The position numbers and the translations under genes were made by a program. 44,350 bases of DNA, taken from IMG/VR virus record IMGVR_UViG_3300030419_008194, positions 1 through 44,350 of that record. The stretch is one strand, 5' to 3'. Source of the DNA: a virus. Below the pieces are notes generated by a model. The model saw only the letters and a program-made list of their open reading frames with translations, searched no databases and was not told where the DNA came from. Positions 1-44,350 of the stretch are shown one piece after another; within the stretch, counting starts at the first letter, position 1; each line of letters starts with the position of its first letter.

Positions 1-540
1 CTAGTAGATAAATTGCAGCAATTCCATAAAGAACAGGTTAAAATTTTACAGATTGACGAAAAGAAGCGCACGACTGCTCAGAAAAAAAAGCTTAAAGATT
101 TAGAGGAGGAAGTAAAACCTGTCCGTAAAGACCTTAGAGATCTTCAATTAGTGGAAGATAGTTTATACGAAGAAACAGCGGAAAATAGAGCTCGTAATAA
201 AGTTATTCTTTGGTGGGTTCTTCATTTGGCTTATGAAGAAGTGGAAGGAAAGGACTCTGCATTTTTTGGTGACGGAAATTTTGAAAGCCGTTTAGAAAAG
301 TATGATGAAATAGATGAGAGTGAAGATATTTTTAGAATAATGGTAGCTCGTCGTTTTGCTTACTATGTAAGTTTTTGGTTTGTAGGAAGGCCAAATTCTC
401 AGCAAGAGTTTCAGGAAATGATTGACATGGCTCTTAAATTAGATGAAGAAGAATCTATAGAGGAAGGGGATAAGGAGGAGCCCAAAGAAACTGATCAAAA
501 GAAAACTGCAGAAACGAAAAAAGCTGTAGCTAAAAAGTAG
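1..540 (+). CDS. Probable tail assembly chaperone, short (G-like) product; left end may lie outside the window
   Basis: The reading frame is open from base 1; the first usable start inside is a TTG at 13, giving 175 residues, but the gene may begin upstream. The protein is highly charged: a Lys/Glu-rich helical N-terminus (residues 1-50), a central helical part with the aromatic stretch VILWWVLHLAYEE, and an acidic then Lys-rich tail. I do not recognise the family by sequence. The call rests on position: two overlapping-type genes directly before the tape measure gene, as lambda G and G-T, with the second gene in the -1 frame and lacking a good start. Such chaperones coat the tape measure protein before tube polymerisation. 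It ends in AAA AAG TAG, a possible slippery stop context. Confidence 0.5.
   Translation, partial: LVDKLQQFHKEQVKILQIDEKKRTTAQKKKLKDLEEEVKPVRKDLRDLQLVEDSLYEETAENRARNKVILWWVLHLAYEEVEGKDSAFFGDGNFESRLEKYDEIDESEDIFRIMVARRFAYYVSFWFVGRPNSQQEFQEMIDMALKLDEEESIEEGDKEEPKETDQKKTAETKKAVAKK
531..537 (+). other. Candidate -1 ribosomal frameshift site T AAA AAG before a TAG stop
   Basis: In the frame of the upstream gene the last codons are AAA AAG TAG (stop at 538-540). A -1 slip on AAG re-pairs as AAA and then reads GTA GTT TTG CAT straight into the 543-1538 frame with no stop. The -1 frame has a TAA at 531-533, so the only productive slip window is these last codons. The heptamer is imperfect (T instead of A at its first base), and I see no clear stem-loop or nearby upstream Shine-Dalgarno stimulator. 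Confidence 0.4.
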
Positions 541-542
541 TT

Positions 543-1538
543 TTGCATGACTCTAATCTAAAAGTCACATTTTCCGAAATATTAAGGGGATACACCTTGA
601 CAGATTCTCCACTAGGGGGAAAGTTAAGAATTAGGCATTTTACTAATTTTGATTCAGCAGAATTAGATATAAAAAATAGAGCTTTCTATTCCAAAGCCGT
701 TTCTCAAGGTCTTCCTACTCGCGAAGAAAGAATAAAGTTTCTTTTAGAGGAGGGTATTTGGACAGAGGAAAAAAACAAAGAGATTCTTCAGTTAAAAAGT
801 ATGATTGCGGGCCTGAGAAGTTCCAAATCGAAAGTGTTTCTACAGGCTCATATAAATCAAATAAATAAAGATTTAGAAGAGAATCAATCTCAATTATCTC
901 TTTTAGAAATACAAAAAGAAGAAATGATTGGTTTTTGTGCGGAATCTTATGCAAGTAGGAGAATTAATGAACATTACATGCAACATGCTTTACTGAAGGA
1001 GGATGGGAATCTTTTATTTGAAGAAGAGGAATTCGAGGATTTAGAGGAGGGGAAAATTGTGAAACTAATAGGCTGCTATAATGAGAACACAAAAAAATTT
1101 AACTCGAAAAACTTAAAGAAAATATCCTTAGCTTCTTTTTTCACTAATCTTTTTTATCTATGCGAAAATAATGCTTACAATTTCTTCGGAAAACCCCTTG
1201 TTGATCTCACCTTTTATCAAATAGAACTATTCGGATACGGTAGGTATTATAAGGGAATGTTGGAAAATTCTGAGTCTAAGCCTCCAGAAAATATACTAGA
1301 TGATCCAGAAAAAATTGTGGAATGGTTTGAATCTACAAAGAGCGCGAAGGAAACCCTTGATAAATCGAAAAACGCAGGACAAGAAGGGAGCGCTACATCT
1401 CTCGTAGGAGCCACTAAAGAGGACTTAAAGCGTTTAGGGTTAGACAACCCTAACGAGACTATTAGTTTAGCTAAAAAAGCCGCAGAGAAGGGCGGTAAGC
1501 TTAATATGGAGGATATGATGAAACTTCACGGAATGTAG
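543..1538 (+). CDS. Probable tail assembly chaperone extension (T-like) or separate minor tail-assembly protein
   Basis: This gene encodes 331 residues from a TTG at 543, two bases after the previous stop. There is no Shine-Dalgarno sequence and no nearby ATG in frame, so it may be expressed as a -1 frameshift extension of the preceding protein. Residues about 70-125 form a coiled coil rich in Lys, Glu and Leu. The middle contains an acidic run (FEEEEFEDLEEG) and a Phe/Tyr/Asn-rich stretch near residue 200. The C-terminal 60 residues look like low-complexity helices. Its place directly upstream of the tape measure gene suggests a T-like chaperone part. It is longer than lambda's T extension, and the family is not recognised, so function is inferred from position only. 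Confidence 0.5.
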   Translation: MHDSNLKVTFSEILRGYTLTDSPLGGKLRIRHFTNFDSAELDIKNRAFYSKAVSQGLPTREERIKFLLEEGIWTEEKNKEILQLKSMIAGLRSSKSKVFLQAHINQINKDLEENQSQLSLLEIQKEEMIGFCAESYASRRINEHYMQHALLKEDGNLLFEEEEFEDLEEGKIVKLIGCYNENTKKFNSKNLKKISLASFFTNLFYLCENNAYNFFGKPLVDLTFYQIELFGYGRYYKGMLENSESKPPENILDDPEKIVEWFESTKSAKETLDKSKNAGQEGSATSLVGATKEDLKRLGLDNPNETISLAKKAAEKGGKLNMEDMMKLHGM

Positions 1539-1548
1539 TCAAAAAATA

Positions 1549-1558
1549 GTGTAATAAT
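1549..1558 (+). promoter_or_regulatory. GTGTAATAAT element before the tape measure gene (candidate phage promoter)
   Basis: GTGTAATAAT lies in the 31-base gap before the tape measure ATG (1570), 11 bases away. It resembles an extended -10 element and recurs, with small changes, before several other genes on both strands. The site is also half of a perfect palindrome, AGTGTA-ATAA-TACACT (1548-1563). No U-tract follows, so it is not a terminator. Confidence 0.4.
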
Positions 1559-1569
1559 ACACTAGGAAT

Positions 1570-4500
1570 ATGGCTACGGATAAAGTAACAGTAGATCTAG
1601 AGTTGCGAGCTAGGCAAGCTTCTCGCGAAGTAGATCGCCTTAACCGGCAATTCGAAAGGCTGCGCAAAACAGCTTCCGGTATAGAATTTGGAGGGAAGGG
1701 GGGCGGAGATAAGGTTCGGGCACTTGGCACTGGCCTTTCTAAAGCCACTGTTAAAGCTGACGAATTTAATAAATCTCTCGAAGCTTCTAATGCCCGCGTT
1801 ATCGCCTTTGGTGCTTCTGCCGGTATAATAATGCAGATAGATAGAGCTTTTAAAGCTTTGATAAGCTCCGCGATGAAAGTCGAGAAAGCTATGATGGACG
1901 TTAATGTCGTCATGCAGGTCTCTAACAGGGAGCTGGAAAAATTTGGCAAGGGGATGTTTAAGGTAGCTAAAGAAACCGCTCAAGGTTTTGATACCGTTGC
2001 GGAGGCTTCCACTGAACTAGCTAGGCAGGGTCTAGGAATGGAGAAAACCCTACTGAGGACAAAGGATGCATTGATCCTCACTCGTTTGACGGGAATGAAC
2101 GCGGCAGATTCTGTTAAATCTCTTACTGCCGCAGTCAACTCTTTTAACAAAGAAGGAGTTACGTCCGCTCAAGTAATTAATAGAATGTCGAAAGTGGACG
2201 CCAAGTTTGCTGTTAGCTCAGAAGACTTGGCGAAATCTATTGGTCGGGTAGGTGCTTCTGCTCAATCAGCTGGAGTTTCCATGAACGAATTGATGGCTAT
2301 AACTACAGCTGTCCAACAAAGAACCGCTCGAGGTGGTGCCGTTATCGGTAACGCATTCAAAACTATTTTTACCCGTTTACAAAGAAGTGACGTTAAAAAG
2401 CAATTGAAAGATTTAGGGGTTGCGGTAACAGGAATGAATGGGGAAATATTATCCGGGATACAAGTTCTACAAAATTTGGCGGATAATTTTGATAATTTAA
2501 GTAAAAGTCAGAAAGCTTCTATAAGTGAGCAGGTAGCAGGTGTTTTCCAAGTTAATATTTTAAAAGCCGCTCTCGCTGATTTATCTCAAGAAACTTCCAA
2601 TTACAGAGGAGCTTTAAGGGCAGCTAATAGCGCCACCGATGAAGCGTATCAAAAGAACGTAAAATTAAATCAAACTCTAGACGCTTTAGTCAATAGAACA
2701 TTAGCCAACTTAACTAAGGCTGGATCAGATATAGGTGGGGCTACGTTAGTGCCCGCTATATCGAAAGTGTTAAATGCCGTTAATAGTATCATAGATTCTT
2801 TTTCTGAAGGGGGAAGATTTGAGGAATTTGGTAAAACGGTAGGAGCTGATCTCTTAAAAGGGATAGGAAATACAATTGCTGGACCCGGTCTCGTAGTTAT
2901 AGGTGCAGTGGTGACGAAGTTGGGCATCCAATTAGCAAAGTTCACAGGTAAAGCTTTCATGGATGTGATGGGGATAAATAAAGCGACTCAACAAAGGATA
3001 GCTTTAGAGGAGGCAGTTATAGCTCATATTGCTGCAGAGCCTGCACTCCTTGCTAGGGTTCAAGCGGGCACAGCGGGGATTTTAGCTACCGAACAAACTA
3101 TTTTGGCAACCATAAAAGCTCAAGCTATAGAGAGAGCGAGGATGGCGGCAGTAGCGGCCCCGATAGCTGGAGCACTTTACGGAAGAGGGGCAAGAGTTGG
3201 CCCTGCGGGCGGAGTCAGCATGAGGGGCGCTCCCGGAGGGGCGCAAGGTTTCGTTCCTAATTTTGCCAACGCTAGTTCAGAAAGAGCTGCCGCAGCGGCA
3301 GGAGGATATAGGGCTGGAGCTATAAGGACGATGAGTCAACCGGGAGCTGGCACTATGATGTATAATTCCGCCGAAACTGTAAAACGTTTTCCCGGAATGT
3401 CACAATCCGCTATTATGCCGCCTAAAGGTAGTGCGGCGGGGTCTAATTATAGATCCGCTTTTGGCGCAGCTCACGGATTCGACCCTTACGCAGCCGGAGG
3501 CTTCATACCTAATTTTAAAAACATTGATGTTAAACCCTCACATCAAGTTGGGGTAGTTTTGGGGTCGGGTCCGGAAAAGGCAACAGATAAAGATTATACT
3601 CAATTACTTTTTGGGGACAAAGGAATTAAAAAAATTGCTAACGATAAGAGGCTAGCTAGGTTCAAAGCGGCCTACAAGGCAAACAGACTTGTAGACAAGA
3701 TAAACCCAAATAAGCCAGCAAATCCCAGACTTCAGATTAGGGATATAGCTACTCGCGGCATCTTCCCATTAAAATCACAAGACTTAGAGGATTTAGGTGA
3801 AGGAGCCGCATTCGATGACGAATTCGATAATTTATTAGATGATGGATTGGGAGATTTCGGCGCTAGAATAAGAAAAGAAATATTTCCTAAATCTTCCGGT
3901 AAAAAAGTTAGAGGAATTAGTAAATTTTTAGGTTCAGACGTTAGAGGTAATGTTTTTGAGGCTTCTTTGCGTGGAGCTCTAAAACAAAATCCTAAATTAG
4001 TAGAAGGAGCTGGCAAGCAGGCATCTTTTGATTTTAACCCTAACGCTACGCCAGATGCAGAATTACTTAGGCTCTTTTACCCTAATGAAGAAAGTCTGGA
4101 AAGGATCGAAGCTAAGATTAAAGAAAAATCTGCAACCAATATAGTAAGTAAATACGCTAACGAGTTCGGAGCCGCTGATTTTGCAGGGGCTATAAGGTCG
4201 ATTGGTAGAAACTACAAAATTCTACCTCCAAGGAAAGGGGGTAAAGCGTCTGGGTTTGTCCCCAACTTCTCTCCTTTGACTGATGCAGTAGGTAGAGAAT
4301 TAGCTGCAGGAGTTCCGGCTTCAGCGATAAGGGTTGGTAGTAGTTCAGCTTTAAAAAGCGCAAGAAATCCCGCTGGAATGGGAGTATATAATACTATTGA
4401 TGAACCGATGGGACTAGGCCAAGGAATAAATAGGTCTCGCTCTCAAGGCATGAATCCTAAGACCCATGGTGCTGCTAGGGGCTTTATTCCGAATTTTCAA

Positions 4501-7500
4501 GAGACACAACTAGAGCTTGATTTTGAGGAAAATACCAAAGGAGTTAAGAAGAACACGGGAGCAGTACAAAAGCTCACCAATCAGTTGAAAAAACTAGGGG
4601 GAAAAGTGAATCCCGGTGCTGCACTTGCTACTATGTTTGTAGTTCCCACGGTGGCTCCAATGGTGAGCAAGACATTCACGGATGATCCAAAGAAGCAAGG
4701 CGCGTTTGAAACAGGAGTAACTGAAGGCGTTACGGCGGGAACCGTGGCTGGAGTGGGTATGGCAGGCTTAGGGGCTCTGGGGGGAAAACTAGGTATAGGA
4801 CTTCTTGCAGGAGCATCAACGATTGCTGCTCCTGTTGCTATTGGTGCAGGTTTGCTTTACGGAGTCTATAAAGGTGTTGAGGCTTTAACTGCGGAAGAGG
4901 AGCCTCTAACTCAGGCTTTAGAAAAGCAAAAAGAAGTCGTTATAACATTATCTCAAGTAGCCTTTGAGGCCGCAGAACAGATAGGTGGCCTTAACGAAAA
5001 ATTAAGCGCTTCCGCTTTTTTAGCGGCGAAAGAAGCTGCTATCAAAAAGGTTACTTCTCCAACTGGCCCTAAAGTTCCAGATGCAGACCTTAGCCCTGTG
5101 ATGAACGCTTCCAACCAGAAGGAATTGGATGATGCTTTAAACAACCTTGGTCAGAGGGCACAGTTTAGGGAGAGTTTTCAGGCTTTAAGTACCATTAGGA
5201 AAGATCGAACCGGAAAGGACATAAGTAACTTCAACTTAAGTGAAGGTTTTGTTGAAAGAGATACTAAAGAACGTCAGAAGCTACTCGACCCGATATTATC
5301 CTCTGCGCGTGTGCGTGTGATCAGCGCCCGGCGCGCGCTGAAAACACATGAGATAGAGCGAATGCAAGACCGTGGGCGGCGTGTTGTCGACACCGATGCC
5401 AGTGGGGAAAAATTGGCGAGACTCCAAGCGGAAGTAAATGAAGCCGAGCGGAGGCTCGACAAAGTCATAAATCAGCCGAATCCCCAAGGTAAGAGACTAG
5501 CTGGAAGAACGCTAACGGCAATGGAGGGCCAAACTAATTTTGGCGTCGAGTCTTTTTTTAGAAGGCAGATTGAACAAGGGAAAGGGTTTTTTCAGACAAA
5601 GGGGGACGCGGAGTTTGCTAACTCTGTGGCGGGACGAATGGCTCTATTAACAGGCGGTAAGGAAAGCGATTTTGAAGGCTTTGCAGACGAATTAGCTACG
5701 AATCTCTCGGTAGAGCAATTTACTGCATTCAACCAAAAACTTTTTGAAGCGATGACTAATTTTGAACTTTTTGGAAAAGTTCAAAAAGATGTGGCGGACT
5801 TGGAGGCGAAAAACAAAAATAAACTTCAAGAACAGCTTGCACTAAATAATAAAATTATCACCAGTGTACGAAACCTTAACGAACAACTTGTGCATCAAGG
5901 AAGAGCCGCTGATCAAGCGTTTAAATTTGAACAAGAAGCATCAAAACAAAGATTAGCATTACTTAAACTGGATCAACAAATGGCTGTAGTCGAAGCTTCG
6001 AGTATTAAAACTAAAAAAGAGCTTATCCTGCAAGAGAAGAAGCAGGCTAAAACAACTAACGAGAGAACAAGAATAGAAGCTGAAACAGTAGCTCAGGCTA
6101 AAAGAGATAGAGATATCACTAAAACTGGACTTACGGCAGGAACAACTGCGACTCAAGAAATACTTAAACTGTTTGGAGAAGGTAAACTTGCCGGTACGGG
6201 CGCTGAAAATAGGGAAGCGGCTATAAGGGGCGCGCAAACTTTGGTTGATGAAATGACCACGCAATTCAAAATGCTTGACCCAGCCGAATTTGCAAAGTTA
6301 TTGGCCGAGAAGATAGCCGAACAAAATACTTTACTAGCCAAAGCGTCTCTAGGGTTTGAAGGGCTGAACCCGCAAGATGCTACAGCCGCTGCACAAATGT
6401 TGGCTGCATTAAATGCTATCCTCCCAGATATTGTAAAAGCAGAAGCAGAAAGAAGAGAAAAAGCAGAAGAAGCTAATCAAAAAGAAGGCCGCAATAATGA
6501 GCTTGCGGATAAGAGCTTTGAGCTTGCGAAAAAAAGGTATGAAAATGATGTAAAAATTAATGAAGCGCAAAGAGAAACGTTGAGAGCGGCGGAGATGTTA
6601 AAGTCAATGCTGGTAAACGCAGAAACTACGCGAAGAAATAGGCAAGGTAGAGCTACCGCTGCGCAGGCAAGATCAGCTGAAAGAACCATGTTTGAAAGGC
6701 TGTCTACTACCTCCATGACAGACAGAGAGATTCGTAAAGAGTTTGGACGCGACGCGGCACGTATGGTGAAAGGGATGGATCGTAGTCCTCGAGCTATAGA
6801 CGCTATGAGGAGAGAAAATGAGCTACGCTATCTAGAAGAAGACTTTACTGGAAGTAACAGAATAGGTTTACAAGGCATATTGGATGATTTTAACGATTTC
6901 CAAAAAGGATTGCAGTCGGCACAGTCTCACGTCGTCTCTTTTAGTCAAGCCATGCAGGCATCGGCAGCAGTAGCTCAAGGTGAAGCTGATTATAGAGCGG
7001 GTCGTACTACTTCAGACTCAGTGAGAGCTTTGCGCGCTGCTAATCGTTTAGCCAGAAGAAGAAGAGGCGAAGGGACGACGGAAGACATGGGAGCAGCATT
7101 TTCGGACCAATTCCTTTACAATGCCCAAGATTATGGGGACGATTTTGAAGCGGGAATGGTTCAGACCGCTCAAACTATCCAAAGTTCTTTTGCTGAAGCG
7201 TTTAAAAATATTGCAAGTGGCTCAATGAAAGCGGGCGAAGCTATTGCAACCATGGCAACAGGAATTCTTGACACAATATCTGATGTATCTACGCAGATGT
7301 TTACGAAGATTATGTTTTCTAAAATGGGTTTCGGGTCCGACTTCGGTCAAGGAGGTTTGGTCCCCGGATACGCAGGGGGAGGAGTTGTTGTTGGTGGATC
7401 GGGAAGAAAAGATGACGTCATGGCGATGATGCAAGGCGGAGAATATGTAATTAAGAAATCTGCTGCACAAAGAATCGGATATGATAAACTGAATGCTATT

Positions 7501-8571
7501 AATAATGGTATACCCGGTTACGAAAAAGGAGGCTCAGTAAGTGGAGAGTCCGGAGGTTCTCTAGCTAAAGTGGGGTTAATTGCCGCAGGAGCCAGCGCTT
7601 TATCTGGTTTTATCAGTAAGTCTCAACAATCCGAGAATAAACCTCTTCCAATGCGTAATTACGGACACGGAAGAAATGAGTTAGGGTTCTTGGGGGGAGC
7701 TGATCCGGACGCTGGTCAAGTCGATAGCATTTCAGGCGCAGGGACTGGAGCTTCCGTTTCTCTTTCTAAGGGTTTTGTTTATTATACTCGTGATCCCCAA
7801 ACTGGGAGATTGATTAGTGAGAAAAGAAGGCCTACTTCAGGGCGATTTGAAGTTAGTAACGCTTTATCATTAATAGGTAGATTAAATGAAGATGACCCTC
7901 AAACATCACGCATGTTTACTAAAGAGCAAAATCTAGCTAAATATCTTGATTATGTGCGAGGAGAAAAGCAGAGAAGGAAAGATGTAATTTCCGCTGCTAA
8001 AAAACAAAAAAGAGGTCAATTAATACAGGCTTACGCTAATGCTGCAATGCTTATTGGCGGTTCCATGTGGATGAGTAGAGGGAGTGGAAGTGGGGGAGGA
8101 AAAGAATACGGAGCAGACAGTCTTTGGGGATTCGGTAAACCACCAGAAAAAGCCGCGGGAGGAGCTATAGGAGGAGGAACTCCAGCTATGTTAACTGGAG
8201 GAGAATTTGTAATGAGTCCGGAAGCAGTTCGGACCTATGGAACAAGCTTTATGTCTGAGTTAAACCGTGGAAATGTTCCGGGTTACGCAGCAGGCGGATC
8301 GGTTGGAGTTGCTCCGGTGGGTGGAGCGGGAACTACTTTAGGCGGTAATACGACAAACAACGTGAAGATAAGCGTTAATGTTGACAAAGGAGGTCAAGTG
8401 GACGCGCAAGTAGGCACTGCTTCACCTAAGGATCCCGAATCAGGAAGTCGAGATGAAATTGCTGAAGTGGAGAATAACAAGGCTTTCGGCAAAGCTTTAC
8501 AGGCAGTTGTTATAGATGAGATTGTTAAACAACAAAGGCCCGGTGGACTACTTAACGCAAATACTACCTAG
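1570..8571 (+). CDS. Phage tail tape measure protein with GF[IV]PNF repeats and an embedded nuclease-like segment
   Basis: At 2333 residues this is the largest gene. The first ~350 residues match the TP901-type tape measure family: helical, with a conserved run of Ala/Ser-rich helices around 'LARQGLG' and 'IGRVGASAQSAGVS'. It sets tail length and passes through the tube during DNA entry. Four GF[IV]PNF motifs occur at residues 560, 644, 895 and 971. Between the second and third lies a segment with E797, D821 and E847-x-K849, in the order expected of a PD-(D/E)XK fold. Hydrophobic Gly/Ala-rich stretches at about 420-455 and 1018-1107 could insert in membrane. Coiled coil dominates about 1390-1720. 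[VI]PGY motifs with Gly-rich flanks occur near 1928, 1980 and 2236. The start ATG has a weak AGGA site. It converges on the next minus-strand gene with five bases between. Confidence 0.93.
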   Translation: MATDKVTVDLELRARQASREVDRLNRQFERLRKTASGIEFGGKGGGDKVRALGTGLSKATVKADEFNKSLEASNARVIAFGASAGIIMQIDRAFKALISSAMKVEKAMMDVNVVMQVSNRELEKFGKGMFKVAKETAQGFDTVAEASTELARQGLGMEKTLLRTKDALILTRLTGMNAADSVKSLTAAVNSFNKEGVTSAQVINRMSKVDAKFAVSSEDLAKSIGRVGASAQSAGVSMNELMAITTAVQQRTARGGAVIGNAFKTIFTRLQRSDVKKQLKDLGVAVTGMNGEILSGIQVLQNLADNFDNLSKSQKASISEQVAGVFQVNILKAALADLSQETSNYRGALRAANSATDEAYQKNVKLNQTLDALVNRTLANLTKAGSDIGGATLVPAISKVLNAVNSIIDSFSEGGRFEEFGKTVGADLLKGIGNTIAGPGLVVIGAVVTKLGIQLAKFTGKAFMDVMGINKATQQRIALEEAVIAHIAAEPALLARVQAGTAGILATEQTILATIKAQAIERARMAAVAAPIAGALYGRGARVGPAGGVSMRGAPGGAQGFVPNFANASSERAAAAAGGYRAGAIRTMSQPGAGTMMYNSAETVKRFPGMSQSAIMPPKGSAAGSNYRSAFGAAHGFDPYAAGGFIPNFKNIDVKPSHQVGVVLGSGPEKATDKDYTQLLFGDKGIKKIANDKRLARFKAAYKANRLVDKINPNKPANPRLQIRDIATRGIFPLKSQDLEDLGEGAAFDDEFDNLLDDGLGDFGARIRKEIFPKSSGKKVRGISKFLGSDVRGNVFEASLRGALKQNPKLVEGAGKQASFDFNPNATPDAELLRLFYPNEESLERIEAKIKEKSATNIVSKYANEFGAADFAGAIRSIGRNYKILPPRKGGKASGFVPNFSPLTDAVGRELAAGVPASAIRVGSSSALKSARNPAGMGVYNTIDEPMGLGQGINRSRSQGMNPKTHGAARGFIPNFQETQLELDFEENTKGVKKNTGAVQKLTNQLKKLGGKVNPGAALATMFVVPTVAPMVSKTFTDDPKKQGAFETGVTEGVTAGTVAGVGMAGLGALGGKLGIGLLAGASTIAAPVAIGAGLLYGVYKGVEALTAEEEPLTQALEKQKEVVITLSQVAFEAAEQIGGLNEKLSASAFLAAKEAAIKKVTSPTGPKVPDADLSPVMNASNQKELDDALNNLGQRAQFRESFQALSTIRKDRTGKDISNFNLSEGFVERDTKERQKLLDPILSSARVRVISARRALKTHEIERMQDRGRRVVDTDASGEKLARLQAEVNEAERRLDKVINQPNPQGKRLAGRTLTAMEGQTNFGVESFFRRQIEQGKGFFQTKGDAEFANSVAGRMALLTGGKESDFEGFADELATNLSVEQFTAFNQKLFEAMTNFELFGKVQKDVADLEAKNKNKLQEQLALNNKIITSVRNLNEQLVHQGRAADQAFKFEQEASKQRLALLKLDQQMAVVEASSIKTKKELILQEKKQAKTTNERTRIEAETVAQAKRDRDITKTGLTAGTTATQEILKLFGEGKLAGTGAENREAAIRGAQTLVDEMTTQFKMLDPAEFAKLLAEKIAEQNTLLAKASLGFEGLNPQDATAAAQMLAALNAILPDIVKAEAERREKAEEANQKEGRNNELADKSFELAKKRYENDVKINEAQRETLRAAEMLKSMLVNAETTRRNRQGRATAAQARSAERTMFERLSTTSMTDREIRKEFGRDAARMVKGMDRSPRAIDAMRRENELRYLEEDFTGSNRIGLQGILDDFNDFQKGLQSAQSHVVSFSQAMQASAAVAQGEADYRAGRTTSDSVRALRAANRLARRRRGEGTTEDMGAAFSDQFLYNAQDYGDDFEAGMVQTAQTIQSSFAEAFKNIASGSMKAGEAIATMATGILDTISDVSTQMFTKIMFSKMGFGSDFGQGGLVPGYAGGGVVVGGSGRKDDVMAMMQGGEYVIKKSAAQRIGYDKLNAINNGIPGYEKGGSVSGESGGSLAKVGLIAAGASALSGFISKSQQSENKPLPMRNYGHGRNELGFLGGADPDAGQVDSISGAGTGASVSLSKGFVYYTRDPQTGRLISEKRRPTSGRFEVSNALSLIGRLNEDDPQTSRMFTKEQNLAKYLDYVRGEKQRRKDVISAAKKQKRGQLIQAYANAAMLIGGSMWMSRGSGSGGGKEYGADSLWGFGKPPEKAAGGAIGGGTPAMLTGGEFVMSPEAVRTYGTSFMSELNRGNVPGYAAGGSVGVAPVGGAGTTLGGNTTNNVKISVNVDKGGQVDAQVGTASPKDPESGSRDEIAEVENNKAFGKALQAVVIDEIVKQQRPGGLLNANTT

Positions 8572-8576
8572 AAGAA

Positions 8577-9446
8577 TTAAAAATTCATATTCTCCAACCG
8601 CGAAAGTCTTTTTTCGATTTCTTGAAGCCTTTTATCTATGACAGAAACTCCTTCGTTATAGGTGGCGTGAGGATTAATACTTTTCGGCGGAAGAAGGGGG
8701 ATACCATTAATAGGGGTAAAGTCAAAAGTCATTTGGCATACTTCGCTTTCGATAGAATCATAAGAATATTCCTTGTCTAGCAAAACAATTTGTTTTTCAC
8801 AAACCAACTCGCCTTCCTTAACGCCTACAGGCAGAGGATAAGATAAATTTAAAAAAGTTTTTTGGGGCGAGCCATTTACTCCATCTATATTCCTTTCTAG
8901 TATTGTGGAGGATGAAGAAAGGTCATACTCCATATCCACTTCAACCGCTTCCCCGTCTAAATTAAGAAAGTCGACAGGGTTAGGTGGAAACTCAATATAT
9001 TTTCCGGGTTTAGTTATTTGTGCGGAGGCAATGTTTTCATTTTCATCAAGTTCAGTAACGGTAATTTCTGTATATTCGCCGGTTAAATTGGAGGATGAAT
9101 TGGAGAGGATGCCTCCTTTGGCGTAAAGTTTTTCCCCTTTTTCATATTTTCTTTCATGATGTTTAATTTGGGTGATTGAGAGGGCTTCATATTCTTTAAA
9201 GTATATTGTAACTACATCATCTGAAGATAAACGATAATCAAAATTTCCTTTTATAAATAACTTTCCCTTATCAAAAGAAAAGGGACGTCTCACATTAAAG
9301 GCTTCCCAGCTTTCCACTTTATAAAAAATCCCATTGTCGCCTATTTGCACGAAAGCATTTTGCTTTGGTACTATTTCTCGCGCCGAGGAAATATAAAGCT
9401 TATTAGTTCTCTTTTCTATTGAGGCTCGGAAAGTCTCTGGTTTCAT
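8577..9446 (-). CDS. Tail-tip-associated protein of unknown family with C-terminal coiled coil
   Basis: This gene encodes 289 residues and is the last gene of the inverted tail-tip block, 41 bases downstream of the J-like gene. The body is predicted mostly beta-strand (alternating hydrophobic pattern, Ser/Asn-rich turns). The C-terminal 25 residues form an amphipathic helix (VIDKRLQEIEKRLSRLENM) typical of a short trimerising coiled coil at the end of phage fibre or tip proteins. Its position after J in lambda-like order suggests a tip or fibre accessory protein. I do not recognise a named family. There is no visible Shine-Dalgarno before the ATG. Confidence 0.6.
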   Translation of the reverse strand: MKPETFRASIEKRTNKLYISSAREIVPKQNAFVQIGDNGIFYKVESWEAFNVRRPFSFDKGKLFIKGNFDYRLSSDDVVTIYFKEYEALSITQIKHHERKYEKGEKLYAKGGILSNSSSNLTGEYTEITVTELDENENIASAQITKPGKYIEFPPNPVDFLNLDGEAVEVDMEYDLSSSSTILERNIDGVNGSPQKTFLNLSYPLPVGVKEGELVCEKQIVLLDKEYSYDSIESEVCQMTFDFTPINGIPLLPPKSINPHATYNEGVSVIDKRLQEIEKRLSRLENMNF

Positions 9447-9487
9447 GTGTGTATTTTAGTAAGTTTAAATAGGTAATGCGAATTTTT

Positions 9488-12400
9488 TTACCATTCGTCA
9501 GAAATCAATATACCTATTTTTACTCTTATTGGTTTCATATAATAAGATGGCGCACTTTCCCCACTGTCGGTGTACCTTTTATTGCTATGAGTATTGCGAA
9601 CATCTATCACTAAGCTATTGCTAGATTTTTCTACTATTGCGGCGCTTGCCGGGTATGTTGTGTGGGTAGTGTCTCCCACTTTATCTCCTGAGCCAGCACT
9701 CATATCGCCTGCCCAAGTAACGTCTCCCGGATTCCTGCTCAATTTAAAGCCTTTTTTCTTAGAGGATCGCAGTTTATTGTATCTATTGTCGTATCCTTCT
9801 GCATGTAGCATGATGGATGTTTTATCCGGATCTATGTTCAAGTTGGAAATAGTTATTTTGCACCAACCTTTCACGTTCCAGATAGCAGAGTTTACAGCGT
9901 GATGAAGTTTGACATCATAGTAACTTGGAGGTATTCCCTTAGTTATAATATGTTGCTCTTTACCTTTTTCATTCAGAGTATAGACACGTCTTACAATTCC
10001 ATCCTCTTTTATATCCTCGTAATCCCAATACTTGCCCTGCTTAAGGCCGGGGATAAATACTTCTCCCCACGCTCTAAAAGTTTGAGCGTCTACAGCTTTA
10101 GATAAAAAGACTTTCTCGGAAAGTCTTATAGACGAGCCTTCCGCTTGAGCAAAGTCCGCCAGCTCTTTTCCGTTGTTATCTACTTTTTCTCTAATTCTTT
10201 TAGCGAAATCTTGTCCTTGAGCAATGTAGTCACTTGGCGAAACGGTATTTGCATATTTGGCTCCGAGCCCAAGAGGAAAAGAAAAGTTTATATTGGCATC
10301 AGAAAAAATCTGTGGGGTGGCGCTTAATGTTCCGTCTGCTTTTTTCATGTATTTAGGAGTAACTCCATCCTCTTCGAAAGCTCGCAAGAGGGAAAGGTTG
10401 TCAAAAAATCCAAATACTATACTAATATTACTGATATCTTTATCTTTTATCTGATTACAAGGAAAACTAAAAGAATAAGGGGATTCCGCGTCTCCTAGAA
10501 GATGGTAATCTCTATAAAAACTAATATACTCGGGAGCACCGTTTTTGTTTTGGGTTGTATGGTCTACTATCCCGCCGAATTTATCATTATCAAGGTCTGA
10601 GGAGGGATCGTCTGTCCCCGCAAAACCTAAGTTGTTAGCATTAGCATCTATACCGCCCAACGGCTTAATCTTCTCCCTAGCAATCCTGAATTCTGGCGCT
10701 GGATTATAGGCTTGAATACTTCCTTTTCCCGCCGTATCACCTTGCTGAACAAACCTAACAGAGTGGTCTCCGGTGGATAGATAATAAACCACCCCTACTG
10801 CGTCATCAAAAATATTGTTAAATGCTTTATGTGGGTATATAACATTACCATGTTTGTCCGCAGGCTGTTCAATATCTATATGGAGTCGCCCATTCGCTAA
10901 AGCTTGCGCTGTAGCTAAATAAGGATAACCCTTTTTAAAGGCTGTATCTTGGGAGACAAATTCTTGAGGAAAATCATTTTCATCCGTAAATTTTTCTGGA
11001 ACGAAAAACATCCCGCTAGGGGAGACAATATCTACGCCTATAATATCATAAGTATCATTAAGTCCCTCTGCTGGGTAATTAGATAATTGTTTCGTGGAGG
11101 AATCGGCGTTAAGTAGGGTATTGTTCCATATCTTTCCTCCGGGACTTGTGTTACCTTCTACATCATGAGCTTCTACTATAAAATCAAATTTTCTCACAGG
11201 GAAAAGGTTGGGGTTGTTTTTTATAATAAATCCGCTTTTTGGAACAGCTATATAATCAGCTGTCTTAATTTGAGCATGAGGCAAGGATCCATCGCTTCCT
11301 CCTCCTCCCGGTATGTAACCGCCTTTCATAAAGCCTTTCGCGTCAGTATCCGAATAAAGGTTTTCGAGGGTATTGGGATTGTTGTATACAGTTTGTAAAA
11401 CAAAAGAGGCGGTAGTTTCAGGTATATTGTATCCTGTTATTTCTAAATAAATTTCATTACTTGGAATATTGCCTTCAGAAGGTTCTCTCACTGTAAGACG
11501 GTAATTGAATCCATCTTCGGGGACATTTAAGAGGTATTTTTTTGTGTCGTCATTATAGAGGGCTTCTTTATTGCTTAATTCCCATTCAAATCCCGGTTGA
11601 GAATCTTCTGTGGGTACTAAAATCTTATTTGCCGCAGTACCATCCGACCCATTAGTTACTAGTTGAGATATGGTTATATTTTCGATAGCGCTTGCCGTAG
11701 TGACCCCTTCAAACCCTTCAGCTTTAAGGAGCATTCCTTGGGATATAACTCCCTCAGGGGATACGGCGAAAACCGAAATATACCTGTCGTCGTTTGAGTT
11801 TAATAATATTTCTGCAGTTATTTTTTGGGGATTCCCGTCTGCATCGCGCTCTACAAAATTTTCATTAAGGGAGCTGATAGTATAAACGATATCCTGCTTA
11901 TAGGTAGTAGTAAAATCTACTGCATAAATAAATGAATTCCCTATCGCTCCTGCCTCTGGATTAGTTGTTGAGCTGCAAACATAATACATTATGTTATCAT
12001 CAGGAATAACTGATTCTCCTGCCGACGTATTACTAATATCGGTCCTTCTTTCATATCCCGCCGGTTGAAAAGATATAACTGCTGTTTTATATTTAGGATT
12101 ATTGGCTTCCCCTTGGCTTACAGTAAACGTACCTTGATAATTGTTTCGTGTTACGTAAGAGTTAGATCGTTGCGTCGTGGAGTCGCCCGTATTAAATATG
12201 GGGCTTTTAAAAGTATTAACAGAGTCGAGAGCCACTGAAGAATCTACGTCGGCATATTTACCGGTAGAGTAGGCTAGAGCTGAAACATTGTATACTGAGC
12301 TCTCTTCTTCTGCTATATTAATAACGCGATAGTCGGAGAAATGCCCGCTTATAAATTCTGTGTCACTCGAGTCATCAGGCTCAATGCTCCATATCAGATT

Positions 12401-14944
12401 TTGACCAGAAAAACATCCTCCAGAATAATTTTGTACGGTATCTGAATTACCATCCGTATTGACTCCAGTGTTCGTATAGCCAGTAATGACATAATTATCA
12501 AAATCGAATTTATTACCTTCTCCATAATCCCTATCCCAAGAAGTCCCCGGTGCTCCAGTGCTAAAATATATTTCAGTGCAAACTGCATCTGGCCCTTCAT
12601 GATAATCTGACCTAAACTGCTCCCCAGTGATGGTTTTTGTATCTGAACCGTTAAATACTAACGTTTGGACAGCGCTTCTTCTTATATTGTCGTCAAGAGA
12701 ACTATCGAAGTCTCCCTCAATTATTCCTGAAGGATCATAATTAAAAGTTGGGGTTAGGAGTGATAGCTTGTATTTTTTATCTGCGGTGAAATTAATTGCA
12801 CAATCTAGTACTAAACTATCAAAAGAAGGGTCGAAATGAGTAGTGGGGCTTTCATGATCTGGTATGAGGCGTCTTACAGCGTTTGTTCGGCCGCTTCTTT
12901 TAAGAGGGGAGCGAAAGTTGTCGTATATCTGGATTATGTCTCCGGGCTTTAAGTAAGCTCCTTCGTGGCCAGCGGCGAAAGTTACAGTTTCAGTTTCTTG
13001 AGATTCGCTTGCTAATATCCATTCCCCAAATCTTCTGGCTTGAGCGCGACTTGTGCATCCCAAGGCAGATGTTTCTATTTCTCTTATGCCGTATCTTCTT
13101 ACGGCTTCTTCATCTTCTACATATTCTATGGCGGGTTGAAATAGGTTTCTTTTATCATTATACCTAACTATCGCTACCGTGTGACGAGCTCTTTTTGCAG
13201 AAGAAGAATAAGTAAAGTTTCCGTCGCTGACATTAGAATTTGTAAATTGATAAACAGGATCTTTTAATTGGTCTTGAACCGCATGAATCATTCCGTTAGC
13301 ATAAAAAGTTATACCTCGGAAACAGGCGGCTAGATCATTAAGTACTTTAAAAGCTTCTTCTCTGCTTGTGATTAAATAATTAATAGTAAATCTTGGCTCT
13401 ACCCCACCGTACCCATCAGGAACAAGAACGTCGCAGTATTGGGCGATTTCATAAAGCGCCCATTTATCTATTTGATTTTCTTCTACATACTCTCCGAGTC
13501 CGTAGCGAGGATTAGTTATGAGATCGTAAAAAGCCCATGCAGGATTATCTGTCCATTCTCGTACGAAGTTTCCATTAGCGTCTTTTTTAAATTCACCGTT
13601 CCATGAATTATCTGCTGCGGTAGATCCATATTTATAAACTGTGGATGAAGTGTTAAGGGTCCAATCGCTAGAATAGGTATCGTTTTGTAATGTTTCGGAT
13701 GAAGTACCGTTGAAAATTCCGGCAAAATTATCAGTATGAGTGCCTGCGTCAGCACTTTTTCCATAAGTTCTTAACAGGGGATCATAGTTGTTAGGTATTT
13801 TAATTTTTTGCAGTTTAGTGTCGTAAGCGCGAGCAGGGATGCGTCCAAAAGATCTAGCGTCAAATTGAGAATAAACCATTGCCGAATAAGGATAGCGGAG
13901 CTTGGTTCCATATATTTCTACAATAGAATCTACAAAAGTTGTATTCCTTAGAAATGAAGTAAGAGATTCGGGGGTTGTTCTAACTATGCGGATACGCCAA
14001 CCTTCAAAACCGGGAACGTCTTGGAAATTTTCATTATTTAAATTTATAAGACTAGACCTAATATAGGGAGAGTCTAATTTACCCTGTACGGCTTCTTTTA
14101 CCCCCAATATCCAATCGTTATCTTTTTTATCTTCTTGGATTCTTTCGGAAGCAGTGTTTCGATTAATATCAAATCTTTCATCAAAGATTGGTTGATAGTA
14201 AATATAATATTCTACAGTTCTGGCTTTAGCGTCCCCATAACCAACCGAGGCTTTGCTGCTGTATGAAAGTTCTCCGCTTTTTTTGTAAGTTTGTGGAGCC
14301 GGGGATTGTATTATTTCAGATAAAGCCGCGACTTTTATTCTAACTTCTATTTTTCCGCACTCTTTATTGAGGATAGAATAGGTTTTGGAATATTTATCTA
14401 TAGTAGTTCCTGTTTTTAGTGAGGCGTCACGTTTAGGCGAGACTTTAGGTAAGTTTTCTTCTCCGGGTTCAATTGATGGGCCATATAGCCTTTCACCTAC
14501 CTGCCTTTGAACTGTAAGATCTAGTACTTCAGTACCAATTTCCGAACCCATATCTGAAGTATCTAGGGTGGGAATTGTTCCAATTGGTTTTCCTTTAGCG
14601 TATTGAAGGTTTATAGTCTGAAAGTTATAATAGCCATCTTGATCTACTACCGGTATTTCGTTCCAGTAAACAGACCTTAAGAAGCCTAATCTTCTGGCCT
14701 GTGGGGTATTAGAGGTTCCCGCTATACCAGTAGCGCTATAATGATGGAAACGTAAGCCTTTATAGCCAGTTTGCCCCTCAGTGCCTTCATAAGCGTAGCT
14801 GCCACTTGCAATTCCTTCGATTTCTCCTTCGCAAATTAAGTCTACTACTTCTGCGTAGGAGCGAGAGACTACGTATTGAGGTGTCCCTGCAACTTTTACC
14901 GCTGAGGCATCTGTAATTACTGGTCTTGGTTTCTTTTCGCTCAT
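9488..14944 (-). CDS. J: Tail tip attachment protein J (host specificity protein, TipJ family)
   Basis: This 1818-residue protein is the central tip protein that closes the tube and contacts the receptor. The N-terminus carries the typical 'SRSYAEVVDLICEGEIEG' start of J proteins. Residues about 465-675 match the TipJ core: NPAWAFYDLITNPRYGLG, then an aromatic/Asp-rich segment and the 'YLKPGDIIQIYDN' strand. The C-terminal two thirds are beta-rich and less conserved, as expected for the host-recognition part; they hold several Ig/FN3-like stretches and end in 'RVKIGILISDEW'. It is longer than lambda J (1132 residues). The ATG at 14944 follows the stop of the I-like gene by eight bases, and the upstream sequence is A-rich with no Shine-Dalgarno. 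Confidence 0.92.
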   Translation of the reverse strand: MSEKKPRPVITDASAVKVAGTPQYVVSRSYAEVVDLICEGEIEGIASGSYAYEGTEGQTGYKGLRFHHYSATGIAGTSNTPQARRLGFLRSVYWNEIPVVDQDGYYNFQTINLQYAKGKPIGTIPTLDTSDMGSEIGTEVLDLTVQRQVGERLYGPSIEPGEENLPKVSPKRDASLKTGTTIDKYSKTYSILNKECGKIEVRIKVAALSEIIQSPAPQTYKKSGELSYSSKASVGYGDAKARTVEYYIYYQPIFDERFDINRNTASERIQEDKKDNDWILGVKEAVQGKLDSPYIRSSLINLNNENFQDVPGFEGWRIRIVRTTPESLTSFLRNTTFVDSIVEIYGTKLRYPYSAMVYSQFDARSFGRIPARAYDTKLQKIKIPNNYDPLLRTYGKSADAGTHTDNFAGIFNGTSSETLQNDTYSSDWTLNTSSTVYKYGSTAADNSWNGEFKKDANGNFVREWTDNPAWAFYDLITNPRYGLGEYVEENQIDKWALYEIAQYCDVLVPDGYGGVEPRFTINYLITSREEAFKVLNDLAACFRGITFYANGMIHAVQDQLKDPVYQFTNSNVSDGNFTYSSSAKRARHTVAIVRYNDKRNLFQPAIEYVEDEEAVRRYGIREIETSALGCTSRAQARRFGEWILASESQETETVTFAAGHEGAYLKPGDIIQIYDNFRSPLKRSGRTNAVRRLIPDHESPTTHFDPSFDSLVLDCAINFTADKKYKLSLLTPTFNYDPSGIIEGDFDSSLDDNIRRSAVQTLVFNGSDTKTITGEQFRSDYHEGPDAVCTEIYFSTGAPGTSWDRDYGEGNKFDFDNYVITGYTNTGVNTDGNSDTVQNYSGGCFSGQNLIWSIEPDDSSDTEFISGHFSDYRVINIAEEESSVYNVSALAYSTGKYADVDSSVALDSVNTFKSPIFNTGDSTTQRSNSYVTRNNYQGTFTVSQGEANNPKYKTAVISFQPAGYERRTDISNTSAGESVIPDDNIMYYVCSSTTNPEAGAIGNSFIYAVDFTTTYKQDIVYTISSLNENFVERDADGNPQKITAEILLNSNDDRYISVFAVSPEGVISQGMLLKAEGFEGVTTASAIENITISQLVTNGSDGTAANKILVPTEDSQPGFEWELSNKEALYNDDTKKYLLNVPEDGFNYRLTVREPSEGNIPSNEIYLEITGYNIPETTASFVLQTVYNNPNTLENLYSDTDAKGFMKGGYIPGGGGSDGSLPHAQIKTADYIAVPKSGFIIKNNPNLFPVRKFDFIVEAHDVEGNTSPGGKIWNNTLLNADSSTKQLSNYPAEGLNDTYDIIGVDIVSPSGMFFVPEKFTDENDFPQEFVSQDTAFKKGYPYLATAQALANGRLHIDIEQPADKHGNVIYPHKAFNNIFDDAVGVVYYLSTGDHSVRFVQQGDTAGKGSIQAYNPAPEFRIAREKIKPLGGIDANANNLGFAGTDDPSSDLDNDKFGGIVDHTTQNKNGAPEYISFYRDYHLLGDAESPYSFSFPCNQIKDKDISNISIVFGFFDNLSLLRAFEEDGVTPKYMKKADGTLSATPQIFSDANINFSFPLGLGAKYANTVSPSDYIAQGQDFAKRIREKVDNNGKELADFAQAEGSSIRLSEKVFLSKAVDAQTFRAWGEVFIPGLKQGKYWDYEDIKEDGIVRRVYTLNEKGKEQHIITKGIPPSYYDVKLHHAVNSAIWNVKGWCKITISNLNIDPDKTSIMLHAEGYDNRYNKLRSSKKKGFKLSRNPGDVTWAGDMSAGSGDKVGDTTHTTYPASAAIVEKSSNSLVIDVRNTHSNKRYTDSGESAPSYYMKPIRVKIGILISDEW

Positions 14945-14952
14945 TGTGTTTT

Positions 14953-15762
14953 TTAGTCATCTACATTCCAAGTTTCGACGCGCTTCTCAAGTAGTCCAGC
15001 AGCGCCCGGAATATTATAGGGCAATCCCCACTTGGTTTGCCCCCATTTTTTGTCCGGATCTACTTCGGCATCTGTGTCTACTACATCCATCGCTGATTGA
15101 ATAACGTGGCTTCCGATTAAAAGTCTTCCGTAACCTACGAATACTGGCCCTCCTTCCCGAATAGTGTTCTCTGGCCCATTAAATAGATAAGAACGAGATC
15201 CTCCTCCCTCAATTTCTCTAAAGTCTCCCATTTTAGGCATCGGAGTTAAAAGATTCGATACTCCAGCAGCGAGCAGGCCAATACCCGCTAAGAAAAAAGC
15301 TCCAAAATGCCCACCCATAGCTACACCCATTCCAGCTAGGGCTCCGCTACTTCCCATAAATCCACCGGCTCCAAAAAGGCCGAGGCCTGCGCCGCCAATA
15401 GCTATTAAAGCGACACCAAGGATAATAGTAAAGATTCCCATTAATTTTCCCGATCCTTCAACAACTGGAACTATGTCTATTGTTTTTAGTTTATCAAGCT
15501 TCATTACTAGCTCTGAACTTTCTAAACCTTCCAGTGAATCAGGGTCTTTATCTTCATCCATTATAAAGTCTTCATTATTTATTAAGACACGGTATCGAAT
15601 ATTTTTTTTATCGTTTTCAATGAGCTGTTTATAAAAATTTTTACAATTACATTGAATCCCCCGGATAGCTTCGCCAACACTTTTGGCGCTCAGTTTCCAT
15701 TCCGAATCCTTTAATTGTTCTGCGAGGATGCCGTGTACTTTTATATCTACTAAACTGCTCAT
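14953..15762 (-). CDS. I: Tail assembly protein I
   Basis: 269 residues matching the lambda gpI family. The N-terminus has the ubiquitin-like fold pattern (VDIKVHGILAEQL, then 'VGEAIRGIQCNC'). It is followed by 'IDIVPVVEGSGK' and a Gly/Ala-rich hydrophobic region at about residues 105-185. The C-terminus has 'GPVFVGYGRLLIGSHVIQSA', close to the usual 'GVPVPVGYGRLRVGS' ending of this family. gpI works with K, L and J in initiator assembly at the tail tip. It overlaps the K-like gene by four bases (15759-15762), implying translational coupling. Confidence 0.9.
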   Translation of the reverse strand: MSSLVDIKVHGILAEQLKDSEWKLSAKSVGEAIRGIQCNCKNFYKQLIENDKKNIRYRVLINNEDFIMDEDKDPDSLEGLESSELVMKLDKLKTIDIVPVVEGSGKLMGIFTIILGVALIAIGGAGLGLFGAGGFMGSSGALAGMGVAMGGHFGAFFLAGIGLLAAGVSNLLTPMPKMGDFREIEGGGSRSYLFNGPENTIREGGPVFVGYGRLLIGSHVIQSAMDVVDTDAEVDPDKKWGQTKWGLPYNIPGAAGLLEKRVETWNVDD

Positions 15763-16496
15763 AATTCTGTATGTCTGTATATTTTATATATTCTTCTTTT
15801 GTAGGAGTTGTTTAATCTTTCGATACACATATATTTATTTCTAGGGTGGTGGAGAATATGGTCGTCACCAAGGTAGACTCCTACATGGTTAGGGCCGCTT
15901 CCTTCAACGAATTCGAAAACTATAACATCATGTTTTTTTAATTTTTCATTTGGAGATAGCTGGGTTATTGGAAGATCAGGATTACTTTTATTTAAGTCAA
16001 AAAGATCTTGAATTAAATCGGGATTCTTATTGAACCAATCTTCTCCTAAGTCATTTCTTCCAGCCAGTTCAATTCCCATGTCTTGATAGTATTCTTTTAC
16101 TACAGTATAACAATCTGTTTCCCCTGTTTTAAAAGGTTTGTTATATGTGTATTTGCCGCTTTCTTGGGGGTTGAATAGAGAAAAGTCATCTTTACCGATA
16201 CAGTAAAGTATAAAATTAGTGTTATGAGAACGACTTTGAAATATATCGTTAACGGAGAAGTGATTATTGTCCCCTATGTGGGAATGATAAATAGCTTCGA
16301 CTGAACCACGTCTAGAGGCGCGTGCGTAATCAGAAGGATGTATAGAAAAATGTAACGTAGGTTTTTCTGAGCTGTTACGGCAATTAAAAACATCTACCTC
16401 TTCTTTGTTTTTTATGACAAGGCCGCAGCACTCTTTAGGATTTTCCCTGAGAGCATGCGACTTAATGAGGTCTTTTGTTTTGTCGGTTAAAATCAT
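15759..16496 (-). CDS. K: Tail assembly protein K: JAMM/Mov34 peptidase plus NlpC/P60 domain
   Basis: This 245-residue two-domain protein is typical of lambda gpK. The N-terminal JAMM/MPN+ metalloprotease has E22, H71-S-H73 and S81-x2-D84, all the expected metal and catalytic residues. The C-terminal NlpC/P60 cysteine peptidase has C129 (GETDCYTV), H204 (GPNHVGVYLG) and a further His at 216/217. In the family this enzyme helps assemble the tip and may cut peptidoglycan during entry. It overlaps both neighbours by four bases (L-like upstream, I-like downstream), so the block is translated as a coupled unit. Confidence 0.93.
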   Translation of the reverse strand: MILTDKTKDLIKSHALRENPKECCGLVIKNKEEVDVFNCRNSSEKPTLHFSIHPSDYARASRRGSVEAIYHSHIGDNNHFSVNDIFQSRSHNTNFILYCIGKDDFSLFNPQESGKYTYNKPFKTGETDCYTVVKEYYQDMGIELAGRNDLGEDWFNKNPDLIQDLFDLNKSNPDLPITQLSPNEKLKKHDVIVFEFVEGSGPNHVGVYLGDDHILHHPRNKYMCIERLNNSYKRRIYKIYRHTEL

Positions 16497-17749
16497 CCTA
16501 ATCTAGACATCTTTCGAGCTGCAGGAAATCCTCCGTAAGGGAGTTCCCCTTTTGTTATTCCGCAAGTTTGGCTTTGCTCTGTTCCTCCGGGAGGAGCAGT
16601 CTGAACATTCCCTATTGGCGAAGCTCCCCATCTCATCCGGCAACCAGTAAGACTTTTTGAACATTCGTCTGCAACCCAATATTCGGTATTAGGGGGACGT
16701 ATAGCTCCTACGGCTCCACTTAAAGACAGAGTATTGCCTCCGTTACCTTTCTTGCATACAAAGTAGAATTTAATTTTATCTTTTTCTAAATACACGTAAT
16801 CTCCTATAGAATATTGGTCTTCACTGTTCCATAGCCCTTTATCTACAAATTGGGACGCAGATTTGTTTACAACGCTGGAAATTTTTTCATTTTTATCGTT
16901 GGCACAAGGAGGGGCTTTGAAAGGTAACCCGAAGCCTTTACCTTCTTGGTCAGACCCTAATTTTCCTAATTCCGCTTTTTCGAGTAGAGGTATTTCTCCT
17001 GCGTCTATTTCTTCTTGATAAGCATGCTGGTACCAGCACCCCATCCCTCTGTATTGCCAAACGCATTTATCTGCTACTACCATCCGCTTGGGAAGCTTGA
17101 GGCCTTCAAGGTCCAAAACTGAAGACAACTGATACGCTATAACATTCTTGTTTTCAGTCTGCTTTCTTTCTATAAAATAAACGTCTTTAGGTAGCTCTGC
17201 GTAAGGGTCAGGTTCATACCCATCAGGGAGAACATTGCTATTGCGGGATCGAGCAGAAGAGGCTCCTATAAAATTTCTTCTATCTAAATACTTGGCGAAA
17301 GTTCTCCGTCGCGTTACTTTAGCCCCTATTATGTCTCCAAATTGTCTTATCTCAAATTTAAGAAGAGCGAGTTGGTCTACTCCTGTTTCTGATTGACTAG
17401 CTATAGTTAAAAGAGGTTGGGGGAGGGTTCCCTTACTGGTCGATTCGAATCCTTCTGCAGTAATAGGGGCTGGGTAGTAGGTTTTCCCTTGCCACATAAT
17501 GTAAGAATTAAAAATTCTTATGTTATTGTGAAACCTCAAAATTCCATCTTGTATATCTTTATTAAATCCTACTTTAGTTGCGTCGGTAACAATATCAAAA
17601 CCCTTACTATTCAAAAGATCAGTTAAATCAATCTCAAACATTTGGATCATGGAAGAAGGAGTAAGGTTAGCTAGCTCAAAATTAAGAGATTTTATTGAGG
17701 AACGAGCTCTAACCGGGGAGGCTTCATATTTTTTGTCCGCTTCTGGCAT
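16493..17749 (-). CDS. L: Minor tail protein L with probable iron-sulfur cysteines and an inserted carbohydrate-binding-like segment
   Basis: 418 residues, longer than lambda gpL (232). The N-terminal half matches L (TPSSMIQMFEIDLTDL). The cysteine pairs C229-x8-C238 and C363-x6-C370 match the ligands of the [4Fe-4S] cluster known in lambda gpL. Between the pairs is an extra ~70-residue module (about 300-360) with W307, Y313, G316-D317, Y320 and a terminal W358. This spacing resembles CBM5/12-type chitin-binding modules. The C-terminal tail carries one more Cys (C396). It is two bases from the M-like gene and overlaps K by four. Confidence 0.88.
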   Translation of the reverse strand: MPEADKKYEASPVRARSSIKSLNFELANLTPSSMIQMFEIDLTDLLNSKGFDIVTDATKVGFNKDIQDGILRFHNNIRIFNSYIMWQGKTYYPAPITAEGFESTSKGTLPQPLLTIASQSETGVDQLALLKFEIRQFGDIIGAKVTRRRTFAKYLDRRNFIGASSARSRNSNVLPDGYEPDPYAELPKDVYFIERKQTENKNVIAYQLSSVLDLEGLKLPKRMVVADKCVWQYRGMGCWYQHAYQEEIDAGEIPLLEKAELGKLGSDQEGKGFGLPFKAPPCANDKNEKISSVVNKSASQFVDKGLWNSEDQYSIGDYVYLEKDKIKFYFVCKKGNGGNTLSLSGAVGAIRPPNTEYWVADECSKSLTGCRMRWGASPIGNVQTAPPGGTEQSQTCGITKGELPYGGFPAARKMSRLG

Positions 17750-17750
17750 A

Positions 17751-18314
17751 TCAATTGTTCTTCTCTACAAGATTAATCTTAACTGAGTAATTATTATGAA
17801 AAACAAAGTTACTTTCAAAATTAGGGCAAATAAATCTCTTTTTATATCCAGACCCTTCATCAGCATAAATCTCTGGAAGATTTTTCATGCAAAAGCTTTC
17901 ACTCCCTTTCCTTGCTCGAAGAAACTGAACAATGGCTCTAGCCTCTGTTTGGGATCTCATATCAAAAGATAGAGAAAGATTTATTAAACCATTGTAAATA
18001 CCATCTGGCGTACGCTGTTCGTACCCATTGCCAAATACTACGGCGTTTACTTTTGGATTGTGGGATACAGTTAAATTATAAGACGGAGTCCAAAGAAAGT
18101 AAGGGATTTCCTCTTTATTTTGGGTAATGTAGCCTCCCCAGTAGGTCGCGCTAGTAATGGCAGTGCTACTTGGAACGTCTTTCAGGGCGTAATAATACTT
18201 TATTTCCCGAGGAACTCCCGAGTTACCTATATTAGATTTGGTGAAAACAACGCTATTTTTAGCGTAAGTGGAGCTGGAATTATGAATTGGTACGTTGTAT
18301 ATGCTATCAGCCAT
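17751..18314 (-). CDS. M: Minor tail protein M
   Basis: 187 residues. The C-terminal 110 residues match the lambda gpM family: 'VVFGNGYEQRTPDGI', 'SLSFDMRSQTEARAIVQFLRAR' and the ending 'NYSVKINLVEKNN'. The first 65 residues are an extra part with the aromatic spacing of a carbohydrate-binding-like module (Y17, YYYAL, Y59-W60-GG), similar in pattern to the insert in the L-like protein. The gene heads the inverted tail-tip block and is divergent from the tube-like genes, with 63 bases between. Confidence 0.85.
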   Translation of the reverse strand: MADSIYNVPIHNSSSTYAKNSVVFTKSNIGNSGVPREIKYYYALKDVPSSTAITSATYWGGYITQNKEEIPYFLWTPSYNLTVSHNPKVNAVVFGNGYEQRTPDGIYNGLINLSLSFDMRSQTEARAIVQFLRARKGSESFCMKNLPEIYADEGSGYKKRFICPNFESNFVFHNNYSVKINLVEKNN

Positions 18315-18336
18315 TTTTCCTTAAACCTTTATTTAT

Positions 18337-18346
18337 TATATTACAC
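18337..18346 (-). promoter_or_regulatory. GTGTAATATA element before the M-like gene (candidate phage promoter)
   Basis: On the minus strand GTGTAATATA is followed by ATAAATAAAGG. It lies 22 bases before the M ATG, in the short divergent region shared with the plus-strand tube gene. It is one copy of the GTGTAA-type motif. Confidence 0.4.
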
Positions 18347-18356
18347 ACAAAAAAGA

Positions 18357-18366
18357 GTGTAAAATA
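18357..18366 (+). promoter_or_regulatory. GTGTAAAATA element before the first tube-like gene (candidate phage promoter)
   Basis: GTGTAAAATA sits 11 bases before the ATG at 18378, the same spacing as the copy before the tape measure gene. It is nearly back to back with the minus-strand copy at 18337-18346, so this 63-base gap looks like a divergent promoter pair. Confidence 0.4.
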
Positions 18367-18377
18367 AAGATAAGGCA

Positions 18378-19208
18378 ATGTTAGGAAGAATAAGGAGAGA
18401 GGCGGAAAGCGTCACAATTAACGGTAGTGGAATTCAAGGAGTTCAATCAGCTACGGCGCAATATAATTCCACAGCTCAACCTTTAGGGTATTTGGGGATA
18501 GAAGAGGTAGGCATTGCTCCTCAAGGCCCTCAAACTGCCACTTTGCAGCTTAATACGCTTTTAACGAATACGCTTTCTCCTTCGGCTCCTGTTACCTCGA
18601 CAGAAATACTTCAAAATTTTACTGGAGACATAGGTTTTAGTGGAATTGTAGAGCATGGAAGCAAAAATTTTATTTTTACGGATGGATACATGGAAACTTA
18701 CTCCGTTTCATGCGGAATAGGGGAAATACCTCAAATTTCAACTTCTTCAGTTATTTTTGGGGAATTTGGAACCGGGACCCTTGGCGCTGTCCCGGCCGAC
18801 TTCTATCCTAGTGAAGTGAACATAAGTAGCTATAGTTCTATGGAGATTAATTTAGATGAGTTTAAAACTAATCGCGTAAATTCTTTTAGTATTGATATAG
18901 CTACTCCCCGTGTGCCCCTTTATACTATAGGAAGTGATCGTCCAACAGGGGTTATCGCAGGTACTCCAATTGAAGTTAATGTTAATTTTGCGTTAGAAAT
19001 AGATGATTATGAGATAAAAAACATGAGATTTGTGCCAGACGAAACAGTTTTTAGAAATACAACAATAACTTTGAAAAAAAACAATTCTCCAGTTACATTA
19101 TTAACATACAGTTTTGACAATATGTTTTTAACCTCGGAATCATTTCAGGGAGCGGCCGATTCTAACGCTGCTGTGAGTTTTAACTTGAGAACTTTCATTT
19201 TAAGGTAA
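18378..19208 (+). CDS. Tail-tube-like structural protein, paralogue 1
   Basis: 276 residues, beta-rich, Ser/Thr/Asn-rich. It is one of three tandem genes of similar length that share features: an N-terminal 'L-G-Y-L-G-I' strand region, a central 'DGYMETYSVSCG' followed ten or so residues later by 'SVIFGE', and a later 'VPLYTIGSDRP'. The same three landmarks appear in both following proteins, so they are diverged paralogues. The position next to the tail genes suggests major tail (tube) or tube-decorating proteins. No named family is recognised with certainty. Confidence 0.65.
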   Translation: MLGRIRREAESVTINGSGIQGVQSATAQYNSTAQPLGYLGIEEVGIAPQGPQTATLQLNTLLTNTLSPSAPVTSTEILQNFTGDIGFSGIVEHGSKNFIFTDGYMETYSVSCGIGEIPQISTSSVIFGEFGTGTLGAVPADFYPSEVNISSYSSMEINLDEFKTNRVNSFSIDIATPRVPLYTIGSDRPTGVIAGTPIEVNVNFALEIDDYEIKNMRFVPDETVFRNTTITLKKNNSPVTLLTYSFDNMFLTSESFQGAADSNAAVSFNLRTFILR

Positions 19209-19213
19209 AAAAA

Positions 19214-19223
19214 GTGTAATATG
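19214..19223 (+). promoter_or_regulatory. GTGTAATATG element before the second tube-like gene (candidate phage promoter)
   Basis: GTGTAATATG lies 10 bases before the ATG at 19234, in a 25-base gap, with AAAAGG as a weak ribosome site between. The presence of the motif inside a run of same-strand genes argues that each tube gene can be transcribed separately. Confidence 0.4.
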
Positions 19224-19233
19224 TGAAAAGGTT

Positions 19234-20118
19234 ATGGCAACGGTATTTTACGATAAGGCTTCAGTTGAGTTAGGGGTAGGAAATGTTACCGAATCCCTGT
19301 TAGCGAGCGATTGCAGCTTAACATATAATAATGCTCAACAAGCTCTTTATAGCATTGGCAGAAAGGGGTCGCTGGGACAGTTCCCTTCTGCTGCTCGAGC
19401 AGCCGACCTATCTTTTAACTTTTTAACAACAATAACTGGAAACCCTAGCGGTTATTATACCCAAGGAAATATTATAAATTTTTTAGCTAGTGGAATTAAA
19501 AACTCCGTGGGCTCGGAAGCGAGTGGGGTAACTGTTAAATTTGCGGGAGTGACTGGTATAGCTTTTTTAAATTCCTATTCCTTTAGCATCGCAAGCAATT
19601 CAGTATCCACTTCTTCAGCCAGTTTATCTTTTTACGGAGATCAAAGCCAGCTTCCTATTACGGGATTTTTACATGCCCAAGTAGGCGTAAGTACAACTAA
19701 TAATGCAAATGACCCTTTCTTGAATACGGGAGTAGCTCACGGAAGGTATACTACTTTGTCTCCACTTGCGTCAACAAGGGGGAGTGAAACTGCTAATATA
19801 TATGGGGCCGACTATTCGATCTCTTTTGGGCATAATCCTATTTACAAATTAGGTCAAGAATTTCCCGCTACCACCCTTTACACCACCGCGCAAGAAAGTG
19901 TAAACGTAACGGAAGATTTATTTGATTCTGGTCTTAAATTTAATGAAACAGCGCAAGATCTTACTCTTACAATTAGCGGATTGGGAGTTAGCGTAGATAA
20001 TTCCATTAGTCATTCTATGGATGTAGGGATAAAGGGGGCGAAACAGATATCTACTTCAATGAGCGCGGGATTAGACGATATAGTGAGGACGCAAAAAACT
20101 TTAACTTCATCTTATTAA
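19234..20118 (+). CDS. Tail-tube-like structural protein, paralogue 2
   Basis: 294 residues. It shares with its neighbours the central 'LNSYSFSIASN' plus 'SLSFYGDQ' pair and the later 'NPIYKLGQEFP' element. The sequence is beta-rich with many Ser, Thr and Gly, as in virion tube or decoration proteins. The ATG at 19234 has a weak AAAAGG site. It ends at 20118, one base before the GTG start of the next paralogue. It is likely abundant in the virion because it has its own promoter-like motif. Confidence 0.65.
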   Translation: MATVFYDKASVELGVGNVTESLLASDCSLTYNNAQQALYSIGRKGSLGQFPSAARAADLSFNFLTTITGNPSGYYTQGNIINFLASGIKNSVGSEASGVTVKFAGVTGIAFLNSYSFSIASNSVSTSSASLSFYGDQSQLPITGFLHAQVGVSTTNNANDPFLNTGVAHGRYTTLSPLASTRGSETANIYGADYSISFGHNPIYKLGQEFPATTLYTTAQESVNVTEDLFDSGLKFNETAQDLTLTISGLGVSVDNSISHSMDVGIKGAKQISTSMSAGLDDIVRTQKTLTSSY

Positions 20119-20119
20119 T

Positions 20120-20992
20120 GTGGTTTATTCTGCTAGCAACGCAAAACTTGAAGTAAATGGCAATGAGATTCTAGCCTCTAACGCCTCCCTTTCTGTTAGC
20201 GCCAATCTTGAAGCGACTTATCTAATAAATCAAAGACATACTCAAGATTACGCTGCCGTTAATGGTGTGGGAGGGCAGCTCAGTTTCAACTACTATATCA
20301 CTGGAAGGGATTATTTTAAAAAGTTTATAACGGGGCAGGGGGAAATACCTTTAGCTGAAAGTCAGGTCATCTCTGGAAACTTTGGAGGATTGAATTTTGA
20401 TAGTGGTTATTTAACGTCTTATTCCGTTAATTTTGCACCTAATAGTCCTGCTATCGCCAACGCTACCGTAGTATTTTATGATCAACTTAATGGAGTATTT
20501 ACTGCGACGGAAGAGGCTGCTCCTTCGTCGACGCAAATCCTTAATTTAAGAGATGCCGTTCTTTCTAGTACTTTTACCACGGGAATAGTTAATGAGTTTA
20601 TTGGTGGGACCTATAACTACAGTTCAGACGTTCAACCAGTTTACTTGATGAATGAAACAAAACCGAGTTCTGTTTCCTTTGGCCCTAAGACGGTTAGAGC
20701 TAACTTTGAGATAGATAATCCTACTGGCCATATGCCAGTTTCCGGTAGTATGGCTAAAATTTCGCTCGACCTAAAAAATGACTCCAACACTATAGTAGAA
20801 AATTTTACGTGCTCAGGGCTTTTGCAGCAGCGAAGCCTTGGGTCGGCCAACCAAGACTATATAAAACACAGTATAAATATAATGCAAAATAATATTCAAG
20901 CTTCTGAGGTTAGAATAGAAGCTATTGTGAATATAGCTGGACAAACAGGTAACATTGGAATAGGTACGGCAGGTTCGGAGGGGAATATATAG
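20120..20992 (+). CDS. Tail-tube-like structural protein, paralogue 3
   Basis: 290 residues from a GTG at 20120, one base after the previous stop; an ATG at 20118 is out of frame and quickly blocked, so GTG is preferred and translation is probably coupled. It carries the family landmarks 'GYLTSYSVNFA', 'TVVFYDQ' and 'QPVYLMNETKP'. The C-terminus adds 'NQDYIKHSINIMQNN' and a Gly-rich end. Role is inferred as for the other two paralogues. Confidence 0.65.
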   Translation: MVYSASNAKLEVNGNEILASNASLSVSANLEATYLINQRHTQDYAAVNGVGGQLSFNYYITGRDYFKKFITGQGEIPLAESQVISGNFGGLNFDSGYLTSYSVNFAPNSPAIANATVVFYDQLNGVFTATEEAAPSSTQILNLRDAVLSSTFTTGIVNEFIGGTYNYSSDVQPVYLMNETKPSSVSFGPKTVRANFEIDNPTGHMPVSGSMAKISLDLKNDSNTIVENFTCSGLLQQRSLGSANQDYIKHSINIMQNNIQASEVRIEAIVNIAGQTGNIGIGTAGSEGNI

Positions 20993-20993
20993 T

Positions 20994-23900
20994 ATGCCAA
21001 CTTTTAATCCCAAGAAGCTTTTTACCTTGAGCGGTTCTAATATGAACTTCACGAGACGCGTGATGTTTGGGGACGAGGAGGTAGCGGAGTTAGCTTATTT
21101 GGGTACTACTGGTATTTCCGGGTTAGTTCCGGCGGCGGCTTATACTGCGGAGCTGACAGTAGAAACAAACGCTGGCGTTTTGACTCTGGGAGATCAATAT
21201 ATAATTCTTGATTCAGATAGTCAGGTGCTAGTAAGCGGACTAGAGTCTGATGACGTTAGCGGAAAAGCGGGAGAACTAATAAATTTATCTGGGGAAAACT
21301 TTTACCAAATAACAGATGTAAAATTTGGTAGTGCGTCTGGAAATTTCTCTATTATATCAGAAAGCGAAATTGATGTTTTGGTGCCTGAAAATGCAGAATA
21401 TGCTGGGGTAAGCGTTTTATCCACGTTGAGAACTGGCGCAGCAGGAAGTACTTCCGAATCCAGCGGTATCACTTACAATAAATTTGTCTCCATACCTGAA
21501 GTAGCTGCTTTAAGTTCAGGGCAGTTGAATTCTGGAGAAGCGCTGAGTATTTCAGGAAGGTCTTTTAATTCTGTAACTGGCGTCACTGTTAATGACATTT
21601 CTTTTACATCTTTTTCAGTTGAAAACTCTACAGGTATAAATGTGATCGTCCCGGGCGGAGAAGTGAGGGGCGTTCCCCAATTACAGCTTCAAAGCGGAGA
21701 GGTTTTTTCTGCCCCCAATAATATATTATTTAAACCTTTGGCGAAAATAACTGGAGTCAATAGGGCTCTCACTGGAAGTCTAGTAACTATTTCTGGAACT
21801 AATTTTAGTGAAGATATTATCTATTCTACCGGTGGCGAATTAGTGGCTAGTTATGGAGGGGTAACGGGAGCTGTAGGAGTTCAAAGTCCAGAAAAAATTA
21901 CAGGGGAGGTACCTTCAGGGATAGATATATCGATATCCGGGGGTAATGTTGCTGGGGGTGAGCCTCCTATTATTTCGCCTGTTTCTCTCAATTTGTATTC
22001 TAAGGATTATCCAGAACTTTACCCTTCGGAATTTGATTTTACACCTCTTATCGGGCAACCGCAAATAACTACAGTTTCTATAGATAACGGTCAGCCTGCG
22101 TCGGGGATAGCGGGAGACGTATTAGAGATAAGTGGTTTCAATCTTTATGGAATAACAGGAGCTACTTTAGTTACTGATACCTCTACAGTAGGAATAGGCA
22201 CGGCAGCTGTGTCGAGTATAATGGGTGGATCAGATAACGGAAGAAGCGTCCTGTTTAGGGTTGCGTCGGCTTCCGCGCCTCCTACTACCGGCCATTTTTA
22301 TAATATAGAGATTTCAGGCCATTACGGAAACGTAGGAATAGACAGAGCTTTTTATGCTATAGGTAATCCAACCATATCTTCAATTACCCCTTCCACTAAT
22401 ATAGAACCCGGATCTGCTGGCACATTAGTCGGGACTCATCTTTATACAGGTACAACGATAAGGCTTCAGAATAACAACGCTGCGCCCGCTAATCTTGTAG
22501 GTTATTTGAACGTAAGTGGATATAGCGCAGATCATACTACTGGTCATTTCACTTATCCCGACTCTTTTCAAACAGGTATTAACTACAAGGTCTATGTAAA
22601 GAATAGAAGAGGCACTGTTAATTCCGCCATTACCCCTTATTATGCCCCACAAATTGACACTATAACACCTTCAACCGGAGTGTTCGGGGATAGAATTTTA
22701 ATTTCGGGATATTTTGAGCCTATAAAAGATCTTTCTGGTCAGTCAGGCATGAGCGTAGGGCAAACAGTAGTAAGTAATTATACCCAAGACGGTACTACGG
22801 GGGTTTATTTTGACATTCCTGCGGGAGCAATTAGTGATATTATTAATATCAACACTAGTGGGGGAGCTATTTCTAGCACAGGTCTTTTGGGGGTAGTGCC
22901 TCGTAAGCCAGCTATAAGTGGATACTTTGAGGGAGGTGGTGACGCTCCATCTTCTTTTAATCAGGACCAAGTATTTAGTGAATATAACGTTATGACTATT
23001 ACTGGTTCACGAATGAATCTAGTAACAGGGATATCTTTTTCCGGATTAAGTGAATCTATAACCATTAACCAGTTTCAGAGCAAAAGTTTTGACAATATAA
23101 TATTTAAAGTCCCTCAAGGGATAAATTCTGGGAGTGGAGACTTTTTTATGGAAGATTTCAGGGGAAGGAGAACCGCAAGCCCTTACCCTGTTAACATCAC
23201 TCGTCTTTCCGGTTATACAGATTACTTGCTTCCGGGCGAAACGATGAGTTTAAGTGGAGAAAACTTAACTGGATTATTTGCGAATTTTACTGACTTGAAT
23301 AATGAGCAGTTAGGAATTCAGGCACTAACAAACGCCGAAAATACTCCTGTGGGAGGAATAGACACTATAACCTTACAGACTCCTACTGGAATTTTAAATG
23401 GAGAATTTTTCTTATCGGGAAGGAGTAACTCTTATGCAGCCCCCAGTACTGGAAATGGGCTATTTCCTTTGCCTGCCGTGAGTGGGGTAAGTGGAGCAAA
23501 TGCTGGAAATGAAATAACTACCGGCTCAAATATGTTAATTACTGGATTTAACGCAGGAGGGATAGAGCAAATATCAAGTGGTGATACAGCAGTAGGGATA
23601 ACTGGAACGGGAAATAAAGACGGATTGGAGCAAGTTTACTTTTATAAAACAATAGAGGACATGACTACTGGTTACGACTCCAGCGTTTGGCATAATGTTA
23701 TAAATTTCCAATTAGATAGTGGGTTTGTCGGTACAGGAAGGTTTTTCCTTTCTTCTCCCGCTATCCCTTTTGACGACGCACAAGTTAGAAGACAGGCTAA
23801 TTATTATTCTACCCAATATATAATTAACGGAACAAGAGTTAATGCTACAGGGTATGGTCCTCAGCGGGGTATTACAGGGGTCGACGTCACTGTTACTGGG

Positions 23901-24269
23901 TTTGGGTTCGGGGCGGTAACGGGAGCTTTCTTCAAGATACCGGAAGGACCTTATCTGTCAGCCGACTTTACTAAGAATTCAAATAATAAAATTACGACTA
24001 CCGTACCTAAGGAAGCTATAGAGGCTAGAGGAGAGACAAATATAATACTGTCTGGGGGGACTAATCAAGACGTTGGTAAATTTGAAGTGATCCTCGATAC
24101 ATCTACTGTTAAATTCAATATTGTTGACGAGAGTGATCAACCGGGGGATGCCTCTCGTGTCAGTAATTATACAGTAAGAGAAGTGATAGGTGGGCAAACG
24201 TTCTTGGTCACAAGGACTAAATTCCCTGACGGAACAACTGCCGTAGTAAGTAGCGTGCCAGAAGGTTAA
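20994..24269 (+). CDS. Large virion protein of tandem IPT/TIG (Ig-like) repeats
   Basis: 1091 residues composed almost wholly of about ten or eleven Ig-like repeats. Each repeat carries an '[IL][ST]G-x-N/x' turn, for example LSGENF, ISGRSF, ISGTNF, ISGFNL, ITGSRM and VTGFGF, every 80-130 residues. They are separated by 'ITGV', 'ISSITPST' or 'IDTITPSTG' linkers, which is the IPT/TIG pattern. Such repeats form rod-like surface proteins that bind glycans or other proteins. The last ~60 residues differ and end in 'TVREVIGGQTFLVTR'. A good Shine-Dalgarno, GGAGGGG (20977-20983), precedes the ATG. It follows the tube paralogues by one base, so it is likely a tube-associated or fibre-like protein. 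Confidence 0.75.
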   Translation: MPTFNPKKLFTLSGSNMNFTRRVMFGDEEVAELAYLGTTGISGLVPAAAYTAELTVETNAGVLTLGDQYIILDSDSQVLVSGLESDDVSGKAGELINLSGENFYQITDVKFGSASGNFSIISESEIDVLVPENAEYAGVSVLSTLRTGAAGSTSESSGITYNKFVSIPEVAALSSGQLNSGEALSISGRSFNSVTGVTVNDISFTSFSVENSTGINVIVPGGEVRGVPQLQLQSGEVFSAPNNILFKPLAKITGVNRALTGSLVTISGTNFSEDIIYSTGGELVASYGGVTGAVGVQSPEKITGEVPSGIDISISGGNVAGGEPPIISPVSLNLYSKDYPELYPSEFDFTPLIGQPQITTVSIDNGQPASGIAGDVLEISGFNLYGITGATLVTDTSTVGIGTAAVSSIMGGSDNGRSVLFRVASASAPPTTGHFYNIEISGHYGNVGIDRAFYAIGNPTISSITPSTNIEPGSAGTLVGTHLYTGTTIRLQNNNAAPANLVGYLNVSGYSADHTTGHFTYPDSFQTGINYKVYVKNRRGTVNSAITPYYAPQIDTITPSTGVFGDRILISGYFEPIKDLSGQSGMSVGQTVVSNYTQDGTTGVYFDIPAGAISDIININTSGGAISSTGLLGVVPRKPAISGYFEGGGDAPSSFNQDQVFSEYNVMTITGSRMNLVTGISFSGLSESITINQFQSKSFDNIIFKVPQGINSGSGDFFMEDFRGRRTASPYPVNITRLSGYTDYLLPGETMSLSGENLTGLFANFTDLNNEQLGIQALTNAENTPVGGIDTITLQTPTGILNGEFFLSGRSNSYAAPSTGNGLFPLPAVSGVSGANAGNEITTGSNMLITGFNAGGIEQISSGDTAVGITGTGNKDGLEQVYFYKTIEDMTTGYDSSVWHNVINFQLDSGFVGTGRFFLSSPAIPFDDAQVRRQANYYSTQYIINGTRVNATGYGPQRGITGVDVTVTGFGFGAVTGAFFKIPEGPYLSADFTKNSNNKITTTVPKEAIEARGETNIILSGGTNQDVGKFEVILDTSTVKFNIVDESDQPGDASRVSNYTVREVIGGQTFLVTRTKFPDGTTAVVSSVPEG

Positions 24270-24475
24270 AGATCGGCCTCCTCAATATCTATAAAGTACA
24301 AAAGCCTATATAATCTTTCGGTTCCTTCGTTATTAAATATATCTATAGGCATTTCCATATTTAAGTTAGAGTTTGGTAAGCATAACCACTCAGCGACATA
24401 AGAGTCATCCATTACATCGCAGCATTCGTTTACTAGATTAACAAACTCTATTAATTTATCTTTCCGAATTTTCAT
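24266..24475 (-). CDS. Small protein resembling the MbcA/ParS/Xre antitoxin toxin-binding domain
   Basis: 69 residues from the ATG at 24475; a longer frame upstream would only overlap the oxygenase gene further. The C-terminal half reads VAEWLCLPNSNLNMEMPIDIF, then NNEGTERLYRLLYFID. This follows the MbcA/ParS/Xre C-terminal domain pattern 'A-x2-WL-x2-PN-x2-L-x5-P-[IL]-D-x-[IL]...G-x6-LL-x-I'. In the family this domain binds a RES or related toxin. There is no HTH and no partner toxin nearby, so it may neutralise a host toxin. It ends sharing TTAA with the convergent IPT gene's stop. Last gene of the coupled pseudopilin cassette. Confidence 0.6.
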   Translation of the reverse strand: MKIRKDKLIEFVNLVNECCDVMDDSYVAEWLCLPNSNLNMEMPIDIFNNEGTERLYRLLYFIDIEEADL

Positions 24476-25133
24476 AAAAAGCGCCCTGAACATAAGTGCA
24501 ATTAAAGGCAATTGAAATTCGCAAGTCTTCATTAGCATTAGGGTCAACGTAATGCATTAGCCACGAAGGGAAGATAATAATCTTACCCTCTTTAATTTCA
24601 TAAGTAAAAATACTACTATCATGAGGGTGAGAATTACAGTAGGGATTAAAGACGTGAGAGCCTTCGATTTGATGCATGACGTCAGGAGCAGGGTCAGGAG
24701 AAGCGAAACGATGCTGCGGGCGTGGGTCTAGAAAATGAATATGGCCAGAGTTTTTAGGGTGCTTAACGTAATAACACCCAGAAAAATTAGCGCTAGAATG
24801 TACATGAGGAGGGTTGAATGAGCCTTTTTTATTAACATTTAACCATTGCTCAAAATTACCCCACTTCCCTTTCTCCCAGTTATGGAATTCTTCTATTTTT
24901 TGAAAAAATCTCAGCATATGCAGTTCGAAGAAAGAGGTTAAAGACACTTCAGAATCGTAATGTAGCTCTTCCCCTCCGTAGGAGGTTAGGGAGGGACTTA
25001 GTTTTTCCGATTTTTGATTTAAATGGTTTTGACCTGCAGGGCCTTCGACATGCTCTATTACTTGTTTTTTAAATTGGTTATGGTAGGGAAAATCAAATTC
25101 CCAAACATCAGTGACAAATAAATCGTGTCTCAT
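24456..25133 (-). CDS. 2OG-Fe(II) oxygenase (TIGR02466-like)
   Basis: 225 residues. The motif 'NPPHVHSSANFSGCYYV' followed by 'SGHIHFLDPR', and later 'GKIIIFPSWLMHYVDPN' then 'DLRISIAFN', is typical of the putative 2OG-Fe(II) oxygenase family seen in many phages. Likely iron ligands are H110 or H112 and H194, with R205 binding 2-oxoglutarate. Members are thought to hydroxylate proteins or nucleic acid; the substrate here is unknown. It overlaps the GspC-like gene by four bases (ATGA) upstream and the antitoxin-like gene by 20 bases downstream. Confidence 0.85.
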   Translation of the reverse strand: MRHDLFVTDVWEFDFPYHNQFKKQVIEHVEGPAGQNHLNQKSEKLSPSLTSYGGEELHYDSEVSLTSFFELHMLRFFQKIEEFHNWEKGKWGNFEQWLNVNKKGSFNPPHVHSSANFSGCYYVKHPKNSGHIHFLDPRPQHRFASPDPAPDVMHQIEGSHVFNPYCNSHPHDSSIFTYEIKEGKIIIFPSWLMHYVDPNANEDLRISIAFNCTYVQGAFYENSER

Positions 25134-25810
25134 CTTTCTCGGCGACGTTCATCGTATTGACGGCGTCTTTCATTGGTATCAATTTTTCTATTTAAGAAGC
25201 TTTGACCCTCTTGGAGTCCCTCTAGTCTTTTGAGGATGTATTCTCTCTTTTCTTTATCATCTATTCTATCTATGTATTCTAAACCCTTTTGGATAATACG
25301 AGGGTCTATCTTGGGCTGGCGAGAAGGAACCTTAACTACGGAAGGGCGAGGAGCCGGGGCAGATTTTTTTTCTTTATTTTTATTTTTATCATCTTTTGAA
25401 TCCTTTTTTATCACAGTTGGGCGATTAAAAACGGGCGCGGGACCCATTACCGTCGGTAATTTATGGGTTTCAAATGATAAATTTTCAGTTACTCCATTAT
25501 TTATTATTTTAACTCGAGATCCTTTTACGCTTAAGAGCTCTATCCCGCTGTCAACTGGTTTTTTATGGTTGAGAGTAAGGAATCTTCTAGGGAGGTCTTT
25601 AGAGTAAAGGAAGACGTTAGTTAAACCTTGGTACTTCATAATGCCTGTTAGATGAAGCTTTATGGGAGGTTGCAAAGGCGGAAGAGCCACTTCTACTCGG
25701 GGAAGTTCTTCTCCCGCTAAAGAGAAGGCGTTTCTTTCGGTTATGGTTCTGTATTTACCCTGCCCGTAAGCGGCAGTAACGAATAGGAGTAATATTATTA
25801 TTTTTTTCAT
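25130..25810 (-). CDS. Exported GspC/PilP-like protein
   Basis: 226 residues from the ATG at 25810. This start begins a classic signal peptide ([17 protein letters not shown]) and overlaps the previous stop as ATGA, so I prefer it over an ATG 27 bases upstream. After the signal comes 'YRTITERNAFSL', a Pro-rich linker, then 'IKLHLTGIMKYQG' and 'VKIINNGVTENLSF'. This is the 'ERN[PA]F ... LTGI ... V-x-I...G' pattern of GspC/PilP homology-region domains. A Lys/Asp linker and an Arg/Glu-rich C-terminal helix follow. In bacteria these proteins link outer and inner parts of type II secretion or type IV pilus machines. Finding one next to pseudopilins in a phage suggests interference with, or use of, that machine. 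Family call is by pattern only. Confidence 0.6.
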   Translation of the reverse strand: MKKIIILLLFVTAAYGQGKYRTITERNAFSLAGEELPRVEVALPPLQPPIKLHLTGIMKYQGLTNVFLYSKDLPRRFLTLNHKKPVDSGIELLSVKGSRVKIINNGVTENLSFETHKLPTVMGPAPVFNRPTVIKKDSKDDKNKNKEKKSAPAPRPSVVKVPSRQPKIDPRIIQKGLEYIDRIDDKEKREYILKRLEGLQEGQSFLNRKIDTNERRRQYDERRRER

Positions 25811-26085
25811 GGTGCTGAGGCGTGACATTCGTAGCATTTATTTTGAATAATCCAATGGTCGAGCATAAGCTCTTGAGTGGTATAAGAGGGTTCTATTTCT
25901 GTAAATCCATACTCATCGTATCCTTCCGTATAATAAAAGATAGTTAACTGGCGACGATAATTGTGGCATTCGGCAAGTTGCGCTGCCTGCTTCGCTTTAT
26001 TTAAAGCGGAAAGTAGCATGGCTGTCAATATTGAAATTATTGATATAGTTACAAGTAGCTCCACAATAGTATAACTCCTATTCAT
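25807..26085 (-). CDS. Small pseudopilin-like protein
   Basis: 92 residues from the ATG at 26085, which overlaps the preceding pseudopilin stop by eight bases. The N-terminus [20 protein letters not shown] has the prepilin features: a short basic leader, Glu at +5 and a hydrophobic helix of about 20 residues. The residue before the cleavage site is Ser instead of the usual Gly. The C-terminal part is short, with two Cys (NKCYECH) that may form a disulfide. It probably anchors in the inner membrane. It is much shorter than most pseudopilins. Confidence 0.65.
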
Positions 26086-27058
26086 AATAGGGGCTCCATG
26101 TTGGATGGTGCCCCCAGCTATCGTTCCAGTACCAACCCCAAGAGTCATATATTTTACCTTCTATTTCTCTCGTATTCCATTGCCTAAAATATCTTGATAC
26201 ACCGCTATGAACTTTTTGCCAAGAGTGGTTATTAGGGTAAGGCTTAGTAGCCCTGTCGCTTAACCATTTTATATCTCGGTTATTGGGACTGACTACAAGA
26301 TCTTTTATTGTGGTTGGGTTCTGAACGGCTTCAGGAATGACTTTAGTATCTTCTTCTAGCCATCTCCTAAATTCAACATGAGCGTCTACAAAAGAGACTA
26401 CCGAACCGTTGTTGTGATAGACTCCCGGCCAATCCATAGAGAAAGCGCTTTCCTTTCCGGTTAGGGTAGGTGGTACTCTAAAATTACCAGCGTTTATAGA
26501 TTGAGGGGGCATTTCAATGAAACTAAAAATAGAAGAAGGATCTTTTACGTCTGCGTAAGTATGGTAAATTTTATGTTGAGTATCTGCTTCAAAAGGCCAT
26601 CCAGACCATCCTCCTACAAAAATATTTATACTATAAGAGCGAGGTCTTTTTCTTGTAACGTTGACCCAATTAGTAGCGCCCTTAGCTTTTTCTTGCCACA
26701 TTACCACGGACTTATCTCCGGGGCATCCAAAAATACCCATTCCAGCATAAGGCTTGAGCGGCGACCAAAACAATGGCCTGTCAGTTTGCCCCCAAGCTCC
26801 GTTTCCACTCATGCTGTCTGCTACCCATGCCCACATTCCGCTAGGTTCAGCTCTCCATGCTGAGGCGTAAGGAAATCTATCTTCGTGGTCGGCAGCGAAT
26901 TCAGCGTAAGCTAAATTAAGTTGGCGCTGGTTATTAATGCATTGAGCTTGCCATCCCGTTTGCCTAGCAGAGCTTAAAGATGGAAGTAGTAAAGCCATGA
27001 GAATAGCGATTATGGCAATCACTACCAGCAACTCAATAAGGCTAAACCCCCGGTTCAT
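26078..27058 (-). CDS. Prepilin-type N-terminal methylation domain protein with H-X9-D motif
   Basis: 326 residues. The N-terminus [20 protein letters not shown] is a textbook type IV prepilin/pseudopilin signal, with Gly at -1, Phe at +1 and Glu at +5. Near residue 240, [12 protein letters not shown] matches the 'H-X9-DG' processing-associated motif, with Ala in place of Gly. This architecture is greatly expanded in Planctomycetes, Lentisphaerae and Verrucomicrobia, which hints at the host. The rest has many Trp residues and '[10 protein letters not shown]'. Head of a five-gene overlapping cassette, with a GTGTAA-type element directly upstream. Confidence 0.85.
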
Positions 27059-27063
27059 ACCTT

Positions 27064-27073
27064 ATATTTACAC
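27064..27073 (-). promoter_or_regulatory. GTGTAAATAT element before the pseudopilin cassette (candidate phage promoter)
   Basis: On the minus strand GTGTAAATAT is followed by AAGGT and then the ATG at 27058, five bases from the motif. It begins directly after the stop of the preceding gene (27075). The AAGG also gives a weak ribosome site. Confidence 0.4.
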
Positions 27074-27074
27074 T

Positions 27075-27578
27075 TTAAGGCCCAGTAAATGTTGTTTTAT
27101 TCGCGGCCCAATGATGTAAGCGGGATAAAAGCCTTAATAATCTACTGTAAAATCTATATTTAAAAGTCTTTTCAAAAAGTTTTCTTTCTTTAGCTTTTTC
27201 CTCCCATTCTTTTTCTCGCGCTTCTGCTTCTGCGGCGGTCTCTTCCATTGCGAATTTAATTAATTCTTTTTTGTCTAATACTCCAGCTTGAAAAGTAAAT
27301 TCATATTCACTCCACCACATGTTTTCATCTTTATCGTAGAAAGATGTGTAAAAATTAATTTTTCCGGTATAAGTGTCTTTAATCCATTCGCCATCCTTAC
27401 CGCTTTTCCACTCTCCTTGTTTTACATAGAGCTTTTGTCTGTAAATTTTATATTGGCTTAAAAAATTTTCAAGAGATTTAGTTTGATAATTATTATCTTT
27501 AATTAATTTCTCTTGCTCTTTTGTTAACAAGCCTTTCAAATAAGACTTCGGTACGATTATATCATCAAACATTCCCAT
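27075..27578 (-). CDS. Conserved phage protein of unknown function
   Basis: 167 residues beginning MGMFDDIIVPKSYLKGLL, an opening I associate with conserved hypothetical phage proteins. The middle is aromatic and polar (FYTSFYDKDENMWWSEYEF), probably a small beta domain. Residues about 115-145 form a charged helix (AAEAEAREKEWEEKAKERK), then a basic C-terminal helix with 'RLLRLLSRLHHW'. It starts one base before the end of the 2OG oxygenase gene, so it is part of the same operon. No function can be assigned. Confidence 0.7.
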   Translation of the reverse strand: MGMFDDIIVPKSYLKGLLTKEQEKLIKDNNYQTKSLENFLSQYKIYRQKLYVKQGEWKSGKDGEWIKDTYTGKINFYTSFYDKDENMWWSEYEFTFQAGVLDKKELIKFAMEETAAEAEAREKEWEEKAKERKLFEKTFKYRFYSRLLRLLSRLHHWAANKTTFTGP

Positions 27579-27579
27579 G

Positions 27580-28227
27580 TTAATATTTCTTTTCTTCTGT
27601 TATTTTTATTTCACGATCCCAAGCGGCCATAGTGAGACCTACTCGGGGAGATTTTTCGGTGCCTTCTTCTATAGGGAGGACTTGGTGGGGATAGAATGGA
27701 TCAAAAACAACAAGCCTATTACGTTTGTAAGAGATTTTTACCCAATTGTTATCGTCTTTTCTTACCTGTTCAAAATCTTTCCATCGCGTTGTCGCAGAAG
27801 CGTTAGATACATTAAAATGCTCATTCAAACCCAAAGCAAGCTCTCCTCCAGTTAGGTGATTTTCAGGACCTAAATAAAGAACGGAAGTATAAATGGGGGT
27901 TCTGTAGTTTCCGGTGGTGGCGTGATATTGTTCATCGCAATCGATATGTAGACCTAAGGTAGAGTTTCCCTGCATGAAATTCGACCATACTTCAAAACCC
28001 ACTACGCCTTCACTGAGAAATGGTAAGTTGTCAATCCATGTTTTACGAATGATATCGTTTATTGAGGTTCGTTGGCTTACGACTTCATGGGAGTTATTTA
28101 GATCTTTTTTAAAAACGAAGAACGATTCAAAATCTTTTTGCAAGAGGGAACGATAGAGTTCCTCTACGATCTCTTCGTTTAGAAAATCATCGATAACAAG
28201 AAAGAAATTATTTATTTTGCCGTTCAT
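27580..28227 (-). CDS. 2OG-Fe(II) oxygenase (prolyl 4-hydroxylase-like)
   Basis: 215 residues from the ATG at 28227 (a further nine-residue extension is possible). It shows the H-x-D...H iron triad as H94-I-D96 (GLHIDCDEQ) and H181 (FYPHQV), and R195 for 2-oxoglutarate. Before the triad comes 'VIDDFLNEEIVEELY', typical of small phage hydroxylases. Such enzymes hydroxylate proline or other residues; the target is unknown. It overlaps the pyrophosphatase gene by 20 bases and is unrelated in detail to the oxygenase at 24456-25133. Confidence 0.85.
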   Translation of the reverse strand: MNGKINNFFLVIDDFLNEEIVEELYRSLLQKDFESFFVFKKDLNNSHEVVSQRTSINDIIRKTWIDNLPFLSEGVVGFEVWSNFMQGNSTLGLHIDCDEQYHATTGNYRTPIYTSVLYLGPENHLTGGELALGLNEHFNVSNASATTRWKDFEQVRKDDNNWVKISYKRNRLVVFDPFYPHQVLPIEEGTEKSPRVGLTMAAWDREIKITEEKKY

Positions 28228-28738
28228 TCCATCTTTTATGAGCATCCGTAACAATACTCAAAGCTTTCTTTCCGTTTTTCCATTCTCCTACCTTTACGGT
28301 ATTAACGCGGTCTATTTTATAGATACGAAAAAATTGTTTAAATATCTTAAGATGTTCAGGTTCGATAGAGTTAAGGCGTGGATACCTGCTTTTTGGGGAC
28401 CAATGAGGTACGGCTATAATTTTATAGTCTATTTCTTTATTATCCACAAAATCTAAAACTCCTAATATTCTACATTTAACCAAACTTCCTCTATCTATCG
28501 GGTCGTGATTAAAGATTAAAACATCGAGAGGGTCATTGTCAAGAGCAAAAGTCTGAGAAATAAACCCATAATTAATAGGGTATTGAAGTGAAGAAACCAG
28601 ACACCTTTCTAGCTCAAAAATATTATATTTTTCGTTGTATTCGTATTTTGTATTTGTCCCCTTGGGGATTTCTACAATACAACTAACATGAGCAAACCCA
28701 TCAGAAGTGATGGGAATATCGTTTACAAGGTTAGGCAC
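28208..28738 (-). CDS. ppa: Inorganic pyrophosphatase, family I
   Basis: 176 residues, the normal length of bacterial family I enzymes. All key motifs are present: E23-IPKGT with K31 and E33, R45, YPINYGF (Y53, Y57), D67-N-D69-P-L-D72 and D99...D104-Y-K106. These are the metal and phosphate ligands of E. coli PPase. The enzyme splits pyrophosphate to two phosphates and so pulls nucleic acid synthesis forward. It is uncommon in phages and fits with the NrdAB, deaminase and kinase genes. It overlaps the coiled-coil gene by eight bases. Confidence 0.93.
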   Translation of the reverse strand: MPNLVNDIPITSDGFAHVSCIVEIPKGTNTKYEYNEKYNIFELERCLVSSLQYPINYGFISQTFALDNDPLDVLIFNHDPIDRGSLVKCRILGVLDFVDNKEIDYKIIAVPHWSPKSRYPRLNSIEPEHLKIFKQFFRIYKIDRVNTVKVGEWKNGKKALSIVTDAHKRWNERQNK

Positions 28739-28967
28739 TCGCCTCTTGGTTCATATTGTCATGCTTTAACACTTTAGCTTCCAGCACTTTAACTCTTTCG
28801 CCCGCCTCTACGGCTTTACTGGCGGCGTCTTGAGCCATCTGGTCAATCTCTTGAGCTTCGTGTTGAGCTTCTTGAGCTGCTTTTCGTGCATCTTCTGCCG
28901 CGTCTTGAGTTGCTGCTGCGCATCGACGGGCTGAATCCAACATTAATCTTAAATAGCCACTTGCCAT
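28731..28967 (-). CDS. Small Ala/Glu-rich coiled-coil protein
   Basis: 78 residues, almost entirely alpha-helical: repeats such as AAEDARKAAQEAQHEAQEI and AASKAVEAGERVKVLEAKV give a continuous coiled coil. There is no signal peptide. The gene is 11 bases after the DUF2589-like gene and overlaps the pyrophosphatase gene by eight bases. I recognise no family. It could be a structural spacer or partner of the DUF2589-type proteins. Confidence 0.6.
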   Translation of the reverse strand: MASGYLRLMLDSARRCAAATQDAAEDARKAAQEAQHEAQEIDQMAQDAASKAVEAGERVKVLEAKVLKHDNMNQEASA

Positions 28968-28978
28968 ACTTAATTATA

Positions 28979-29455
28979 TCAACTAGGAATAGTTTTTACA
29001 ATTTTATCATTAACTCGAGCTAGCCCTTCAGGGGTGTCTCCATTTTTTATAGTTAGTTTTACTTTGGCTAATGTGTTCTTTGGGTCTTTTCTTCCAATCA
29101 TAGCAATCATTCGGCGCTTTTTGTGATTGTCCTCGTTTTCAAATTGACCTAAATCCACATCAAATTCCATTTCTAGAGAATCTATCTTAAGATGATTATG
29201 TCCTGCAAGAGTCATTAAAGGTATTTCTACCTCTTGTTCTCCTTCAGTAGTGGGAAGAACGACCTTTTTTGTAATTGGTCGCCCATATTCATCAAAATAT
29301 GTCCCTATAACTCGCTTTAAATGCTCAGTTTCCACATATCGCTGAGCGTAAACCACTGAGTTATAGAGACACTGGATCAGGTGATCAAACGTTTTTAAGG
29401 CGGGAGCACCTTTAAATGATCCAGATTTTGAATAAGGTAATTTGTCGTCAGCCAT
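28979..29455 (-). CDS. DUF2589-related protein, second copy
   Basis: 158 residues. It lacks the first DUF2589 helix in clear form but keeps the pattern 'VEIPLMTLAGHNHLKIDSLEMEFDVDL' and the ending 'KVKLTIKNGDTPEGLARVNDKI'. Both align with the 206-residue neighbour ('LKVPLLSVIQTPNLGVKKATVDFDMEV' and 'VHVEARDDGAPEGLMKVLDIL'). It is therefore a diverged paralogue. Its ATG shares bases with the neighbour's stop (TAATG), so the two are made in step, perhaps as a heteromer. The family has no known function. Confidence 0.65.
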   Translation of the reverse strand: MADDKLPYSKSGSFKGAPALKTFDHLIQCLYNSVVYAQRYVETEHLKRVIGTYFDEYGRPITKKVVLPTTEGEQEVEIPLMTLAGHNHLKIDSLEMEFDVDLGQFENEDNHKKRRMIAMIGRKDPKNTLAKVKLTIKNGDTPEGLARVNDKIVKTIPS

Positions 29456-30075
29456 TAATTACTACCACTGCCGCCAGATGAGGAGCCTCCGCCGCCTCCA
29501 CCAGCAGGAACAGGTTGAATAGCTGCCCCAAGAATGTCAAGAACTTTCATTAAGCCTTCTGGAGCCCCGTCGTCACGAGCTTCTACGTGAACGGTATATT
29601 TTGCGGAATTATCAGTTTTCCTGATATTTTCGCTTTTGGTAGATACTGAAGCTTTTAAGTCTACTTTTACCGGCGACCACCAATTATCGTACTTAACACT
29701 AAGATCGGTTTGAGTATTTACAGAGCTAGTGTCTTGAGTGCTAGACTTGACTTCCATATCGAAGTCTACGGTAGCTTTTTTTACCCCTAGATTTGGGGTT
29801 TGTATAACTGAAAGCAATGGGACTTTAAGTTTTCTGTTTTCAATTTTTGTTGTAATAGCTCCATTTGCATCTTTTGATTCGATAGGTGCATCGTAATCGA
29901 ACTCTACTGTTCGGGCCTTAAGGTTTCCATTCCCATCGTCTTCTAGACCGATATCCTTGATAAAATTTTCTGTCGTGTGGGCTAATTGGCCCTGTGCTTT
30001 CGCTGCTCCAAGCAACGGTTCCGCGATGAGTGTCCCAATTGGGAGTCCTTTGAATTGATCTGCTATACTAGCCAT
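29455..30075 (-). CDS. DUF2589 family protein
   Basis: 206 residues. The sequence follows the DUF2589 pattern: 'LIAEPLLGAAKAQGQLAHTTENFI', then 'RTVEFDYD', 'LKVPLLSVIQTPNLGVKKA' and 'VDFDMEVKS'. The domain is probably a beta-sandwich preceded by a helix. The C-terminus is a flexible Gly/Ser tail (about 190-206). DUF2589 genes in bacteria are often clustered; their role is unknown. The ATG at 30075 has no Shine-Dalgarno and is preceded by a GTGTAACAAT element. Confidence 0.72.
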   Translation of the reverse strand: MASIADQFKGLPIGTLIAEPLLGAAKAQGQLAHTTENFIKDIGLEDDGNGNLKARTVEFDYDAPIESKDANGAITTKIENRKLKVPLLSVIQTPNLGVKKATVDFDMEVKSSTQDTSSVNTQTDLSVKYDNWWSPVKVDLKASVSTKSENIRKTDNSAKYTVHVEARDDGAPEGLMKVLDILGAAIQPVPAGGGGGGSSSGGSGSN

Positions 30076-30079
30076 GTAT

Positions 30080-30089
30080 ATTGTTACAC
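30080..30089 (-). promoter_or_regulatory. GTGTAACAAT element before the DUF2589 gene (candidate phage promoter)
   Basis: On the minus strand GTGTAACAAT lies four bases before the ATG at 30075, inside the imperfect palindrome ATATTG-TGTAA-CAATAT. If it acts as a -10 element the transcript would be leaderless, in keeping with the lack of a Shine-Dalgarno. Confidence 0.3.
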
Positions 30090-30093
30090 AATA

Positions 30094-30288
30094 TTAGTTG
30101 CCAGATTTGAATTTTTGAAAAATTTCTTTTAAATCCCTCAAGAAAACTCTTGCCATCTCTACCCTTACAGCGTCCGTGTCCTCCATAATCACAGTTTCTT
30201 TAAGTAAAGTCTCATACTTTACTTTAGCCTTCATTATCGCAGAATAAGTCTCTTTAGGTTTTGTTCTTTCAAATTCGGATGGGTTCAT
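30094..30288 (-). CDS. Small helical protein of unknown function
   Basis: 64 residues, Lys/Glu-rich and probably two helices (MKAKVKYETLLKETVIM and RVEMARVFLRDLKEIFQKF). It overlaps the upstream 65-residue gene by 20 bases and lies 18 bases before the DUF2589 gene. Tight packing and a run of charged amphipathic helices support it as real. No family is recognised. Confidence 0.55.
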   Translation of the reverse strand: MNPSEFERTKPKETYSAIMKAKVKYETLLKETVIMEDTDAVRVEMARVFLRDLKEIFQKFKSGN

Positions 30289-30466
30289 CTTTTTTATGGA
30301 TTAATTTTTTAACTCTATTGATTCTCTGCACGATTTTATCTAAAGACTTTAATTCTCCATTAAGTTTTTCGCCGTGGTTTAAGTTAAGTTCTTGAGCTAA
30401 GGCTATCATTTCACATGATATTTGCCCCAACATAAACGCCTCAGAGGAGAATTTGAATTGTGACAT
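30269..30466 (-). CDS. Small helical protein of unknown function
   Basis: 65 residues, with a hydrophobic-amphipathic helix near the N-terminus (FMLGQISCEMIALAQEL) and a basic second half (VQRINRVKKLIHKKDEP). It starts 21 bases downstream of nrdB's stop on the same strand and overlaps the next small gene by 20 bases. It may be a small regulatory or adaptor protein; nothing in the sequence fixes a role. Confidence 0.55.
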   Translation of the reverse strand: MSQFKFSSEAFMLGQISCEMIALAQELNLNHGEKLNGELKSLDKIVQRINRVKKLIHKKDEPIRI

Positions 30467-30487
30467 TGTCGTTCATAAGATGTTACA

Positions 30488-31504
30488 TTAAAAGTCATCT
30501 TCAAGGGAACCCGATTGTTGATATTCTCTGACTCGGCGTTCAAAAAAGTTACCCATAGCTTGAACATCCACTACTTCTCCGAGCCAAGGGAAGGGGTTTT
30601 TATCACTAGGAAAGCGATATTCTAACCCAACTCCTTCCAGTCTTCGGTTGCCTATATAATGCATATAATCGACAAACATATCAGCATTAAGGCCTAGAAT
30701 GCCTCGCGGTAATACATCTTTAGCGTAAGTTATTTCAAGTTCTACGGCCTTTTTAATCCATTCTGTAATTTCGTCTTGAAATGTTTTAGACCATATTTTT
30801 GGATTTTGCTCTATAATCTGATTAATTACGTAGGTTCCGAATTGAATGTGGGAGCTTTCGTCTCGTAATGTGTATTTTATTTGATCAGCAATGCCTTGCA
30901 TTTTGTTTTGTCGGCCCAAAGCTAAAAGCATAGCAAATCCGCTGAAGAAAAATATCCCTTCGCACACAATCCAGTAAGTAATAAAATTTCTTAAAATTTC
31001 TTTTTTCCCTTCTTGGGTATGAGGATTGAAGTCTGGCCGACTCAGGTCAGTAGTAATCTCCATTAAGAAATCATCTTTAGCTTTAATTGAGGGAATGTTT
31101 TCGTAAGCACGGTAAACTTCATCTATTTTAAGGCCCAAAGAATCGCAAATATAAACAATAGTAAGATTATGAAGGCTTTCCTCAAACGCTTGTCGTAAAA
31201 TATACTGGCGACACTCAGCGTCAGTAATATAGCGAAACCCGCTAAGCAAAAGATTATTACCAACAAGAGATTCACTCCCAGCAAAAAAGCCGAGTGAACG
31301 CTTGACCAAAAGTTTTTCATCATCTGTTATTTCTCCGTTTTTCCATTGTTTAATGTCTTCGGACATGGATATCTCCGTAGGCATCCAGTTGTTTGCGCAT
31401 CCTTTTAAGAATAAGTCCCACGCAGTTTTATGCTTGTGGGGGAGTATGCAATTTACACCTGCTATATCTTTCCCTAATATTTGTCCGCTTTTCGAGTCAC
31501 TCAT
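30488..31504 (-). CDS. nrdB: Ribonucleotide reductase class I small subunit, lacking the radical tyrosine (class Ic-like)
   Basis: 338 residues. The di-metal ligands are E78 (GFFAGSESLV), E109 and H112 (FEESLHNL), E182 (CEGIFFF), E216 and H219 (RDESSHIQF). The first ligand is Glu where standard R2 proteins have Asp. The radical Tyr, four residues after the first His, is I116 (H-N-L-T-I). Chlamydia R2, the class Ic type, has Glu at the former and Phe at the latter position, and uses Mn/Fe instead of a tyrosyl radical. The C-terminal SLEDDF tail should dock to NrdA. The ATG overlaps the glycosyltransferase stop by eight bases. Confidence 0.95.
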   Translation of the reverse strand: MSDSKSGQILGKDIAGVNCILPHKHKTAWDLFLKGCANNWMPTEISMSEDIKQWKNGEITDDEKLLVKRSLGFFAGSESLVGNNLLLSGFRYITDAECRQYILRQAFEESLHNLTIVYICDSLGLKIDEVYRAYENIPSIKAKDDFLMEITTDLSRPDFNPHTQEGKKEILRNFITYWIVCEGIFFFSGFAMLLALGRQNKMQGIADQIKYTLRDESSHIQFGTYVINQIIEQNPKIWSKTFQDEITEWIKKAVELEITYAKDVLPRGILGLNADMFVDYMHYIGNRRLEGVGLEYRFPSDKNPFPWLGEVVDVQAMGNFFERRVREYQQSGSLEDDF

Positions 31505-32264
31505 TTGGCGTATAGTAATTTGATTGTAGTTTTAAGTTGCCTATGTAGGTATTAAATCCGCGATGACCTAGGCTTATATCGGTCACAACGTTTATTTCTC
31601 CACCTAAAGATTTCCATAGTTTACAGAACCCGTAATCTTCGCTTTCGTATTTTTTAGTTTTTGGATTCACTTCACATCGAAAAATATCATAAAAATTATC
31701 TCCTGCCTCTACGTAACCATCAATATCGTTTGTATATTTTATATCAGGTCTAGCTGCAATTATTTTTTCTATACATTCGCGCTTTATAAGCATAAATCCT
31801 GTGGCTGCGTAATTAGCCTTTACAATATCTTGGGATTTAGCCTTCTGAATTTCTTCAGGGTTTATTTCTGTCGAAAAGTCAGTAGCAAGATGCCTCCAAT
31901 GTTCTGGGAATCTGCCAGTTGAGGCCATCGCTTCAATTTTTTGGCCATTAAAATACTTTTTAGGATATACTCCAACCACTACATCTTTATCCGCCTCAAG
32001 AAGTTTCATTACGTCAAACGCGGAAAATTGAGTGTCGGTGTCGATAAATAGTAAATGGGTATAATCCTTATTTAGCATAAAAGCCACAGAAGCATTTCGT
32101 GCTCTACTAATTAAGCTTTCAAACCATATAGAACGCAGTCCTATTCTGATACCCTTTTGCCTACATACAGACATTAGGTCAATAGTGCTCATCATATAGT
32201 CTGAGTGCACCATACCGGTATACCCGATAACAGGGTAAAAAATATTTACTTTAGAGTAATCCAT
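31497..32264 (-). CDS. GT-A type glycosyltransferase lying between nrdA and nrdB
   Basis: 255 residues from the ATG at 32264, which overlaps the nrdA stop as TAATG; a nine-base longer form is possible. The sequence 'SRARNASVAFML', then 'THLLFIDTDTQF' with the D75-T-D77 metal motif, and 'ISLGHRGFN' near the end match a phage GT2-like family. It probably transfers a sugar from a nucleotide-sugar. The acceptor is unknown. It is translationally coupled on both sides to the reductase genes, so it is made with the dNTP enzymes, although no role in reduction is evident. Confidence 0.75.
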   Translation of the reverse strand: MDYSKVNIFYPVIGYTGMVHSDYMMSTIDLMSVCRQKGIRIGLRSIWFESLISRARNASVAFMLNKDYTHLLFIDTDTQFSAFDVMKLLEADKDVVVGVYPKKYFNGQKIEAMASTGRFPEHWRHLATDFSTEINPEEIQKAKSQDIVKANYAATGFMLIKRECIEKIIAARPDIKYTNDIDGYVEAGDNFYDIFRCEVNPKTKKYESEDYGFCKLWKSLGGEINVVTDISLGHRGFNTYIGNLKLQSNYYTPNE

Positions 32265-34678
32265 TACTGACAAGCTTCGCAGGCCTCAGGGTTTGCAATA
32301 GAGCAAGCTACCTGTTCTTCTTCCGTATATTCTTTTTTCGTAGACTTTTCTACTTTCGACGCACCGCGATTACGCAGGTAGTAGGTAGTCTTGAGTCCCG
32401 CTTCCCATGCGGCCATGTAAATATCATTCAAATATTTTAAACTTGTTCCTTTGTTGTATAAATTGAAAGAAATGCCTTGATCAATCCATTTTTGTCGAGC
32501 CGCGTTGCATTCAATTAACTTAAACATATCACGGTCAAAAGCAGTCTTATATTTTTCGCGATACTTTTTAGGAATGTCAAGAAGCATAACATCGCCGTCC
32601 ACTTCCTTAACAGCTTCTGCTAACTGAGGGCTCCATAAGCCTTCCCTTTTCATATCATCTACAAACTGCTCATTAACAACGTAAAAGTTTCCACTCTTAC
32701 ATTCGTAAACAAACATTACTGAGAAGTTTGGTTCGATACTTTGCTCCACGCCGTTAATATACCCGATAGTGGCAGTGGGAGCGATGGCCATAGTGTTGCT
32801 GTTTCGCATTCCATATTTAGATATATGTTCCCTTACTTTTTTCCAATCAAGTTTTCCCCGAACGGGAGTCTTTGGAGATTTTTTTCTAAAATCTAAGAGG
32901 GCGTTATAAGTGTCAATAGGAAGCTGGCCTTTTTCCCAGAGAGAACCGGAGTAAGTCTTATAACTACCCCTTTCTCTAGCTAGCTCACTGGAGGAGAGGA
33001 TTGCGTTATAAGAAAAGAATTCTGTTAGTTCGTCTATAAATTTTACAGCTTTATCTGAATCATACTGGATATCAAGAATCTGTAAAACGTCATGGGTGGC
33101 CATCATGCCGAGCCCAATTGGACGATGCTGCATGTTAGCGTTCTCCGCTTCTTTAGTTGGGTAAAAATTCAAATCAATCACATTATCCAAAAGCCGGATG
33201 GCAGTTTTAATAGTCGAGGCTAAAAGATCTTTATTTAATCCATTGTCTTCAAGATGATTTTTTAAATTTACGCTTCCTAGATTACATACTGCTGTTTCTC
33301 CTATTTCTATTTTTTCTCCATCTTTATATTGAGAAGGTTTTGTGTGTAAAAGAATTTCGGTGCAAAGGTTGCTAGAATGAACCGTGCCTTGATGCTGATT
33401 GCTGTATCGGATATTAGAGGGGTCTTTAAATGTTACCCAAGGGTGGGAAGTTTCAAATAAAACCTTAAGCATTTTCTTCCAAAGCTCTTTAGCTTTTACC
33501 TTGCGGAAGTTTTTCAGAGTGCCTTCTTCGGCGTGCTTGCAATAATAATCGTAAGACTCTTCAAAGTCCTCTCCGTAAGCTTCATGAAGTTCACGGCAGT
33601 CAGATGGGCAAAACATATACCAGTCAGCATCTTCCTGTACTTTTTTCATGAAAAGGTCAGGAACCCATGAGGCAGTGTTCATATCATGGCAACGAAGTCT
33701 TTCGTCACCAGTGTTTCGGCGTAGATTTAGAAAGTCTTCAAAATCAAGATGCCAAGGCTCAAGGTAAGCGCATCCCGCGCCGGGTCTTTTACCGCCTTGG
33801 TTTACTGCAACGAGTGTGTCGTTGAGGATTTTGAGCCATGGCACAAGACCTCCAGAAATCCCGTTTGTGCCTTTGATAAAAGCCCCAGAAGCACGAAAAT
33901 TAGTAACATCAAAGCCAAGACCTCCGGCGTGCTTACTTTTGCGGGCTTCTTGCCAGACTCCTTCGAAGATTCCGTCGATACTGTCATCAAATGTATTTAA
34001 GTAACATGAACTTAATTGAGAGTGAGTAGTGCCACTATTAAATAAGGTAGGTGTGGAAGGAGTGTACAGCAGATTGCTAAAAAGGTTATAGAACTCAATG
34101 GCTCTTTCTTCTTTATTGTCTTCATTTAAAGCTAGCCCCATAGCAATCCTCATCCAGAAAGCCTGCGGAGACTCAATAATTTTATTATTAACGCGAATAA
34201 AGTATCTGTCTATTAAAATTTGTAATCCTAAATATTTAAATTTTTTATCTCGTTCAGGATCGATGGCTTCGGAAAGTTTTTTTAGGTCGTAGTCTAAAAG
34301 TCTAGGGCTTAGGACTTCATTTTTTACTAATTTTTTTACTCCTTGTACGAAGGATTTTTTGTACTGTAAATCGAAAGTATCAGAATCTACGCTCTCCCTA
34401 AAAACTTCTTTGTAAAGAGCGTTAACGGCAAGAGCGGAGGCAACGTTGCTGTAATTGGGTTCTTTTTCTATTTTAGCGCGAGCTGATAGAATAAGAGCTT
34501 CGTCAATTTCTTTGGTGGTTATTTTGTCGTAAAGCTGAAGTTGGGCGTCGAGTATTACTTCGCTGGCCGACACGTTATTGCCGTCAATACCTGCGCAAGC
34601 TCGGTAAACACACTTGTTTATCTTTTCGACATCGAATTCTTCTAGCTTACCGTTTCTTTTTTTTACTTTTATTTCCAT
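32264..34678 (-). CDS. nrdA: Ribonucleotide reductase class I large subunit
   Basis: 804 residues from the ATG at 34678; a GTG 18 bases upstream lies in the terminator-like hairpin, and with the ATG the catalytic numbering falls at C225, N437-x-C439-x-E441 and C465, almost as in E. coli. Residues 1-90 are an ATP-cone (KVKKRNGKLEEFDVEKI). The C-terminal 'TTYYLRNRGA' holds the paired Tyr of the radical path, and the tail ends in C-x2-C (CEACQ) for thioredoxin or glutaredoxin. It reduces NDPs to dNDPs with NrdB. It is first gene of the nrdA-glycosyltransferase-nrdB operon. Confidence 0.96.
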   Translation of the reverse strand: MEIKVKKRNGKLEEFDVEKINKCVYRACAGIDGNNVSASEVILDAQLQLYDKITTKEIDEALILSARAKIEKEPNYSNVASALAVNALYKEVFRESVDSDTFDLQYKKSFVQGVKKLVKNEVLSPRLLDYDLKKLSEAIDPERDKKFKYLGLQILIDRYFIRVNNKIIESPQAFWMRIAMGLALNEDNKEERAIEFYNLFSNLLYTPSTPTLFNSGTTHSQLSSCYLNTFDDSIDGIFEGVWQEARKSKHAGGLGFDVTNFRASGAFIKGTNGISGGLVPWLKILNDTLVAVNQGGKRPGAGCAYLEPWHLDFEDFLNLRRNTGDERLRCHDMNTASWVPDLFMKKVQEDADWYMFCPSDCRELHEAYGEDFEESYDYYCKHAEEGTLKNFRKVKAKELWKKMLKVLFETSHPWVTFKDPSNIRYSNQHQGTVHSSNLCTEILLHTKPSQYKDGEKIEIGETAVCNLGSVNLKNHLEDNGLNKDLLASTIKTAIRLLDNVIDLNFYPTKEAENANMQHRPIGLGMMATHDVLQILDIQYDSDKAVKFIDELTEFFSYNAILSSSELARERGSYKTYSGSLWEKGQLPIDTYNALLDFRKKSPKTPVRGKLDWKKVREHISKYGMRNSNTMAIAPTATIGYINGVEQSIEPNFSVMFVYECKSGNFYVVNEQFVDDMKREGLWSPQLAEAVKEVDGDVMLLDIPKKYREKYKTAFDRDMFKLIECNAARQKWIDQGISFNLYNKGTSLKYLNDIYMAAWEAGLKTTYYLRNRGASKVEKSTKKEYTEEEQVACSIANPEACEACQ

Positions 34679-34684
34679 TTGTAG

Positions 34685-34709
34685 AAAAAAATACACCCCA
34701 AGCGGGTGT
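34685..34709 (-). terminator. Rho-independent terminator or attenuator directly before nrdA
   Basis: On the minus strand ACACCC-GCTTG-GGGTGT forms a six-base-pair stem, followed by A and a run of seven T. The run ends six bases before the nrdA ATG (34678), leaving no room for a promoter. It is either a terminator for the small genes upstream with read-through into nrdA, or an attenuator of nrdA. Confidence 0.6.
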
Positions 34710-34746
34710 GTGAGTTACTTTAGTTTAAGCGGGGAGCGGAGTCAAG

Positions 34747-34914
34747 TCATTTTTCCACTATCGCCAGCTTTTCATCCGTTTTTTTTTGAAGGGCAGATAA
34801 ATACCTTTTAGCCTCTTTTAACCCTTCCTCCGAATGAGGGAAAGCCCCATATGACCATTTTCTTTTTTCTGATTCAATCAAATAATATTTTTTATTTTTT
34901 TTGTTTTTTGGCAT
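34747..34914 (-). CDS. Small Lys-rich protein of unknown function
   Basis: 55 residues: a very basic N-terminus (MPKNKKNKKYYLIESEKRK), then 'WSYGAFPHSEEGLKEAKRY' and a helical end. The middle resembles small phage proteins with a 'W-x-x-GxFPH...EEGLKEAKRYL' pattern. The frame overlaps the 109-residue coiled-coil gene upstream by 23 bases and ends before the hairpin at 34685-34709. Codon use fits its neighbours. No function can be given. Confidence 0.5.
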   Translation of the reverse strand: MPKNKKNKKYYLIESEKRKWSYGAFPHSEEGLKEAKRYLSALQKKTDEKLAIVEK

Positions 34915-35221
34915 AACGAGCTAGCGTGGTAATTATTTTTTCCTCTAAATCCAAAACTTGAGCTTCGAGTGCATCTAACTGGTTATTTTCAAAATCAATC
35001 CTTTTCATAATTTTTCCCGATTCTCTTTGTAATTTTTTGAATTTTTTATCGTGAGATTCTCCAGAAGAAAAAAGAGCCTCTTCTTCAAATTCGTCCATTT
35101 TTTCAAAAATTTTCTCAGCCCTCTCTTCCCAAAACCCAATACTCTCACAACAAAGCTCTAAAGAGTTTGTCAACTCTTTTTTTTCCGTCAGGAGCTTTTT
35201 TAAAGTTTTATCAAGATTCAT
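34892..35221 (-). CDS. Coiled-coil protein of unknown function
   Basis: 109 residues, a nearly continuous coiled coil with two arms (about 5-50 and 60-100) rich in Glu, Lys and Leu. There is a C-C pair at 24-25. No membrane or signal segment is visible. It overlaps the 62-residue gene upstream by 11 bases and the 55-residue gene downstream by 23 bases. The family is not recognised. Confidence 0.55.
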   Translation of the reverse strand: MNLDKTLKKLLTEKKELTNSLELCCESIGFWEERAEKIFEKMDEFEEEALFSSGESHDKKFKKLQRESGKIMKRIDFENNQLDALEAQVLDLEEKIITTLARYAKKQKK

Positions 35222-35399
35222 TTTTTAAAGTATCTCTAATTAGTTTAAGCTTACTGGTCATAAAGCTCTCTCCCGGGTTTTTAAGGGGGTTTTTCGCTTT
35301 AGCTTCGGCGTCTTGCCATATAGATATTTCTATTAACTGCTCAGTAAGGCCAACTAATTGGTCATGGGCGGCTTGAGTTAAGATGACGTCGTTAGTCAT
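35211..35399 (-). CDS. Small phage protein of unknown function
   Basis: 62 residues, beginning MTNDVILTQAAHDQLVGL, one or two helices with an acidic and a basic face. It overlaps the coiled-coil gene downstream by 11 bases and follows the 64-residue gene by ten bases, consistent with an operon of small genes. I recognise no domain. Confidence 0.5.
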   Translation of the reverse strand: MTNDVILTQAAHDQLVGLTEQLIEISIWQDAEAKAKNPLKNPGESFMTSKLKLIRDTLKNES

Positions 35400-35409
35400 T
35401 TAAAAAATT

Positions 35410-35604
35410 CTATTTTAAAAGTAAGTAGTTGTCAAATTCAATTTCGCTCCAAGTCGTTGCGGCGGAAGATCTTCGGTGCTGTGAGTGGCATACTGCGAGA
35501 CGTTGCTTAGGGTCTTTATACTCTTGGTTCATGATAGAGCTTTCCATGCAGGAGTTAATAAAGTCTTTTTTTTCTTGACCCTTTTTTGGCGAAGGAAGCG
35601 GCAT
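35410..35604 (-). CDS. Small conserved phage protein (PLPSPKKGQEKKDF type)
   Basis: 64 residues: MPLPSPKKGQEKKDFINSCM, then 'EYKDPKQRLAVCHSQHRR'. This 'P-x-P...G-E-x-K-x-DF-x3-CM...EY-x-D-x-x-QR-x-AVC-x-S' pattern is widespread in small phage proteins and prohead-gene neighbours, where function is unknown. Two conserved Cys (19 and 39) could bind metal. Its ATG lies just after the Hsp20 terminator U-tract and a GTGTAATTAT element. Confidence 0.65.
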   Translation of the reverse strand: MPLPSPKKGQEKKDFINSCMESSIMNQEYKDPKQRLAVCHSQHRRSSAATTWSEIEFDNYLLLK

Positions 35605-35608
35605 ATTA

Positions 35609-35618
35609 ATAATTACAC
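35609..35618 (-). promoter_or_regulatory. GTGTAATTAT element before the small conserved phage gene (candidate phage promoter)
   Basis: On the minus strand the terminator U-tract runs straight into GTGTAATTAT, four bases before the ATG at 35604. A promoter here would restart transcription after Hsp20. The short spacing would imply a leaderless message. Confidence 0.3.
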
Positions 35619-35643
35619 AAAAAAACCGGGCCGAAGCCCGGTT
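35614..35643 (-). terminator. Strong rho-independent terminator after hsp20
   Basis: On the minus strand AACCGGGC-TTCG-GCCCGGTT forms an eight-base-pair GC-rich stem with a UUCG tetraloop (35624-35643), followed by TTTTT then GTG. It lies 13 bases after the hsp20 stop. Confidence 0.9.
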
Positions 35644-35656
35644 CTTTTAGACCCTT

Positions 35657-36013
35657 TTATTTAATTTTTATTTCTTTGGGTTTGTGTTTGCTTTTCTTTT
35701 TGAATATTAGCCTGAAAATCCCATTTTTCAGAGAGGCATCCGCAGTAGACGGATCGGCTTTATCGGGAATGTGGTAAGTTTGTCCAAACTTTACCTCTTT
35801 TCCTCGTCTCGTTGTGGTTCCTTGTAGGTTGAGGTGCCCTGCCGCGTCCACATTGACTTTTACGTCATCTTTTGTGAAGCCGGGCATTTCTACCTCAAAA
35901 ACGTAATCCCCATCTTCCTCAGCAAACGCCGGATTGTAAGTGCGCTCTATTTCATCGAATAACGGCGTTGCGAAATCAAGCAAGCCCCTGCTAAGAGTAT
36001 TTGGTAAATACAT
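35657..36013 (-). CDS. hsp20: Small heat shock protein, Hsp20/alpha-crystallin family
   Basis: 118 residues, short for the family. The alpha-crystallin domain spans about residues 35-112: 'YVFEVEMPGFTKDDVKVNVD', 'HLNLQG' and 'ADASLKNGIFRLIFKK', with the C-terminal I-x-I-type anchor as 'EIKIK'. Hsp20 proteins hold unfolding proteins and are common in T4-like and cyanophage genomes, where they may help virion assembly. It has one of the few clear Shine-Dalgarno sites in the window (AAGGA, four bases before the ATG) and its own terminator, so it is a separate unit. Confidence 0.93.
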   Translation of the reverse strand: MYLPNTLSRGLLDFATPLFDEIERTYNPAFAEEDGDYVFEVEMPGFTKDDVKVNVDAAGHLNLQGTTTRRGKEVKFGQTYHIPDKADPSTADASLKNGIFRLIFKKKSKHKPKEIKIK

Positions 36014-36059
36014 ACCGTCCTTTTAGCAGGGACTGTGCCATGTTGTCTCTTTTGCTATC

Positions 36060-36109
36060 ACTTTAACCTAAGCGGAGAAGAGAAAACTCCCTGTTTTATT
36101 GGTTAAAGT
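36060..36109. other. Inverted repeat in the 177-base gap upstream of hsp20
   Basis: ACTTTAACC (36060-36068) is repeated inverted as GGTTAAAGT (36101-36109), a perfect nine-base stem with a 32-base loop that itself holds GGAG...CTCC. The rest of the gap (36014-36190) also shows GTGAC/GTCAC and repeated CTAACC. No gene is seen in it. It could be a small RNA, a leader of hsp20 or a protein-binding site. Confidence 0.4.
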
Positions 36110-36190
36110 ATGTCTTTTGCGGCTCCTGACTAACCTCGGCTAGGAAGACTAACCTACCTTTAATGGGGTCAGTGTTTCGTGACTAGTGGG

Positions 36191-36415
36191 TCACAAAGTC
36201 TCGTAAGATAATGACCTTATATCGTACATCGACACTATTTCTGTTTCTAGTGGGTTTTCGAATTTGGATATTTCAAAGTATTCTTCATCTATTACTTTTT
36301 CCACTTTTCCTCTCCATCCTGCGCCTTCTTTGCTTCTGACTACTTGTACTTCAGAGCCTACCATTTTGGCGTTATAAGAGATTTTCTCCGAATTCGGGGA
36401 AGTATTATGTTGCAT
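36191..36415 (-). CDS. Small SH3/KOW-like protein
   Basis: 74 residues. After a polar N-terminus, 'VGSEVQVVRSKEGAGWRGKVEKVIDEEYFEI' has the spacing of an SH3-like or KOW-type beta barrel (GxxVxVxxG...G-x-V). A later ATG at residue 18 would give just the domain. It lies seven bases after the dUTPase gene. Role unknown; such barrels often bind RNA or protein. Confidence 0.55.
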   Translation of the reverse strand: MQHNTSPNSEKISYNAKMVGSEVQVVRSKEGAGWRGKVEKVIDEEYFEISKFENPLETEIVSMYDIRSLSYETL

Positions 36416-36422
36416 TATATGT

Positions 36423-36896
36423 TTATTGTCCGGAGCTACCGAATCCGTCTGCTCCGCGTTGAGATTGATTTAGGTTTTCGATAAGATTCCACTCAACACT
36501 GTGGCATTTCTCAATAATTAACTGGGCTATTCTGTCTCCCGGTTTGATGTCTGTTTTATTTCGTGAGCCGAACATAGCTTCAAAAGCGTTAGGTGTTAAA
36601 TTATATCCTTCGAAATTTAGGTTTACTAATAAAACTTTTATTTCTCCGCGATAGCCGGAATCTATGACTCCTGCCATCACATCTATACCTTTTTTACACG
36701 CTAAACCGCTTCTCGGGGCGATTCTCCCGTAAAAACCTTGAGGAATTTCCACGGAAATGCCGGTAGATACCAATCTACGCTGAAAAGGTTCTATAGTTAC
36801 GAAATCTGTAGAAAACAAATCATAACCGGCGTCAGATTCGTTTGCGCGGAAAGGTTCTCTTCCTTCTGGGAGGAGCTTTTTAAATTTAATCTCCAT
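36423..36896 (-). CDS. dut: dUTP pyrophosphatase (trimeric dUTPase)
   Basis: 157 residues with all five motifs: I DAGYDLF (22-28), II PRSGLA (61-66), III GVIDSGYRGE (76-85) with catalytic D79, IV PGDRIAQLII (119-128) and V RGADGFGSSG (147-156). It converts dUTP to dUMP plus pyrophosphate, keeping uracil out of DNA. An insert of about 17 residues sits between motifs III and IV. It overlaps the deaminase gene by 11 bases. Pyrophosphate made here can be removed by the phage's own pyrophosphatase. Confidence 0.95.
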   Translation of the reverse strand: MEIKFKKLLPEGREPFRANESDAGYDLFSTDFVTIEPFQRRLVSTGISVEIPQGFYGRIAPRSGLACKKGIDVMAGVIDSGYRGEIKVLLVNLNFEGYNLTPNAFEAMFGSRNKTDIKPGDRIAQLIIEKCHSVEWNLIENLNQSQRGADGFGSSGQ

Positions 36897-37296
36897 GACT
36901 AATGCATTCTATACCGTAAAATTTAAAAATTTCTAAAGCACTTTTGTCTCTTTTATAAATTTCATTGTAGATTACCTTTTTGACGCCGTAGGCGGATATC
37001 ATCGTTGCGCAAGCAGAGCACGGCAAGAGGGTGGAGGCAAGCATTTCAACCTCTCCTCGTTTTACGAGGCTTAAACAATTCACTTCGGCGTGAATCATGT
37101 AGGGTCTTCTGTGGTTGCGATTTCGTAAAAATTCATAAGAGACATCTTTCCCGGGGGCAAGGCCATTGTACCCCACCGCTATTACCATATTTCTATCGTT
37201 CAGGGCACAAGCTCCCACTTTTTGATAGATATCCTCACTCCTTTCCGCCACGGTAGAAGCGATATTTAAAGCGTACTGTTCCCAAGAAAGGCGCAT
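36886..37296 (-). CDS. Deoxycytidylate (dCMP) deaminase
   Basis: 136 residues of the zinc-dependent cytidine/dCMP deaminase fold. H69-A-E71 supplies the zinc His and catalytic Glu, and P-C93-x2-C96 the two zinc Cys. The N-terminus 'SWEQYALNIASTVAERS' and 'VGYNGLAPG' match phage and ComEB-type dCMP deaminases. It yields dUMP for dTMP synthesis; no thymidylate synthase is in this window. First gene of the minus-strand run that faces the 460-base divergent region. Confidence 0.92.
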   Translation of the reverse strand: MRLSWEQYALNIASTVAERSEDIYQKVGACALNDRNMVIAVGYNGLAPGKDVSYEFLRNRNHRRPYMIHAEVNCLSLVKRGEVEMLASTLLPCSACATMISAYGVKKVIYNEIYKRDKSALEIFKFYGIECISHGD

Positions 37297-37302
37297 GGGT
37301 TC

Positions 37303-37330
37303 AGTATTCCTAAAAGGGGGTACAAGTCAA
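37303..37330 (-). promoter_or_regulatory. Sigma70-like promoter of the dCMP deaminase operon
   Basis: On the minus strand TTGACT (37330-37325) is followed after 16 bases by AATACT (37308-37303), seven bases before the ATG at 37296. The -35 matches five of six consensus bases and the -10 four of six. Confidence 0.45.
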
Positions 37331-37401
37331 GAAAAAAACAGATTTTTTCCCGAAAGGGAGGTTCCGTTTATTTTTTTCAAAAATCTACACAAAATAAAAT
37401 G

Positions 37402-37430
37402 TTGACTTTGATCCCCCGACATCCTAAAAC
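37402..37430 (+). promoter_or_regulatory. Sigma70-like promoter of the rightward leader RNA
   Basis: TTGACT (37402-37407), a 17-base spacer and TAAAAC (37425-37430). It would transcribe the structured leader and the dNMP kinase operon. The -35 is good and the -10 modest. Confidence 0.4.
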
Positions 37431-37740
37431 TCTTTTTGTAGCATTTCTGCCTTGTTACATTAAAAAGGTAGGCAGGTCCGCAATCTATTGTGTCCAGCTC
37501 TGCTGTCGGAGACTTGCAACTGGAGGAACCAGCGGTGTTGAGCTTGCTGGGCGAGTAGTAAAGGTGATGTCATATGGGTGGAAACTACCACACACCCGAA
37601 AAAGGCTAACCGGGGAGTATTCTCAGGGAAAAGTAAAAAGATTGCCGATGTTTTGATTAACCATCAAATACGGGGAAAGTCTCCGTTTCACTTCGACTTT
37701 CTAGGGAAAAGTTTATTATATTTTATTTTAATTAATAAGA
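37431..37740 (+). ncRNA. Probable structured leader or non-coding RNA in the divergent region
   Basis: The 460 bases between 37296 and 37757 hold no convincing gene. This part is richer in GC than its surroundings and packed with complementary segments: CTGCC/GGCAG (37447-37475), CCAGC/GCTGG (37529-37550), GGTGG-AAA-CTACC (37577-37589) competing with GGGTG/CACCC (37576-37597), TTTGAT/ATCAAA (37652-37668), and the mutually exclusive ACGGGGA/TCTCCGT (37670-37686) and GAAAGTC/GACTTTC (37675-37701). A candidate promoter precedes it. The tail 37702-37756 is very AT-rich. It matches no RNA family that I know; a replication origin is another possibility. Confidence 0.45.
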
Positions 37741-37756
37741 TATTGGTTTTATTTTA

Positions 37757-38350
37757 ATGAAGTTTAAATACAAAAACATTGGTATCTCTGGCGTAGCTGG
37801 TTGTGGAAAGAATACGCTGTCAGAAATTATAATTAAATTATTGCAAAGACTTGAATTACCGTACAGGGAATTGTCTATTGCAAACAATTTAAAGAAAGAA
37901 TTAAGCATAGCTAGCCGTGAACTTTATGGAATAGATTCGTCTAATTGTACTCGAAAGGAAAAGGATACTATCCGTCCCCTTCTCGTAGCGCATGGTTGTA
38001 TAAAGAGAAAATTATCAAACGGTACGCATTGGACTTCGTTATTAAATAAAGAATTGGCGCCCGAAAAAATAAATATTATTACAGATGTTAGATTTAATGA
38101 GTATGAAAGAGATGAAGTCTATTGGTTAAAGAATGAGATTAATGGAGTATTAATACATCTTTCTCGATACGAAGAATACGGATCTGAAAGGGTTTACTTT
38201 AAGCCTGCTAATGAAGAAGAGAAAAAGAATGACCCTTTAGTGAGGAAAGATGCAGATTTTTGCTTAAGTTGGAAAACCGAGAAAAACGGAACAAAGAAAA
38301 TAGTTTCCGCATCCAAGCTTTTGACATGGGTAAAGAAATTATATGTTTGA
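37757..38350 (+). CDS. Deoxynucleoside monophosphate kinase (T4 gp1-like)
   Basis: 197 residues. The P-loop is at 10-18 (GVAGCGKNT). 'RELYGID' and 'RPLLVAHGCIKR' followed by 'INIITDVRFNEYERDEVYWL' match the dNMP kinase family of T4 and related phages, which phosphorylates dNMPs to dNDPs. It thus links the dUTPase/deaminase products to the dNTP pool. There is no Shine-Dalgarno; the upstream region is AT-rich and follows the structured leader. First gene of the rightward operon. Confidence 0.85.
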   Translation: MKFKYKNIGISGVAGCGKNTLSEIIIKLLQRLELPYRELSIANNLKKELSIASRELYGIDSSNCTRKEKDTIRPLLVAHGCIKRKLSNGTHWTSLLNKELAPEKINIITDVRFNEYERDEVYWLKNEINGVLIHLSRYEEYGSERVYFKPANEEEKKNDPLVRKDADFCLSWKTEKNGTKKIVSASKLLTWVKKLYV

Positions 38351-38786
38351 AGGGTCTTCTATACTGCATAGCTCTTGCCAACCCTATTTGGCTTATTGCG
38401 GTATTTCTGCCCGTTTAAACCTTCACCCTAAAGCTCTAGCTACTTTTCATAGCTTTGATTTAGGTAGTATAAGCTCTTTGTTTTTTTATGAGATAAAAAT
38501 TTGCAGGTTTGATAGCATGCTTTTTTCTGATGATTTATCGCAAAGATACGCCTTTTTAGTTCAAACTAGCGTAAAATCCCAAGAGGAAGCAAAAGAGCCC
38601 TTTGAGGACGCAAATATTTTTTTAGAAAAAGATTTAGACGATTTAGTTGAATATTCTATAATTTTACCACGTATGTTTAAAAGACATCACCGCTATGTCC
38701 TTAATATGGAGAGGGATAGCACATGTTCTTTTGGAGATTTCGCGGAAAAAGTGGAGTTATGGAAAAAGGCAAATGGAATAATGTAA
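38343..38786 (+). CDS. Protein of unknown function between the dNMP kinase and sigma factor genes
   Basis: 147 residues from the ATG at 38343, which overlaps the kinase stop by eight bases. The N-terminal half is hydrophobic-mixed with three Cys (12, 19, 54). The C-terminal half holds an acidic helix (FLEKDLDDLVEYSI) and 'FGDFAEKVELWKKANG'. No domain is recognised. Its place before a late sigma factor is where a co-activator would fit, but nothing in the sequence shows that. Confidence 0.55.
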   Translation: MFEGSSILHSSCQPYLAYCGISARLNLHPKALATFHSFDLGSISSLFFYEIKICRFDSMLFSDDLSQRYAFLVQTSVKSQEEAKEPFEDANIFLEKDLDDLVEYSIILPRMFKRHHRYVLNMERDSTCSFGDFAEKVELWKKANGIM

Positions 38787-39361
38787 GCGACGTCTATCTG
38801 ACAGAGAAGATAAGGAAAATTAACTGCGAAAAAAGTCTCGGAGAGCTAATAAATCGCCATTCTGGCCTTTGTTTTAAAATTCTTCAAAAGTATTCAACTA
38901 GTTTTTACGCCAATAATATTGATATTTCAGAAGCTTTTACTGACAAGAATTTAATAATCTGGAATTCTGCTCGCAGTTTCAGTCCTGACCGAAAAGTTAA
39001 ATTTTCCACATGGCTAGCTAACCAAATCAAATATCACTGCCTTAACACTTTAAATAAAAAATCTAAAGACAGGCTCGTCACTACAGAGTGCGAAGTTCTC
39101 GAGAGCCTTAAAGAATCACCCCAAGAAGAAGCGGAGCCTTCCCTTTTTGAATTTGCTGATAACATCCTTTCTCAATTAAAAGACGGGAGAATTAAAAAAA
39201 TATTTTCTATGAGATATTCCACGGTTAACAAAAAACCCTCATGGTGCACTATTGCTAAAAGCGTAAACGTTAGTACCCAAACAGCTATAAATTTACACAA
39301 TAGAGGGATCGAAGTTTTGCGAAAAAAAATTAACAGCGAAAAATTTTTAGATTCTATTTAA
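38759..39361 (+). CDS. Sigma-70 family factor, probably for phage late transcription (gp55-like)
   Basis: 200 residues from the ATG at 38759, which has GGAG three bases upstream; a start at 38723 is possible. Region 2 is visible as 'LGELINRHSGLCFKILQKY' to 'NSARSFSPDRKVKFSTWLANQI', the core-binding and -10 recognition part. A region 4-like HTH follows at the C-terminus ('SWCTIAKSVNVSTQTAINLHNRGIEVLRK'). Region 3 is missing or short, as in T4 gp55 and related phage factors. It probably directs host RNA polymerase to phage promoters; the GTGTAA-type elements are candidates. It overlaps the preceding gene by 28 bases. Confidence 0.75.
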   Translation: MEKGKWNNVSDVYLTEKIRKINCEKSLGELINRHSGLCFKILQKYSTSFYANNIDISEAFTDKNLIIWNSARSFSPDRKVKFSTWLANQIKYHCLNTLNKKSKDRLVTTECEVLESLKESPQEEAEPSLFEFADNILSQLKDGRIKKIFSMRYSTVNKKPSWCTIAKSVNVSTQTAINLHNRGIEVLRKKINSEKFLDSI

Positions 39362-39369
39362 AAAAAGTG

Positions 39370-39398
39370 TTGACATCTTGACCTATTGAACGTAATAT
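39370..39398 (+). promoter_or_regulatory. Strong sigma70 promoter before the SSB-like gene
   Basis: TTGACA (39370-39375), a 17-base spacer and TAATAT (39393-39398). The start of transcription would fall near 39405, only about four bases before the ATG (39409), so the message may be almost leaderless. Confidence 0.75.
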
Positions 39399-39408
39399 AA
39401 AGACTCTT

Positions 39409-39714
39409 ATGTCGGACGAACAAAAGAACAACGACTGGAAAGAGCGCGAACTCGGCGCTCTTTGGGTAAAGAAGAGCCTTACTGGCACTCAGTACATGAC
39501 TGGACACATCGAACTAAAAGATGATACAGGCAAGGTCTCCCTCGTAGTGTTTAAGAATAAGCACAAATACAATGAAGACGGAACGATTTCCAACGAAAAA
39601 GCTCCGGACTTTCGACTGTATAAGAGTGAAGAACGAGAAAAAGGCGACACAAACGCTACCGCCGAGTCAAAACAGACTGCGGCGGCATCGACGGAGGAAG
39701 ACGCCCTCTTCTAA
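39409..39714 (+). CDS. Probable single-stranded DNA-binding-like or DUF736-type small protein
   Basis: 101 residues. The pattern 'ERELGALWVKKSLTGTQYMTGHIE' then 'SLVVFKNKHKY' and 'APDFRLYKSEE' resembles a common small phage OB-like family (DUF736-type). The C-terminus ends in 'STEEDALF', an acidic tail with a final Phe like that of SSB. Codons are richer in GC and better biased than those of its neighbours, and the promoter is the best in the window, so expression is probably high. Function is inferred and uncertain. Its stop overlaps the next start as TAATG. Confidence 0.6.
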   Translation: MSDEQKNNDWKERELGALWVKKSLTGTQYMTGHIELKDDTGKVSLVVFKNKHKYNEDGTISNEKAPDFRLYKSEEREKGDTNATAESKQTAAASTEEDALF

Positions 39715-40805
39715 TGTCCGATCTAGCTTTACATCTCCCGCTTAACGGTGTAAGCTTTGGTCAGGTTAGCACTGCCCTTCTTCGTGAATTTCACGAGAAG
39801 GGCGTGCAGCCTTTTTTATTTGCGATTGGTCCAGTAGATCTTTCGTCACAAGAAATTTCACCATCTTTAAACAAATGGATCCAAGAAGGGATAAAGAGAG
39901 CGTTTGAAAGTTACGACAGAAATACTCCCGTCTTCAAGCTGTGGCATTTAAATCACGATAGCCTTACCTCTTACGCCAAGGAACAAGTTCTTTTTACTTT
40001 TTATGAATTAGACTTCCCTACTTCCATTGAGGTCAATATAGCCAAAAACCAGAAAAAAATACTGGTCAGCTCTCGCTATTCTCAAGAAGTTCTTAAGAAC
40101 TACGGTGTCGACAATTGCCATTATATTCCCTTAGGTTTTGATAAGCATAATTTTCATGTAAAAGATCAGAAATACTTGGAAGGGCGAATAGTTTTCAACC
40201 TAACAGGCAAACTAGAAAAAAGAAAACATCATAAAAAAATTATCCGCGCATGGGTTAAGAAGTACGGCAATAACAAAGACTACTCCTTACAATGCGCTAT
40301 TGCCAACCCTTTTATAAAAGAAGCTGATTTCAATGCAATGATATCAGAAATCTTAGAGGGAAAAAAATATTTCAATGTGAATTTTTTAGGCTTAATGCAA
40401 AAAAATAGCCTTTATAATGATTACCTTAACTCTAGTGACATTATAATAGGTATGTCGGGAGCCGAAGGATGGGGGCTTCCGGAATTTCAGTCAGTAGCTC
40501 TCGGCAAACATGCCGTAATACTAAACGCTACGGCCTATAAGGAATGGGCAAACGAATCTAATTCATGTCTAGTGGAACCTTCTGGAAAAACTGAAGCAGC
40601 TGACGGTATGTTCTTTAAGAAAGGTGGACACTACAATCAAGGAAATATATTCGACTTTGATGAGGATGCCTTTATAGAAGGATGCGAAAGAGCGATTGAA
40701 AGGCACAAAGCTTCCGCGGTTAATGTAAACGGGTTAGAGCTGCAGCAGAAATACCCTTACTCCCAAACAGCAGATGCTATAATAGATTTAATGAAAGATG
40801 CCTGA
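39714..40805 (+). CDS. GT4-type (GT-B fold) glycosyltransferase
   Basis: 363 residues. The C-terminal half shows 'LTGKLEKRKHHKKIIRAW' and 'SGAEGWGLPEFQSVALGKHAVI', the retaining GT-B signature with the E-x-G-x-GLP element. The N-terminal domain has 'VSSRYSQEVLKNYGV' and 'IPLGFD'. It probably adds a sugar to a lipid-linked or protein glycan. It is coupled to the preceding gene by TAATG and overlaps the next gene by eight bases. First of four glycosyltransferase genes in a row. Confidence 0.88.
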   Translation: MSDLALHLPLNGVSFGQVSTALLREFHEKGVQPFLFAIGPVDLSSQEISPSLNKWIQEGIKRAFESYDRNTPVFKLWHLNHDSLTSYAKEQVLFTFYELDFPTSIEVNIAKNQKKILVSSRYSQEVLKNYGVDNCHYIPLGFDKHNFHVKDQKYLEGRIVFNLTGKLEKRKHHKKIIRAWVKKYGNNKDYSLQCAIANPFIKEADFNAMISEILEGKKYFNVNFLGLMQKNSLYNDYLNSSDIIIGMSGAEGWGLPEFQSVALGKHAVILNATAYKEWANESNSCLVEPSGKTEAADGMFFKKGGHYNQGNIFDFDEDAFIEGCERAIERHKASAVNVNGLELQQKYPYSQTADAIIDLMKDA

Positions 40806-41139
40806 ATACATTTACAAAAACCCCGAAACAGGAGAAGAGGTTACTGTCTGGCAAAGCATTCATGAAGAACATACCTATGAGATAGATGGCATCGAATACA
40901 ATAGAGTTTATACTATCCCGAATGCCTCCATAGATACTAAAATAGACCCTAATTCACCAAAAGAGTTTAGGGAGAAGGCTAAAGGCACCATAGGAGAACT
41001 ATGGGATCAGTCTAAAGAGCTTTCAGAGAAGAGAGAAAAGCAACAAGGGGAGGACCCAGTAAAAAAGAAATTCTTTTCAGATTACGCTAAAGAAAGGAAA
41101 GGGGCCAAGCATCCACAAGACCCGACGCGAAATAAGTGA
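40798..41139 (+). CDS. Conserved phage protein, FmdB-like without zinc cysteines
   Basis: 113 residues. The start MPEYIYKNPETGEEVTVW and 'NRVYTIPNASIDTKIDP' resemble the FmdB-type regulatory family and a related phage group, but the Cys of the zinc ribbon are missing. The C-terminus 'TIGELWDQSKELSEKR' and 'EDPVKKKFFSDYA' match the phage version. Function unknown. It overlaps the preceding gene by eight bases and the next (GTGA) by four, so it is coupled within the glycosyltransferase run. Confidence 0.65.
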   Translation: MPEYIYKNPETGEEVTVWQSIHEEHTYEIDGIEYNRVYTIPNASIDTKIDPNSPKEFREKAKGTIGELWDQSKELSEKREKQQGEDPVKKKFFSDYAKERKGAKHPQDPTRNK

Positions 41140-42017
41140 TAGAATACAGCATTATCGATGATTCGGCTATTGCACTTGGAGGTACTTCTCTAACTCTTGA
41201 TGCGATAGTAGAGCCGTTTAAGGATAAAGTTGAATTTATTGCTACCTCAGAACTCACCCCAACTCACCTTCAATTTAAAAACCCTCGATGCTGGATCCTA
41301 GGTAATACTATGGGGATGAATCAGGTTTCTTACGCTACCTTAGTAACCTTACTCCAGACGAAGCCTACTGTTAAAATAGATTTTGATTATGGCTATTGCC
41401 GTCATCGCGGTCCGACTCCCCATCGTATTTTAGGTAAAAAAGAGTGCGACTGCTTAACTAATCCAGAAACGCAAAGCTTAAAGAATATTTACTCTTTAAT
41501 TAAAGAAAAAGCTTCTCATATTTTTTATATGTCGGCGGGACAAAGGGAAATTCACAAAAACGCCCTAGGTATCCCCCAAGACAAAACCACAGTACTCTCT
41601 TCTTGTTTTCTTCCAAAGCATTTTGAAAAAATGCGATCTTTACGAGAAGTCCCCAAAAATAATAAATACGCTATTATTCAAGGGCATCCCGGTTGGCATT
41701 CTCAAGCTAAAGGGGTTTCTGAATCCGTCTCTTACGCTTTGGATCACAACCTCGAATATGAAATTATCTCTACTGATACTCATGATGAAATGCTGGACAA
41801 ACTTTCAGCTTATAAAGGTTTAATTTTCTTACCTATTATCGAAGATACGTGCCCAAGAATAACTATTGAGGCTAAACTTCTAGGGTTGGAAGTTATAACT
41901 TCTGGTAACTCTCAGCATACTACTGAAGAATGGTGGAACGGATCTTTGGAAAATATAGAGAATTACCTTAAAGAAAGGCCTAGCTTATTTCATCAAACCC
42001 TATTAAATTTAATATAG
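41136..42017 (+). CDS. GT4-like glycosyltransferase
   Basis: 293 residues from a GTG at 41136 overlapping the previous stop as GTGA. The N-terminal domain begins 'YSIIDDSAIALGGTSLTLDAI'. The C-terminal part carries 'IIQGHPGWHSQAKGV' and 'IEDTCPRITIEAKLLGLEVI', the nucleotide-sugar binding region of GT-B enzymes. The short C-terminal tail runs into an A AAT TTA heptamer just before the stop. It could be made alone or, by slippage, as the front half of a fused two-domain glycosyltransferase. Confidence 0.8.
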   Translation: MIEYSIIDDSAIALGGTSLTLDAIVEPFKDKVEFIATSELTPTHLQFKNPRCWILGNTMGMNQVSYATLVTLLQTKPTVKIDFDYGYCRHRGPTPHRILGKKECDCLTNPETQSLKNIYSLIKEKASHIFYMSAGQREIHKNALGIPQDKTTVLSSCFLPKHFEKMRSLREVPKNNKYAIIQGHPGWHSQAKGVSESVSYALDHNLEYEIISTDTHDEMLDKLSAYKGLIFLPIIEDTCPRITIEAKLLGLEVITSGNSQHTTEEWWNGSLENIENYLKERPSLFHQTLLNLI

Positions 42018-42772
42018 TAGTCCGAGTTCATGGTAATTGCATCTACAATCTCCGACGGTTAGTTACTAGCGTTCTAGTTCAAAGCTATAAGAACTTTACT
42101 ATTCACTTAGCTATCGATCAAGGAGGTAGTCACGATTCTTATAAAGATATTGAAAAAGAGTGTTTGGAAATATCTAACGATCCCCTTTCTATATCTCCTT
42201 CTTGGCTAACTCAAGGAAACTCTCCTTCTTGCGTTAAATACTGGCCGAACAATGACGGGCGGCTCTATGCGGTAAGAAATACTTGCAGAATATTAGATAA
42301 GCTATCTGAAGAAGATAGTATCATAGGCGTAATAGATGCTGATGATCAGCTATGCGAAAGGAGATGTTTAGAATGGATAGCTTCCCTCTACCAACAAGGA
42401 GTAGGATGTGTTTGGACTAATAATATATGGGAACCTTATAGTATTAATATCTGTTCCGGGCCTTTAGATGATAGCGTGGATGTATATAAGCATCCATGGG
42501 TCAGCAGTCATTTCAGAACTTTTCCTTTATCTATTTATAAAAAAATAAATAAACAAAATTTTAAAGACTCGGAAGGCGGCTGGATGAGAAGATGCGAGGA
42601 TCAAACATTAATGCTCCCTATAATCAACCGACTTCATTTAGAAGGAAAGAGAACAATGAATCTAAATAAACCCTGTTATCTTTACAGGGGCTATCAAGAG
42701 ATAGGGGGAGACGCTCATCAATACCAGCAACAATTAGAAAAATTCATTAGAAATAGGGGATATATTGAATAA
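42002..42772 (+). CDS. GT2-type glycosyltransferase with no standard start codon; probable frameshift partner of the preceding gene
   Basis: The frame is open from about 41985 and the conserved N-terminus 'NIVVRVHGNCIYNLRRLVTS' begins at 42011, upstream of the first ATG/GTG/TTG-type start (TTG at 42164). GT2 motifs follow: 'NFTIHLAIDQGGSHDS', D-A-D-D at about residues 112-115 (metal binding) and 'GGWMRRCEDQTLM'. The coordinates assume an ATT start at 42002. The more likely route is a -1 slip at A AAT TTA (42005-42011), which joins it in frame to the upstream GT, giving a fused enzyme of about 550 residues. It ends overlapping the next start by eight bases. Confidence 0.75.
   Translation: MKFNIVVRVHGNCIYNLRRLVTSVLVQSYKNFTIHLAIDQGGSHDSYKDIEKECLEISNDPLSISPSWLTQGNSPSCVKYWPNNDGRLYAVRNTCRILDKLSEEDSIIGVIDADDQLCERRCLEWIASLYQQGVGCVWTNNIWEPYSINICSGPLDDSVDVYKHPWVSSHFRTFPLSIYKKINKQNFKDSEGGWMRRCEDQTLMLPIINRLHLEGKRTMNLNKPCYLYRGYQEIGGDAHQYQQQLEKFIRNRGYIE
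42005..42011 (+). other. A AAT TTA slippery heptamer (-1 frameshift) between two glycosyltransferase genes
   Basis: In the frame of the upstream gene the codons are TTA AAT TTA ATA TAG (stop 42015-42017). A AAT TTA has the exact X XXY YYZ form and is the same heptamer as Rous sarcoma virus gag-pol. A -1 slip reads AAA TTT AAT ATA GTA and enters the GT2 frame, which lacks its own start. No clear downstream pseudoknot was found by eye. Confidence 0.6.
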
Positions 42773-43730
42773 AAGTTTTTTTATAAATAATACGTCGCCT
42801 AGTGGAGGGCCGGGAGTGTTTGGCCATAGGCTAAAAGAAGAGCTCGTAAAAAGAGGAAACGATTTCACCCCACATAACCCAAGTAATTCGATTTGTATCA
42901 TACAAGGGAATTACTATCCTTCTTGCAAAAATATATTACGCTTAGATGGATTATATTTTGATTCCAATAACCCAAACAACGAACAATTAAATTCACCTAT
43001 TTTTAAATGTTATAAAGAGTTTGATCATATTGTTTTTCAATCAATGTTTGCTAAGAATATGTATGAATCTTTTACTGGCGTAAAAAAAGATCATACTATT
43101 ATTTATAATGGTATCAACCCTGACTTTAGGGAATACTCTCCTCATAATGCAAACGAAAGAGATCATTATTTCTTTCTAACTGGACTGAAGAAAAAGTTCA
43201 GGAAACTATTCATCGCTTCAGCTTCTTGGCGTAGGCATAAGAGGCTAGAGGAAACGATTCAAGCTTTTAAAAATAACAAACTTAAAGATTGTGCTCTTAT
43301 AGCCTTAGGAGGAGAAGAATATATTTTAAAAAATTACGGGCCTGAATGCGTGCCTGAAAACGTTTTCCTGTTTCCTATTTTACCCTTTTACAGCACTTCG
43401 GTTTTTTATTCTCTAGCGGACGCTATGATTCACCTTTGCATGTTTGACACATGCCCGAACTCCGTTATAGAGTCCCTTATATGTGGCACCCCAGTTCTCT
43501 GCTCCCACAACGGCGGAACCCATGAGATAGTAAGAGGCAATGGAGTAGTCGTTAAACTTGAAGAAGACTATTCCCCGGGAACCTACTACCCCTATTACGA
43601 CCCCCCAAAAATAGATATAGAAGCTATAGCCACGGGAGCTTTGGAAGCTGCTAAATGCCCCAAAAACTTCAGGAGAGAAGATTTAGAAATAGAAAATGTT
43701 GCAAAAAAATACGAAGATATAATGATATGA
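42765..43730 (+). CDS. GT4-type glycosyltransferase
   Basis: 321 residues from a TTG at 42765 overlapping the GT2 stop by eight bases; no ATG is near the conserved start (MNKSFFINNTSPSGGPGVFG). The sequence 'SASWRRHKRLEETIQAF' and 'DTCPNSVIESLICGTPVLCSHNGG' is the classic GT4 signature with E-x7-like spacing. It should transfer a sugar to a growing glycan. It overlaps the methyltransferase gene by four bases (ATGA). Confidence 0.87.
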   Translation: MNKSFFINNTSPSGGPGVFGHRLKEELVKRGNDFTPHNPSNSICIIQGNYYPSCKNILRLDGLYFDSNNPNNEQLNSPIFKCYKEFDHIVFQSMFAKNMYESFTGVKKDHTIIYNGINPDFREYSPHNANERDHYFFLTGLKKKFRKLFIASASWRRHKRLEETIQAFKNNKLKDCALIALGGEEYILKNYGPECVPENVFLFPILPFYSTSVFYSLADAMIHLCMFDTCPNSVIESLICGTPVLCSHNGGTHEIVRGNGVVVKLEEDYSPGTYYPYYDPPKIDIEAIATGALEAAKCPKNFRREDLEIENVAKKYEDIMI

Positions 43731-44350
43731 AAGTAGAAACTATCCCTTTTCTTGACGATATAATTAATAAGCACCATTCTAGCGATACGGGATTGTGTCG
43801 CCATTACTTAGAGCTCTATTCAATGGCCTTAGGAATGGAAGCTAAAAATATTTTTGAATTTGGGTGTGGGTTTTCTACTTTATCTTTAGTAAAGGCCTTA
43901 AAAATAACCGGAGGGAGAATAACCAGCGTAGATTTGCGTCCACTTTCGGAGAGAAGCGATATCCCTTCCCACTTCATTCAGTCTTCAAAAGATATCTGGA
44001 CATTTAACCAAGGTAATTCTTTAGAGGTGGTCCCGACCCTCTCTCATGAAGAATGTTATGATATTGTTCTTCATGACGGCTCCCATACGGCTTCGGACGT
44101 GACAATAGATCTAAATAATATTGCTCCATTTGTTAAAAACGGAGGCCTAGTCTTGACTCACGACACGTTTCATTATGATTTAGGAGGAGAGATGACTAAA
44201 GGAGTGATGGAAAGCGAATTGATTACGTCTAACGACTACGAAACTGAAATATGTTCTCTACCTTACGGCTATGGCCTTACTATTATTCGCGTCATCGCAA
44301 ATAAACATAATGAAAAAAGCGTTAATATAACATGGAGAAAAGGGGTATAA
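43727..44350 (+). CDS. SAM-dependent methyltransferase (class I, Methyltransf_24-like)
   Basis: 207 residues from the ATG at 43727, which overlaps the previous stop as ATGA; a longer frame starts 72 bases earlier inside the GT gene and is not preferred. Motif I is 'IFEFGCGFSTLSLVKAL', followed by 'ITSVDLRP' with the ribose-binding Asp, then 'YDIVLHDGSHTASDVTIDL' and 'GGLVLTHDTFHY'. Such enzymes methylate sugars or small molecules; next to glycosyltransferases a sugar target is likely. The stop TAA is the last three bases of the window. Confidence 0.85.
   Translation: MKVETIPFLDDIINKHHSSDTGLCRHYLELYSMALGMEAKNIFEFGCGFSTLSLVKALKITGGRITSVDLRPLSERSDIPSHFIQSSKDIWTFNQGNSLEVVPTLSHEECYDIVLHDGSHTASDVTIDLNNIAPFVKNGGLVLTHDTFHYDLGGEMTKGVMESELITSNDYETEICSLPYGYGLTIIRVIANKHNEKSVNITWRKGV

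Follow-up and report, generated by a model that had tools for sequence, protein, structure and literature searches.

The stretch of DNA analysed here (IMG/VR record IMGVR_UViG_3300030419_008194, positions 1 to 44,350; termed the window in what follows) is a virus fragment of 44,350 nucleotides in which lambda-type tail genes are present. Its open reading frame (ORF) at 1570–8571 encodes a tape measure protein, as judged by matches to TIGR01760 (E = 3.9e-37, 128.1 bits, above the curated cut-off of 28.8) and PF10145 (E = 2.9e-26). The middle of this protein carries a set of short motifs that a first-pass annotation, made from the letters alone, had read as the core of a PD-(D/E)XK nuclease embedded in a tape measure protein. 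The carrier was thus rightly named, and the motif positions and the numbering of E797, D821, E847 and K849 proved correct on a sequence check. The GFxPNF motifs that were said to bound the segment are also real; there are four of them, not the two claimed (Table 1). The segment from the second to the third matches no Pfam or PHROG family.

Near the C-terminus of the tape measure protein, PGYAxGG and GEYVI repeats (window 7363–7530 and 8278–8290) resemble a GFxPNF plus GEW module found in relatives, and the two may have a common origin. Elsewhere the window encodes small and large subunits of ribonucleotide reductase (30488–34696; PHROG E = 4e-73 and 1e-242), two glycosyltransferase-like proteins (39714–40805 and 42765–43730) and, on the minus strand at 26078–27058, a protein with a pilin-like N-terminus (PHROG pilin, E = 2e-5).

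Table 1. Features of the tape measure gene, in window coordinates; L002 and L047 are related loci
Feature	Residues	Position	Strand	Basis
Tape measure protein, 2333 aa		1570..8571	+	TIGR01760, PF10145, PHROG tail length tape measure
TP901-type tape measure domain	92-412	1843..2805	+	TIGR01760 match range
GFVPNF boundary motif 1	560	3247..3264	+	
Conserved 84-aa module upstream of cargo slot	560-643	3247..3498	+	82% identity to L002 and L047
GFIPNF boundary motif 2	644	3499..3516	+	
Variable cargo slot with nuclease-like domain	650-894	3517..4251	+	27% identity to L002 vs 65-82% upstream
Nuclease-like core	791-867	3940..4170	+	Profile match
RGNVFEAS	792-799	3943-3966	+	
E797, predicted helix-1 glutamate	797	3958..3960	+	Column 75 E / 3 D, n=78
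SFDFNP	819-824	4024-4041	+	
D821, predicted metal-binding aspartate	821	4030..4032	+	Invariant in 82-row alignment A6
ERIEAKIKEKS	844-854	4099-4131	+	
E847-A-K849, predicted (D/E)xK	847-849	4108..4116	+	Columns 77/77 D or E, 77/77 K
K861, helix residue after (D/E)xK	861	4150..4152	+	Column 66 K / 4 Q, n=70
GFVPNF boundary motif 3	895	4252..4269	+	
Conserved 'YNTIDEPMG' module downstream of slot	895-970	4252..4479	+	74% identity to L002; pattern search
GFIPNF boundary motif 4	971	4480..4497	+	

The layout of conserved flanks around a variable slot emerges from comparison with the relative L002. Its N-terminal part is 65% identical to that of the window protein, the 84-residue module ahead of the slot 82%, the slot itself 27% and the module behind it 74%; the comparison with L047 gives the same pattern. 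The tape measure beyond these modules is also divergent (22–27% identity). Since this region differs as much as the slot does, divergence by itself does not single out the slot; what does is divergence flanked by conserved modules.

Homologues were sought in several ways. When the whole protein was the query, two relatives came up: L002, whose segment at the equivalent place differs in sequence but bears these motifs, and L003, which lacks both the GFxPNF motifs and the segment. Pattern and alignment scans added many further tape measures. No match was obtained when the segment was the sole query of the close-relative scan or of searches of 50,697 isolated-phage genomes, and the tape measure pattern, used to scan genomes, hit six MAG contigs only. 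An iterated profile of the core, run on IMG/VR relatives, found 127 copies of the domain at 124 loci, with some loci being overlapping pieces of one contig; reduction at 80% identity left the 78 nonredundant homologues used to measure conservation. Tape measure signatures are present in the ORFs of 123 of the 127 domains, the other four ORFs being truncated ahead of the signature, and GFxPNF flanks the domain on both sides in 95. A further set, collected with the tape measure pattern alone, has 72 ORFs that extend beyond the slot, 65 of them with GFxPNF and 48 with the domain; because the pattern was derived from the window's own family, these two fractions describe that family and not tape measures generally.

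The putative catalytic residues are kept throughout. In the profile alignment of nonredundant homologues one glycine column is complete (78/78), the helix-1 glutamate column holds 75 E and 3 D, the acid and the lysine of (D/E)xK are each found in 77/77, and the column in the following helix is lysine or glutamine in 70/70 (66 K, 4 Q). The aspartate column reads 58 D and 10 E, with a one-position slip in some rows, the window's included; a second alignment, made with MAFFT from 82 rows including the window, has the glycine, aspartate and lysine invariant. The rest of the domain is 20–30% identical. Since the residues were named before any homologue had been seen, their conservation is a fair test. 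The first-pass annotation held that a lack of conservation among homologues would count against it; the opposite was found, with the named residues among the most conserved columns, and its PD-(D/E)XK-like reading is supported at the level of sequence. Finally, when the window is left out of the profile, its segment still matches at 30.2 bits, against at most 8.1 for 300 shuffled copies, 4.0 for any other part of the protein and 2.3 for the segment reversed.

The order E, D, (D/E)xK, K/Q, placed on helix, strand, strand and helix, is the textbook signature of PD-(D/E)XK enzymes. AlphaFold models the window segment weakly (pLDDT 67), with the same order of elements as in a confident model of the homologue L092 (pLDDT 88.4, pTM 0.80). 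The fold searches discussed here rest on the latter, those with the weak window model being uninformative. In the L092 model an N-terminal strand pair precedes a helix (110–131) bearing the glutamate; the aspartate lies just ahead of a short strand (149–150), the D-x-K is at a strand (168–171) and the lysine sits in a helix (177–209), with a further helix (155–162) between the aspartate and (D/E)xK strands. This predicted order, helix-strand-strand-helix with an extra helix inserted, is consistent with PD-(D/E)XK enzymes, and is compatible with their alpha-beta-beta-beta-alpha-beta core. No significant fold match was found for the L092 model in the PDB, searched twice, or in BFVD. Structure prediction and fold comparison, which the first-pass annotation had proposed as a check, therefore agree with it in the order of elements and fail to yield a solved nuclease; with no solved relative in these searches, the PD-(D/E)XK fold is consistent with the model but unproven. 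Mus81-Eme1 was rejected as a fold relative, since its two weak Foldseek rows have E above 5, the level of chance. A sequence search of the PDB gave chance matches only. Alignment of the domain with UPF0102, Mrr and PDDEXK_1 by hhalign stayed at noise level, a comparison that is uninformative because those known families also missed each other.

The slot is more elaborate in larger relatives. In tape measures of 2800–4000 aa it holds several GFxPNF-bounded modules, and the position of the nuclease-like domain among them differs from one relative to another. The window's slot has one enzyme-like domain; in the large relatives there are several candidates, recognized for the most part by motif only. 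A second domain, with an invariant GxxGE..D..ExK (alignment A8), is carried by eight of the large tape measures (L010, L011, L013, L014, L016, L017, L019 and L020), and its profile has a weak similarity to UPF0102 (YraN; E 2e-4, probability 47%, reversed control 0.45).

Other modules were noted in passing. One tape measure has a staphylococcal nuclease (SNase)-like module (L029:3260-3910:-; Pfam SNase E 0.08, below cut-off). P-loop modules lie inside the tape measures of L055, L057, L062 and L135 (P-loop match E 0.0065), and L055 also has a HAD-like module with DWDGT (6070-6534:-); P-loop and HAD-like modules together recall polynucleotide kinase-phosphatase. GHKL ATPase-like (E 8.5e-5) and GNAT-like (E 0.0015) matches, below curated cut-offs, occur in L065:4109-7741:- and L137:5331-8798:+, and the L065 tape measure also contains HEAAH, an HExxH motif. 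The motifs LYRGQ or LWRGQ followed by SFSTS, in an ADP-ribosyltransferase-like order, are found in L011:6678-7361:+ and L017:6321-6995:+; these two modules have no Pfam match.

We consider it probable, at somewhat better than even chances, that residues ∼650–894 are a fast-diverging cargo with a divergent, metal-dependent PD-(D/E)XK-like nuclease core, which the tape measure carries to or into the host and which cuts nucleic acid there. The active site would comprise E797, D821, E847 and K849, assisted by K861. Tape measures exit the tail with or before the DNA. The domain would travel in the tail lumen as a part of the tape measure, leave ahead of the DNA, and be brought to or through the inner membrane, where it could cut the nucleic acid of the new host, whether chromosome, plasmid or RNA, in the service of takeover or counter-defence. 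The GFxPNF motifs would be module boundaries, serving perhaps as hinges or processing sites. For phage lambda, a fusion to the inner-membrane protein ManZ labels the tape measure protein during injection (PMC13190303). Several points weigh on the other side: a folded nuclease may pass the tail lumen only if it is unfolded; the nuclease reading must accommodate a confident model with no significant fold match and a domain with no Pfam or PHROG family; and the tape measure beyond the slot diverges too (22%), so that rapid change is no peculiarity of the cargo.

Among other explanations, the one that survives best is still unlikely: the domain would be a PD-(D/E)XK-like nuclease whose substrate is the phage genome itself. 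It might, for instance, trim or hold the end of that genome within the tail, or work a single time during ejection, without ever meeting host nucleic acid. Confinement of the domain to tape measure proteins, which touch the leading DNA end, and the conservation of the flanking modules speak for it, whereas the divergence of the slot, the absence of the segment from L003 and the diverse modules of large relatives are more easily explained by an effector in an arms race than by a core step of packaging. Slightly less probable again is some other metal-dependent phosphodiesterase or phosphotransferase of new fold, which may act on nucleotides or defence signal molecules. A confident model with neither fold nor family match is what such an enzyme would give, but the residue order and its placement on helix, strand, strand and helix are those of the textbook PD-(D/E)XK signature. 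We think it very improbable that the segment is a non-catalytic structural remnant that spaces the tape measure or binds its chaperones: tape measures are scaffolds and the window segment is weakly modelled, yet the putative catalytic residues are nearly invariant in a domain that otherwise varies so widely. Regions of coiled protein rich in E, D and K can imitate the motif spacing, but a short motif arising by chance in a low-information protein is ruled out by the shuffles (best 8.1 versus 30.2 bits), the leave-out test and conservation in 78 nonredundant homologues.

Taken singly, enzymes inside tape measures, polyvalent proteins and members of the PD-(D/E)XK superfamily are all known. The tape measure of mycobacteriophage TM4 has an embedded peptidoglycan hydrolase motif that aids DNA entry and is dispensable for viability (PMC1796659). 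It resembles the window protein in having an enzyme domain inside a tape measure; the TM4 motif cuts the cell wall, whereas the window has a nuclease-like site, set in a variable slot that GFxPNF motifs bound. Polyvalent proteins of phages and conjugative elements are large, multidomain proteins delivered with DNA that bear enzyme modules against the host (PMC5512222). The carrier in the window differs in being a tape measure protein, and the word ‘tape’ is absent from the main text of that paper. With the PD-(D/E)XK superfamily (UPF0102/YraN, Hjc, Mrr, RecB) the window domain shares E, D and (D/E)xK followed by K/Q, and the predicted helix-strand-strand-helix; it differs in lacking any sequence or fold match and in the extra helix between the Asp and (D/E)xK strands. 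Bacterial polymorphic toxins likewise join a conserved delivery part to a diverging, exchangeable enzyme part, but the window's cargo is internal rather than C-terminal and has no identified immunity gene. The literature searched, which covered few subscription journals, yielded no report of a tape measure with a nuclease-like cargo slot.

The recurrence of this domain in the same slot across dozens of related phages suggests that bacteria receive enzymes from the tail itself. A broader proposal, to which we give rather less than an even chance, is that in a large group of tailed phages, uncultivated so far, the tape measure serves as a modular carrier of effectors, its GFxPNF-bounded slots holding exchangeable enzymes (two nuclease-like kinds; perhaps an acetyltransferase, an ADP-ribosyltransferase, a kinase, a GHKL ATPase and a staphylococcal-nuclease-like enzyme) that would be delivered into the host with the DNA. 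A nuclease-like site conserved in dozens of phages despite its changing surroundings makes it a testable idea that the tape measure is carried as far as the cytoplasm or into it. If true, phages would have an extra effector route, one that operates ahead of all phage gene expression.
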